The position numbers and the translations under genes are program-made. This document shows positions 1-43,977 of a stretch of 43,977 bases of DNA, piece after piece. Location: the NCBI GenBank assembly GCA_018675425.1, contig JABGYD010000075.1:1-43977 (forward strand). The letters are read 5' to 3'. How positions within the stretch are numbered: position 1 is the stretch's first letter; the number at the start of each line of letters is the position of its first letter. The notes under the pieces are model-generated. The model did not search any database and was not told the origin of the DNA. It saw only the letters and a list, made by a program, of their open reading frames with translations. This stretch comes from Kordiimonadaceae bacterium. GTDB taxonomy: Bacteria > Pseudomonadota > Alphaproteobacteria > Sphingomonadales > Emcibacteraceae.

Positions 1-29
1 ACCTCTATTTAGTTTGTGAATGTTTAAAG

Positions 30-1439
30 TTATGAAGAATAATACATTTCAAACTCTATTGGGTGCGGTGTCATATCTAATTTTTGAATATCTTCGCGCT
101 TAAGACTTATATAGGCATCAATTTGATCATCACTAAATACATCACCTTTTTTAAGAAATTCACGATCAGTATTCAGAGCGTCTAACGCTTCGCCTAGAGA
201 CGCAGCAACACGAGGGACTTGTTTAAGCTCTTCTGGTGGGAGTGCATAAAGGTCTTTATCCATAGCATCCCCTGGATGTATTTTATTCTCAATACCATCA
301 ATACCAGCCATCATAAGAGCAGAGAAAGAAAGATAAGGGTTTGCTGTTGGGTCGGGAAAACGAACCTCAACACGCTTGCCATTTGGGTTCGATGAGTAAG
401 GTATTCGACAAGATGCGGAACGATTGCGGGCTGAGTATGCAAGAAGCACAGGTGCCTCAAAACCAGGCACCAGTCGTTTGTAACTATTTGTAGACGGGTT
501 AGTAAAGGCATTTAATGCTTTTGCATGTTTAATGATTCCCCCAATGTAGTATAGGCATGTTTCAGAAAGGTCTGCATAGCCGTTACCCGCAAATAAGGGC
601 TTTCCATCTTTCCAAATTGACATATGAACGTGCATTCCTGAACCATTGTCCTGAGCGATAGGTTTCGGCATAAAGGTTGCAGTTTTTCCGTAGGCGCGTG
701 CCACTTGATGAGTGATATATTTATAAAGCTGAACACGCTCAGCTGTTTCAACAAGGGTTCCATATGTAAGCCCAAGTTCATGTTGGGAAGGCGCAACTTC
801 TTGATGATGTTTATCCATTGGTAGACCACACTCTTTCATAAGACTTACCATTTCACTACGGATATCCTGACACCGATCATGTGGTTCTAGACCAAAATAG
901 TTACTGGTAATTCCTGCACGATGAGCTTTATTACCGCCTTCTGTATGGTGACCGGATTTTGTGGGCGTTTGTTCATCTTCAAGAGAGTATCCAGCGCTTG
1001 CGTATTCAACATTATATTTAACATTGTCGAACATAAAAAATTCTGGTTCTGGTCCAAAATAAGCAGTGTCACCAATACCTGTAAATTTAAGATAACTTTC
1101 TGCCCGCTGAGCGGTGGAGCGAGGATCACGACCATAACCTTCACCAGTTGAAGGTTCAGCAATCGAACAGAAAATAGAAATAGTGGGTTGATCATAAAAC
1201 GGATCAAGAATTGCAGTCAAAGGATCAAGCTTAAGTATCATGTCGCTGTCATTAATCGTTTTCCATCCTGGAACTGACGATCCATCAAACATAACCCCTT
1301 CTTCGAACATATCTTCATCGACAATGTCAGCACACATGCTGAGGTGATACATTTTACCTTTTGGGTCTGTGAAACGGAGATCTACATATTCAATTTCTTC
1401 TTCTTTAATTAGATCGAGAACTTTTTTTACGTCTGACAT
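30..1439 (-). CDS. glnA: Glutamine synthetase, type I
   Basis: Makes glutamine from glutamate, ammonia and ATP in the cytoplasm; the main ammonia-assimilating enzyme. The 469-residue length matches bacterial GSI (dodecamer-forming). Visible motifs are the N-terminal beta-grasp signature DGSSVPGW near residue 52, the catalytic segment with NGSGMHVHMSIW, and NPNGKRVEVRFPDP. Tyr398, in DLYALPPEE, sits where GSI is adenylylated by GlnE, so activity is probably under GlnE/PII control. The start ATG is preceded on the minus strand by AGGAAA. It lies 45 bp downstream of glnB on the same strand and is probably cotranscribed from the glnB promoter. The gene is complete, but its terminator would lie outside the window. 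Confidence 0.98.
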   Translation of the reverse strand: MSDVKKVLDLIKEEEIEYVDLRFTDPKGKMYHLSMCADIVDEDMFEEGVMFDGSSVPGWKTINDSDMILKLDPLTAILDPFYDQPTISIFCSIAEPSTGEGYGRDPRSTAQRAESYLKFTGIGDTAYFGPEPEFFMFDNVKYNVEYASAGYSLEDEQTPTKSGHHTEGGNKAHRAGITSNYFGLEPHDRCQDIRSEMVSLMKECGLPMDKHHQEVAPSQHELGLTYGTLVETAERVQLYKYITHQVARAYGKTATFMPKPIAQDNGSGMHVHMSIWKDGKPLFAGNGYADLSETCLYYIGGIIKHAKALNAFTNPSTNSYKRLVPGFEAPVLLAYSARNRSASCRIPYSSNPNGKRVEVRFPDPTANPYLSFSALMMAGIDGIENKIHPGDAMDKDLYALPPEELKQVPRVAASLGEALDALNTDREFLKKGDVFSDDQIDAYISLKREDIQKLDMTPHPIEFEMYYSS

Positions 1440-1484
1440 TTTTTTTCCTAGTTATTATAAAATTAATGATGTTAGGTTGTATTA

Positions 1485-1847
<363 letters not shown>

Positions 1848-1872
1848 TTATTTAATACTTACAATATTTACA

Positions 1873-1888
1873 CGCACAAACCATGCCA
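1873..1888 (-). promoter_or_regulatory. Candidate sigma-54 (-24/-12) promoter of glnB-glnA
   Basis: Read on the minus strand the element is TGGCATGGTTTGTGCG. Compared with the sigma-54 consensus TGGCACG-N4-TTGCW, the invariant GG and GC are both present with exactly ten bases between them; the mismatches are C to T in the -24 block, the first T of the -12 block and the last base. The predicted transcription start is near 1861, about 40 nt before the glnB ATG. glnBA operons of other alphaproteobacteria are known to use NtrC/sigma-54 promoters. The call rests on pattern and context only. Confidence 0.6.
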
Positions 1889-1973
1889 ACTTTTGAAAAT
1901 GACGGATAATATATCTTTTATTATGTTTACCATCCATTGGAGTTAGCAAGGAGCTTAATTTAAAATCATTTTA

Positions 1974-1990
1974 TGCCTAAAAATTAGGCA
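1974..1990. promoter_or_regulatory. Candidate NtrC enhancer site
   Basis: A perfect 17-bp palindrome, TGCCTAAAAATTAGGCA, has the TGC-N11-GCA layout of NtrC sites (consensus TGCACC-N5-GGTGCA). Its centre is about 120 bp upstream of the predicted glnB start, where an enhancer for a sigma-54 promoter is expected. Only one clear site is visible, whereas NtrC enhancers often occur in pairs. The flanking half-site bases (CT rather than AC) are not the best match. Confidence 0.5.
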
Positions 1991-2047
1991 AACGATGAAA
2001 AATTAGAATTTATATGAAAAGAAAAAAAAGTTTTTGGATTATGTCAC

Positions 2048-2076
2048 TTGACGCTTGGGCTGTGAAATTCTAAAAG
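2048..2076 (+). promoter_or_regulatory. Candidate housekeeping promoter of tRNA-His
   Basis: TTGACG at 2048-2053 and TAAAAG at 2071-2076 are separated by 17 bp. The predicted start lies near 2083, about 15 nt before the mature tRNA 5' end. The -35 box is strong and begins CTTGAC, as in many alphaproteobacterial stable-RNA promoters; the -10 box is moderate. Confidence 0.45.
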
Positions 2077-2097
2077 GTCTCCTCTTTGCATTCCTGT

Positions 2098-2175
2098 GGC
2101 GGGTGTAGCTCAGTTGGTTAGAGCGCCAGATTGTGATTCTGGAAGTCGCCGGTTCAATCCCGGTCACTCGCCCCA
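2098..2175 (+). tRNA. tRNA-His (anticodon GTG)
   Basis: Cloverleaf with acceptor stem GCGGGTG/CACTCGC, T8-A9 linker, D-arm GCTC...GAGC, anticodon stem CCAGA/TCTGG with anticodon GTG at 2133-2135, T-arm GCCGG TTCAATC CCGGT, and an encoded CCA at 2173-2175. G2098 lies one base before the normal acceptor stem and faces C73, which is the G-1:C73 identity pair of tRNA-His. Confidence 0.97.
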
Positions 2176-2181
2176 TTTTTT

Positions 2182-2213
2182 AATTATTTAAATATAATTT
2201 GAATAATTTTTTT
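2182..2213 (+). terminator. Possible AT-only terminator after tRNA-His
   Basis: An 11-bp stem AATTATTTAAA / TTTGAATAATT (one G-T pair) with a 5-nt loop runs into five T. It is placed correctly for termination after tRNA-His, but the stem has almost no GC, so it would be weak. Confidence 0.35.
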
Positions 2214-2460
2214 ATGGTAAACTTAAAGCAAAAAAAATTTGAATTTCATTTTATGAAAACAAAATTAAGTAAAAATTGTTTATCTTTTATTTTTCTTACT
2301 TATCCCTCCTATTATTAATTATTTAATTCGTCTGTAAATTTTAATATTTATTGGAAGATAGTATTTTTTGTAAAAATATAAATTTTTCTATGGCAATTAA
2401 TTTTTATTTGACTATAAATGCGTCTCATCACGCGATTGTGACGTTTTTGGTAGTGTATAT
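2214..2460 (+). other. AT-rich intergenic stretch before tRNA-Leu
   Basis: Very AT-rich, with no credible coding region. A TTGACT at 2408-2413 lies the right distance upstream to be a -35 box for tRNA-Leu, but no good -10 follows at 16-18 bp (the bases there are CGCGAT), so no promoter is called. A 21-codon ATG frame from 2253 has no ribosome-binding site. Confidence 0.3.
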
Positions 2461-2545
2461 GCGGGTGTGGCGAAATTGGTAGACGCGCTAGATTTAGGTT
2501 CTAGTTTCGAGAGAAGTGAAGGTTCAAGTCCTTTCACCCGCACCA
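2461..2545 (+). tRNA. tRNA-Leu (anticodon TAG)
   Basis: Class II tRNA with acceptor GCGGGTG/CACCCGC, anticodon stem CTAGA/TCTAG, anticodon TAG at 2495-2497, a long variable arm typical of leucine tRNAs, T-arm with GTTCAAGTC, and an encoded CCA at 2543-2545. It ends 78 bp before tig with no visible terminator, so read-through into tig is possible. Confidence 0.97.
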
Positions 2546-2623
2546 AAAAATTAACAATAACAAACAGGTATAATTGGCTTTGCGAGTGTTTGCATGGCCC
2601 CTTTATTATTAGAACGGTGACCC

Positions 2624-4132
2624 ATGAAGATTAGTGACAAAGAAAATAATGGTTTAAAACGTGCTTATGAAGTAGTTATTTCAGCTGCAGAAGTAGACAT
2701 AAAAGTAGATGCGGAAATACTAGAGTTACAAAAAACAGTCAAAATGCCAGGTTTTAGGCCTGGAAAAGCTCCAGTTTCGCTATTGAAAAAACTTCATGGT
2801 AAAAATCTACTTGGAAAAGTTCTTGAAGAAACGGTAAATGAGACCTCAGCCAAGGTATTAGAAGAAAAAGGTGATCGTCCGGCAACTCAACCGAAAATCG
2901 AGGTTGTTTCTTTTGAAGAGGGTAAAGATCTTATTTATTCAATGGAGCTAGAAGTTGTTCCGGATTTTGATTTGCCTGATCTTGCTAAAATTAAACTTGA
3001 ACGCCTCGCTGTAAGGGTTGATAAAAAACAAATTAATAAAGCCGTTAAGAATATTGCCGCTGGTCAGAAAAATTATATAAAAGCTCCCAAAGCATATAGC
3101 TCAACTGATGGTGATGCGGTTCTGATAGATTACATTGGTAGTGTTGATGGCACTGAATTTGAAGGTGGAACAGCAGAAGGACAACAGTTAATACTAGGTT
3201 CAAACACTTTTATTCCTGGTTATGAAGAACAACTCGTTGGTACCAAAGCTGGTGATAAAAAAAATGTGATTGTAACCTTCCCTGAGGGTTACCAAACTAA
3301 AGAGCTTGCTAGTAAAGAAGCGATTTTTAAAGTTATTGTAAGGGAGGTTCAAAAACCTGAGCCCTGCATGGTTGATGACGAGCTTGCAAAACGTCTTGGT
3401 CTTCCTGATCTTGCTGGTCTTAATGACGCCGTTAAAGGTCAAATTGAAAATGAGCACAGTGACTTAAGTCGCACACACATTAAGCGTGCTCTTCTTGACG
3501 CACTTGCTGATGCGGTTGATTTCGAAGTTCCAAGCAATATGCTGGAAATGGAAAATACTACCATTATGCAGCAGATTAAAATGGATGAGCATCGAAAACT
3601 AGTTGCTGAAAATCCAGAGGCAAAACCAGAAGATGTTGATGAACCATCTGATGATGTAAAGGGAGAGTATGAAGCTATCGCTCTTCGCCGTGTCCGTCTT
3701 GGTCTACTTCTTTCAGAAATTGGTAGTAAAAATGATATTCAGGTCAGTCAGGACGAGGTAACGCGTGCTATTTCTGCTGAAGCACGTAAGTATCCAGGTC
3801 AGGAAAAGCAAGTATTTGAGTACTTTCAAAAAGATCCAAATGCCATGGCACAAATGAAGGCTCCGCTATATGAGGAAAAGGTCGTTGATTTCATTCTCGA
3901 GCTCGCAAAAGTTACTGAGAAAAAAGTTTCTTCGGAAGAAATGCTCGCAATTATAGAGGCTGAGGATGATGACGTGGCTGTGAAGAAATCAACAAAGAAA
4001 AAAGTAATAAAGAAAAAAGTAATAAAGAAAAAAGAAGCTTCAAAAAAGAAGGTTGCAACTAAAAAGCCCGTTTCTAAAAATAAAGTTGCAGCTAAAAAAC
4101 TTGGTGCTAAGAAGAAAGTTGCAAAAAAGTAG
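2624..4132 (+). CDS. tig: Trigger factor, ribosome-bound chaperone, with lysine-rich tail
   Basis: Binds the ribosome at the exit tunnel (L23) and shields nascent chains. The N-terminal domain carries the ribosome-docking loop GFRPGKAP near residues 44-51. A FKBP-like prolyl isomerase domain lies at about 150-245 (DGDAVLIDYIGSVDG, later NTFIPGYEEQL), followed by the helical substrate-binding domain to about 440. At 502 residues it is longer than E. coli TF (432). The excess is mainly residues 453-502, in which 25 of 50 residues are lysine and one is acidic. Three copies of KKK separated by VI come from a 15-bp DNA repeat. The start is an ATG with a weak GGTGA site. It is followed by clpP and clpX, the usual arrangement. 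Confidence 0.96.
   Translation: MKISDKENNGLKRAYEVVISAAEVDIKVDAEILELQKTVKMPGFRPGKAPVSLLKKLHGKNLLGKVLEETVNETSAKVLEEKGDRPATQPKIEVVSFEEGKDLIYSMELEVVPDFDLPDLAKIKLERLAVRVDKKQINKAVKNIAAGQKNYIKAPKAYSSTDGDAVLIDYIGSVDGTEFEGGTAEGQQLILGSNTFIPGYEEQLVGTKAGDKKNVIVTFPEGYQTKELASKEAIFKVIVREVQKPEPCMVDDELAKRLGLPDLAGLNDAVKGQIENEHSDLSRTHIKRALLDALADAVDFEVPSNMLEMENTTIMQQIKMDEHRKLVAENPEAKPEDVDEPSDDVKGEYEAIALRRVRLGLLLSEIGSKNDIQVSQDEVTRAISAEARKYPGQEKQVFEYFQKDPNAMAQMKAPLYEEKVVDFILELAKVTEKKVSSEEMLAIIEAEDDDVAVKKSTKKKVIKKKVIKKKEASKKKVATKKPVSKNKVAAKKLGAKKKVAKK
3994..4034 (+). repeat. 15-bp tandem repeat in the tig tail
   Basis: The unit AAAGAAAAAAGTAAT occurs at 3994-4008 and 4009-4023, with a partial third copy at 4024-4034. 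The unit length is five codons, so copy-number change keeps the frame and adds or removes KKKVI blocks in the trigger factor tail. Confidence 0.9.
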
Positions 4133-4181
4133 CCTATAAAAAGCTGGTATAAAGAAATAAATTTAATTTTATTAAAGAGAA

Positions 4182-4210
4182 TTTACCTGTAGTGTATTCT
4201 CAAATATAAT
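4182..4210 (+). promoter_or_regulatory. Candidate promoter of clpP
   Basis: TTTACC at 4182-4187, a 17-bp spacer, and a perfect TATAAT at 4205-4210. The predicted start near 4217 leaves a short leader of about 17 nt carrying the AGAGGAAAA ribosome-binding site before the clpP ATG at 4234. Confidence 0.5.
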
Positions 4211-4233
4211 TGGTTTAATAGAGGAAAACTTAA

Positions 4234-4863
4234 ATGAACAATACTATAGATACCACTATGAATAATTTGGTTCCAATGGTTGTTGAGCAAACCAGTAGAG
4301 GGGAGCGCTCATTTGATATTTTTTCTAGACTTCTTAAGGAACGTATTATTTTTTTAACTGGGCAAGTTAATGACAGCGTTTCTGCACTCATCACAGCACA
4401 ACTTCTTTTCCTTGAGGCAGAAAATCCAAAAAAAGACATAGCTTTTTATATTAATTCTCCTGGGGGAATTGTTACATCCGGACTTGGAATATACGATACA
4501 ATGCAATACATTCAGCCTAGAGTTACCACTATTTGTATCGGCCAGGCCTGTTCAATGGGTTCGCTCCTTCTAGCCGCAGGAGAGCCTGGGCAGCGTTTTT
4601 CACTGCCAAATAGTCGTATCATGATCCATCAGCCTTCAGGTGGCGCCCAAGGGCAAGCAACTGATATCGAAATTCAGGCAAAAGAAATTCTTTCTCTTCG
4701 TAAGCGTTTAAACGAAATTTATGTGCAACATACTGGAAAAAAGCTTTCTGATATCGAAAAAGCCATGGATCGTGATAACTTTATGTCGCCTGCTGAGGCA
4801 AAAAAGTTTGGCTTGATTGACGAAATTTATGAAAAGCGTCCTGAGGGTAACGATGAAGATTAA
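4234..4863 (+). CDS. clpP: ATP-dependent Clp protease proteolytic subunit
   Basis: Serine peptidase that forms the tetradecameric barrel fed by ClpX or ClpA. The 209-residue length is typical. The catalytic triad is visible as Ser107 (QACSMGS), His132 (MIHQPSG) and Asp181 (DRDNFMSP). The N-terminal part includes the NSPGG oxyanion loop near 74-78. AGAGGAAAA precedes the ATG. It lies between tig and clpX, but 163 bp separate it from clpX, so the pair may be only partly cotranscribed. Confidence 0.98.
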
Positions 4864-4881
4864 TAATTTTTTATAATACTT

Positions 4882-4902
4882 GAAAAAATGGTGCATTTTT
4901 TC
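4882..4902 (+). terminator. Possible weak hairpin terminator after clpP
   Basis: A 9-bp perfect stem GAAAAAATG / CATTTTTTC with a 3-nt loop, 18 bases after the clpP stop. The stem is AT-rich and the following bases are only partly T, so it may attenuate rather than stop transcription toward clpX. Confidence 0.3.
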
Positions 4903-5026
4903 TTGTTATTAATTAAATAATTCTAAACTATGCTTAATATATTTTTTAATATTGATATTTATTCATAATATTTTAAATTGAATAAATGTAGATACTTTTA
5001 AAGAGTAAAATTTAGGAAAAAACCTC

Positions 5027-6295
5027 ATGTCTAAAACTAGTACAGGTGATACAAAAAATACTCTATTTTGTTCTTTTTGCGGTAAAAGTCAACATGAAGT
5101 CAAAAAGCTTATTGCGGGTCCCACAGTTTTCATTTGTGATGAATGTGTTGAGCTTTGTATGGACATTATTCGTGAAGAAACTCAAGCATCAATAACTAAA
5201 TCTGATGATGGTGTTCCATCACCTACCAAAATCATGAAGGTCCTTGAGGATTATGTGATTGGCCAAGAACTTGCCAAAAAAGTATTGTCTGTGGCGGTTC
5301 ATAATCACTATAAACGGCTCAATCATTTGCAGAATAATGACGAGATAGAGTTGGCAAAGTCAAATATACTCCTAGTTGGTCCCACGGGATGTGGTAAAAC
5401 CCTTTTAGCTCAAACACTTGCTCGTATTCTTGATGTGCCATTTACAATGGCTGATGCTACCGCACTAACAGAAGCTGGTTATGTAGGCGAGGATGTTGAA
5501 AATATTATTCTTAAACTCCTTCAAGCATCAGATTATGATGTAGAGCGCGCACAGAGAGGTATAGTATACATTGATGAGGTTGATAAAATTAGTCGTAAAT
5601 CTGATAACCCTTCAATCACACGCGATGTCTCAGGTGAGGGGGTACAGCAAGCACTTCTTAAAATTATAGAAGGTACTGTTGCCAGCGTTCCACCACAGGG
5701 GGGGCGTAAGCACCCACAGCAAGAGTTTTTACAAGTCGATACTACGAATATACTTTTTATTTGTGGTGGTGCTTTTGCTGGGTTGGATAAAATAATTGCA
5801 AACAGAAATGAGGATAAATCAATTGGTTTCGGTGCTAACGTAAAAAGTAACGAAGATCAATTGACGGGGGAACTTCTTGTTCAGGCTGAGCCACAAGACT
5901 TGGTAAAGTTTGGTTTAATACCGGAATTTATTGGTCGTCTTCCAGTTCTTGCTACCCTTACTGATCTTGATGAAGCGGCGCTTATCAAAATACTTTCTTT
6001 GCCTAAGAACGCCCTTGTAAAACAGTATCAAAGGCTTTTTTCAATGGAGGAGGTTGAACTTCGTTTCACAGAAGATGCGCTTCTAGGGATCGCCAAGCGT
6101 GCAATCACAAGAAAGACCGGCGCACGGGGTCTTCGTTCCATAATGGAGGATATTCTGCTTGATACAATGTTTGAACTTCCGTCATTAGACGGGGTTCAGG
6201 AAGTAGTTATTAATGGTGAAGTCGTTCTCGGTAAAGCACAACCGCTTTATATATATTCAGATAAAAAGAAAAATGAAGCTGGAGCCGGCGCTTAA
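5027..6295 (+). CDS. clpX: Clp protease ATP-binding subunit ClpX
   Basis: AAA+ unfoldase that recognises ssrA-tagged and other substrates and threads them into ClpP. The N-terminal zinc-binding domain uses Cys15, Cys18, Cys37 and Cys40. Walker A is GPTGCGKT at 118-125 and Walker B is YIDEVDK with Asp183-Glu184. The C-terminal AAA small domain includes [19 protein letters not shown]. The length of 422 is normal. TAGGAAAAAA lies just upstream of the ATG. It sits between clpP and lon, so three proteolysis genes are in a row. Confidence 0.98.
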
Positions 6296-6387
6296 TTTTT
6301 AAATTTTCAATCGTTAGTCTTGAATTGTATCTAGTGGAGCATTAAGTCTGTTAGTAGCAACATAATTTTAAATACAATAGGTTTTTC

Positions 6388-8781
6388 ATGAGTAAAATTT
6401 ATCCAATCTTGCCACTTAGAGATATTGTGGTTTTTCCATATATGATCGTTCCGCTTTTCGTAGGGCGTGAAAAATCCGTTAAAGCTCTCGAACAAGTAAT
6501 GAATTCTGAGAAAAAAATACTCTTGGTGGCCCAAAAGGACGCAAGTCTAGATGAGCCAGGGGCTGAAGACCTTTATCTAACGGGAACTCTGGCTAATGTA
6601 CTCCAACTTCTTAAGCTTCCTGATGGGACGGTAAAGGTTCTTGTTGAGGGTGTTCAACGAATTAAAATTAATGAGTTTCTTGCTACCGAAGAGTTTTTTG
6701 AAGCAAAGACAGAAGAAGTTAGTTTGGTTAGGGAGGATGGTGATGAATTAGAGGCGCTTAGTCGTTCTGTTATTGGTAAGTTCGCTCAATACGTGAAACT
6801 CAATAAAAAAATTCCAACTGAAGTTAGCGATACTGTAAAAGAGATTGAAGATGAGAACAAACTATCTGATGTTGTAGCGTCGCATTTAAGTCTTAAGATC
6901 TCTGACAAGCAACAACTTCTTGAAAATGAGTCTGTTACTAGTAGGCTTGAAAAAATATATACGGTCATGGAAGGCGAAATTGGCGTTATGCAGGTGGAAA
7001 AAAAAATCCGCCGGCGTGTAAAAGGTCAAATGGAAAAAACTCAAAAAGAATATTATCTCAACGAACAACTAAAGGCTATTCAGAACGAACTTGGTGAGGC
7101 CGAAGACGGCAAGGATGAGATCTCTGAGTTAGAAGCAAAGATTAAAAAAACTAAACTTTCAAAAGAGGGCAAGGAAAAAGCGAATAGTGAGCTGAAGAAA
7201 CTCAGGTCTATGAGCCCTATGTCAGCGGAGGCGGCTGTTGTCAGAAACTATCTCGAATGGTTGCTATCAATCCCCTGGAGTAAAAAGCGGGCTGTTAGAA
7301 ATGATATTTCAGCTGCAGAGAAAATTCTTAATGAAGATCATTATGGTCTTGGGAAAGTTAAAGAACGAATTCTTGAGTTTCTTGCGGTCCAAACACGAAC
7401 AAAAAAAAATAAAGGTCCAATCCTTTGTTTAGTAGGTCCCCCTGGCGTAGGTAAAACATCTCTTGGGAAGTCAATTGCTAGAGCTACGGGGCGAGAATAT
7501 GTTCGCTTTTCCGTTGGCGGTGTTCGGGATGAAGCTGAAATTCGAGGCCATAGAAGAACTTATATTGGCTCAATGCCAGGTAAGGTTATTCAAAGTATGA
7601 AAAAAGCGGGTTCGAGTAATCCGATGTTTCTTTTGGATGAAATTGATAAAATGGGGTCTGATTTTCGTGGGGACCCTTCATCCGCACTGCTTGAGGTATT
7701 AGACCCAGAGCAAAACAACACATTTAATGACCATTATCTCGAAATAGATTATGATTTATCTGACGTGATGTTTATTACGACTGCCAATACGCTTAATATG
7801 CCGGGTCCTCTCTTGGATCGTATGGAAATTATTCGTCTTTCTGGATATACCGAAGATGAAAAAGCCGAAATTGCAAAAAGGCATCTAATTGCAAAGCAAG
7901 TTAAAGGTCATGGCCTTAAAGGTGATGAGTGGTCAATATCAAATGCGGCTTTGCATGATCTTATTCGTTATTATACACGTGAAGCTGGTGTGCGAAGTTT
8001 AGAGCGTGAAATTGCAAACCTTATTCGCAAGGCGACTAAACAGATTGTTATGGGAAAAACTAAAAAAGTTAATGTAACAGTTAAAAATCTTGAAAAGTTT
8101 GCTGGTATTAAGAAGTACCGTTTTGGCGAGGTTGACGATCAAGATATGGTAGGTATAACTACTGGTCTTGCTTGGACTGAAGTGGGCGGGGTCATTCTCT
8201 CAATTGAGGCAATCGTTTCACGGGGTAAGGGTAAGGTAACCATTACGGGCAAATTAGGTGACGTTATGCAGGAGTCTATTAAGGCAGCCTTGAGTTATGT
8301 GCGATCAAAAGCGCCAGAGTTTGGAATTCAACCCAATACTTTCGAGGAAATGGATATTCATATTCATGTTCCTGAAGGTGCCACGCCAAAAGATGGTCCA
8401 TCAGCAGGTGTAGCTATGATAACTTCACTTGTTTCTGTTCTAACAGGCATACCGGTTCGTTACGACGTAGCCATGACTGGAGAGATAAGCTTGCGTGGTA
8501 AAGTGATGCCAATTGGAGGCCTCAAAGAAAAATTACTGGCAGCCCACAGAAGTGGTATAAAAAAAGTACTAATTCCGATCGAAAATGAAAAGGATTTGGT
8601 TGAAATACCTGACAATGTTAAAAAGGGACTTGAAATAATACCTATGACAAAAGTTGATGAGGTACTTGAGCATGCTTTAGCGTCACCTCTGGTTTCTTTG
8701 CGTGAGGATCAGATAGAAGGAGTTGCTGTTATGAGAAAAGGTGAAAGCGATTCTAATTTTAAAGATCAATTGCATCATTAA
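6388..8781 (+). CDS. lon: ATP-dependent protease Lon
   Basis: Homohexameric AAA+ serine protease that degrades misfolded and regulatory proteins in the cytoplasm. The order is an N-terminal LON substrate domain (1-200), a coiled-coil linker, Walker A GPPGVGKT at 350-357, and a C-terminal peptidase domain with Ser672 in DGPSAGV and Lys715 in GGLKEKLLAAH. These are the catalytic dyad, 43 residues apart as in E. coli Lon. The 797-residue length is standard. Its 3' side holds an unexplained 12-bp hairpin and then hupB. Confidence 0.98.
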   Translation: MSKIYPILPLRDIVVFPYMIVPLFVGREKSVKALEQVMNSEKKILLVAQKDASLDEPGAEDLYLTGTLANVLQLLKLPDGTVKVLVEGVQRIKINEFLATEEFFEAKTEEVSLVREDGDELEALSRSVIGKFAQYVKLNKKIPTEVSDTVKEIEDENKLSDVVASHLSLKISDKQQLLENESVTSRLEKIYTVMEGEIGVMQVEKKIRRRVKGQMEKTQKEYYLNEQLKAIQNELGEAEDGKDEISELEAKIKKTKLSKEGKEKANSELKKLRSMSPMSAEAAVVRNYLEWLLSIPWSKKRAVRNDISAAEKILNEDHYGLGKVKERILEFLAVQTRTKKNKGPILCLVGPPGVGKTSLGKSIARATGREYVRFSVGGVRDEAEIRGHRRTYIGSMPGKVIQSMKKAGSSNPMFLLDEIDKMGSDFRGDPSSALLEVLDPEQNNTFNDHYLEIDYDLSDVMFITTANTLNMPGPLLDRMEIIRLSGYTEDEKAEIAKRHLIAKQVKGHGLKGDEWSISNAALHDLIRYYTREAGVRSLEREIANLIRKATKQIVMGKTKKVNVTVKNLEKFAGIKKYRFGEVDDQDMVGITTGLAWTEVGGVILSIEAIVSRGKGKVTITGKLGDVMQESIKAALSYVRSKAPEFGIQPNTFEEMDIHIHVPEGATPKDGPSAGVAMITSLVSVLTGIPVRYDVAMTGEISLRGKVMPIGGLKEKLLAAHRSGIKKVLIPIENEKDLVEIPDNVKKGLEIIPMTKVDEVLEHALASPLVSLREDQIEGVAVMRKGESDSNFKDQLHH

Positions 8782-8798
8782 TTCGATATTAATTTTTA

Positions 8799-8834
8799 AA
8801 TTTTGCGGACCATCATTAAATAGTCCGTAAAATT
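8799..8834. other. Strong inverted repeat downstream of lon
   Basis: AATTTTGCGGAC at 8799-8810 and GTCCGTAAAATT at 8823-8834 form a 12-bp stem with one G-T pair and a 12-nt loop, 18 bases after the lon stop codon. No T-run follows on either strand, so it is not a standard intrinsic terminator. It could be an mRNA 3' stabiliser, a weak terminator, or a protein-binding palindrome upstream of hupB. Confidence 0.6.
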
Positions 8835-8948
8835 GAGAGGAAAGTCACATAACTCTATCAATTGCCCCTTTTTTGTTCCAAAAAATTTATTTTAATGAAT
8901 GTCAAGCAATTTTTATTAAAAAACGCGCGGTTTTGTTGGGTTTTCTCT

Positions 8949-8977
8949 TTGACGAAATTAAAATTGCCATCTAATAT
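8949..8977 (+). promoter_or_regulatory. Candidate promoter of hupB
   Basis: TTGACG at 8949-8954, a 17-bp spacer, and TAATAT at 8972-8977. The predicted start near 8984 gives a leader of about 65 nt before the hupB ATG. The -35 hexamer is identical to that proposed for tRNA-His. Confidence 0.45.
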
Positions 8978-9048
8978 AGGTGGGCTTTTCATTGAGTAGA
9001 TGATGAGTTTAATCTTAAGTACTGAGAATTTATTTTAAGGGGTATATC

Positions 9049-9324
9049 ATGAATAAAAATGAACTAATTAATGAGGTAGCTGGATCAGTTAATCTTTCCA
9101 AGGTTGATGCTGCGCAGGCTGTTGATGGCGTATTTAATACAATTATGAATACACTAGCGGGTGGTGAAGAAGTTCGCTTTGTGGGTTTTGGCACATTTAG
9201 CGTTGCGCAACGTCAAGCTTCAGAGGGTCGCAATCCTCGCACTGGTGAAAAAATTCAAATTCCGGCGTCAAAACAGCCTAAATTTAAAGCGGGTAAAGCT
9301 CTTAAAGATGCAGTGAATAAGTAA
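9049..9324 (+). CDS. hupB: DNA-binding protein HU
   Basis: Small histone-like dimer that bends and compacts DNA. At 91 residues it has the standard HU length. The beta-arm region carries RNPRTGEKIQIPASK, with the conserved proline at the intercalating tip, preceded by VGFGTFSV. A ribosome-binding site AAGGGG is five to six bases before the ATG. It follows lon, as in many proteobacteria, but has its own promoter and terminator, so it is probably a single-gene unit. Confidence 0.97.
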   Translation: MNKNELINEVAGSVNLSKVDAAQAVDGVFNTIMNTLAGGEEVRFVGFGTFSVAQRQASEGRNPRTGEKIQIPASKQPKFKAGKALKDAVNK

Positions 9325-9339
9325 TTATTACTTTATTTT

Positions 9340-9377
9340 AAAAGCGGTTTGTTTGTTTTTTTAACAACCGCTTTTTT
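9340..9377 (+). terminator. Intrinsic terminator of hupB
   Basis: The stem AAAAGCGGTT / AACCGCTTTT (10 bp) has a 16-nt T-rich loop and continues into a run of six T at 9372-9377. It starts 15 bases after the hupB stop codon. Confidence 0.8.
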
Positions 9378-9455
9378 AATGCTTTACATATAAGCATTGA
9401 GATTGTAGACATGCACCCTTGCTTCATTTATGGAGTATGTTTTTAAAAGAAGTTG

Positions 9456-9531
<76 letters not shown>

Positions 9532-9607
9532 CTTTTTAAAAATAAATATAAAATTCTACAGTGGCTTAAGTAGTAAATTGTTGATTTGATAAAACAAAAA
9601 AAGCTGC

Positions 9608-9636
9608 TTGACTTGAGATGGGAAACTCCCTAAATC
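9608..9636 (+). promoter_or_regulatory. Weak candidate promoter of tRNA-Asp
   Basis: TTGACT at 9608-9613, a 17-bp spacer and TAAATC at 9631-9636, ending 15 bases before the tRNA-Asp 5' end. The -10 box matches poorly. The better-looking TATAAT at 9646-9651 abuts the tRNA itself and would start transcription inside it. Confidence 0.3.
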
Positions 9637-9651
9637 AGGTGCTTATATAAT

Positions 9652-9728
9652 GGGGGTGTAGCTCAGTTGGTTAGAGCGCTGGCCTGTCACGCCAGAGGTC
9701 GCGAGTTCGAGTCTCGTCACTCTCGCCA
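9652..9728 (+). tRNA. tRNA-Asp (anticodon GTC)
   Basis: Acceptor GGGGGTG/CACTCTC (two G-U pairs), D-arm GCTC/GAGC, anticodon stem CTGGC/GCCAG with anticodon GTC at 9686-9688, T-arm with GTTCGAGTC, discriminator G and an encoded CCA at 9726-9728. The mature 3' end overlaps a 7-bp inverted repeat. Confidence 0.97.
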
Positions 9729-9744
9729 TTTTTTAGGAAATGGC
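9725..9744 (+). other. Hairpin spanning the tRNA-Asp CCA end
   Basis: GCCATTT at 9725-9731 pairs perfectly with AAATGGC at 9738-9744 around a 6-nt loop. The 5' arm consists of the discriminator base and CCA of tRNA-Asp plus three T. A run of eight C (9744-9751) starts at the last base of the stem. No T-run follows. Confidence 0.55.
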
Positions 9745-9751
9745 CCCCCCC

Positions 9752-9958
9752 ACTTGCAACTTTTAAAATCTGAAATTTTAATTTAGTTAAAAATTAAGGT
9801 CTTCTAATTGAGGTATTTTTTTTGTTTAAAAATTTTTAATGAAAAATTATTTTTACAGAAAAAAATAGTAGTAATTTTTATAGCTAAAGGGTATTAACTA
9901 CCTTAGAAATTTTGACTGCAACAAATAGTGTCACTTGCAACCAAAAGGTAAGTTTTTA
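9752..9958 (+). other. AT-rich leader region of the nuo cluster
   Basis: No coding region is visible. This is where the promoter of the long nuo operon is expected. The best sigma-70-like pair I see is TTTACA at 9852 with TTTATA at 9877, but the 19-bp spacer is long. A TTGACT at 9913 lacks a -10 box. No promoter is called with confidence. Confidence 0.25.
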
Positions 9959-10324
9959 ATGAATGAATTGTTACTTGAATATCTTCCAATTTTAGTTTTT
10001 TTTGTAATAGCTATAATTATGGCTGCTGTATTCGTGTTGCTCCCAATTATAGTTGTAAAACAAAAGCCGTATGCTGAAAAAAATTCTGCGTACGAATGTG
10101 GTTTTGAAGCTTTTACGGATATGCGTAAACAGTTTGATGTGAGGTTTTATCTCGTTGCTATATTATTTATTATTTTTGATCTAGAGGTTGCCTTTTTATT
10201 TCCGTGGGCTATAGCTCTCGGCGATATAGGGATGTTCGGTTTTGTATCTATGATGATTTTTCTTGCTGTGCTTACGGTAGGCTTCATTTACGAATGGAAA
10301 AAAGGAGCTCTTGAATGGGAGTAG
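9959..10324 (+). CDS. nuoA: NADH-quinone oxidoreductase subunit A
   Basis: Small membrane subunit of Complex I (NuoA/ND3) in the inner membrane arm. It has 121 residues and three hydrophobic segments. The conserved cytoplasmic loop reads [12 protein letters not shown] (around residues 42-53), followed by the [12 protein letters not shown] segment of the second helix. The start is set at the ATG with AAAGGTAAG just upstream; the frame extends eight codons further to a TTG, but that lacks a site. The stop overlaps the nuoB start by 10 bp. It is first of fourteen nuo genes. Confidence 0.96.
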
Positions 10325-10875
10325 ATGTTAAGTCAGATGTGGAAGCTCCTGCCATGAAGTCAGAAATGACAGCGATGGAGCAGGATACATACTTTAAAAC
10401 TTTGCAGGATGATTTAGCTGATAAGGGTTTTGTTGTCACCTCAGTTGAAGATATTATCGCCTGGGCCAGAACTGGCTCTCTTTGGTGGATGACATTTGGG
10501 TTAGCTTGTTGTGCTATTGAAATGATGCATACGTCCATGTCACGGTACGATGTAGAGCGATACGGCTTTGCGCCTCGCGGAAGTCCGCGTCATTCTGATG
10601 TCATGATTGTTGCGGGAACTCTTACCAATAAAATGGCCCCTGCTATGCGTAAAGTTTACGACCAGATGCCTGAACCTCGGTATGTGATTTCAATGGGGTC
10701 ATGCGCTAATGGTGGAGGTTACTACCATTATTCCTATTCCGTAGTGCGTGGTTGCGATCGCATTGTACCAGTTGATATCTACGTGCCTGGGTGTCCGCCG
10801 ACGGCAGAAGCGTTATTATACGGCATTCTTCAATTGCAGAAGAAAATTCGTCGCACCATAACCTTTGAGCGCTAG
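10315..10875 (+). CDS. nuoB: NADH-quinone oxidoreductase subunit B
   Basis: Peripheral-arm subunit carrying cluster N2, the last iron-sulfur centre before quinone. The four ligands are Cys65 and Cys66 ([10 protein letters not shown]), Cys130 (GSCANGGG) and Cys160 ([11 protein letters not shown]). It has 186 residues, with a short N-terminal extension. The ATG overlaps the end of nuoA and has AAGGAG seven bases upstream, which indicates translational coupling. Confidence 0.98.
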
Positions 10876-10885
10876 GAAAAAATTA

Positions 10886-11509
10886 ATGAGTTCTGATGCA
10901 GAATTAAAAAATCTTGGCGTACATGTTTTAGGCAAAAACAGTAATAGTGTAATTGATTATAAGGTGGCTTATAATGAGCTGACTGTTAATGTGCGGCGAG
11001 ATAAGATTATAAGTTTTCTTACTTTTTTACGCGATGATGTAAATTGTAAGTTTATTCAACTTGTAGACCTGTGTGGTGTTGATTATCCAGAGCGTGAGGA
11101 GCGTTTTGATGTTGTTTATCATTTGCTGAGTATGCACCATAATAAACGGATTAGAGTTAAAATTACAACTGATGAGGGCACGACTATTCCTTCTGTTTGC
11201 GGTGTTTTCCCCTCTGCTAATTGGTACGAGCGTGAGGCATGGGATATGTTTGGAGTTATGTTTGATGGGCACCCCGACTTGCGGCGTTTGTTGAGTGATT
11301 ACGGTTTTCAGGGGCACCCGTTACGAAAAGACTTTCCGCTTACTGGTTACGTAGAAGTTCGTTATTCGGAAGAGGAAAAACGGGTCGTTTATGAGCCTGT
11401 TAAGCTTGCTCAAGAGTTTCGTACTTTTGATTTTATGAGCCCGTGGGAGGGTGCAAAATATATTCTTCCTGGTGACGAAAAAGCTGATAAAGAAGGGAAA
11501 AAAGACTAG
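10886..11509 (+). CDS. nuoC: NADH-quinone oxidoreductase subunit C
   Basis: The 30-kDa subunit of the Complex I peripheral arm. It is separate from nuoD here, as is usual in alphaproteobacteria and unlike the fused nuoCD of E. coli. The family signature [19 protein letters not shown] lies near residues 112-130, followed by [20 protein letters not shown]. The chosen ATG follows AGGAAAAAA; a TTG seven codons earlier overlaps nuoB and is less likely. The product has 207 residues. Confidence 0.97.
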
Positions 11510-11512
11510 ATT

Positions 11513-12691
11513 ATGGCTGAGGTCGATATCAAAAACTTTAACGTCAATTTTGGTCCGCAGCATCCTGCGGCTCACGGTGTTCTCCGTCTTATTCTTGAGC
11601 TTGATGGTGAAGTTGTAGAGCGTGCTGACCCACACATTGGGCTTTTACACCGTGGAACTGAGAAACTTATAGAGCACAAAACATATTTGCAGGCGCTTCC
11701 TTACTTTGATCGCCTTGATTATGTGGCCCCAATGAACCAGGAGCATGCATTCTGTCTTGCTATTGAAAAGTTGATGGGTATTAAGGTGCCTGAGCGTGGT
11801 CAGTACATCCGTGTTTTATTTAGTGAAATTGGTCGTATTTTAAATCATCTTATGAATATTTGTACTCATGCTACAGATGTAGGTGCTTTGACACCAATGC
11901 TCTGGGGTTTTGAGCAGCGTGAAATATTAATGGAATTTTATGAAGCAGTTTGTGGTGCAAGGCTACATGCTAACTATTTTCGCCCTGGCGGTGTTCACCA
12001 GGACATGCCCGCTGGTTTGGAAGACCGAATTCTTGAATTTTGTGATACTTTTCCAAAGGTACTCTCTGACATGGAGTGTTTAGTAGTTGAAAATAGGATT
12101 TTTAAGCAGCGTAATGTAGATATTGGTAAAGTAAATGCCGAGGATGCTTTTGCCCTTGGCCTTACTGGCGTCATGGTGCGTGGGTGTGATATTCCATGGG
12201 ATATTCGACGCTCAGAACCTTATGAAGTTTATAATGAGTTAGAATTTGATGTTGTGGTTGGTAAAAATGGAGACTGTTATGATCGGTATATTCTTCGTAT
12301 TGAGGAAATGTATCAATCTATAAAGATTATGCGCCAATGTATTGAAAAAATGCCTGAAGGCCCAGTTTCATCAATTGACCGCAAGGTAACGCCGCCGCCA
12401 CGATCTGAAATAAAGACTTCCATGGAAGCGCTTATCCATCACTTTAAATTATATACAGAAGGATTTAAAGTTCCTAAAGGTGAGGTGTATGTTGCGATTG
12501 AGGCACCTAAGGGTGAATTTGGTGTTTACCTTGTATCTGACGGTACCAACAAACCTTATCGATGCCATATCCGCGCCCCTGGTTATGCTCATCTTAGCGC
12601 CATGGGGTATATTGCCAAAGGTTATATGTTGGCGGATATTCCGGCAATGATTGGATCGTTTGATATTGTGTTCGGAGAAATTGACCGATGA
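11513..12691 (+). CDS. nuoD: NADH-quinone oxidoreductase subunit D
   Basis: The 49-kDa subunit. With NuoB it forms the quinone-binding pocket, and it is related to the large subunit of NiFe hydrogenases. The N-terminal loop GPQHPAAHG at 14-22 contains the histidine next to the quinone head group. The segment [12 protein letters not shown] follows near 45-56. It has 392 residues, the normal length for unfused NuoD. It starts 3 bp after nuoC, and its stop overlaps nuoE (ATGA). Confidence 0.98.
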
Positions 12692-13311
12692 GTATAGCTG
12701 TTAAAGATAGTGAAGAATTTGTATTTAGCCCTGAAAACCTAGCTTGGACTGAAGGTCAGCTGAAAAAATACCCAAAAAACCGCCAGATGAGTTGTGTAAT
12801 GCCATTTTTGCAACGTGCGCAGGAACAAAATCATGGTTGGGTAAGTATTCCTATTATGGAATATATAGCAGATTTTTTAGATATGCCATATATCCGAGTT
12901 CATGAAGTTGCAAGTTTCTATAGTATGTATAATCTCAAGCCGGTTGGGAAGCATGTAATTGAAGTCTGTACAACAACACCTTGTTGGCTTCGTGGTTCAG
13001 ATGACGTGGTCAGGGCCTGTAAGGATGAGTTGGGTATTGGTTTTGGTGAAACTACTAATGACGGTGAATATACCTTGCTTGAAGTGGAATGTGCGGGGGC
13101 TTGTGTTAATGCACCCGTGATAGCTTATAAAGAACAATACTATGAAGATCTTGATGATGTTAGTACGCGAAAGTTTATAAAAGATTTAAAAGCTGGGGTG
13201 TCACCTAAACCGGGACCACAAAATGGCCGGTTTAAATCTTGTCCGATGGGTGGTCCAACTTCGCTTAAGGATATGGTACCAAATGATGCAACTTTTGGGG
13301 GTGATAAATAA
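12688..13311 (+). CDS. nuoE: NADH-quinone oxidoreductase subunit E
   Basis: The 24-kDa subunit of the NADH dehydrogenase module, carrying [2Fe-2S] cluster N1a. The ligands are Cys94, Cys99 (CTTTPC), Cys135 and Cys139 (CAGAC). The fold is thioredoxin-like, and the family segment [16 protein letters not shown] is clear. It has 207 residues; a C-terminal stretch beyond the core (about 165-207), rich in G, P and K, is common in alphaproteobacterial and mitochondrial homologues. It overlaps nuoD by 4 bp and nuoF by 1 bp. Confidence 0.97.
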
Positions 13312-14591
13312 TGTTGAAAGATAAGGACCGTATCTTCACAAATTTATATGGCTTTGAAAGTCCGTTTCTTGAGGGTGCAATAAAACGCGGTGATTGGGAT
13401 GGTACAAAAGAAATTATTGGCCGTGGGCACGATAGTCTAATCAATGAAATGAAGGAGAGCGGTCTGCGTGGTCGTGGCGGTGCTGGTTTTCCTACGGGTC
13501 TCAAGTGGTCATTTATGCCTAAAGAATCGGATGGGCGCCCAAGTTACCTTGTTATTAACGCTGATGAGAGCGAGCCTGGTACATGTAAAGATCGTGAAAT
13601 TATGCGTCACGATCCACATAAGTTGATTGAGGGTTGTTTGATTGCTGGTTTTGCCATGCGGGCTATTTCAGCATATATTTATATACGCGGTGAATTTGTG
13701 TATGAGGCTAGTGTTCTTGAAAAAGCTCTTGAGGAAGCGCGTTCAGCTGGCTTCCTTGGTAAAGATGCTTGTGGCAGTGGTTATGATTTTGATATTTTTG
13801 TTCATCGGGGTGCTGGAGCTTATATTTGTGGGGAAGAAACCGCACTACTTGAAAGTTTGGAAGGTAAAAAAGGGCAGCCTCGACTTAAACCTCCATTTCC
13901 GGCCAATGTAGGTGTGTTTGGTTGCCCAACTACTGTGAATAATGTAGAATCTATAGCTGTTGTCCCAACTATATTGCGTAAAGGTGGCGCTTGGTTTGCT
14001 GGATTGGGCCGTGAAAATAATACTGGAACCAAATTATTCTGCATTTCTGGTCATGTGAATAATCCGTGTAATGTAGAAGAAGAGATGGGGATTCCGCTTA
14101 AGGAACTTATTGAAAAGCATGCTGGCGGTGTCCGCGGTGGTTGGGATAACTTGCTTGCTGTTATACCTGGCGGTTCATCGGTTCATATGATTCCAAAATC
14201 TGTATGTGACAATGTATTGATGGATTTTGATAGTCTTCGCGCTGAAGGGACAGGTCTTGGAACTGCAGCGGTGATTGTTATGGATAAGTCAACAGACCTT
14301 ATTCGGGCTATCACTAGGTTATCTGAATTTTATAAGCATGAAAGCTGTGGCCAATGTACGCCATGCCGTGAGGGAACTGGTTGGATGTGGCGAGTAATGG
14401 AACGTTTGTGTAAGGGCGAGGCAGAAATAGAAGAAATTGATATGTTGCTTGACGTAACAAAACAGATCGAAGGGCATACAATTTGTGCTCTTGGTGATGC
14501 TGCTGCGTGGCCTATTCAGGGATTAATACGCCACTTCAGACCTGAAGTGGAAGCTCGTATTCTTGAATATAAAAAAAATAATGCAGCGTAG
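13311..14591 (+). CDS. nuoF: NADH-quinone oxidoreductase subunit F
   Basis: The 51-kDa subunit that oxidises NADH at FMN and passes electrons to [4Fe-4S] cluster N3. The glycine-rich nucleotide site [13 protein letters not shown] lies near residues 53-65. A second site, [20 protein letters not shown], is followed by [11 protein letters not shown]. Cluster ligands are Cys346, Cys349 and Cys352 (CGQCTPC) and Cys392 (HTICALGDA). At 426 residues it has the standard length. Its ATG shares a base with the nuoE stop. Confidence 0.98.
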
Positions 14592-14602
14592 GAGATATAA
14601 AA

Positions 14603-16663
14603 ATGCCAATGCTTAAGATAGACGGGATTGAAATAGAGGTAGATCAGGGCACTACTGTGCTTCAGGCTGCTGAGCAGGCTGGTATTGAAATTCCCCGCTT
14701 TTGTTATCATGAGCGCCTATCTATTGCTGGTAACTGTCGCATGTGTCTAGTCGAGGTGTCTCCTGGGCCGCCAAAGCCTGCAGCGAGTTGTGCGCTTCCT
14801 GCAGCGGATGGCATGGAAGTTAAGACAAATACTGAAAAAGTAAAAAAGTTTCGTGAAGGGGTTATGGAGTTTCTTTTAATCAATCATCCGCTCGATTGCC
14901 CAATTTGTGATCAAGGGGGTGAATGTGATCTTCAGGATCAATCTATGGCTTATGGAATTGGTGATAATCGCTATAATGAAAAACGCCGTATAGTAAAAGA
15001 AAAAAAGATGGGTCCGCTTATTCGTACTATTATGACCCGCTGTATTCACTGTACGCGCTGTGTTCGGTTTGCTGATGAAGTTGCTGGTGTGCCATCACTT
15101 GGGGCTATTGGCCGTGGAGAAAACACTCAGATTACAACCTACCAAGAACAGGCCTTTCAATCTGAAATGTCAGGTAATGTTGTTGATCTATGCCCCGTTG
15201 GAGCCCTAACAAGCAAGCCTTACACATTTAAGGCTCGGCCCTGGGAGCTTAAGAATACTGAAACGATTGACGTTCATGATGCCCTTGGATCTAATATCAG
15301 AGTTGATAGTCGTGGACGAGCAATAATGCGCGCCCTGCCAAGAGTGAATGAAGATGTTAATGAAGAATGGATTTCTGATAAAACCCGCCATGCGGTTGAT
15401 GGATTAGGTAAAAACCGTCTTGATCGCCCCTATGTTAAAAAGAATGGCAAACTTCAGGAAGTTAGCTGGTCGGAAGCATTTAATTTAATTTCAAAAAAAA
15501 TTGCTGGTCTCAATGGTAATCAAATTGCTGGTCTTGTCGGTGACCTTTGTGATGCTGAAAGTATGTATGCCTTTAAACAAATGATGAATAGTTTAGGCGC
15601 AAAAATTGAGTGTCGTCAAGATGGGTCAAAGATAGAAACTGAATACCGCTCTGGTTACCTTTTTAATAGTGGTGTTGCAGGAATTGATGATGCTGACGCA
15701 GTTTTGCTGGTTGGCTCAAACCCTAGGCATGAAAGCCCCGTACTCAACGCGAGATTACGTCAACGTTGGCTTACACGGGAGTGTAAATTTGCTAATATTG
15801 GTCCAGAGGTTGACCTTAGTTATAAAATTGAACAGCTTGGAGACAGCGCTGGAATTCTTCAAGATATTCTAGACGGTAAAAATAATTTTGCAGACGTGCT
15901 AGACAAAGCTAAAAAACCAATGATTATTTTGGGACAAGGTGCTCTTAATCGCATGGATAGTCATGGAATTCTTAAGCTTGTCTATGACATCGTCGATAAA
16001 TACAGTTTGGTCAAGGATGATTGGAATGGTTTCAATGTTCTACAAACAGCAGCAAGTCGAGTGGCTGCCTTAGATATGGAACTTGTTAGGGACGGTGGGG
16101 TTGATGCTATTATATCCGGAGCTGAAGGTGGTGATATAAAAGTTGTTTATAACCTTGGTGCGGATGAGATTGATTCAAAGCGCCTCAAAAAAGCATTTGT
16201 TATTTATCAGGGAAGTCATGGTGATGAGGGTGTTAGAAATGCAGATGTGATCCTACCGGGCACAGCTTATACGGAAAAATCAGGTACTTATTTGAATACT
16301 GAAGGTCGTGTGCAGCGGACACAGCAGGCTATTTTTGGTCCAGGTGAGGCGCGTGAAGATTGGACAATTTTTAGGGCGCTTTCAGAAGTCATTGGAAACA
16401 CCCTTTCATTTGATGATATTGTCCAGTTACGAGCTGCGTTGATTGAGGACTATCCCCACTTTGCGATACTTGATAGAAAGCCTATTGCTGAATGGGCTAA
16501 TACCGGGACTATGGCACCACTTTTAAACGTTGGGTTTACCATGGCCATTTCAGATTTTTATGCTACGAACCCTATTGCAAGGGCATCTGAAACTATGAAG
16601 GAATGTCGCAACGCTATGAGTAATCCTAATCATGCGGAAGGGGCAACAGGAACTAATGGGTAA
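14603..16663 (+). CDS. nuoG: NADH-quinone oxidoreductase subunit G
   Basis: The 75-kDa iron-sulfur subunit that carries the electron chain from NuoF toward NuoB. A [2Fe-2S] ferredoxin domain uses Cys34, Cys45, Cys48 and Cys63. Cluster N5 uses His95, Cys99, Cys102 and Cys108. Cluster N4 uses Cys147, Cys150, Cys153 and Cys197. The rest is a molybdopterin-oxidoreductase-like domain without cofactor. At 686 residues it is the short alphaproteobacterial form; the N7 cluster of the longer E. coli type is not apparent. GGAGAT precedes the ATG. Confidence 0.98.
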
Positions 16664-17723
16664 GTATTTAGATGTATTTATGAACTGGTTGTTTGGGTAT
16701 CAAATGTCCGATGGTGTAATTCTAGCAGTCGGGACTATTGCCAATGTGCTTGTGGTGGCGCTGCCGGTCTTGCTCGCAGTGGCGATGATTGTTTGGGTTG
16801 ATCGTAAGGTTTGGGCTGCTATTCAACTTAGGAAGGGGCCGAACGTTGTTGGACCATTCGGTCTTATGCAATCTTTTGCTGATGGACTTAAGGTATTCCT
16901 TAAAGAAACCATTATTCCGGCGGGCGCTAATAAGTTTCTATTTCTTCTTGCTCCCGGACTAAGTTTAATTTTTGGCTTGGTGGGTTGGGCAGTTATTCCG
17001 TTTGGTGAGGGGATGGTCATTTCCGACCTGAATGTTGGGATATTATATCTTTTTGCAGTTTCTAGTCTTGCAGTTTATGGCATTATTATTGCTGGATGGG
17101 CATCAAACTCACGTTATGCATTCCTTGGAGCCATGCGAAGTGCGGCTCAAATGGTTTCTTATGAGGTATCTATTGGTCTTGTACTTGTGACAGTACTTTT
17201 ATGTGTTGGCTCTTTAAACCTAACTGACGTAGTTATGGCTCAAAGGGGGATCTCGTTGGGTTTATTTAACGGATATTTTTTTACTGGTCTTATGCCAATG
17301 TTTTTCATTTTCTTTATTTCTGCACTGGCTGAAACTAATAGAACACCATTTGACCTTCCGGAAGCTGAAGAGGAAATAGTTGCAGGTTTTCAGATAGAAT
17401 ACTCTTCAATGTCAATGGCTCTCTTTTATCTTGGAGAATATGCAAATATTATTCTTATGTGCGGCATGATGAGTATTCTATTCTTTGGGGGTTGGCTCCC
17501 GATAGTGGATTGGAAACCTCTTTATGCTATTCCGGGTGTGATTTGGCTTTTTGGCAAGATGTTTTTCTTTTTCTTTTGTTTTGCATGGATTAAAGCATCA
17601 GTGCCTCGTTACCGTTATGATCAGCTTATGCGCCTTGGATGGAAAGTATTCTTGCCTGTGTCCCTTATTTGGGTTGTTTTAACGTCTAGTTACCTTGTCT
17701 TTTTTGGCAAGTTTTCAGCTTAG
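16656..17723 (+). CDS. nuoH: NADH-quinone oxidoreductase subunit H
   Basis: Membrane subunit (ND1) that forms the quinone tunnel and links the two arms of Complex I. It has about eight helices. Conserved parts are [19 protein letters not shown] near residues 49-67 and the acidic loop [20 protein letters not shown]. The ATG with CAGGAAC just upstream, overlapping the nuoG stop by 8 bp, is preferred. The frame stays open eight codons further, to an ATG at 16632 that has no ribosome-binding site. The product has 355 residues. Confidence 0.95.
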
Positions 17724-17734
17724 GAGATTAATTA

Positions 17735-18223
17735 ATGGCATTTTTGGATCATGCGGCACGCACAATTTTCCTTACGGAGATTGTTAAAGGAATGTTGATG
17801 ACCTTGAAGTATTTCTTCAAGAAGAAAGTAACAATTAACTATCCCCACGAAAAGGGACCACTTAGTCCAAGGTTTCGTGGAGAGCACGCGTTACGCCGTT
17901 ATGAGAACGGTGAAGAAAGGTGTATAGCCTGTAAATTGTGTGAGGCTATTTGTCCAGCTCAAGCTATTACAATTGAGGCTGATATTCATGACGATGGCAC
18001 ACGCCGGACAACACGTTATGATATCGATATGACAAAATGCATTTACTGTGGTTTTTGCCAGGAAGCGTGTCCAGTTGAGGCTATCGTTGAGGGGCCAAAT
18101 TTTGAATATAGTACCGAAACTCGTGAGGAACTTCTTTATGATAAAGATAAACTTCTTGATAATGGTGATCGTTGGGAACGTCAGCTTGCACTTAATATCG
18201 AGCTAGATGCACCTTATCGTTAG
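17735..18223 (+). CDS. nuoI: NADH-quinone oxidoreductase subunit I
   Basis: Iron-sulfur subunit carrying clusters N6a and N6b. Two ferredoxin motifs are visible: Cys63, 66, 69, 73 ([12 protein letters not shown]) and Cys102, 105, 108, 112 ([12 protein letters not shown]). It has 162 residues with an N-terminal amphipathic/hydrophobic stretch and the typical [21 protein letters not shown] segment. TAGGAGATT lies upstream of the ATG. Confidence 0.98.
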
Positions 18224-18235
18224 AGGAAAAAGAAA

Positions 18236-18847
18236 ATGATAACAGCTATTTGTTTTTATATTTTTGCCACGATACTTATTGGATCAGGTATTATGGTAGT
18301 TTTTAGTAAAAATCCTGTACATTCTGTTTTATTTCTAATTTTAGCATTTTTTAACGCTGCAGGTCTTTTTGTTCTGCTAGGTGCTGAATTTGTAGCAATG
18401 ATCCTTGTGATCGTATATGTGGGTGCGGTTGCGGTGATGTTTTTGTTTGTAGTTATGATGCTTGATATTAATTTCACCGAACTTAGAAAAGGGGTTCAGG
18501 ACTACCTACCGATTGGTCTTTTGATAGGTATTATTCTGATGGTAGAAATGGTTGTAATAGTAGGTGGTTGGAGTATGACTGATGGGATTGCAGTAACGAT
18601 AAACTCTGCAACTCCCAAAGTTTTAGAAGTTACAAACACGGATGCGATTGGTCGTATTTTATATACAGATAATATATTTTTATTTCAACTTGCGGGTCTC
18701 ATTCTGTTGGTGGCGATGATTGGTGCGATTGTGCTTACCCACAGAAAACGCTCAGGTGTTAAAAAGCAAGATATAGGCAAACAGGTCCGGCGCAGGCGTC
18801 ATGAAGCTTATGAAGCGGTGGACGTTAAGCCCGGTCAAGGAATTTAA
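18236..18847 (+). CDS. nuoJ: NADH-quinone oxidoreductase subunit J
   Basis: Membrane subunit (ND6) of the proton-pumping arm. It has 203 residues and about five helices. The conserved third helix contains [20 protein letters not shown], which includes the pi-bulge region. The C-terminal tail is basic ([10 protein letters not shown]) and cytoplasmic. AGAGGAAAAAG precedes the ATG, 12 bp after nuoI. Confidence 0.96.
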
Positions 18848-18858
18848 GGATAAAAACG

Positions 18859-19167
18859 ATGGAAATTGGAATTGAACATTACCTTACCGTTGCTGCGATG
18901 CTATTCACGCTCGGTGTCTTTGGTATATTTCTTAATCGAAAAAATGTGATTATTATTTTGCTCTCGATAGAACTTATTTTACTATCAGTAAATATAAACC
19001 TTGTTGCGTTTTCATCCTATATGGGCGATATGGTTGGCCAAATTTTTACAATGCTAATTTTAACCGTTGCTGCAGCTGAGGCTTCGATCGGACTGGCCAT
19101 TTTAGTGGTTTATTTTCGAAATCGAGGGTCAATTGCGGTTGAAGATATAAATCTGATGAAGGGTTAG
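18859..19167 (+). CDS. nuoK: NADH-quinone oxidoreductase subunit K
   Basis: Membrane subunit (ND4L) with three helices and 102 residues, the usual length. Two buried glutamates of the proton path are seen in [12 protein letters not shown] (helix 2 near residue 38) and in [13 protein letters not shown] (near 74). TAAGGATAAAAA lies upstream of the ATG. Confidence 0.97.
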
Positions 19168-19173
19168 TATAAA

Positions 19174-21105
19174 ATGTATCAGGCTATTGTCTTTTTACCA
19201 CTTATTGCTGCGCTTATTGCCGGTTTATTTGGCAGTCGTATAGGTAACCGGAGTGCCCAGGTTGTTACTTGTGGTGCGCTCATTATTTCGGCTTTCTTAT
19301 CCTGGATTGCTTTCTTTCAGGTGGCTTGGAACCCGGGCGATCATTCAACTCATGTGCAGGTATTAAGCTGGATTGTGTCCGGTGACTTTAATGTAAACTG
19401 GGCCTTTCAAATTGATACACTTACGGTAGTTATGCTTGTAGTAGTTAATACGGTCTCTTGCCTTGTTCATATTTATAGTGTGGGTTACATGAACCGCGAT
19501 CCTCATATTTCAAGGTTTATGTCTTACCTCTCGCTCTTCACATTCGCTATGCTTATGCTAGTAACATCAGATAATTTTGTGCAAATGTTTTTTGGGTGGG
19601 AAGGCGTTGGCTTAGCATCATACCTTCTTATTGGTTTCTGGTATAAAAAACCAACAGCCTGCGCAGCGGCCATTAAAGCATTTGTGGTAAATAGGGTTGG
19701 TGACTTTGGTTTTGCACTTGGTATATTTGCTATCTTTATGACGTTTGGTAGTGCTGATTTTTCTGTCGTATTTTCTGATGTGGGTGCCTACACAGATAAA
19801 GTAATCCACTTTCTGGGTATGGATCTTGATCTTCTAACTACTATTTGTATTCTTCTTTTTATTGGTGCTATGGGTAAATCTGCTCAACTTGGACTACATA
19901 CATGGCTCCCCGATGCTATGGAAGGCCCTACACCTGTTTCAGCACTCATTCATGCAGCAACTATGGTAACTGCAGGTGTCTTCATGGTAGCACGGTGTTC
20001 TCCATTATTCGAGTTTGCACCATTTGCTCTTGAAATTGTTTGCATTGTTGGTGCTTCTACGGCCTTCTTTGCGGCTACTGTTGGTATGTCACAATTTGAT
20101 ATTAAGCGCGTAATTGCATATTCAACCTGTTCACAACTTGGTTATATGTTTTTTGCTCTTGGAGTTGGTGCTTATGGTGCGGCTATTTTTCATCTCTTTA
20201 CACACGCTTTCTTCAAGGCTCTTCTTTTCCTTGGTTCCGGCTCAGTGATCCATGCGTGTAGCGACGAACAAGATATGCGTAAGATGGGTGGACTTCGTAA
20301 AAAAATTCCAATGACTTTCTTGATGATGACAATTGGTACACTAGCTCTCACGGGCTTTCCGTTTCTTGCTGGGTATTATTCAAAAGATATGATTATTGAG
20401 GCGGCCTTTGCCGCACATAGTAGCGTTGGCAGTTATGCCTTTGGTCTCGGAATTGTTGCTGCACTTATGACGTCCTTCTATTCTTGGCGACTTATGTTTA
20501 TGACATTCTTTGGCAATAGTCGGGCAAGTAAGAAGGTTCAGAAGAATATTCATGAAAGTCCAAAGGTTATGCTTATTCCTCTTTATGTGCTCGCGGTTGG
20601 AGCAGTATTTGCCGGGTTCATCTTCAGTGATCATTTTATTGGCACTCAATACGAAGAATTCTGGGCGGGTTCATTGTTCCTCGTCGGGGAAAATATTATG
20701 GAAGCAGCCCATCATGTGCCTGGATGGGTGATTGCCTCACCGTTCATAGCCATGGTTTTAGGACTGGTAATAGCTTGGTATTTTTATATTAAGGAACCAT
20801 CGATGCCTGGTAAATTTATCTCTACATTTAGATTGGCTTATGAATTAAGTTTCAATAAATGGTACTTTGATGAACTATACGATATTTTATTTGTACGCCC
20901 AGCAATGAAACTTGGATACTTTCTTTGGAAAAGAGGCGATGAAGACACTATTGATCGTTACGGACCGGACGGTGTTTCCGCTTCTGTTGTCCGTGTTGCC
21001 GAGAAGTTTAGAAACCTTCAAACTGGTTATCTTTACCATTATGCATTCGCAATGTTGATTGGGCTTTCTGCCTTTGTTAGCTGGTTCGTATTGGGAGATA
21101 AATAA
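19174..21105 (+). CDS. nuoL: NADH-quinone oxidoreductase subunit L
   Basis: The largest antiporter-like membrane subunit (ND5) at the distal end of the pump. It has 643 residues. The conserved helices include [19 protein letters not shown] near 137-155 (proton-channel glutamate) and [30 protein letters not shown] with its broken helix. A long C-terminal amphipathic helix spans NuoM and NuoN in known structures. It starts 6 bp after nuoK with only a weak ribosome-binding site, suggesting translational coupling. Confidence 0.98.
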
Positions 21106-21106
21106 T

Positions 21107-22624
21107 ATGGAATATTTTCCAATTCTTTTCGCTATCACATTTTTACCGTTGTTAGGTGTTTTAATTATTTTGGGGATTAGCGGAGAAAAAGAGATCGTCG
21201 AGCGGAATGCACGTAATGCTGCACTTTTGACGACTGTTGCTACATTTCTTTTTTCAATGGTTCTTTGGTTTAGCTTTGATAAGAACACGGCAGGTTTTCA
21301 GTTTGTTGAGGAGGCTGAATGGCTTGGAAGCGGGATTAAATATAAGATGGGTGTTGATGGTATTTCGGTTCTCTTTGTATTGTTGACTACCTTTATTATG
21401 CCTATTTGTATTCTTTGTGGATGGAATACTATAAAATCACGGGTAAAAGAATATATGATCGCTTTCTTGCTTCTAGAATGCTTTATGATTGGTGTGTTCT
21501 GTTCCCTCGATCTTGTTCTCTTTTATGTGTTCTTTGAAGCAGGCTTGATACCGATGTTTTTCATTATAGGCGTTTGGGGCGGAGATAATCGTGTTTATGC
21601 AGCTTATAAGCTCTTCCTTTACACGCTACTTGGTTCTGTTCTTATGCTTGTAGCGATGCTTTATATGTATGGCCAAGCAGGCACAACTGACATTCCTACA
21701 CTGATGCAGTACAGCTTTGAACCGCACGCGCAAATCTGGCTTTTTCTCGCCTTTTTCGCCTCTTTCGCTGTTAAGATGCCCATGTGGCCTGTTCATACAT
21801 GGCTTCCAGACGCTCACGTTCAAGCTCCGACAGCTGGATCAGTAATATTGGCGGGGATCTTACTCAAAATGGGGGGGTATGGTTTTCTGCGTTTCTCACT
21901 TCCTATGTTCCCAGTGGCATCTGAGGAACTTGCATGGCTTATATATTCGCTATCATGCATAGCAATTATCTATACATCCCTAGTCGCCTTACGCCAGACT
22001 GATATGAAAAAACTCATTGCATATTCGTCTGTGGCTCATATGGGTTTTGTAACCCTCGGTATTTTTGCCTTTAACGTTCAGGGTATAGAGGGTGCTATAA
22101 TTGTTATGCTGGCGCATGGTTTTGTAGCTAGTGCCCTTTTTCTTTGCGTTGGTGTAATTTATGACCGTCTTCATACACGAGATATTGATCGTTACGGAGG
22201 GCTTGTTAACATTATGCCGCGCTATGCATTTGTGTTTATGTTCTTTACTATGGCGTCTGTTGGTCTTCCTGGAACGGGGAACTTTGTTGGAGAGATATTG
22301 GTTCTTATTGGTATCTTTAAGGTAAGTAGTTGGGTGGCATTTTTTGCACTCTTCGGTGTGATTTTAAGTGCTGCTTATATGTTATACCTATATCGCCGGG
22401 TAGTTTTTGGTGAACTGATTAAAGAGGATCTTAAAAATATGCTTGATATGGATAGGCGTGAAATATTTATATTTGCTCCGCTAGTAATTCTAACCCTATG
22501 GATGGGTATTTATCCAGCAACATTTATGGACTTTATGCATGTATCTGTTGAAAATCTTGTTGTTCAACATGAGGTTTCTATGGCTACATATCATGCAACA
22601 ATTGAAATAGTGGCTGGAAATTAG
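21107..22624 (+). CDS. nuoM: NADH-quinone oxidoreductase subunit M
   Basis: Antiporter-like membrane subunit (ND4). It has 505 residues and about 14 helices. The proton-channel glutamate lies in [19 protein letters not shown], and the lysine in [20 protein letters not shown]. The start is the ATG one base after the nuoL stop, with GGGAGATAA upstream. The frame extends 16 codons further back into nuoL to an ATG without a site, so the longer version is unlikely. Confidence 0.97.
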
Positions 22625-22630
22625 GAGAAA

Positions 22631-24094
22631 ATGATGACTGAACTATTTCCTAATATCAACATTGCATACGGTGAAATATTTTTGAGTTTTGGTGCGTTGA
22701 TGCTTCTTATGATTGGGGTATTCAAAAATAATAGTGTTAACCTTGTGAGTTGGATTGCAGTTGGTTTAATTGCGGTTACGCTATTTTTAACTGTGGCTGC
22801 TGGCAGTGAGCAAACCTATACTTTTTCTAATCTTTTTGTTGCTGATGGTTTCACACGTTTTATGAAGGTTCTTGTGCTTTTAGCTGCCGCGCTTGCAGTC
22901 ATTATGAGTAGAGAGTTTTTTAGACTAGAAGGTGATGAGCGCTTTGAGTTCCCGATACTTCTTGTGCTTGCTACGGTTGGCATGATGGTTATGGTAAGTG
23001 CGAACGATTTGATGAGCCTTTACATGGGGATTGAACTTCAAAGCCTTAGCCTTTATGTACTGGCCGCTTTTAAGCGTGATAGTGAGCGTTCAACTGAGGC
23101 AGGACTTAAGTATTTTGTTCTTGGGGCACTTTCTTCTGGTATTCTTCTTTATGGCTGTTCCCTTATATACGGCTTTATAGGGAGCACTAATTTTTCCTCA
23201 ATTGCTGTCGCACTTTCAAATATGGGTGAGAGTGGTCCACCAATAGGTGCTATTGTAGGCCTCGTATTTGTACTTTCGGGCCTTGCATTTAAAATATCAG
23301 CGGTGCCTTTTCATATGTGGACACCAGATGTTTATGAAGGATCACAAACGCCTGTAACGGCATTTTTTGCAGTTGCCCCAAAGGTTGCAGCCCTCGCTCT
23401 GCTTTCTCGTACACTTTACGTGCCGTTCGGTGAAATGTCTGGTTCATGGTCTCAAGTCGTTATCTTTATGTCAGTAGCTTCAATGCTGCTTGGTTCATTC
23501 GCAGCAATCATGCAAACAAATATTAAGCGTCTTATGGCTTATAGTTCAATTGGGCACGTTGGTTTTGCCTTGCTTGGCCTTATTGCCGGCAATGCTGAAG
23601 GCCTTCGCGGAGTAATGGTGTATATGTTCATATACCTTATTATGAATGTAGGTATGTTTGTTTGTATTATGTCCATGCGTCGCAAGGAAGACGGCATGGT
23701 TGAGGATATAAAAGAGCTTTCTGGGCTGAGCAAGAACCATCCTATTATGGCTGCCTTTATTAGCATTTTTATGTTCTCCCTAGCAGGTGTTCCCCCGTTG
23801 GCCGGTTTCTTTGCAAAATGGTATGTGATTATACCGATCGTCAATGCTGGATATTTTAGTCTTGCAGTAGTAGCTGTTTTGGCTAGTGTAATTGGTGCTT
23901 ACTATTATATTCGCATTGTTAAAGTTATGTATTTTGATGAGCCAGCAGAAGAATTTGTACCACAAAAATCTAAGCCGATGAAAATTATAGCAACACTTTT
24001 AGCTATTCTTGTTCTAGCCTTCATTATACCTCAAATATCCGGTCCAGTTATTGAAAGTGCATCTTCAGCTGCATTGACACTAAGACAGAATTAG
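22631..24094 (+). CDS. nuoN: NADH-quinone oxidoreductase subunit N
   Basis: Third antiporter-like subunit (ND2). It has 487 residues and about 14 helices. The glutamate-bearing helix is DLMSLYMGIELQSLSLYVLA, and the lysine helix includes FKISAVPFHMWTPDVYEG. Two ATGs are adjacent; the second (22634) is better spaced from GGAG, so the true protein may be one residue shorter. It is the last nuo gene, and its stop is shared with a possible GTG start of birA. Confidence 0.97.
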   Translation: MMTELFPNINIAYGEIFLSFGALMLLMIGVFKNNSVNLVSWIAVGLIAVTLFLTVAAGSEQTYTFSNLFVADGFTRFMKVLVLLAAALAVIMSREFFRLEGDERFEFPILLVLATVGMMVMVSANDLMSLYMGIELQSLSLYVLAAFKRDSERSTEAGLKYFVLGALSSGILLYGCSLIYGFIGSTNFSSIAVALSNMGESGPPIGAIVGLVFVLSGLAFKISAVPFHMWTPDVYEGSQTPVTAFFAVAPKVAALALLSRTLYVPFGEMSGSWSQVVIFMSVASMLLGSFAAIMQTNIKRLMAYSSIGHVGFALLGLIAGNAEGLRGVMVYMFIYLIMNVGMFVCIMSMRRKEDGMVEDIKELSGLSKNHPIMAAFISIFMFSLAGVPPLAGFFAKWYVIIPIVNAGYFSLAVVAVLASVIGAYYYIRIVKVMYFDEPAEEFVPQKSKPMKIIATLLAILVLAFIIPQISGPVIESASSAALTLRQN

Positions 24095-24099
24095 TGTTC

Positions 24100-24873
24100 A
24101 TGGATATTGATATTCAAAATGAATTACCTGAAGGCTTTGATATTCAGATTTTTTCATTTATTGATAGTACCAATATGGAAGCAGCTCGTAAAATAGAGTT
24201 AGGATCTAAAGGTGGCCTTTGGATTAAGGCCGATGAACAATCTAATGGTCGTGGCAGGGGTGATCGACTGTGGATTTCCAAACCTGGCAATCTTTACGCA
24301 TCATTAATTTATGAAATTAATGAAAACATTCGTGATGCAGCTCAGTTGTCTTTCATAACGGCGCTTGCTGTTAGGGATACAATTGTTAAATGCATACCCA
24401 ATAAAAATATTAAATGTAAATGGCCGAATGACATTCTTGTGTCAGGAAAAAAAATTTCTGGTATTCTTTTGGAAAGCCGCTTGAATAAAACTGAAGGAAT
24501 TAACTATATTATTATAGGGACTGGAATTAATGTAGATCATCATCCTGAATTAACATCTTATGAAGCAACGCATATCAATGAACAAACAAAACAAAAACGC
24601 TCTCATTCTGAGGTTTTTGTTATGCTCGCTGAAAAAATGGATTATTGGCTTTCGGTCTGGAAAGAAAAGGGTTTTGACCCTATTCGGGAAAGTTGGCTTG
24701 GAAGTGCTATAGGTATTGGAGAAAAAATTACCGTTAAAACTATGAGTAATCAATTGATAGGCTGGTTTGTTGGCCTTGATCGCGATGGGGCATTAATGTT
24801 AGAAGTAGATGGTAATATAAAAATTATCCATTCAGGGGATGTTTTTTTAGAAACTAAAGAACGAGAATTATAA
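24100..24873 (+). CDS. birA: Biotin--[acetyl-CoA-carboxylase] ligase
   Basis: Activates biotin as biotinyl-AMP and attaches it to the biotin carboxyl carrier protein. The catalytic loop GRGRGDRLW lies at 50-58. The biotin-site lysine region KWPNDILVSGKKISGILLE starts near 107. The 257-residue length, with no N-terminal helix-turn-helix, marks a class I ligase that is not a repressor. ATG 24100 is taken; a GTG at 24094 overlapping the nuoN stop is also possible. Birth of this gene product is probably coupled to nuoN, since the birA-after-nuoN order is common in alphaproteobacteria. Confidence 0.93.
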   Translation: MDIDIQNELPEGFDIQIFSFIDSTNMEAARKIELGSKGGLWIKADEQSNGRGRGDRLWISKPGNLYASLIYEINENIRDAAQLSFITALAVRDTIVKCIPNKNIKCKWPNDILVSGKKISGILLESRLNKTEGINYIIIGTGINVDHHPELTSYEATHINEQTKQKRSHSEVFVMLAEKMDYWLSVWKEKGFDPIRESWLGSAIGIGEKITVKTMSNQLIGWFVGLDRDGALMLEVDGNIKIIHSGDVFLETKEREL

Positions 24874-24874
24874 A

Positions 24875-25657
24875 ATGTTACTTGCGATCGATGCCGGAAA
24901 TACAAATATTGTTTTTGCTCTTCATGATGGAAAAGAAATAATACATAAATGGCGTATATCAAGTGCTGATAGCCGTACAGCTGACGAATATATGGTCTGG
25001 CTTTCACAACTTTTAAATTTTGAAAAGCTTGATGTATCTATGATTACTGGTGCCATTATTGCTACAGTTGTTCCGCAAACACTTTTCCCGCTTCAATTAC
25101 TATGCAGACGCTATTTTAAATGTGATGCACTCGTTGTAGGTTCACAATCTGTTAACCTTGACGTGAAGGTCAATCTACCTAATCCGGAAGAAGTTGGTTC
25201 AGATCGTCTAGTAAATGCTGTGGCAGCTCATGAAAAATACGGCGGTCCAATGATAATTATTGATTTTGGTACAGCGACTACATTTGATGTGATTGATAGT
25301 GTTGGTAATTATCATGGTGGTGTTATTGCACCAGGAGTAAATTTATCCCTAGAAGCCCTAAGTAAAGCCACGGCAACGTTGCCGCGTGTGGCAGTAGAAA
25401 AGCCAAATAAAGTTATCGGAAACAATACAATTACAGCTATCCAATCTGGGATATTTTATGGTTATCTTTCGATGATTGAAGGTATGGTTGAAAGAATTTC
25501 TGATGAATTTGGTGGTTCAATGAAGGTGCTTGCAACTGGTGGCTTAGCACCACTCTTTAATGAAGCCTCGAATATAATCCAATATGTAGATCAGGAATTG
25601 ACCACATATGGTCTTTTCAAAATCTATACAGCCAACATTGAAAATATTGATGTCTAA
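24875..25657 (+). CDS. coaX: Type III pantothenate kinase
   Basis: Phosphorylates pantothenate, the first step of CoA synthesis; this isoform belongs to the ASKHA fold and needs a monovalent cation. The N-terminal phosphate motif AIDAGNTNIVFAL starts at residue 4. The middle has DFGTATTFDVID and GGVIAPG, and a C-terminal ATGGLAPLF follows. It has 260 residues. It begins one base after the birA stop and overlaps rnj by 8 bp, so the three are coupled. No other pantothenate kinase gene is in the window. Confidence 0.96.
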   Translation: MLLAIDAGNTNIVFALHDGKEIIHKWRISSADSRTADEYMVWLSQLLNFEKLDVSMITGAIIATVVPQTLFPLQLLCRRYFKCDALVVGSQSVNLDVKVNLPNPEEVGSDRLVNAVAAHEKYGGPMIIIDFGTATTFDVIDSVGNYHGGVIAPGVNLSLEALSKATATLPRVAVEKPNKVIGNNTITAIQSGIFYGYLSMIEGMVERISDEFGGSMKVLATGGLAPLFNEASNIIQYVDQELTTYGLFKIYTANIENIDV

Positions 25658-27317
25658 AGGTTTTGAACAGTTATTATTCCTTCCTCTTGGGGGGTCAGGT
25701 GAAATAGGGATGAACCTTAACCTCTATTCATATGACAATCAGTGGGTGATGGTTGATTGCGGGATTTCCTTTGCCGATGAATATTTGCCTGGTATTGACC
25801 TGATTATGGCTGATCCCATATTTGTTGATAACATAAAAGATAACCTTAAAGGGCTGGTGCTCACACACGCCCATGAAGATCATATTGGGGCTGTGGTTCA
25901 TCTTTGGCCTAAGTTCAAGTGCCCCATATATGCTACACCATTTTGCGCTCTTATTTTGAAATCAAAACTTAAAGATGCTGGCCTTCTTGATTTGGCAACT
26001 ATTCATGAAGTTCCGCTTAAAGGCGTTATAAACCTTGGTGATTTTGAAATTGAATATGTCACGCTTACTCATTCTATCCCAGAACCTAATGCACTTAGAA
26101 TTACAACTCCCTTAGGGACTATTTTTCATACGGGCGACTGGAAAATCGATCCTGCTCCAGTCATTGGTGCAGCAACAGATGAGAACCGATTAAAAGAAAT
26201 TGGGGATGCAGGTGTGCTGGCGATAGTTTGTGATAGTACGAATGTTTTTAATAAAAAATCATCTGGGTCGGAAACGGCAGTTCGGAAAAGTCTTGTGGAG
26301 TTACTTCAGGCAAAAGAGGGGGCCATATTCTGCGCAACCTTTTCATCAAACGTGGCAAGACTTGATACGCTTTCACATGTTGCAAAGAGTACGGATCGAC
26401 ATTTATGTTTAGTTGGACGTTCTATTAAACGTAATATTGCGGCAGCTAGAGAGTGCGGGTATTTAAAGGGCTTTCCAACTATACTCAGTGAGCAGGACGC
26501 TGCACACATACCAAGACATAAAATTCTTTATATTTGCACTGGATGCCAAGGTGAATCTCGTGCTGCCCTTATGCGTATTATTAACGATAACAATAAATAT
26601 GTGCATATTGCAGGGAGTGATACTGTAGTTTTTTCATCAAAAATAATTCCTGGAAATGAACTTTCAATTACTCGGATGCATAACGCTCTTATTGAAAAAT
26701 CAGCCGAGGTTATCACAGAAAAAAATGCCTTTGTGCATGTTTCTGGTCATCCGGGACAGGACGAACTAAAGCAAATGTATGAATGGATCAGGCCAGAAAT
26801 AATTGTTCCCACGCACGGTGAGCGTGCACATCTTATAAAACAGGCAGAGTTTGCCCGCTCACTTGGTTTTAAAAAAACCGTGGTTCCGCATAATGGTTCA
26901 GTTATAAAACTAGCTCCAGGGAAAGCAGAAATTATAAATGAAGTAAAAACTGGAAGGCTTGTTCTTGATGGTTCCATTCTAATCCGTGATGACGATATGG
27001 CTATAGTTGAACGACGACGAATTCAATCTAATGGTTCATTAGTTGTTTATGTTATTATGGACGATAAAGGAATATTGCTGACGCCACTTAATATAATTAC
27101 TAATGGTCTTCCTGAAAAAAAACCAAAAGAACTTGTAAACTTTATTAAAGATAAAATTCATGAGGCACTTGAACTTGCAGTTACCAAAGGTGTAAAAGAC
27201 GATGATGACTTGAAAGAGTTGATCAGGAGGTCAGCGCGTAAAGCATCTAAATACTATACTGGCAAGGAAACAGGTCCAGTGACAACTATTACTATTATAA
27301 GAATAGGAAAAAAATGA
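25650..27317 (+). CDS. rnj: Ribonuclease J
   Basis: Metallo-beta-lactamase/beta-CASP ribonuclease with 5'-3' exonuclease and endonuclease activity in RNA maturation and decay. The zinc motif HAHEDH lies at 73-78, with SGHPGQDEL and the late PTHGERAHL motif also present. HTGDW supplies a further ligand. It has 555 residues. The ATG overlapping the coaX stop is preferred; the frame stays open 14 codons further back, but inside coaX. RNase J after coaX is the usual alphaproteobacterial arrangement. Confidence 0.95.
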   Translation: MSKGFEQLLFLPLGGSGEIGMNLNLYSYDNQWVMVDCGISFADEYLPGIDLIMADPIFVDNIKDNLKGLVLTHAHEDHIGAVVHLWPKFKCPIYATPFCALILKSKLKDAGLLDLATIHEVPLKGVINLGDFEIEYVTLTHSIPEPNALRITTPLGTIFHTGDWKIDPAPVIGAATDENRLKEIGDAGVLAIVCDSTNVFNKKSSGSETAVRKSLVELLQAKEGAIFCATFSSNVARLDTLSHVAKSTDRHLCLVGRSIKRNIAAARECGYLKGFPTILSEQDAAHIPRHKILYICTGCQGESRAALMRIINDNNKYVHIAGSDTVVFSSKIIPGNELSITRMHNALIEKSAEVITEKNAFVHVSGHPGQDELKQMYEWIRPEIIVPTHGERAHLIKQAEFARSLGFKKTVVPHNGSVIKLAPGKAEIINEVKTGRLVLDGSILIRDDDMAIVERRRIQSNGSLVVYVIMDDKGILLTPLNIITNGLPEKKPKELVNFIKDKIHEALELAVTKGVKDDDDLKELIRRSARKASKYYTGKETGPVTTITIIRIGKK

Positions 27318-27718
27318 TCGAGAGGCTTAACCATGTAGCCATTGTTGTACCAGACCTTGAAGCTGCCATAAGGCTTTATAAGGATGTTCTTGGTGCAACT
27401 GTCACGGAACCTATTGATTTACCTGCTCACGGTGTCACAGTCGCATTTATTGATTTAGGTAATACAAAGATAGAACTTCTTTATCCGCTTGGAGAAAAGT
27501 CTCCAGTAATGTCTTATTTAAATAAAAATTCATCAGGTGGTGTTCATCATTTGTGTTTTGAGGTTGATGATATAAAAGTAACATGCGATCATTTAGTAGA
27601 AAAGGGAATGAGAATCCTTGGTAATGGTGAGCCAGAGTTGGGCGCCCATGGAAAGCCAGTAATTTTCTTACACCCAAAAGATTTTTGCGGAACACTTATT
27701 GAAATTGAACAAACTTAA
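27314..27718 (+). CDS. mce: Methylmalonyl-CoA epimerase
   Basis: Interconverts the (R) and (S) forms of methylmalonyl-CoA in propionyl-CoA breakdown. It is a vicinal-oxygen-chelate (glyoxalase-fold) protein of 134 residues. Likely metal ligands are His7 (LNHVAIVV), Glu54 (KIELLYP), His79 (GGVHHLCFEV) and Glu130 near the end (TLIEIEQ). It overlaps rnj by 4 bp (ATGA). The mutase and propionyl-CoA carboxylase are not in this window. The family also contains other VOC enzymes, but context and motifs fit the epimerase. Confidence 0.92.
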   Translation: MIERLNHVAIVVPDLEAAIRLYKDVLGATVTEPIDLPAHGVTVAFIDLGNTKIELLYPLGEKSPVMSYLNKNSSGGVHHLCFEVDDIKVTCDHLVEKGMRILGNGEPELGAHGKPVIFLHPKDFCGTLIEIEQT

Positions 27719-27730
27719 AGGGTTAAGAAT

Positions 27731-27973
27731 ATGAGTTATATTGGCTACAGCATCACGTTTTTTATTTCTTGGTGGCTGTTTTTATTCATGGTCCTACCCA
27801 TGGGCGTAACAACCCATAGTGAAATTGATAAAGACGTTAAAGATGGTATTGAAATTGGCTCGCCAGTTCAGGCAAATATAAAGAACAAAATGTTAATTAC
27901 TACAAGTATAACAATCTTCTTTATGATTATTGTCATGATTATAGACTACTTCGATCTAATATCTATTAAATAA
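27731..27973 (+). CDS. DUF1467 family membrane protein
   Basis: An 80-residue protein with two predicted helices (about 6-24 and 55-74) and a short polar loop between them containing LPMGVTTHSEIDKDV. The family is of unknown function and is typically found between mce and proS in alphaproteobacteria, as here. AAGGGTTAAG precedes the ATG. It begins 12 bp after mce and is the last gene of the run that starts at nuoA. Confidence 0.85.
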   Translation: MSYIGYSITFFISWWLFLFMVLPMGVTTHSEIDKDVKDGIEIGSPVQANIKNKMLITTSITIFFMIIVMIIDYFDLISIK

Positions 27974-28073
27974 CTGTACTTAAAACTTTTAAGGCTATGA
28001 AGGTAAAATATTTTTGTGACGTGCTTAAATGAATAAAAAGGCACTTGATAATTAAATGGTAATTGAAGTTAAT

Positions 28074-28101
28074 TTTACCTTTGCTATAAAGCTTTTATAA
28101 T
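28074..28101 (+). promoter_or_regulatory. Candidate promoter of proS
   Basis: TTTACC at 28074-28079 and a perfect TATAAT at 28096-28101 are separated by 16 bp. The predicted start near 28108 leaves about 24 nt before the proS ATG, including AAGGG. The 158-bp gap after the DUF1467 gene is the first real break after nuoA, so a new transcript starts here. The boxes match those proposed for clpP. Confidence 0.5.
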
Positions 28102-28131
28102 ACTTCTAATTTTATAATTTTAAGGGTTAAC

Positions 28132-29433
28132 ATGCGTCTTTCAAAATACTTCATTCCGACCATCAAAGAAAACCCCTCTGAGGCACACATCATCTCACAC
28201 ACCTTGATGCTTCGTTCTGGGATGATACGTCAATCTAGTGCAGGAATTTATGTTTGGCTACCGACGGGTCTTATAGTCATGAATAAAATTGCCAATATTG
28301 TTCGAGAAGAACAAAATAGGGCAGGAGCTATCGAAATATTAATGCCGACCATTCAACCTGCAGAACTTTGGCAGAAGAGTGGAAGGTATGACGCTTATGG
28401 AAAAGAAATGCTCAGGATTACTGACCGTAGTAATAGAGAAATGCTTTACGGTCCAACAAATGAGGAAATGATTACGGACCTTTTCAAAAATACTGTGAAA
28501 AGCTATAAACAACTGCCCCTAAACCTTTATCATATTCAGTGGAAGTTCCGTGATGAAGTTCGCCCTCGTTTTGGAATTATGCGTGGCCGTGAATTTCTTA
28601 TGAAGGATAATTATTCATTTGATCTAGACTTTGAAGGAGCAAAAGAAAGTTATAATAAAATGTATGTAGCGTATCTTCGTACATTTGCAAGACTTGGCCT
28701 TACTGCCATTCCTGTGCGTGCAGATGCCGGTGCTATAGGGGGTGATTTAAGTCATGAATTTCAAATTCTCGCAGAGACAGGGGAAAGCACACTTTACTAT
28801 GATAAAGATATTGAAAATTTTGACCTTGCTGATCTTAAGGCTGATATTGATGATGCTACCGTTGCAAAATTACGAAGCTATTATGCTATGGAAGAAGAAA
28901 AACATGATGCTGATAATTGCTCCGTAGCCCCTGAAAATTTAAAAAGGGCGAAAGGAATTGAAGTTGGGCATATATTCTATTTTGGTAAAAAATATTCTGA
29001 AAGTATGGGTGCAAAAATTACTGGGCCTGATGGTAACGAAGTTGATGTCGAAATGGGATCTTACGGTATTGGCGTCTCCCGTCTGGTTGGAGCACTTATT
29101 GAAGCTAATCACGACGAAAACGGTATCGTTTGGCCGGAAGAAGTTGCGCCTTATAAAGTAGGAATTATCAATTTACGGTTTAAGGATGAAAACTGCAGTG
29201 CAGCATGCGATAGTCTCTATAGTAAGTTACTGGATCACGGTGTCGAAGTTCTTTATGATGACCGCGATGCTGGTGCTGGTACTAAATTTGCCGATATGGA
29301 TCTTATTGGTCTACCGTGGCAAATTATAATTGGCCCCAAAGGACTTGATAAGGGGGCATACGAACTTAAAAACCGACGCACTGGGGAACGGACGGAGCAT
29401 TCAGTAAAAGAAATACTCGAAAAATTAGGATAA
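28132..29433 (+). CDS. proS: Prolyl-tRNA synthetase, short form
   Basis: Charges tRNA-Pro. It is a class II synthetase of 433 residues. Motif 2 is seen as [21 protein letters not shown] near 138-158, and motif 3 as [14 protein letters not shown] near 304. The C-terminal anticodon-binding domain follows. Compared with E. coli ProRS (about 570 residues), the inserted editing domain is absent: a short segment rich in acidic residues takes its place. This is the normal form in alphaproteobacteria, which may rely on free-standing YbaK/ProX-type editing. It is 3 bp upstream of lolC. Confidence 0.97.
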
Positions 29434-29436
29434 TAT

Positions 29437-30693
29437 ATGTTCAGGAAATATGAATGGAAAGTAGCACTTAAATATCTAAGTGTGAGGGGGCATGATGGTT
29501 TTGTTACTGTAATCGCGCTTTTTTCACTTTTTGGAATATTTATTGGCGTAACTGCTTTAATCGTTACAATGTCAGTGATGGGGGGATTTAGAGAGGAGCT
29601 TCTAAGTAAAGTTATTGGGTTTAATGGACATATGCTTTATCAACCTTTTGGTGGAAAAATGGACAATTATGACGCCGCTGTTTCGAATCTTTCCGGCGTT
29701 GAAAATGTTGTGCAGGTTAATCCTATCCTAGAAGGCCAAGCGATGGCTATGATGGGAGAGTATGGGACATTTGCACTTGTTAGAGGTATTAGAGCTAAGG
29801 ATATCCGTTCACAGGATCTAATAGCCTCTAATATTATATTAGGAGATCTTGATCAGTTTGGTGAGGGCGATAGTGACATTGTTATTGGTCAAAGATTAGC
29901 CGAAAAATATAACTTGGAAATAGGTAGTAATGTAACTTTAATGTCCCCAAAAGGGCGTATAACCGCTTTTGGTACGGTGCCTCGTATTCAACAGTTCAAT
30001 GTTATAGCTATTTTTGAGGTTGGCGAATATAATTACGACTCTAACTATTTCTTTATTCCTCTTGATCAGGCTCAAGTCTATTTTCAATATGGAAATCAGG
30101 TTGGTGGTCTTGAAGTTACCCTAAAGCACGCAGATCTGGTTAGTCAGACATACGCGCCACTTTCGCAGCGAATTGCTGATCTAGGTCTGGCGGGACGGCT
30201 CCTTGATTGGCAGCAGTTAAATCGTTCATTCTTCAACGCGCTTCAGATAGAACGAAATGCTATGTTTATTATATTATCACTTATTATTTTGGTAGCAGTT
30301 TTTAATGTTATATCAACTATGATTATGTTGGTTAAAAGTAAGACCAGGGATATTGCTGTTCTTAGGACCATGGGTGCATCACGATCCTCTATAACGCGGA
30401 TATTCTTTATTATTGGCTCCAGTATAGGTTTTTTTGGAACTTTTTTGGGCGTTATAGGAGGAATATATATTGCTAATCACCTGAAGTGGGTTACCAACCT
30501 TATTGAAAATATCACTGGGGCCACAGTTTGGGATGCTGAAACGAGGTTTATATCTGAGATACCCTCAAAAGTTGATAATTCTGAGGTAATGGCAGTAACT
30601 GTCGTAGCATTGGTATTATCTTTGATTGCTACAATATTCCCGGCGCTAAGGGCTGCTAACACTGATCCTGTGAAGGCCCTACAATATGAGTAA
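29437..30693 (+). CDS. lolC: Lipoprotein-releasing ABC transporter permease
   Basis: Inner-membrane permease of the LolCDE system, which extracts outer-membrane lipoproteins from the inner membrane for hand-over to LolA. It has 418 residues. An N-terminal helix (about 21-48) is followed by a large periplasmic MacB-like domain and three C-terminal helices in a FtsX domain (about 270-410), with the segment DIAVLRTMGASRSSI. Only one permease gene is present beside lolD, so it may act as a homodimer, as proposed for single-permease systems; LolC versus LolE naming is arbitrary. Confidence 0.93.
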   Translation: MFRKYEWKVALKYLSVRGHDGFVTVIALFSLFGIFIGVTALIVTMSVMGGFREELLSKVIGFNGHMLYQPFGGKMDNYDAAVSNLSGVENVVQVNPILEGQAMAMMGEYGTFALVRGIRAKDIRSQDLIASNIILGDLDQFGEGDSDIVIGQRLAEKYNLEIGSNVTLMSPKGRITAFGTVPRIQQFNVIAIFEVGEYNYDSNYFFIPLDQAQVYFQYGNQVGGLEVTLKHADLVSQTYAPLSQRIADLGLAGRLLDWQQLNRSFFNALQIERNAMFIILSLIILVAVFNVISTMIMLVKSKTRDIAVLRTMGASRSSITRIFFIIGSSIGFFGTFLGVIGGIYIANHLKWVTNLIENITGATVWDAETRFISEIPSKVDNSEVMAVTVVALVLSLIATIFPALRAANTDPVKALQYE

Positions 30694-31366
30694 CATTATC
30701 GAGTTAAATGATGTTTATAAGAGCTTTGATCAAGGCGCTCATCATCTGAAAATTCTAAAAGGAATTAATTTAAAGATTACTAGTGCTGAGGTTGTGGCGC
30801 TGGTTGGTCCCTCTGGCGCTGGTAAGTCAACGCTACTTCATATTATGGGACTTCTTGATTGTTCTGACAGCGGAGATATCATTATTTCTGGTGTCTCTAC
30901 CGCTGGTCTCAGTGATATAAAAAGAACCAAAATTAGGCGCGATGAGATTGGTTTTATTTATCAATTTCACAACCTTTTACCAGAATTTAATGCGCTTGAT
31001 AATGTTATTATGCCCCAGCTTATCGCTGGGGTTTCTGTAGAAAAAGCTCAGAAGCGAGCTAAAGCACTGCTTAATAAAATGATGCTTGGAAGTCGTGTAG
31101 ATCATCGCCCGTCGGAACTTTCAGGCGGCGAGAAACAACGAGTTGCAATTGCAAGAGCACTGGCTAATCGACCGCGATTGGTTCTAGCTGATGAACCAAC
31201 GGGTAATCTTGATGAAAAAACTGGAAACGATTTAATGGATATGTTGTTGGAGCTATCTAATGATGAAGGAATATCGGCTCTCGTAGCAACACATAATAAT
31301 AAGCTCGCAGCTCGAATGGATAGAACCATAATATTGAAAGATGGTGTTTTAACTAAGTTGGTCTAA
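30686..31366 (+). CDS. lolD: Lipoprotein-releasing ABC transporter ATPase
   Basis: Cytoplasmic ATPase that drives the Lol transporter. It has 226 residues. Walker A is GPSGAGKST at 41-49, the ABC signature LSGGE is at 145-149, and Walker B is LVLADEPTGNLD with Asp169-Glu170. The segment FIYQFHNLLPEFNALDNV is typical of the MacB/LolD branch. It overlaps lolC by 8 bp, so the two are cotranslated. Confidence 0.96.
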   Translation: MSNIIELNDVYKSFDQGAHHLKILKGINLKITSAEVVALVGPSGAGKSTLLHIMGLLDCSDSGDIIISGVSTAGLSDIKRTKIRRDEIGFIYQFHNLLPEFNALDNVIMPQLIAGVSVEKAQKRAKALLNKMMLGSRVDHRPSELSGGEKQRVAIARALANRPRLVLADEPTGNLDEKTGNDLMDMLLELSNDEGISALVATHNNKLAARMDRTIILKDGVLTKLV

Positions 31367-31406
31367 TTGAGTTATTTTTATAAATAGTTTATCGGGAGTT
31401 ATAATA

Positions 31407-31808
31407 ATGTTGGATATTGGAGCGTTGAACTATCTAGCAATTTTATCAGCAGGTGCAGCTAAGTTTCTTGTTGGTCGCATTTGGTTTTCAAAGATTTTTT
31501 TCGATACACTTTGGCTTCAGGAATTAGGTGTTTCGAATAAACCGTATGGTAGTTTTAGTAATAGACTACTCACTAAATTCGGCCTTTGTCTGCTAGTTTC
31601 TTTTTCATTTTCAGTGCTTTTGCAGATGTTAGCTCTTGACGTTAGGTCAAGTATTGCTGTTGCTGTTATTATTGCTATTGGTATTACATCCGCACAACTT
31701 GGCCTTTCTTTCTCCGATGAAGGTAGAAACGTTAAATTATTTTTGATTTACGCCATACAAAGTGTTGCTGAATTTGTTATTGTAGTATTAATATTAAGTT
31801 TGATGTAG
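31407..31808 (+). CDS. DUF1761-like four-helix membrane protein
   Basis: A 133-residue protein with predicted helices at about 8-27, 57-77, 81-101 and 110-132. The N-terminal helix followed by GRIWFSKIFFDTLWLQELG resembles the DUF1761 pattern of a Trp-aromatic-Ser segment followed by a second Trp and a Leu-Gly. The assignment rests on this resemblance and topology. The function is unknown. CGGGAG lies upstream of the ATG. It lies 40 bp after lolD and 19 bp before dnaE, in the same direction, and may be part of either unit. Confidence 0.65.
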   Translation: MLDIGALNYLAILSAGAAKFLVGRIWFSKIFFDTLWLQELGVSNKPYGSFSNRLLTKFGLCLLVSFSFSVLLQMLALDVRSSIAVAVIIAIGITSAQLGLSFSDEGRNVKLFLIYAIQSVAEFVIVVLILSLM

Positions 31809-31827
31809 TGAAGCAGAAATGTAGTTA

Positions 31828-34800
31828 ATGCCAAACGATAATAATTTTATCCACCTTCGATTGCATTCAGCCTATTCTTTGGCTGAGGGTGCAGTTCAAA
31901 TAAAGGATTTAGTCAAGCACTGTATAGGCAATAAAATGCCTGCTGTGGCTATTACAGATACTAATAACATGTTCGGTGCGATGGACGCATCTATAAATCT
32001 TCCGCTGAATGGTATTCAACCTATAATAGGCGTATCACTTGCAATTCGTCATCAAAGTGTTGAAAATAATTTAAACCAGAGAGTTTCTGAGCCCGGTTTT
32101 ATTGTGTTGCTTGCTCAATCACAGTTGGGATATGAAAATCTGATGGTCTTGGTTAGCAAAGCTCATTTGGATTCAGATAGATCCGAAGTTCCCCAAATCT
32201 CACTTGGGGACCTTGAGGGTTATAATAAGGGTATTATTTGTCTTACTGGTGGCGTGAATGGTCCAGTTGGCAAATATCTTCAGGGTGGAGATTTTGAGAA
32301 AGGGGAGGACTGCCTTAAACGCCTTAACAGCCTTTTTGGCAATAGGCTTTATATGGAACTAGCTCGCCACAGTCTGACTTTGGAAGATAAACTTGAAACA
32401 TCTTTTATAGAGTTAGCTTATAAATATGATATCCCACTCGTGGCAACTAATCAGGTCTTTTTTGCAAAGCGCAAGATGTATGAAGCCCACGATGCATTAC
32501 TTTGTATCGCGGATGGTAATTATATTGATCAGTTAGATCGTAGAAAAGAAACGCCTGAACATTATTTTAAGTCTGCTGCTGAAATGGTTGAACTTTTTAA
32601 AGATATTCCTGAAGCAATTGATAATACAATCACGATCGCTAGGCGCTGTGCTTTTAAGGTTCCTACAATTGAACCGATTTTGCCTAATTTTACTATTAAT
32701 GAAAATATGGGTGAGGCTGAAAGCTTAAGAAAACTTGCAAAAGAAGGGCTTGATTATAGATTGTTACACTATGTATTTGATGGTGAGGATGATGTTAAAT
32801 TAAGTTTGCCTTATTTTGATAGGCTTGAATATGAGCTTGGTGTCATTAATAAAATGGGGTTCCCAGGTTACTTTCTTATTGTTGCTGACTTTATTCAGTG
32901 GGCCAAGGACCACGATATTCCAGTGGGACCTGGACGGGGATCAGGTGCTGGTTCTGTTGTAGCTTGGGCTTTAAAAATTACTGACCTTGATCCTTTAAAA
33001 TTTGGCCTTTTGTTTGAGCGGTTTCTTAATCCTGAGCGGGTATCTATGCCTGATTTTGATATCGACTTCTGCCAGGATAAACGCGAGCTAGTTATTAAAT
33101 ATGTTCAGGATAAATATGGTCATGACCAAGTAGCCCAAATCATCACGTTTGGTAAACTTCAAGCTCGTGCTGTAGTTCGTGATGTAGGACGGGTAATGCA
33201 AATAAATTATAATCAGGTAGGAAATTTTGCAAAGTTGATACCAAGTAATCCGGCTAATCCAATGACCCTCAGCGAGGCTATTAAAAGCGAGAAAAAAATA
33301 CGCGAAGAAATGAGTAATGATCCAAAGATTTCGCGGTTGGTTGAGGTCGCGCTGCAGCTTGAAGGGCTTTTCCGACACGCATCTACCCATGCGGCAGGGG
33401 TTGTTATTGGAGATAGACCGCTTGATCAATTGGTGCCGCTATATCGGGACCCCCGCTCTGACATGCCTGTTACTCAATATAATATGAAATATGTTGAGCA
33501 AGCAGGACTAGTCAAGTTTGACTTTCTTGGTCTGAAAACATTGACAGTCCTTAAAAAGGCAGTTGAATATATTGCTATGCGTAACGTTGAAATCGATATT
33601 ATAAATGTTCCCCTTGATGATAAAGCATCATTTGATCTGATGTGCAGTGGAAATACGATAGGGGTGTTTCAACTTGAAAGTTCGGGAATGCAAAATGTAC
33701 TTATGAATCTTAAACCGGATATGTTTGAAGATATTATTGCTGTAGTTGCTCTTTACCGTCCGGGCCCAATGGATAATATACCACGTTATATTTCTTGCAA
33801 ACATGGTGAGGAGGATCCGGATTATCTTCATCCATTGATTGAAGAAATTCTTAAAGAAACATATGGTGTGATTATTTATCAGGAGCAAGTGATGCAGATT
33901 GCTCAGGTGCTTGCTGATTATACTCTTGGTGATGCTGATCTTCTTAGACGAGCAATGGGTAAAAAAATTCCTGCAGAAATGGATAAACAACGGGAGCGTT
34001 TCCAGGATGGAGCTAATGCAAAAGGAGTTGATATTAAGCAAGCGGCTGGAATTTTTGATCAAGTGGCAAAATTTGCTGGATACGGTTTCAATAAAAGTCA
34101 TGCCGCAGCATATGCCCTAGTTTCTTATCATACAGCATTTCTTAAAGCTAACTATACCGTTGAGTTTATGGCGGCGATTATGACACTTGATCTAACTAAT
34201 ACGGATAAGCTTCATATCTTTAAACAGGAATTAGTTAATTTAAACGTTTCAGTCCTTCCTCCTGATATTAATAAATCACAGGTCGAGTTTTCAGCGGAAG
34301 TCATTGAGGGTGAGCGGGATGAAGACGCTATTGGTGGAATTCTGAGTGATGGACGTATGCGCGGCGTTAGATATGGCCTTGCGGGCCTAAAAAATGTTGG
34401 TATTACTGCTATGGAAGGTTTAATTGAAGAGCGGGATAGGAATGGTCCATTTAAGGACCTTAAAGATTTTTGTGGGAGGGTTGATACCCAGCAAATTAAT
34501 AAACGAGCTCTTGAAAACCTTATCAAAGCAGGTGCATTTGATAGTATTAACTCTAATCGTGCTCAAATTTATAGCGTAGTCGAAATGATGCTTAGAGAAA
34601 TGAGTTTAGCTACGCAGGAGAGAAATTCCAATCAGGTAAACTTATTTGGAGATCAGGTTGAGGAACAATCAATTATTCTCCCTGAATTAAAAGATTGGGA
34701 CCTTCTTGAAAAACTTAAAGGTGAACAGGAAGCTGTTGGATTTTATCTTTCCGCACACCCTCTTGATGCTTATACCAGTGTTCTAGCTCGTCAAAAAGTA

Positions 34801-35340
34801 GTCCCGAGTACTGAACTTGGAGACCGTGTAGCTGGCAAGGGCGGATTTATAAAAATTGCGGGAACTATCCAGGGTATCCGGCGCATGAAATCAAAGAGGG
34901 GAAACCCTTACGCATTTTTAAGCCTTTCCGATAGTTGGGGTGCTTATGAAGTTACATTATTTAAAGAAATTCTTGAAGCACAGGATGCTGCCCTTGTTAA
35001 TGGAAACTCAGTAATTATAAGTGCCGAAGTAAAACGGGGTGATGATGGGTCGTTGCGTATAACCGGCCAAGGCCTTGAAACTATAGACAATGTAGCTTTG
35101 CGAACAGGTACTGGGCTTGATATTTATCTTAAGAATGCTAACAATATTGATGCTATCAAAGATATTCTTAAAAACCATAAGAATGGCCGTGGTCTAGTAA
35201 CTTTTAAAGTTAAGACATTTCATGATGACTTTCCAGAATGTGACGTTGATGTAGAATTAGCGGAACGTTACAATATTTCACCAATGGTCAGAAATGCCAT
35301 TGTCTCGTTAAGTGGCGTTTTAGAGGCTAAAGAAATTTGA
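31828..35340 (+). CDS. dnaE: DNA polymerase III subunit alpha
   Basis: Catalytic subunit of the replicative polymerase, of 1170 residues. The N-terminal PHP domain begins HLRLHSAYSLAEGA. The palm has GPGRGSGAGS and PDFDIDF, with the metal ligands Asp411 and Asp413 and, further on, Asp565 (KFDFLGLKT). A beta-clamp-binding motif QVNLF is at 936-940. A C-terminal OB domain (about 1010-1085) includes AFLSLSDSWGAYEV. This is the DnaE1 replicative type, judged by length and motifs. The ribosome-binding site is weak. Its stop overlaps the Nudix gene. Confidence 0.98.
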   Translation: MPNDNNFIHLRLHSAYSLAEGAVQIKDLVKHCIGNKMPAVAITDTNNMFGAMDASINLPLNGIQPIIGVSLAIRHQSVENNLNQRVSEPGFIVLLAQSQLGYENLMVLVSKAHLDSDRSEVPQISLGDLEGYNKGIICLTGGVNGPVGKYLQGGDFEKGEDCLKRLNSLFGNRLYMELARHSLTLEDKLETSFIELAYKYDIPLVATNQVFFAKRKMYEAHDALLCIADGNYIDQLDRRKETPEHYFKSAAEMVELFKDIPEAIDNTITIARRCAFKVPTIEPILPNFTINENMGEAESLRKLAKEGLDYRLLHYVFDGEDDVKLSLPYFDRLEYELGVINKMGFPGYFLIVADFIQWAKDHDIPVGPGRGSGAGSVVAWALKITDLDPLKFGLLFERFLNPERVSMPDFDIDFCQDKRELVIKYVQDKYGHDQVAQIITFGKLQARAVVRDVGRVMQINYNQVGNFAKLIPSNPANPMTLSEAIKSEKKIREEMSNDPKISRLVEVALQLEGLFRHASTHAAGVVIGDRPLDQLVPLYRDPRSDMPVTQYNMKYVEQAGLVKFDFLGLKTLTVLKKAVEYIAMRNVEIDIINVPLDDKASFDLMCSGNTIGVFQLESSGMQNVLMNLKPDMFEDIIAVVALYRPGPMDNIPRYISCKHGEEDPDYLHPLIEEILKETYGVIIYQEQVMQIAQVLADYTLGDADLLRRAMGKKIPAEMDKQRERFQDGANAKGVDIKQAAGIFDQVAKFAGYGFNKSHAAAYALVSYHTAFLKANYTVEFMAAIMTLDLTNTDKLHIFKQELVNLNVSVLPPDINKSQVEFSAEVIEGERDEDAIGGILSDGRMRGVRYGLAGLKNVGITAMEGLIEERDRNGPFKDLKDFCGRVDTQQINKRALENLIKAGAFDSINSNRAQIYSVVEMMLREMSLATQERNSNQVNLFGDQVEEQSIILPELKDWDLLEKLKGEQEAVGFYLSAHPLDAYTSVLARQKVVPSTELGDRVAGKGGFIKIAGTIQGIRRMKSKRGNPYAFLSLSDSWGAYEVTLFKEILEAQDAALVNGNSVIISAEVKRGDDGSLRITGQGLETIDNVALRTGTGLDIYLKNANNIDAIKDILKNHKNGRGLVTFKVKTFHDDFPECDVDVELAERYNISPMVRNAIVSLSGVLEAKEI

Positions 35341-36068
35341 TGGCTGTTAATTTAGGGCTTATTGATGCGGCTTCAGTCCTTATTGTCCGCGATAATGAGC
35401 AGACAGGCGCCTTTGAAGTACTTATGGTAAGGCGTCATCCTGATATTGATTTTGCAGGAGGTGCGTATGTTTTTCCTGGAGGTAAAGTTGATGTTGCTGA
35501 TATTGAGCTTTCGGAACCTGTGCCATCTTTTCCAATTGGTTATTCTGAATTAACGCACACGGCATATCGTGAAGTCCTAGAAGAATCTGGATTACTAATT
35601 GGACGCGGGGAGAATATTTCTTTTTATAGGAATGCTTTGATTAAAGAAGAAATTTCATTTACAGAATTTATGATAAAAGCCAGCGTAACTTTTAACGTTG
35701 ATGATCTAGTGCCCTTTGCAAGATGGATAACACCGAAGACTTATACTAAACGGTTTGATACACGGTTTTACCTTGCTCGAGCGCCTAAGGATCAATATGC
35801 CATACCAGATGGGCATGAAGTCATTGAATCAACTTGGGTCGAACCTATTGATTTTATTAATAAAAATATTGATAAAATGATGTTTCCTACATTGATGAAC
35901 TTAAAACTATTGGCGGAAGCGACGAATGTCGAGGAGGCAATAAAATATGCACGAACACGAAAAACTATTATCATTGAACCAAAAATAAAGAACGGAATTC
36001 GGATAATCGATCCAGCTGCTGGATACGGTGAGGTGAACCAGGAAAAAATTCATCAGGGTTTTAAATAG
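35340..36068 (+). CDS. Nudix hydrolase, NUDT7/NUDT19-like
   Basis: A 242-residue Nudix protein. The glycine part reads GGAYVFPGGKVD (about 38-49) and the catalytic helix AYREVLEESGLL (about 79-90). In the usual Nudix box these lie about 13 residues apart; here there are about 30, a spacing seen in the NUDT7/NUDT19 CoA-diphosphatase-type proteins. Substrate is therefore possibly a CoA or nucleotide derivative, but this is inferred. Start: the ATG shares a base with the dnaE stop (TGATG), and an earlier TTG is unlikely. It is the last gene before the rpsB promoter region. Confidence 0.85.
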   Translation: MAVNLGLIDAASVLIVRDNEQTGAFEVLMVRRHPDIDFAGGAYVFPGGKVDVADIELSEPVPSFPIGYSELTHTAYREVLEESGLLIGRGENISFYRNALIKEEISFTEFMIKASVTFNVDDLVPFARWITPKTYTKRFDTRFYLARAPKDQYAIPDGHEVIESTWVEPIDFINKNIDKMMFPTLMNLKLLAEATNVEEAIKYARTRKTIIIEPKIKNGIRIIDPAAGYGEVNQEKIHQGFK

Positions 36069-36097
36069 TAAGGGAAAATTTTTTTTAAAGAAAACCC

Positions 36098-36126
36098 TTG
36101 ATATCTAATGCATGCGCGTGTATCAA
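36098..36126 (+). promoter_or_regulatory. Candidate promoter of rpsB-tsf
   Basis: TTGATA at 36098-36103, a 17-bp spacer and TATCAA at 36121-36126. The predicted start near 36133 would give a leader of about 105 nt before the rpsB ATG. That leader includes a small hairpin, GCTC-TTAT-GAGC at 36188-36199. Leaders of rpsB in other bacteria are autoregulated by S2; no conserved motif could be verified here. Confidence 0.4.
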
Positions 36127-36238
36127 CCGCTTACTTTCACATGCAGGTATTTGTTTATTCTTTATATATTAGGATCGACACGCCGGTGCTCTTATGAGCT
36201 CAGAACTTGCAGAGGATTAACCGGAAAAGGAAATTATT

Positions 36239-37126
36239 ATGGCTATGCCCACGTTTACTATGCGCGACCTGTTAGAAGCTGGTGTTCACTTTGGACACCA
36301 AAAACATCGTTGGAATCCTCGTATGGAGGATTATATTTTTGGTGTTAAAAATAAAGTTCATATTATCAATCTCTCTATCACCGTTCCTCTTCTTCATCGT
36401 GCTCTAGAACAAGTTCGGGACGTAACTGCGGCGGGGGGGCGTGTACTTTTTGTTGGTACTAAGCGTCAGGCTTCTGGACCAATTGCTGAGGCAGCGAAAC
36501 GTTGTGGACAGTATTATGTGAACCACCGCTGGTTAGGTGGTATGCTGACTAACTGGGAAACAATTTCAAAATCTATCAAGCGACTTAATATTCTCGATGA
36601 AAAACTTGCAAATGATGTTTCTGGTCTCACTAAGAAAGAGACATTACAAATGACGCGTGAACGGGATAAGCTTGAGCGCTCATTAGGAGGGATTAAAGAA
36701 ATGGGTGGTATTCCCAGCGCTATTTTCGTTGTTGACACAAATAAGGAAGAGCTCGCTATTGCCGAAGGTAAGAAACTCGGAATTCCAGTGATTGCAGTCT
36801 TAGATACAAATTGTGATCCAGAAAATATTGATTTCCCCATCCCAGGTAATGATGATGCAACCCGTGCAATTGATCTATACTGTAATTTAGTGGCTGATGC
36901 AGTTCTTGATGGGATCCAGCAGGAACTCTCATCGGCAGGTGTTGATATTGGTGCCATGGAGCCTAAAGTTGAAGAAATTCCGGGAGCCGAAGAGGTGGCG
37001 GTAGAAATTATTTCAGAAAAAGTTGAAGAGGTTGCTGTAGAAGTTGTTTCAGCTAAGGTAAAAGTTAAAAAACAACCTCCGGTGAAGCCTGTCGCTGAAA
37101 AAGAAAAAGCTGAAGAAAAACCTTAA
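36239..37126 (+). CDS. rpsB: 30S ribosomal protein S2, with charged tail
   Basis: Component of the small ribosomal subunit that binds late and helps recruit S1. The N-terminal signature is [19 protein letters not shown], and the second is the [10 protein letters not shown] segment near 202. At 295 residues it exceeds E. coli S2 (241). Residues 251-274 are two copies of a 12-residue unit EEVAVE(I/V)(I/V)S(E/A)KV. They are followed by a lysine- and proline-rich end. AAGGAA is seven bases before this ATG; a second ATG two codons later is also possible. tsf follows after 30 bp. Confidence 0.97.
36989..37060 (+). repeat. 36-bp degenerate tandem repeat in the rpsB tail
   Basis: Two in-frame copies, at 36989-37024 and 37025-37060, encode [12 protein letters not shown] and [12 protein letters not shown]. 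The nucleotide copies differ at several third positions, so the duplication is not recent. Confidence 0.8.
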
Positions 37127-37156
37127 CAATATTTATTTAAAAACAAGGATAAAATA

Positions 37157-38080
37157 ATGGTTCAAATTACTGCCGCTCTTGTTAAAGAACTACGCGATAA
37201 ATCTGGCGCAGGCATGATGGATTGTAAGAAAGCTTTAAGTGAAAACGATGGAGATATTGAAATTTCAATGGATTGGCTCCGTCAAAAAGGTATTGCAAAA
37301 GCTGAAAAAAAATCAGGACGTGTAGCTGCTGAAGGTCTTGTAGCTATTGCATCTAATGGTAAAGTGGGTATTGCTGTAGAAGTGAACTCTGAAACAGATT
37401 TTGTTGCGCGTAATGATTTGTTCCAATCCCTTGTAAATGGCGTTGCCTCTGTAGCGCTTGAAAATGGCGGTGATTACGCTGCTACAAATGAGGCATTTTA
37501 TCCAGGAACTACAAATAGTGTTGAAGCAGAAATTACAAAATCTGTTGGAACAATTGGCGAGAATATGAATTTTCGGCGTTCTGTTGGCCTTTCAGTTTCG
37601 AATGGTGTAGTTTCTACATACATACACAATGCTGTTGCTCCTGGTCTAGGAAAGCTAGCTGTACTTGTTGCTCTCGAATCAGATGCTGACACTACAAAAC
37701 TTGAAGCCCTTGGCAAGCAACTCGCTATGCATGTTGCAGCCTCAAATCCACAAGCCATGACAATTGCTGAAATGTCAAATGAATCCATTGAGCGTGAGAA
37801 AGCAATTTTGATTGAGCAGGCCCGTGAGAGTGGCAAACCAGAAAATATTATTGAAAAAATGATTGTTGGTCGAATGAATAAGTTCTATCAGGAAGTTGTT
37901 TTTACTGAACAAACTTTTGTTATTGATGGCGAAACAAAAATCAAAAAAGTTATTGAAAATGCTGCAAAAGAGGTTAGCACAGACATCAAACTTATTGGCT
38001 ATTGTAGACTTGAAGTTGGTGATGGAATTGCGAGAGAAGAAGACGACTTTGCTGCAGAAGTTGCCGCAATGAATAGCTAA
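37157..38080 (+). CDS. tsf: Translation elongation factor Ts
   Basis: Guanine nucleotide exchange factor that recycles EF-Tu-GDP. It has 307 residues. The N-terminal UBA-like domain reads VKELRDKSGAGMMDCKKAL, followed by TDFVARND, which includes the Asp-Phe pair that inserts near the EF-Tu magnesium site. The two-subdomain core and a helical coiled region follow. CAAGGATAAAA lies upstream of the ATG. It is probably cotranscribed with rpsB, the standard arrangement. Confidence 0.98.
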   Translation: MVQITAALVKELRDKSGAGMMDCKKALSENDGDIEISMDWLRQKGIAKAEKKSGRVAAEGLVAIASNGKVGIAVEVNSETDFVARNDLFQSLVNGVASVALENGGDYAATNEAFYPGTTNSVEAEITKSVGTIGENMNFRRSVGLSVSNGVVSTYIHNAVAPGLGKLAVLVALESDADTTKLEALGKQLAMHVAASNPQAMTIAEMSNESIEREKAILIEQARESGKPENIIEKMIVGRMNKFYQEVVFTEQTFVIDGETKIKKVIENAAKEVSTDIKLIGYCRLEVGDGIAREEDDFAAEVAAMNS

Positions 38081-38098
38081 AAATATAATTAATTTTAT

Positions 38099-38142
38099 GG
38101 GCTTGAATAATGAATGGATTTTATCTATTCGTTTTTGAGCCC
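38099..38142 (+). terminator. Long hairpin between tsf and pyrH
   Basis: GGGCT at 38099-38103 pairs with AGCCC at 38138-38142, and inside it GAATGGA pairs with TCTATTC (one G-U). The hairpin begins 18 bases after the tsf stop. No clear T-run follows, so it may be a partial terminator or processing structure that lets some transcription reach pyrH. Confidence 0.45.
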
Positions 38143-38233
38143 TTAATGTATATAGTAAATATTTAAAGGGTATTTAGGATAGGCTTCTGTTTCAATCATA
38201 AGCAAAGGTTTAATTTTTATAAAGGATATTTTT

Positions 38234-38953
38234 ATGACAGCCGAGCTTCAGTATAAACGTGTTTTATTAAAATTATCTGGTGAAGCTCTCATGGGGGATT
38301 TGGATTATGGTATTTCTCCAGATGTGGTAAATCGTGTTGCTAAAGAAATTAAAAGTGTTGTGGAGATGGGTACAGAAGTTTGTTTAGTCATAGGTGCAGG
38401 TAATATATTCCGGGGTATGACCGGGGTGACGAGTGGTTTCGATCGCACGAGCTCTGATCATATGGGAATGTTAGCTACCGTAATGAACAGTCTTGCCATG
38501 CAAAATGCCCTTGAGCGACAAGGTGTTAATACCAGAGTTCAATCAGCTTTTCCCATTGCTTCAGTTTGTGAGCCATATATCCGACGTAAAGCTATAAGAC
38601 ATATGGAAAAAGGACGTGTTGTTGTTTTTGCTGCAGGGACTGGAAATCCATTTTTTACAACAGATAGTGCGGCTGCTTTAAGGGCTGCAGAGATGGGCTG
38701 TGATGCTGTTTTTAAAGGAACGCAAGTTGATGGTGTTTACGACAAAGATCCAAAACTTAATTCAGATGCCATCAAGTATGACACCTTAACTTATATGGAT
38801 GTCCTTAAAAATGATTTAAAGGTTATGGATGCATCTGCAATTTCATTGGCGCGTGAAAATAATATACCAATTTTGGTTTTTTCAATTCATAAACATGGAA
38901 ATTTTGCTAAAGTCTTGATTGGGAAGGGTCCACACACTAAGATTTGTAATTAA
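38234..38953 (+). CDS. pyrH: Uridylate kinase (UMP kinase)
   Basis: Phosphorylates UMP to UDP, the feed point for UTP, CTP and UDP-sugars. It is a hexamer of the amino-acid-kinase fold. The 239-residue length is standard. The phosphate loop KLSGEALMG is near 13-21, GAGNIFRG near 55-62 and [19 protein letters not shown] near 135-153. AAAGGATA is upstream of the ATG. The order rpsB-tsf-pyrH-frr is widely conserved, tying nucleotide supply to translation genes. Confidence 0.98.
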
Positions 38954-38996
38954 TTTAATGTAGAATCAATGAAGATAAGAAAGTGGGAGGAATACA

Positions 38997-39557
38997 ATGT
39001 TATCTGAACTGGACCTTGGCGACATAAAACGTCGAATGAACGGTGCAATCGAAAACTTAAAAAGTGAGTTTAAAGGCCTGAGAACTGGTCGCGCTTCGGT
39101 TAATCTTCTTGATCCTGTTTTAGTGGATGCTTACGGAGCTCAGATGCCGATTAATCAAGTTGGGACTGTTTCCACTCCCGAAGCTCGACTAATTAGCGTT
39201 CATATATGGGATAAAGGCCTTGTTGCTTCTGTTGAAAAGGCTATACGAAACTCTGGTATTGGATTAAACCCAATTGTTGATGGGGATACATTACGTATTC
39301 CAATCCCTGAACTCAATGAAGAGCGTCGCGTTGAGCTTACTAAGTTGGCTAAAAGTTATTCTGAACACTCAAAAGTTGCTGTTAGGAATGTCCGTCGGGA
39401 TGGTATGGAAACTATTAAAACCATGGAAAAAAATGGAGATATTAGCCAGGATGAACAGAAAAATATAGGAGAAGATATTCAAAAACTTACTGATGATTCT
39501 GTAAAGGCAATTGATCAAATAACTACTTCTAAAGAAGAAGAAATTATGCAGGTATAA
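38997..39557 (+). CDS. frr: Ribosome recycling factor
   Basis: With EF-G splits the post-termination ribosome. It has 186 residues, folding as a three-helix bundle with a small beta domain. The conserved stretch is FKGLRTGRASVNLLD near 22-36, and RNVRRDGMETIK near 130. A strong site, GGGAGGAA, lies seven bases before the ATG, so translation should be high. uppS begins seven bases after the stop. Confidence 0.98.
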   Translation: MLSELDLGDIKRRMNGAIENLKSEFKGLRTGRASVNLLDPVLVDAYGAQMPINQVGTVSTPEARLISVHIWDKGLVASVEKAIRNSGIGLNPIVDGDTLRIPIPELNEERRVELTKLAKSYSEHSKVAVRNVRRDGMETIKTMEKNGDISQDEQKNIGEDIQKLTDDSVKAIDQITTSKEEEIMQV

Positions 39558-39564
39558 CTTTACT

Positions 39565-40317
39565 ATGTTACAAGCAAAAAATAATCATACACAATTAAAT
39601 AAAACTGACCCGGTTGGGTATAATCTTAAGCACATTGCTATTATTATGGATGGCAATGGTCGCTGGGCTAAATTACGCCATCTTCCAAAAATTGCTGGTC
39701 ATAAAAAAGGTGTTGACGTGATACGTAACACTGTCAGGCAATGCGTTGATCTTGATATAAAATATCTTACTCTTTATGCCTTTTCATCTGAAAATTGGAA
39801 CCGCCCAGTTGATGAGGTTAATAGTTTGATGAACCTATTAAAAACTTATCTAACTAAAGAAATAGCAGAGCTCCATAGAGAAGGTATCAAAATCAGTTTT
39901 ATTGGTAGCCGCGAGCGGCTCAGTAAAAATATTATCTCACTTATTAAGAATGCTGAAGAAATAACAAAAAATAACAAAAGACTTCAATTGATAATTGCCA
40001 TTAATTATGGTGGAAAAGAAGAGATTGTATGTGCAGTAAAGAAAATTGTTAAAAAAGTACAAATAGACATGTTGGATATTGAAAGTATAGACGATAAATT
40101 TTTTTCGGATTATCTATATACTAGTGCTTTTCCAGAACCAGACCTCATTATTCGAACAGGCGGTGAAAAACGCCTCAGTAATTTTATGCTTTGGCAGTCA
40201 GCATATTCAGAGCTCGTTTTTCAAGATATTCTTTGGCCTGAGTTTACAAAAGAATGTTTATTAAGTGCTTTAGGTGAATATAATAAGAGAGATAGGCGAT
40301 ATGGCGCCAGACCATAA
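39565..40317 (+). CDS. uppS: Undecaprenyl diphosphate synthase
   Basis: Adds eight isoprene units to farnesyl diphosphate in cis configuration to give the C55 carrier for peptidoglycan and LPS building blocks. It has 250 residues. Asp29 in IIMDGNGRWA is the metal-binding catalytic aspartate. AGHKKGVD follows, then YAFSSENWNRP, and the C-terminal signature LIIRTGGEKRLSNFMLWQ. Its 3' end overlaps the cdsA start by 17 bp. dxr, two genes on, feeds the same pathway. Confidence 0.98.
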   Translation: MLQAKNNHTQLNKTDPVGYNLKHIAIIMDGNGRWAKLRHLPKIAGHKKGVDVIRNTVRQCVDLDIKYLTLYAFSSENWNRPVDEVNSLMNLLKTYLTKEIAELHREGIKISFIGSRERLSKNIISLIKNAEEITKNNKRLQLIIAINYGGKEEIVCAVKKIVKKVQIDMLDIESIDDKFFSDYLYTSAFPEPDLIIRTGGEKRLSNFMLWQSAYSELVFQDILWPEFTKECLLSALGEYNKRDRRYGARP

Positions 40318-41128
40318 TCATACTATTCGTCCTAAGTTTAATAATTTACTAACTCGGTTATTATCCGCGATTGTGTTATTACCTTTGGCTGTTTTTGTGA
40401 TTTTAACTGGTGGTATTCCGTATCTTACTTTTGTTATACTTATTACAATTTTAATAATTTTTGAGTGGAACGGTATTACCGAAAAAAAATCGATTTCTCT
40501 TCTGTTTTCTTTGCAAGCGTTAAGTATGACTTTACTATTATTGGAAATTAATTTTGGTAGTCCATATTTAATGATTTCATTTTGTATTAGTTTGATTGCA
40601 ATTGTTGCCATGTCATACTTGATCAAAGCTAAAATAAAGTGGGCATTGATTGGTTTTTTTTATGCCTTTATACCTTCTGTTGCAATTCTATTGATAGGAA
40701 AAAATGTCAGCGGACAGGTAGTTTTGTGGATGATGATAGTTATCTGGTCTATGGATACTGGGGCTTATTTTGTTGGGAAAAATATTGGTGGGCCCAAAAT
40801 GTCGCCAGGTATTAGTCCAAACAAAACTTGGTCAGGATTAATAGGTGGAACTATAACGGCAATGCTATTTGGGTTTCTTTATGTTCATTTTTTTGGTGAT
40901 AAAATTTTGCCAATATTTAAAAATGCTATAATTTTGATCATTTTGTCTGGTGTTATTGCCATATTGAGCCAAGTGGGTGACCTTGCCGAATCTGCTCTTA
41001 AAAGAAATTTTAACACTAAGGATTCGGGATCAATAATTCCTGGTCATGGGGGTGTTATGGACCGAATGGATGGCATTTTATTTGTTGCACCAATTGTCCT
41101 TGTTATCTCTTATATATTACACTCCTGA
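40301..41128 (+). CDS. cdsA: Phosphatidate cytidylyltransferase
   Basis: Inner-membrane enzyme that makes CDP-diacylglycerol from phosphatidate and CTP, at the head of phospholipid synthesis. It has 275 residues and about eight helices. The family signature is complete near the C-terminus: SALKRNFNTKDSG followed by PGHGGVMDRMD, with the metal-binding aspartates. The ATG at 40301 with AGAGAGAT upstream is chosen; a GTG nine codons earlier lies deeper in uppS. Confidence 0.96.
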   Translation: MAPDHNHTIRPKFNNLLTRLLSAIVLLPLAVFVILTGGIPYLTFVILITILIIFEWNGITEKKSISLLFSLQALSMTLLLLEINFGSPYLMISFCISLIAIVAMSYLIKAKIKWALIGFFYAFIPSVAILLIGKNVSGQVVLWMMIVIWSMDTGAYFVGKNIGGPKMSPGISPNKTWSGLIGGTITAMLFGFLYVHFFGDKILPIFKNAIILIILSGVIAILSQVGDLAESALKRNFNTKDSGSIIPGHGGVMDRMDGILFVAPIVLVISYILHS

Positions 41129-41157
41129 AAATTAGAAATTAAGTCGTTGAAATTAAT

Positions 41158-42357
41158 ATGAATTCACTAAATAAGGATAGCCTTAATTTGGCAGCTAATA
41201 AAAAGAGTGTTACAATTCTTGGTTCAACTGGTTCAATCGGGTCCAATACGCTTGACCTTATTTCGCGAAATAGGGATGCGTATGATATTAAAGCTCTAAC
41301 TGCAAACAAAAACGTTATAAAACTTGCTCAGCAAGCTAAGGAATTTAATGTAGATATGGCAGTCATTGCTGACAGCACGCTTTATAGTGAACTAAAGTTA
41401 GCACTTAGTGGGACAAATATAATAGTGGGCGCAGGATTAGAGGGGCTTATTGAGGCTGCTGATATGCCAGCTCAGTGGGTTATGTCCTCGATAGTTGGGG
41501 CCGCTGGCCTTGGTCCCACACTTACGGCTATCCGGAGGGGTGCAACTATAGCGTTAGCGAATAAAGAATGTCTTGTTTGCGCCGGTGAATTTATGATGAA
41601 ACAGATCAAAAAACATGGTGCAACTATAATTCCAGTAGATTCCGAGCATAACGCTATATTCCAAATTTTTGATTTTAATCATCCTGAGACCGTAGACAAA
41701 ATAACTCTTACCGCATCAGGGGGCCCATTTTGGAACAATGATAGTATTGATATGACATCAATAACGCCTAACCAAGCTGTAAAACATCCAAATTGGTCCA
41801 TGGGTGCTAAAATCTCGGTTGATAGCGCCACATTAATGAATAAAGGATTAGAGCTTATTGAGGCTTACTATTTGTTTCCAGTTAATAAAAACCAACTTGA
41901 TATCATCATTCATCCGCAGTCAATTATCCATAGTATGGTTTCATATATTGATGGGTCGGTATTAGCGCAGCTGGGCATGCCAGATATGAGAACACCTATT
42001 TCATATGCACTTGCTTGGCCAAATCGTATGAGTACTCCATCAAAGAAACTTGATTTATTAGAAATTGGAACTTTGGACTTTATTAAACCTGATAGAAAAA
42101 AATTTCCGGCACTAAATATTGCTCGAGATGCATTGCATTATGGTGAGAGTGCACCCACCATTCTCAATGCTTCAAATGAAGTCGCTGTCCGCGCGTTCCT
42201 TGACGGTAAAATTGGATTTCAAGAGATTATTAAGTTAGTGGAAAAAACTTTAGACAAAATAAATTTTTGTAAAATGTCATGTTTGAAAGATGTTTATGAA
42301 GTGGACGAAAATGCGAGAAGAGTTTCTAACGAGTTTATAAAAGGGATAAAGAAATAA
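41158..42357 (+). CDS. dxr: 1-deoxy-D-xylulose 5-phosphate reductoisomerase
   Basis: Converts DXP to MEP with NADPH, the committed step of the non-mevalonate isoprenoid pathway. It has 399 residues. The nucleotide-binding loop GSTGSIGSNT is at 22-31. The metal site includes Asp161 and Glu163 in DSEHNAIFQ, and the later NKGLELIEAYYLF supplies another ligand. The C-terminal domain is helical. It sits between cdsA and rseP, as in most proteobacteria, 30 bp after cdsA. Confidence 0.98.
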   Translation: MNSLNKDSLNLAANKKSVTILGSTGSIGSNTLDLISRNRDAYDIKALTANKNVIKLAQQAKEFNVDMAVIADSTLYSELKLALSGTNIIVGAGLEGLIEAADMPAQWVMSSIVGAAGLGPTLTAIRRGATIALANKECLVCAGEFMMKQIKKHGATIIPVDSEHNAIFQIFDFNHPETVDKITLTASGGPFWNNDSIDMTSITPNQAVKHPNWSMGAKISVDSATLMNKGLELIEAYYLFPVNKNQLDIIIHPQSIIHSMVSYIDGSVLAQLGMPDMRTPISYALAWPNRMSTPSKKLDLLEIGTLDFIKPDRKKFPALNIARDALHYGESAPTILNASNEVAVRAFLDGKIGFQEIIKLVEKTLDKINFCKMSCLKDVYEVDENARRVSNEFIKGIKK

Positions 42358-42358
42358 A

Positions 42359-43468
42359 ATGGAAACTGTTTTATATTTCATACAAACAACTGCATCATTT
42401 TTAGCTCTCCTGACAGTGCTCGTGTTCGTCCATGAATGGGGACATTATATAATTGCCCGGATTAATGGTGTGCGCGTTGAAATTTTTTCTATAGGTTTTG
42501 GGCCAGAAATTTGGGGTTTTAATGATAAAAATGGCACTCGCTGGAAGTTTAGTTGGATACCACTTGGCGGTTACGTAAAGTTTTTTGGTGACGGACCAGA
42601 GGCTAATAGGTCGAACAATGGTTTAGATACCATGAATAATAAAAACCGGGGTGAATCATTTTATTATAAAAAATTGTCCCAAAAGGCCTCTATTGTTGTT
42701 GCTGGCCCGGCGATCAACTTCCTTTTTGCTATTTTAATTTTTACTGGTCTTTATTTTTCTCATGGTCGCTTAGTTAATGCCCCTATTGTAGGCTCGGTTG
42801 TCGATGGAAGTGCAGCCGCGGGAGCTGGTATTTTGAGTGGGGATAGAGTTATTTCCGTGGATGGTAAAAAAATTTCCAATTTTAGTGATATAAGTATTAT
42901 TATGGCTTTCAAAGTTGACAACTTTTCTGAAGTCGTTGTGGCCAGAGATACAGAGCTAATATCCTTAAGCCTTGAGCTAGATATTGTTGATGAGGAAGAT
43001 ATTCTTGGCCAAGGTATACAAAAAAAAATGATTGGTATTAGGAATGTTCCAGAAGAAATGGAGCTTGTTAAATATGGTTTGGTGGGATCATTCTGGCAAG
43101 CGATTATTGAAACCAAGGAAATTACTATTAGAAACCTGACCGGTATAGGACAGATGATCCTAGGTAAAAGGTCAGCCAAAGAGTTAGGTGGTCCGATAAC
43201 AATTGCTAGGGTTGCTGGTAAGACTGCCGAGTATGGAGTTAGTTCTTTTCTTAGTTTTGTGGCGCTTATTTCTATTGGTCTCGGAACAATAAATTTATTC
43301 CCGATCCCAATGTTAGACGGTGGACATTTACTCTATTATGCTATAGAGGCTGTGAGACGAAAAAAAATGAGTGAAGCCGCTCAGGAACTTGGTGCCAAAT
43401 TTGGGGTCTTGTTAGTGTTAAGTTTGATGGTATTCACGACTTTCATCGACATTTCTCGACTTGGTTAG
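42359..43468 (+). CDS. rseP: RIP metalloprotease RseP (site-2 protease)
   Basis: Inner-membrane zinc protease that cleaves anti-sigma factors and leftover signal peptides within the membrane. It has 369 residues. The zinc motif HEWGH is at 25-29 in the first helix. A single PDZ-like domain is suggested around 125-200 (GSVVDGSAAAGAGILSGDRV). The second catalytic motif, NLFPIPMLDGGH, lies near 312-323. One PDZ domain is fewer than the two of E. coli RseP (450 residues). It starts one base after the dxr stop and precedes bamA. Confidence 0.96.
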   Translation: METVLYFIQTTASFLALLTVLVFVHEWGHYIIARINGVRVEIFSIGFGPEIWGFNDKNGTRWKFSWIPLGGYVKFFGDGPEANRSNNGLDTMNNKNRGESFYYKKLSQKASIVVAGPAINFLFAILIFTGLYFSHGRLVNAPIVGSVVDGSAAAGAGILSGDRVISVDGKKISNFSDISIIMAFKVDNFSEVVVARDTELISLSLELDIVDEEDILGQGIQKKMIGIRNVPEEMELVKYGLVGSFWQAIIETKEITIRNLTGIGQMILGKRSAKELGGPITIARVAGKTAEYGVSSFLSFVALISIGLGTINLFPIPMLDGGHLLYYAIEAVRRKKMSEAAQELGAKFGVLLVLSLMVFTTFIDISRLG

Positions 43469-43507
43469 GTAATATGATTTTTGGCAGTTAGACTAGGGTT
43501 TGATCTA

Positions 43508-43977
43508 TTGATATTAAAAAAAATTAAAAAAACTTTAATGTGTATATTATTTTTAATTGGACAAGGATCATTCTATGGGATTTCTTGGTCTCAAACTCCA
43601 TCGACTATTGCACAAAAAATTATTCCTAATACCATAATATCCAACCTAGAAGTTAATGGTAATCTTCGTATTGAAGATTCAACAATTGAGAGCTACCTCC
43701 TTATAAATATTGGTGACATCTATACCGAACAATTGAGTGATGCGACATTAAAAAGACTTTATAATACAGGTCTTTTTTCAGACGTTGATGTTGGGCGCAG
43801 GGCAGAGACACTTGTTATAACCGTGTTAGAAAACCCAATCCTTAACCGAATTTTATTTGAGGGTAATAAATATAAAGATGACCAAGATCTTTATGAAGAA
43901 ATTCAACTTCGTCCTCGCACAGTTTTTTCGCGTTCAAAGGTTAGCGCTGATGTGCAAAGGGTCTTAGAGATATATCG
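43508..43977 (+). CDS. bamA: Outer membrane assembly factor BamA, 5' part
   Basis: Central subunit of the machine that inserts beta-barrel proteins into the outer membrane. Only the first 156 codons are inside the window; the gene runs off the edge. A signal peptide (ILKKIKK, then a hydrophobic core ending near ISWSQ) is followed by the first POTRA domain (VNGNLRIEDSTIESYL to VDVGRRAETLVI) and the start of the second (NRILFEGN). The TTG start at 43508 is preferred because it gives a positively charged signal-peptide N-terminus; an ATG at 43538 would cut this off, and a TTG at 43481 is also open. AGGG lies about ten bases upstream. Confidence 0.9.
   Translation, partial: MILKKIKKTLMCILFLIGQGSFYGISWSQTPSTIAQKIIPNTIISNLEVNGNLRIEDSTIESYLLINIGDIYTEQLSDATLKRLYNTGLFSDVDVGRRAETLVITVLENPILNRILFEGNKYKDDQDLYEEIQLRPRTVFSRSKVSADVQRVLEIY

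Follow-up and report, generated by a model that had tools for sequence, protein, structure and literature searches.

The trigger factor encoded by tig in a Kordiimonadaceae bacterium ends in a tail of 50 residues, half of which are lysine. The lysine tail on trigger factor is real, family-wide and recurrent in Alphaproteobacteria. Trigger factor is the model ribosome-bound chaperone of bacteria, and its affinity is usually ascribed to a single loop docking on L23. The explanation that we prefer, and to which we lend about half of our confidence, is that the tail acts as a fast-evolving electrostatic tether to rRNA, supplementing L23 docking. The tail has repeatedly been acquired and lost inside a single class and is also found on the ribosomal proteins S1 and L21, which provides natural pairs of trigger factors with and without it. 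Such pairs allow one to ask whether charge alone tunes the residence of a chaperone on ribosomes.

Within the window, the whole stretch of 43,977 nucleotides of contig JABGYD010000075.1 that was analysed, tig occupies positions 2624–4132 of the plus strand and translates into 502 residues, followed by a TAG stop codon (4130–4132). The window carries tRNA genes, followed by tig-clpP-clpX-lon-hup and the nuo operon, with gene names taken from the translations except for those tested here. The tig product matches the equivalog model TIGR00115 over residues 11–425 with 376.8 bits (cut-off 180.2), and the domain models Trigger_N (1–144), FKBP_C (160–237) and Trigger_C (263–426) follow each other in the order expected for Tig. 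These models identify the core as that of an ordinary trigger factor, in which the Trigger_C chaperone domain (3410–3901, plus strand) is the last curated domain ahead of the tail. The loop GFRPGKAP (residues 43–50; 2750–2773, plus strand), located from aligned trigger factors, includes at residues 43–48 the pattern GFRxGK, which we take to be the ribosome-docking motif of trigger factor; the loop itself is presumably the L23-docking site. Positions G43, F44, R45, G47, K48 and P50 are invariant in the 32 aligned trigger factors. L23 docking of such a loop is consistent with PMC7005732.

The lysine-rich tail comprises residues 453–502, encoded at 3980–4129 of the plus strand with codon 453 starting at base 3980, and contains 25 lysines and one acidic residue (one Glu, no Asp), exactly the coordinates and counts given by the initial annotation. 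As the annotation says, most trigger factors end near residue 430–450, and the tail lies past this point. Trigger factor of E. coli (1w26) shares the domains and the docking loop with the source protein and can be aligned with its residues 1–441, whereas it is 432 residues long and lacks a lysine tail. Its residue 428, four residues short of its end, aligns with residue 441 of the tig product and the alignment stops there, indicating that the tail is an addition past the usual C-terminus. A tail-free end near residue 430–450 is a usual rather than an obligatory feature of the family, to which the 502-residue source protein is an exception. Core and tail are linked by an acidic joint apparent in the sequence, EAEDDD (residues 445–450; 3956–3973, plus strand), which is present in relatives from the genus too.

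Such lysine density is not reproduced by chance. When the entire protein was shuffled 2,000 times, the most lysine-rich window of 50 residues contained 12.8 lysines on average and 21 at most, compared to 25 observed, and shuffles of the core alone gave at most 16. For a protein whose ribosome binding is inferred from its family, 25 lysines in 50 C-terminal residues exceed a level of 30%. The lysine codons AAA and AAG are used in a ratio of 38:9 in the core and 15:10 in the tail, at a similar GC3 (0.25 and 0.26), so that no excess of AAA marks the tail. AlphaFold2, run on 32 rows, returned a mean pLDDT of 83.6 with residues 452–498 below 50, and the tail is therefore predicted to be disordered. 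Two tandem repeats lie on the plus strand within it: an exact 15-bp repeat of 2.7 copies (3994–4034), encoding KKKVI units, and a degenerate 33-bp repeat of 2.6 copies with 77% match (4039–4124). The KKKVI units were not found in the tails of the relatives examined, which suggests that the slippage is recent in the source lineage. Judged by its sequence, the source tail appears to be of Lys/Ala/Pro-type ancestry and to have drifted toward KKKV/KKKVI units.

The A-rich homopolymers in the tail region could have pointed at a frameshift or assembly error at the 3' end of tig. However, the same-genus trigger factors examined over their full length, 75–79% identical to the source protein, show a lysine tail in that frame too, right after the same core end, and one of them comes from a complete, single-contig genome (G012). 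The reading frame of tig is hence not in doubt; a frameshift as source of the tail is ruled out, and we give an error at this site practically no chance. The search for lysine-rich C-termini among homologues, proposed alongside the original observation, thus returned tailed relatives, and neither of the outcomes named there as fatal, a lack of such relatives or a frame error, occurred.

To score tails uniformly, we required at least 8 lysines in some 30-residue window past core residue 448 and a net charge of at least +5; this rule, set in this analysis, excludes borderline basic tails such as that of S1 in G012 (11 Lys, 8 acidic). In the order sample (60 genomes including the source, trigger factor examined in 56), the tail is present in 53 of 56. 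The three exceptions are a protein cut by the contig end (G033), one with a mixed acidic and basic tail of 94 residues (G036) and one without a tail (G043). Across the wider alphaproteobacterial sample of 141 genomes, 39 of the 131 trigger factors examined are tailed and 92 are not. Thalassospira, Erythrobacter, Novosphingobium, Micavibrio and Sneathiella provide tailed proteins among the named loci, and Rhodobacteraceae-type trigger factors there stop 2–3 residues past the core. A Pseudomonadota sample, which covered search-returned loci only and is small and biased (13 of 74 genomes from outside the class), showed the tail in 0/13 trigger factors from other classes and in 4/15 newly examined class members. 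On a tree of 105 trigger factors (43 tailed), the tail must have changed state at least 7 times, with 5 of these changes forced by supported branches. One locus with a run of N and no stop codon (L112) was counted as tailed in the tree and in the GC3 analysis and omitted from the charge test; a duplicate of G016 (L062) was kept only in the GC3 analysis. A record titled Stygiobacter (Ignavibacteriota; L069) displays an alphaproteobacterial-type trigger factor placed within an alphaproteobacterial clade, and is probably a mislabelled or contaminated bin.

Tails of the same kind occur on other proteins of the source genome. A scan for KKxxxKKxxxKK gave 20 matches, 18 of which fall in tig (6), S1 (4) and L21 (8); the remaining two lie in a 29-residue frame and in a 199-residue hypothetical protein ending in KKPIPKKKVKKKK (contig C25, L142:1495–2094, minus strand). 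Since the reversed control pattern gave 13 matches, the raw counts are no evidence, and in-frame tails alone were counted. As a census of the proteome, the scan covers only tails with this spacing. The pattern KKxxKKxxKK matched once; the match lies on C63, a long way from S1, where no KKxxxKKxxxKK reading frame was found. A search with the tail profile A2 recovered tig and, weakly, L21 (E 0.97) only; as it missed S1, the profile is insensitive. The identities of S1 and L21 are confirmed by domain models (S1/PRK06299 and Ribosomal_L21p). The S1 gene lies on C63 (L144:1489–2934, minus strand), and its product ends in a repeat of some 18 residues, present in four nearly identical copies of the type DAEPAKKKAAPKKTAxKK. 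L21, whose lysine-rich tail spans about 64 residues, is encoded next to L27 and obg on C76 (L157:1444–1941, minus strand).

L21 is tailed in 25 of the 31 order genomes examined. S1 is tailed in 13 of 30, namely 11 genomes of the source genus plus G038 and G039, and in 0/10 other family members examined, so that its tail is nearly genus-confined. The same scan found tailed trigger factor and L21 in G012 and G015, where L21 was assigned from match positions beside L21 matches, and tailed trigger factor alone in G041; for G015, four pattern matches without a locus (2629641, 2763360, 2841808 and 3028764) are left out. Over the class sample, both proteins are tailed in 16 cases, trigger factor only in 18, L21 only in 8 and neither in 59 (Fisher p = 1.7e-4). 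Once phylogeny is corrected for, the co-occurrence is not significant: the few independent pairs (5) divide into ~2.4 changing the same way, 0.1 the opposite way and 2.5 not differing, with a median p of 0.5. ClpP, encoded just downstream of tig (4234–4863, plus strand), served as negative control and is tail-free in 100 of 100 loci, compared to 54 tailed trigger factors in the same loci, on which ground a genome-wide habit of tailing proteins was rejected. G012 has a protein ending in KKKPARKKAAPKKKAK whose sequence reads like that of a DNA enzyme, DNA topoisomerase I (TopA; L458). Such tails are consequently not ribosome-specific.

The initial annotation had offered low-complexity drift in an AT-rich genome as one origin of the tail. 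The wider class sample does not support this for the presence of the tail: from the lowest to the highest GC3 bin, tails are found in 5/18, 4/23, 12/17, 10/24 and 8/49 trigger factors, with a peak at middle rather than lowest GC3. AT-rich drift behind tail presence is thereby rejected, although lysine density does track GC3 (Spearman −0.61 between lysine fraction and GC3 among tailed proteins). Composition thus tunes the density of lysine and does not explain the presence of the tail. In the pooled set of 274 rows (116 tailed), which includes the named loci and the order, median GC3 is 0.54 for tailed and 0.77 for untailed proteins. A more general form of the argument, in which slippage and compositional bias keep generating Lys/Ala repeats at an end that is simply tolerated, without selection, is a serious contender that we nevertheless hold to be rather unlikely. 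The tandem repeats inside the tail, the GC3 dependence of lysine fraction, the repeated state changes on the tree and the fast turnover (tails 44–55% identical to the source tail, compared to 75–79% for whole same-genus proteins) all agree with it. On the other hand, an end that is merely tolerated would hardly be kept in nearly the whole order, be commonest at middle GC3, spare ClpP and recur on ribosome-bound proteins of the source genome, and such strong basicity is unexpected for neutral repeats.

Another polyanion might also be the partner: the tail could bind nucleoid DNA, mRNA or polyphosphate and position trigger factor or polysomes nearby, or form condensates, as H1-like tails do. The H1-like pattern noted initially is real, in the form KKxxA, and common to relatives, and residues 451–502 weakly resemble the histone H1-like Pfam family HC2 (PF07382) at 16.6 bits, below the cut-off of 40; this resemblance is one of composition only. 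According to PMC9239181, the KPAA-type tails of AlgP are DNA-binding and necessary for the spacing of polyphosphate granules. The tails of AlgP/PhaF and histone H1 are, like that of trigger factor, disordered Lys/Ala/Pro repeats, but they belong to nucleoid or granule proteins and not to chaperones, and that of AlgP is far longer. The TopA-like protein fits with such binding too, whereas the known sharers of the tail in the source genome are ribosome components, and we consider this option unlikely. Far less probable still is neutralisation of the acidic core by the tail, which would aid solubility or let the cradle shield itself. It is suggested by the exact balance of −22 (core) and +22 (tail) in the source protein; however, tail charge does not follow core charge in 42 tailed trigger factors (rho −0.02, p 0.88), and acidity is lower in cores that bear a tail (median −31 versus −38.5 for those without). 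The absent correlation disfavours charge balancing of the core, and the balance looks like a coincidence of the source species.

Among the options raised initially, ribosome affinity through rRNA is favoured on the indirect evidence that L21 and S1 of the source genome carry this tail too. In the tether mechanism, the N-domain would dock on L23 as usual, and the disordered tail would contact nearby rRNA, or polysomal RNA, in a non-specific manner. These contacts might slow dissociation of the chaperone or speed its rebinding at the tunnel exit. Repeat slippage would supply variation, while selection would maintain net positive charge and not sequence. Contact with rRNA and an altered residence time are what we infer; the tail is observed to keep its positive charge while sequence and length turn over (37–84 residues within the family, with a positive net charge). 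Tail retention across the order, the intact docking loop, the predicted disorder, the company of L21 and S1, the class-wide co-occurrence of trigger-factor and L21 tails, the analogy with Ebp1 described below and the tail-free ClpP support the tether. The 92 untailed proteins of the wider sample, the weakness of the co-occurrence test once phylogeny is corrected for, the near confinement of S1 tails to one genus and the tailed TopA-like protein speak against it.

Several published systems display comparable arrangements. Ribosomal proteins carry low-complexity, often C-terminal ends, lysine-rich ones being typical of L21 (34/45), and nucleic-acid binding was suggested, not tested, for them (PMC6821194). 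Both those L21 ends and the trigger-factor tail are C-terminal, at least 30% lysine and located on a ribosome-bound protein, which applies to L21 of the source as well. The words "trigger factor" occur 0 times in the main text of that paper; lysine-rich ends being known for L21, their presence on trigger factor appears new. No description of such a tail was recognised in the literature searched, with subscription journals mostly outside it, and the accessible chloroplast trigger factor and polyphosphate literature yielded no precedent. Human Ebp1, which sits on uL23, uses its lysine-rich C-terminal extension to hold on to an rRNA expansion segment (PMC7005732). Like the source protein, it is an L23-docked tunnel-exit factor with a basic C-terminal extension of about 50 residues, which in Ebp1 touches rRNA; unlike it, Ebp1 is eukaryotic, has an unrelated fold and binds a eukaryote-specific segment through a helix. 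It may thus be regarded as a functional analogue and a precedent for an L23-docked factor with a basic extension. The lysine-rich ribosome-binding motif of beta-NAC (PMC5986199) offers, by analogy, a further precedent for a tether. In mosquitoes, RpL23a and RpS6 bear H1-like extensions (cited in PMC11764897), which are independently gained lysine tails, although on eukaryotic ribosomal proteins and not on a chaperone.

A bolder picture can be drawn, which we regard as improbable. The KKxxA tails of trigger factor, L21 and S1 might be interchangeable, be gained and lost together and form a basic disordered layer outside the ribosome (tunnel exit, back of the 50S, mRNA platform of the 30S). Within one polysome-scale assembly, this layer would keep the chaperone and the ribosomes together with a polyanion common to them (rRNA/mRNA, nucleoid or polyphosphate).

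Other unusual protein ends were observed. Ribosomal protein S2 in the window (36977–37123) ends in a repeated Val/Glu/Lys segment of two 12-residue stretches, followed by KKQPPVKP; this is a further low-complexity ribosomal end, though not a strongly basic one. Just 5' of rpsB, positions 36138–36236 match the Rfam rpsB sRNA (RF01815, 41.4 bits, cut-off 40). Trigger factors from L118, L134 (Sphingobium), L071 (Micavibrio) and L083 (Parvibaculum) have His/Asp/Cys-rich C-termini (HVHGSDCGHDHHHDE, EHDHDCGDDNCSHESH, GHNHDHDHDHDH), which resemble metal-binding tails and stand alone or N-terminal to lysine blocks.
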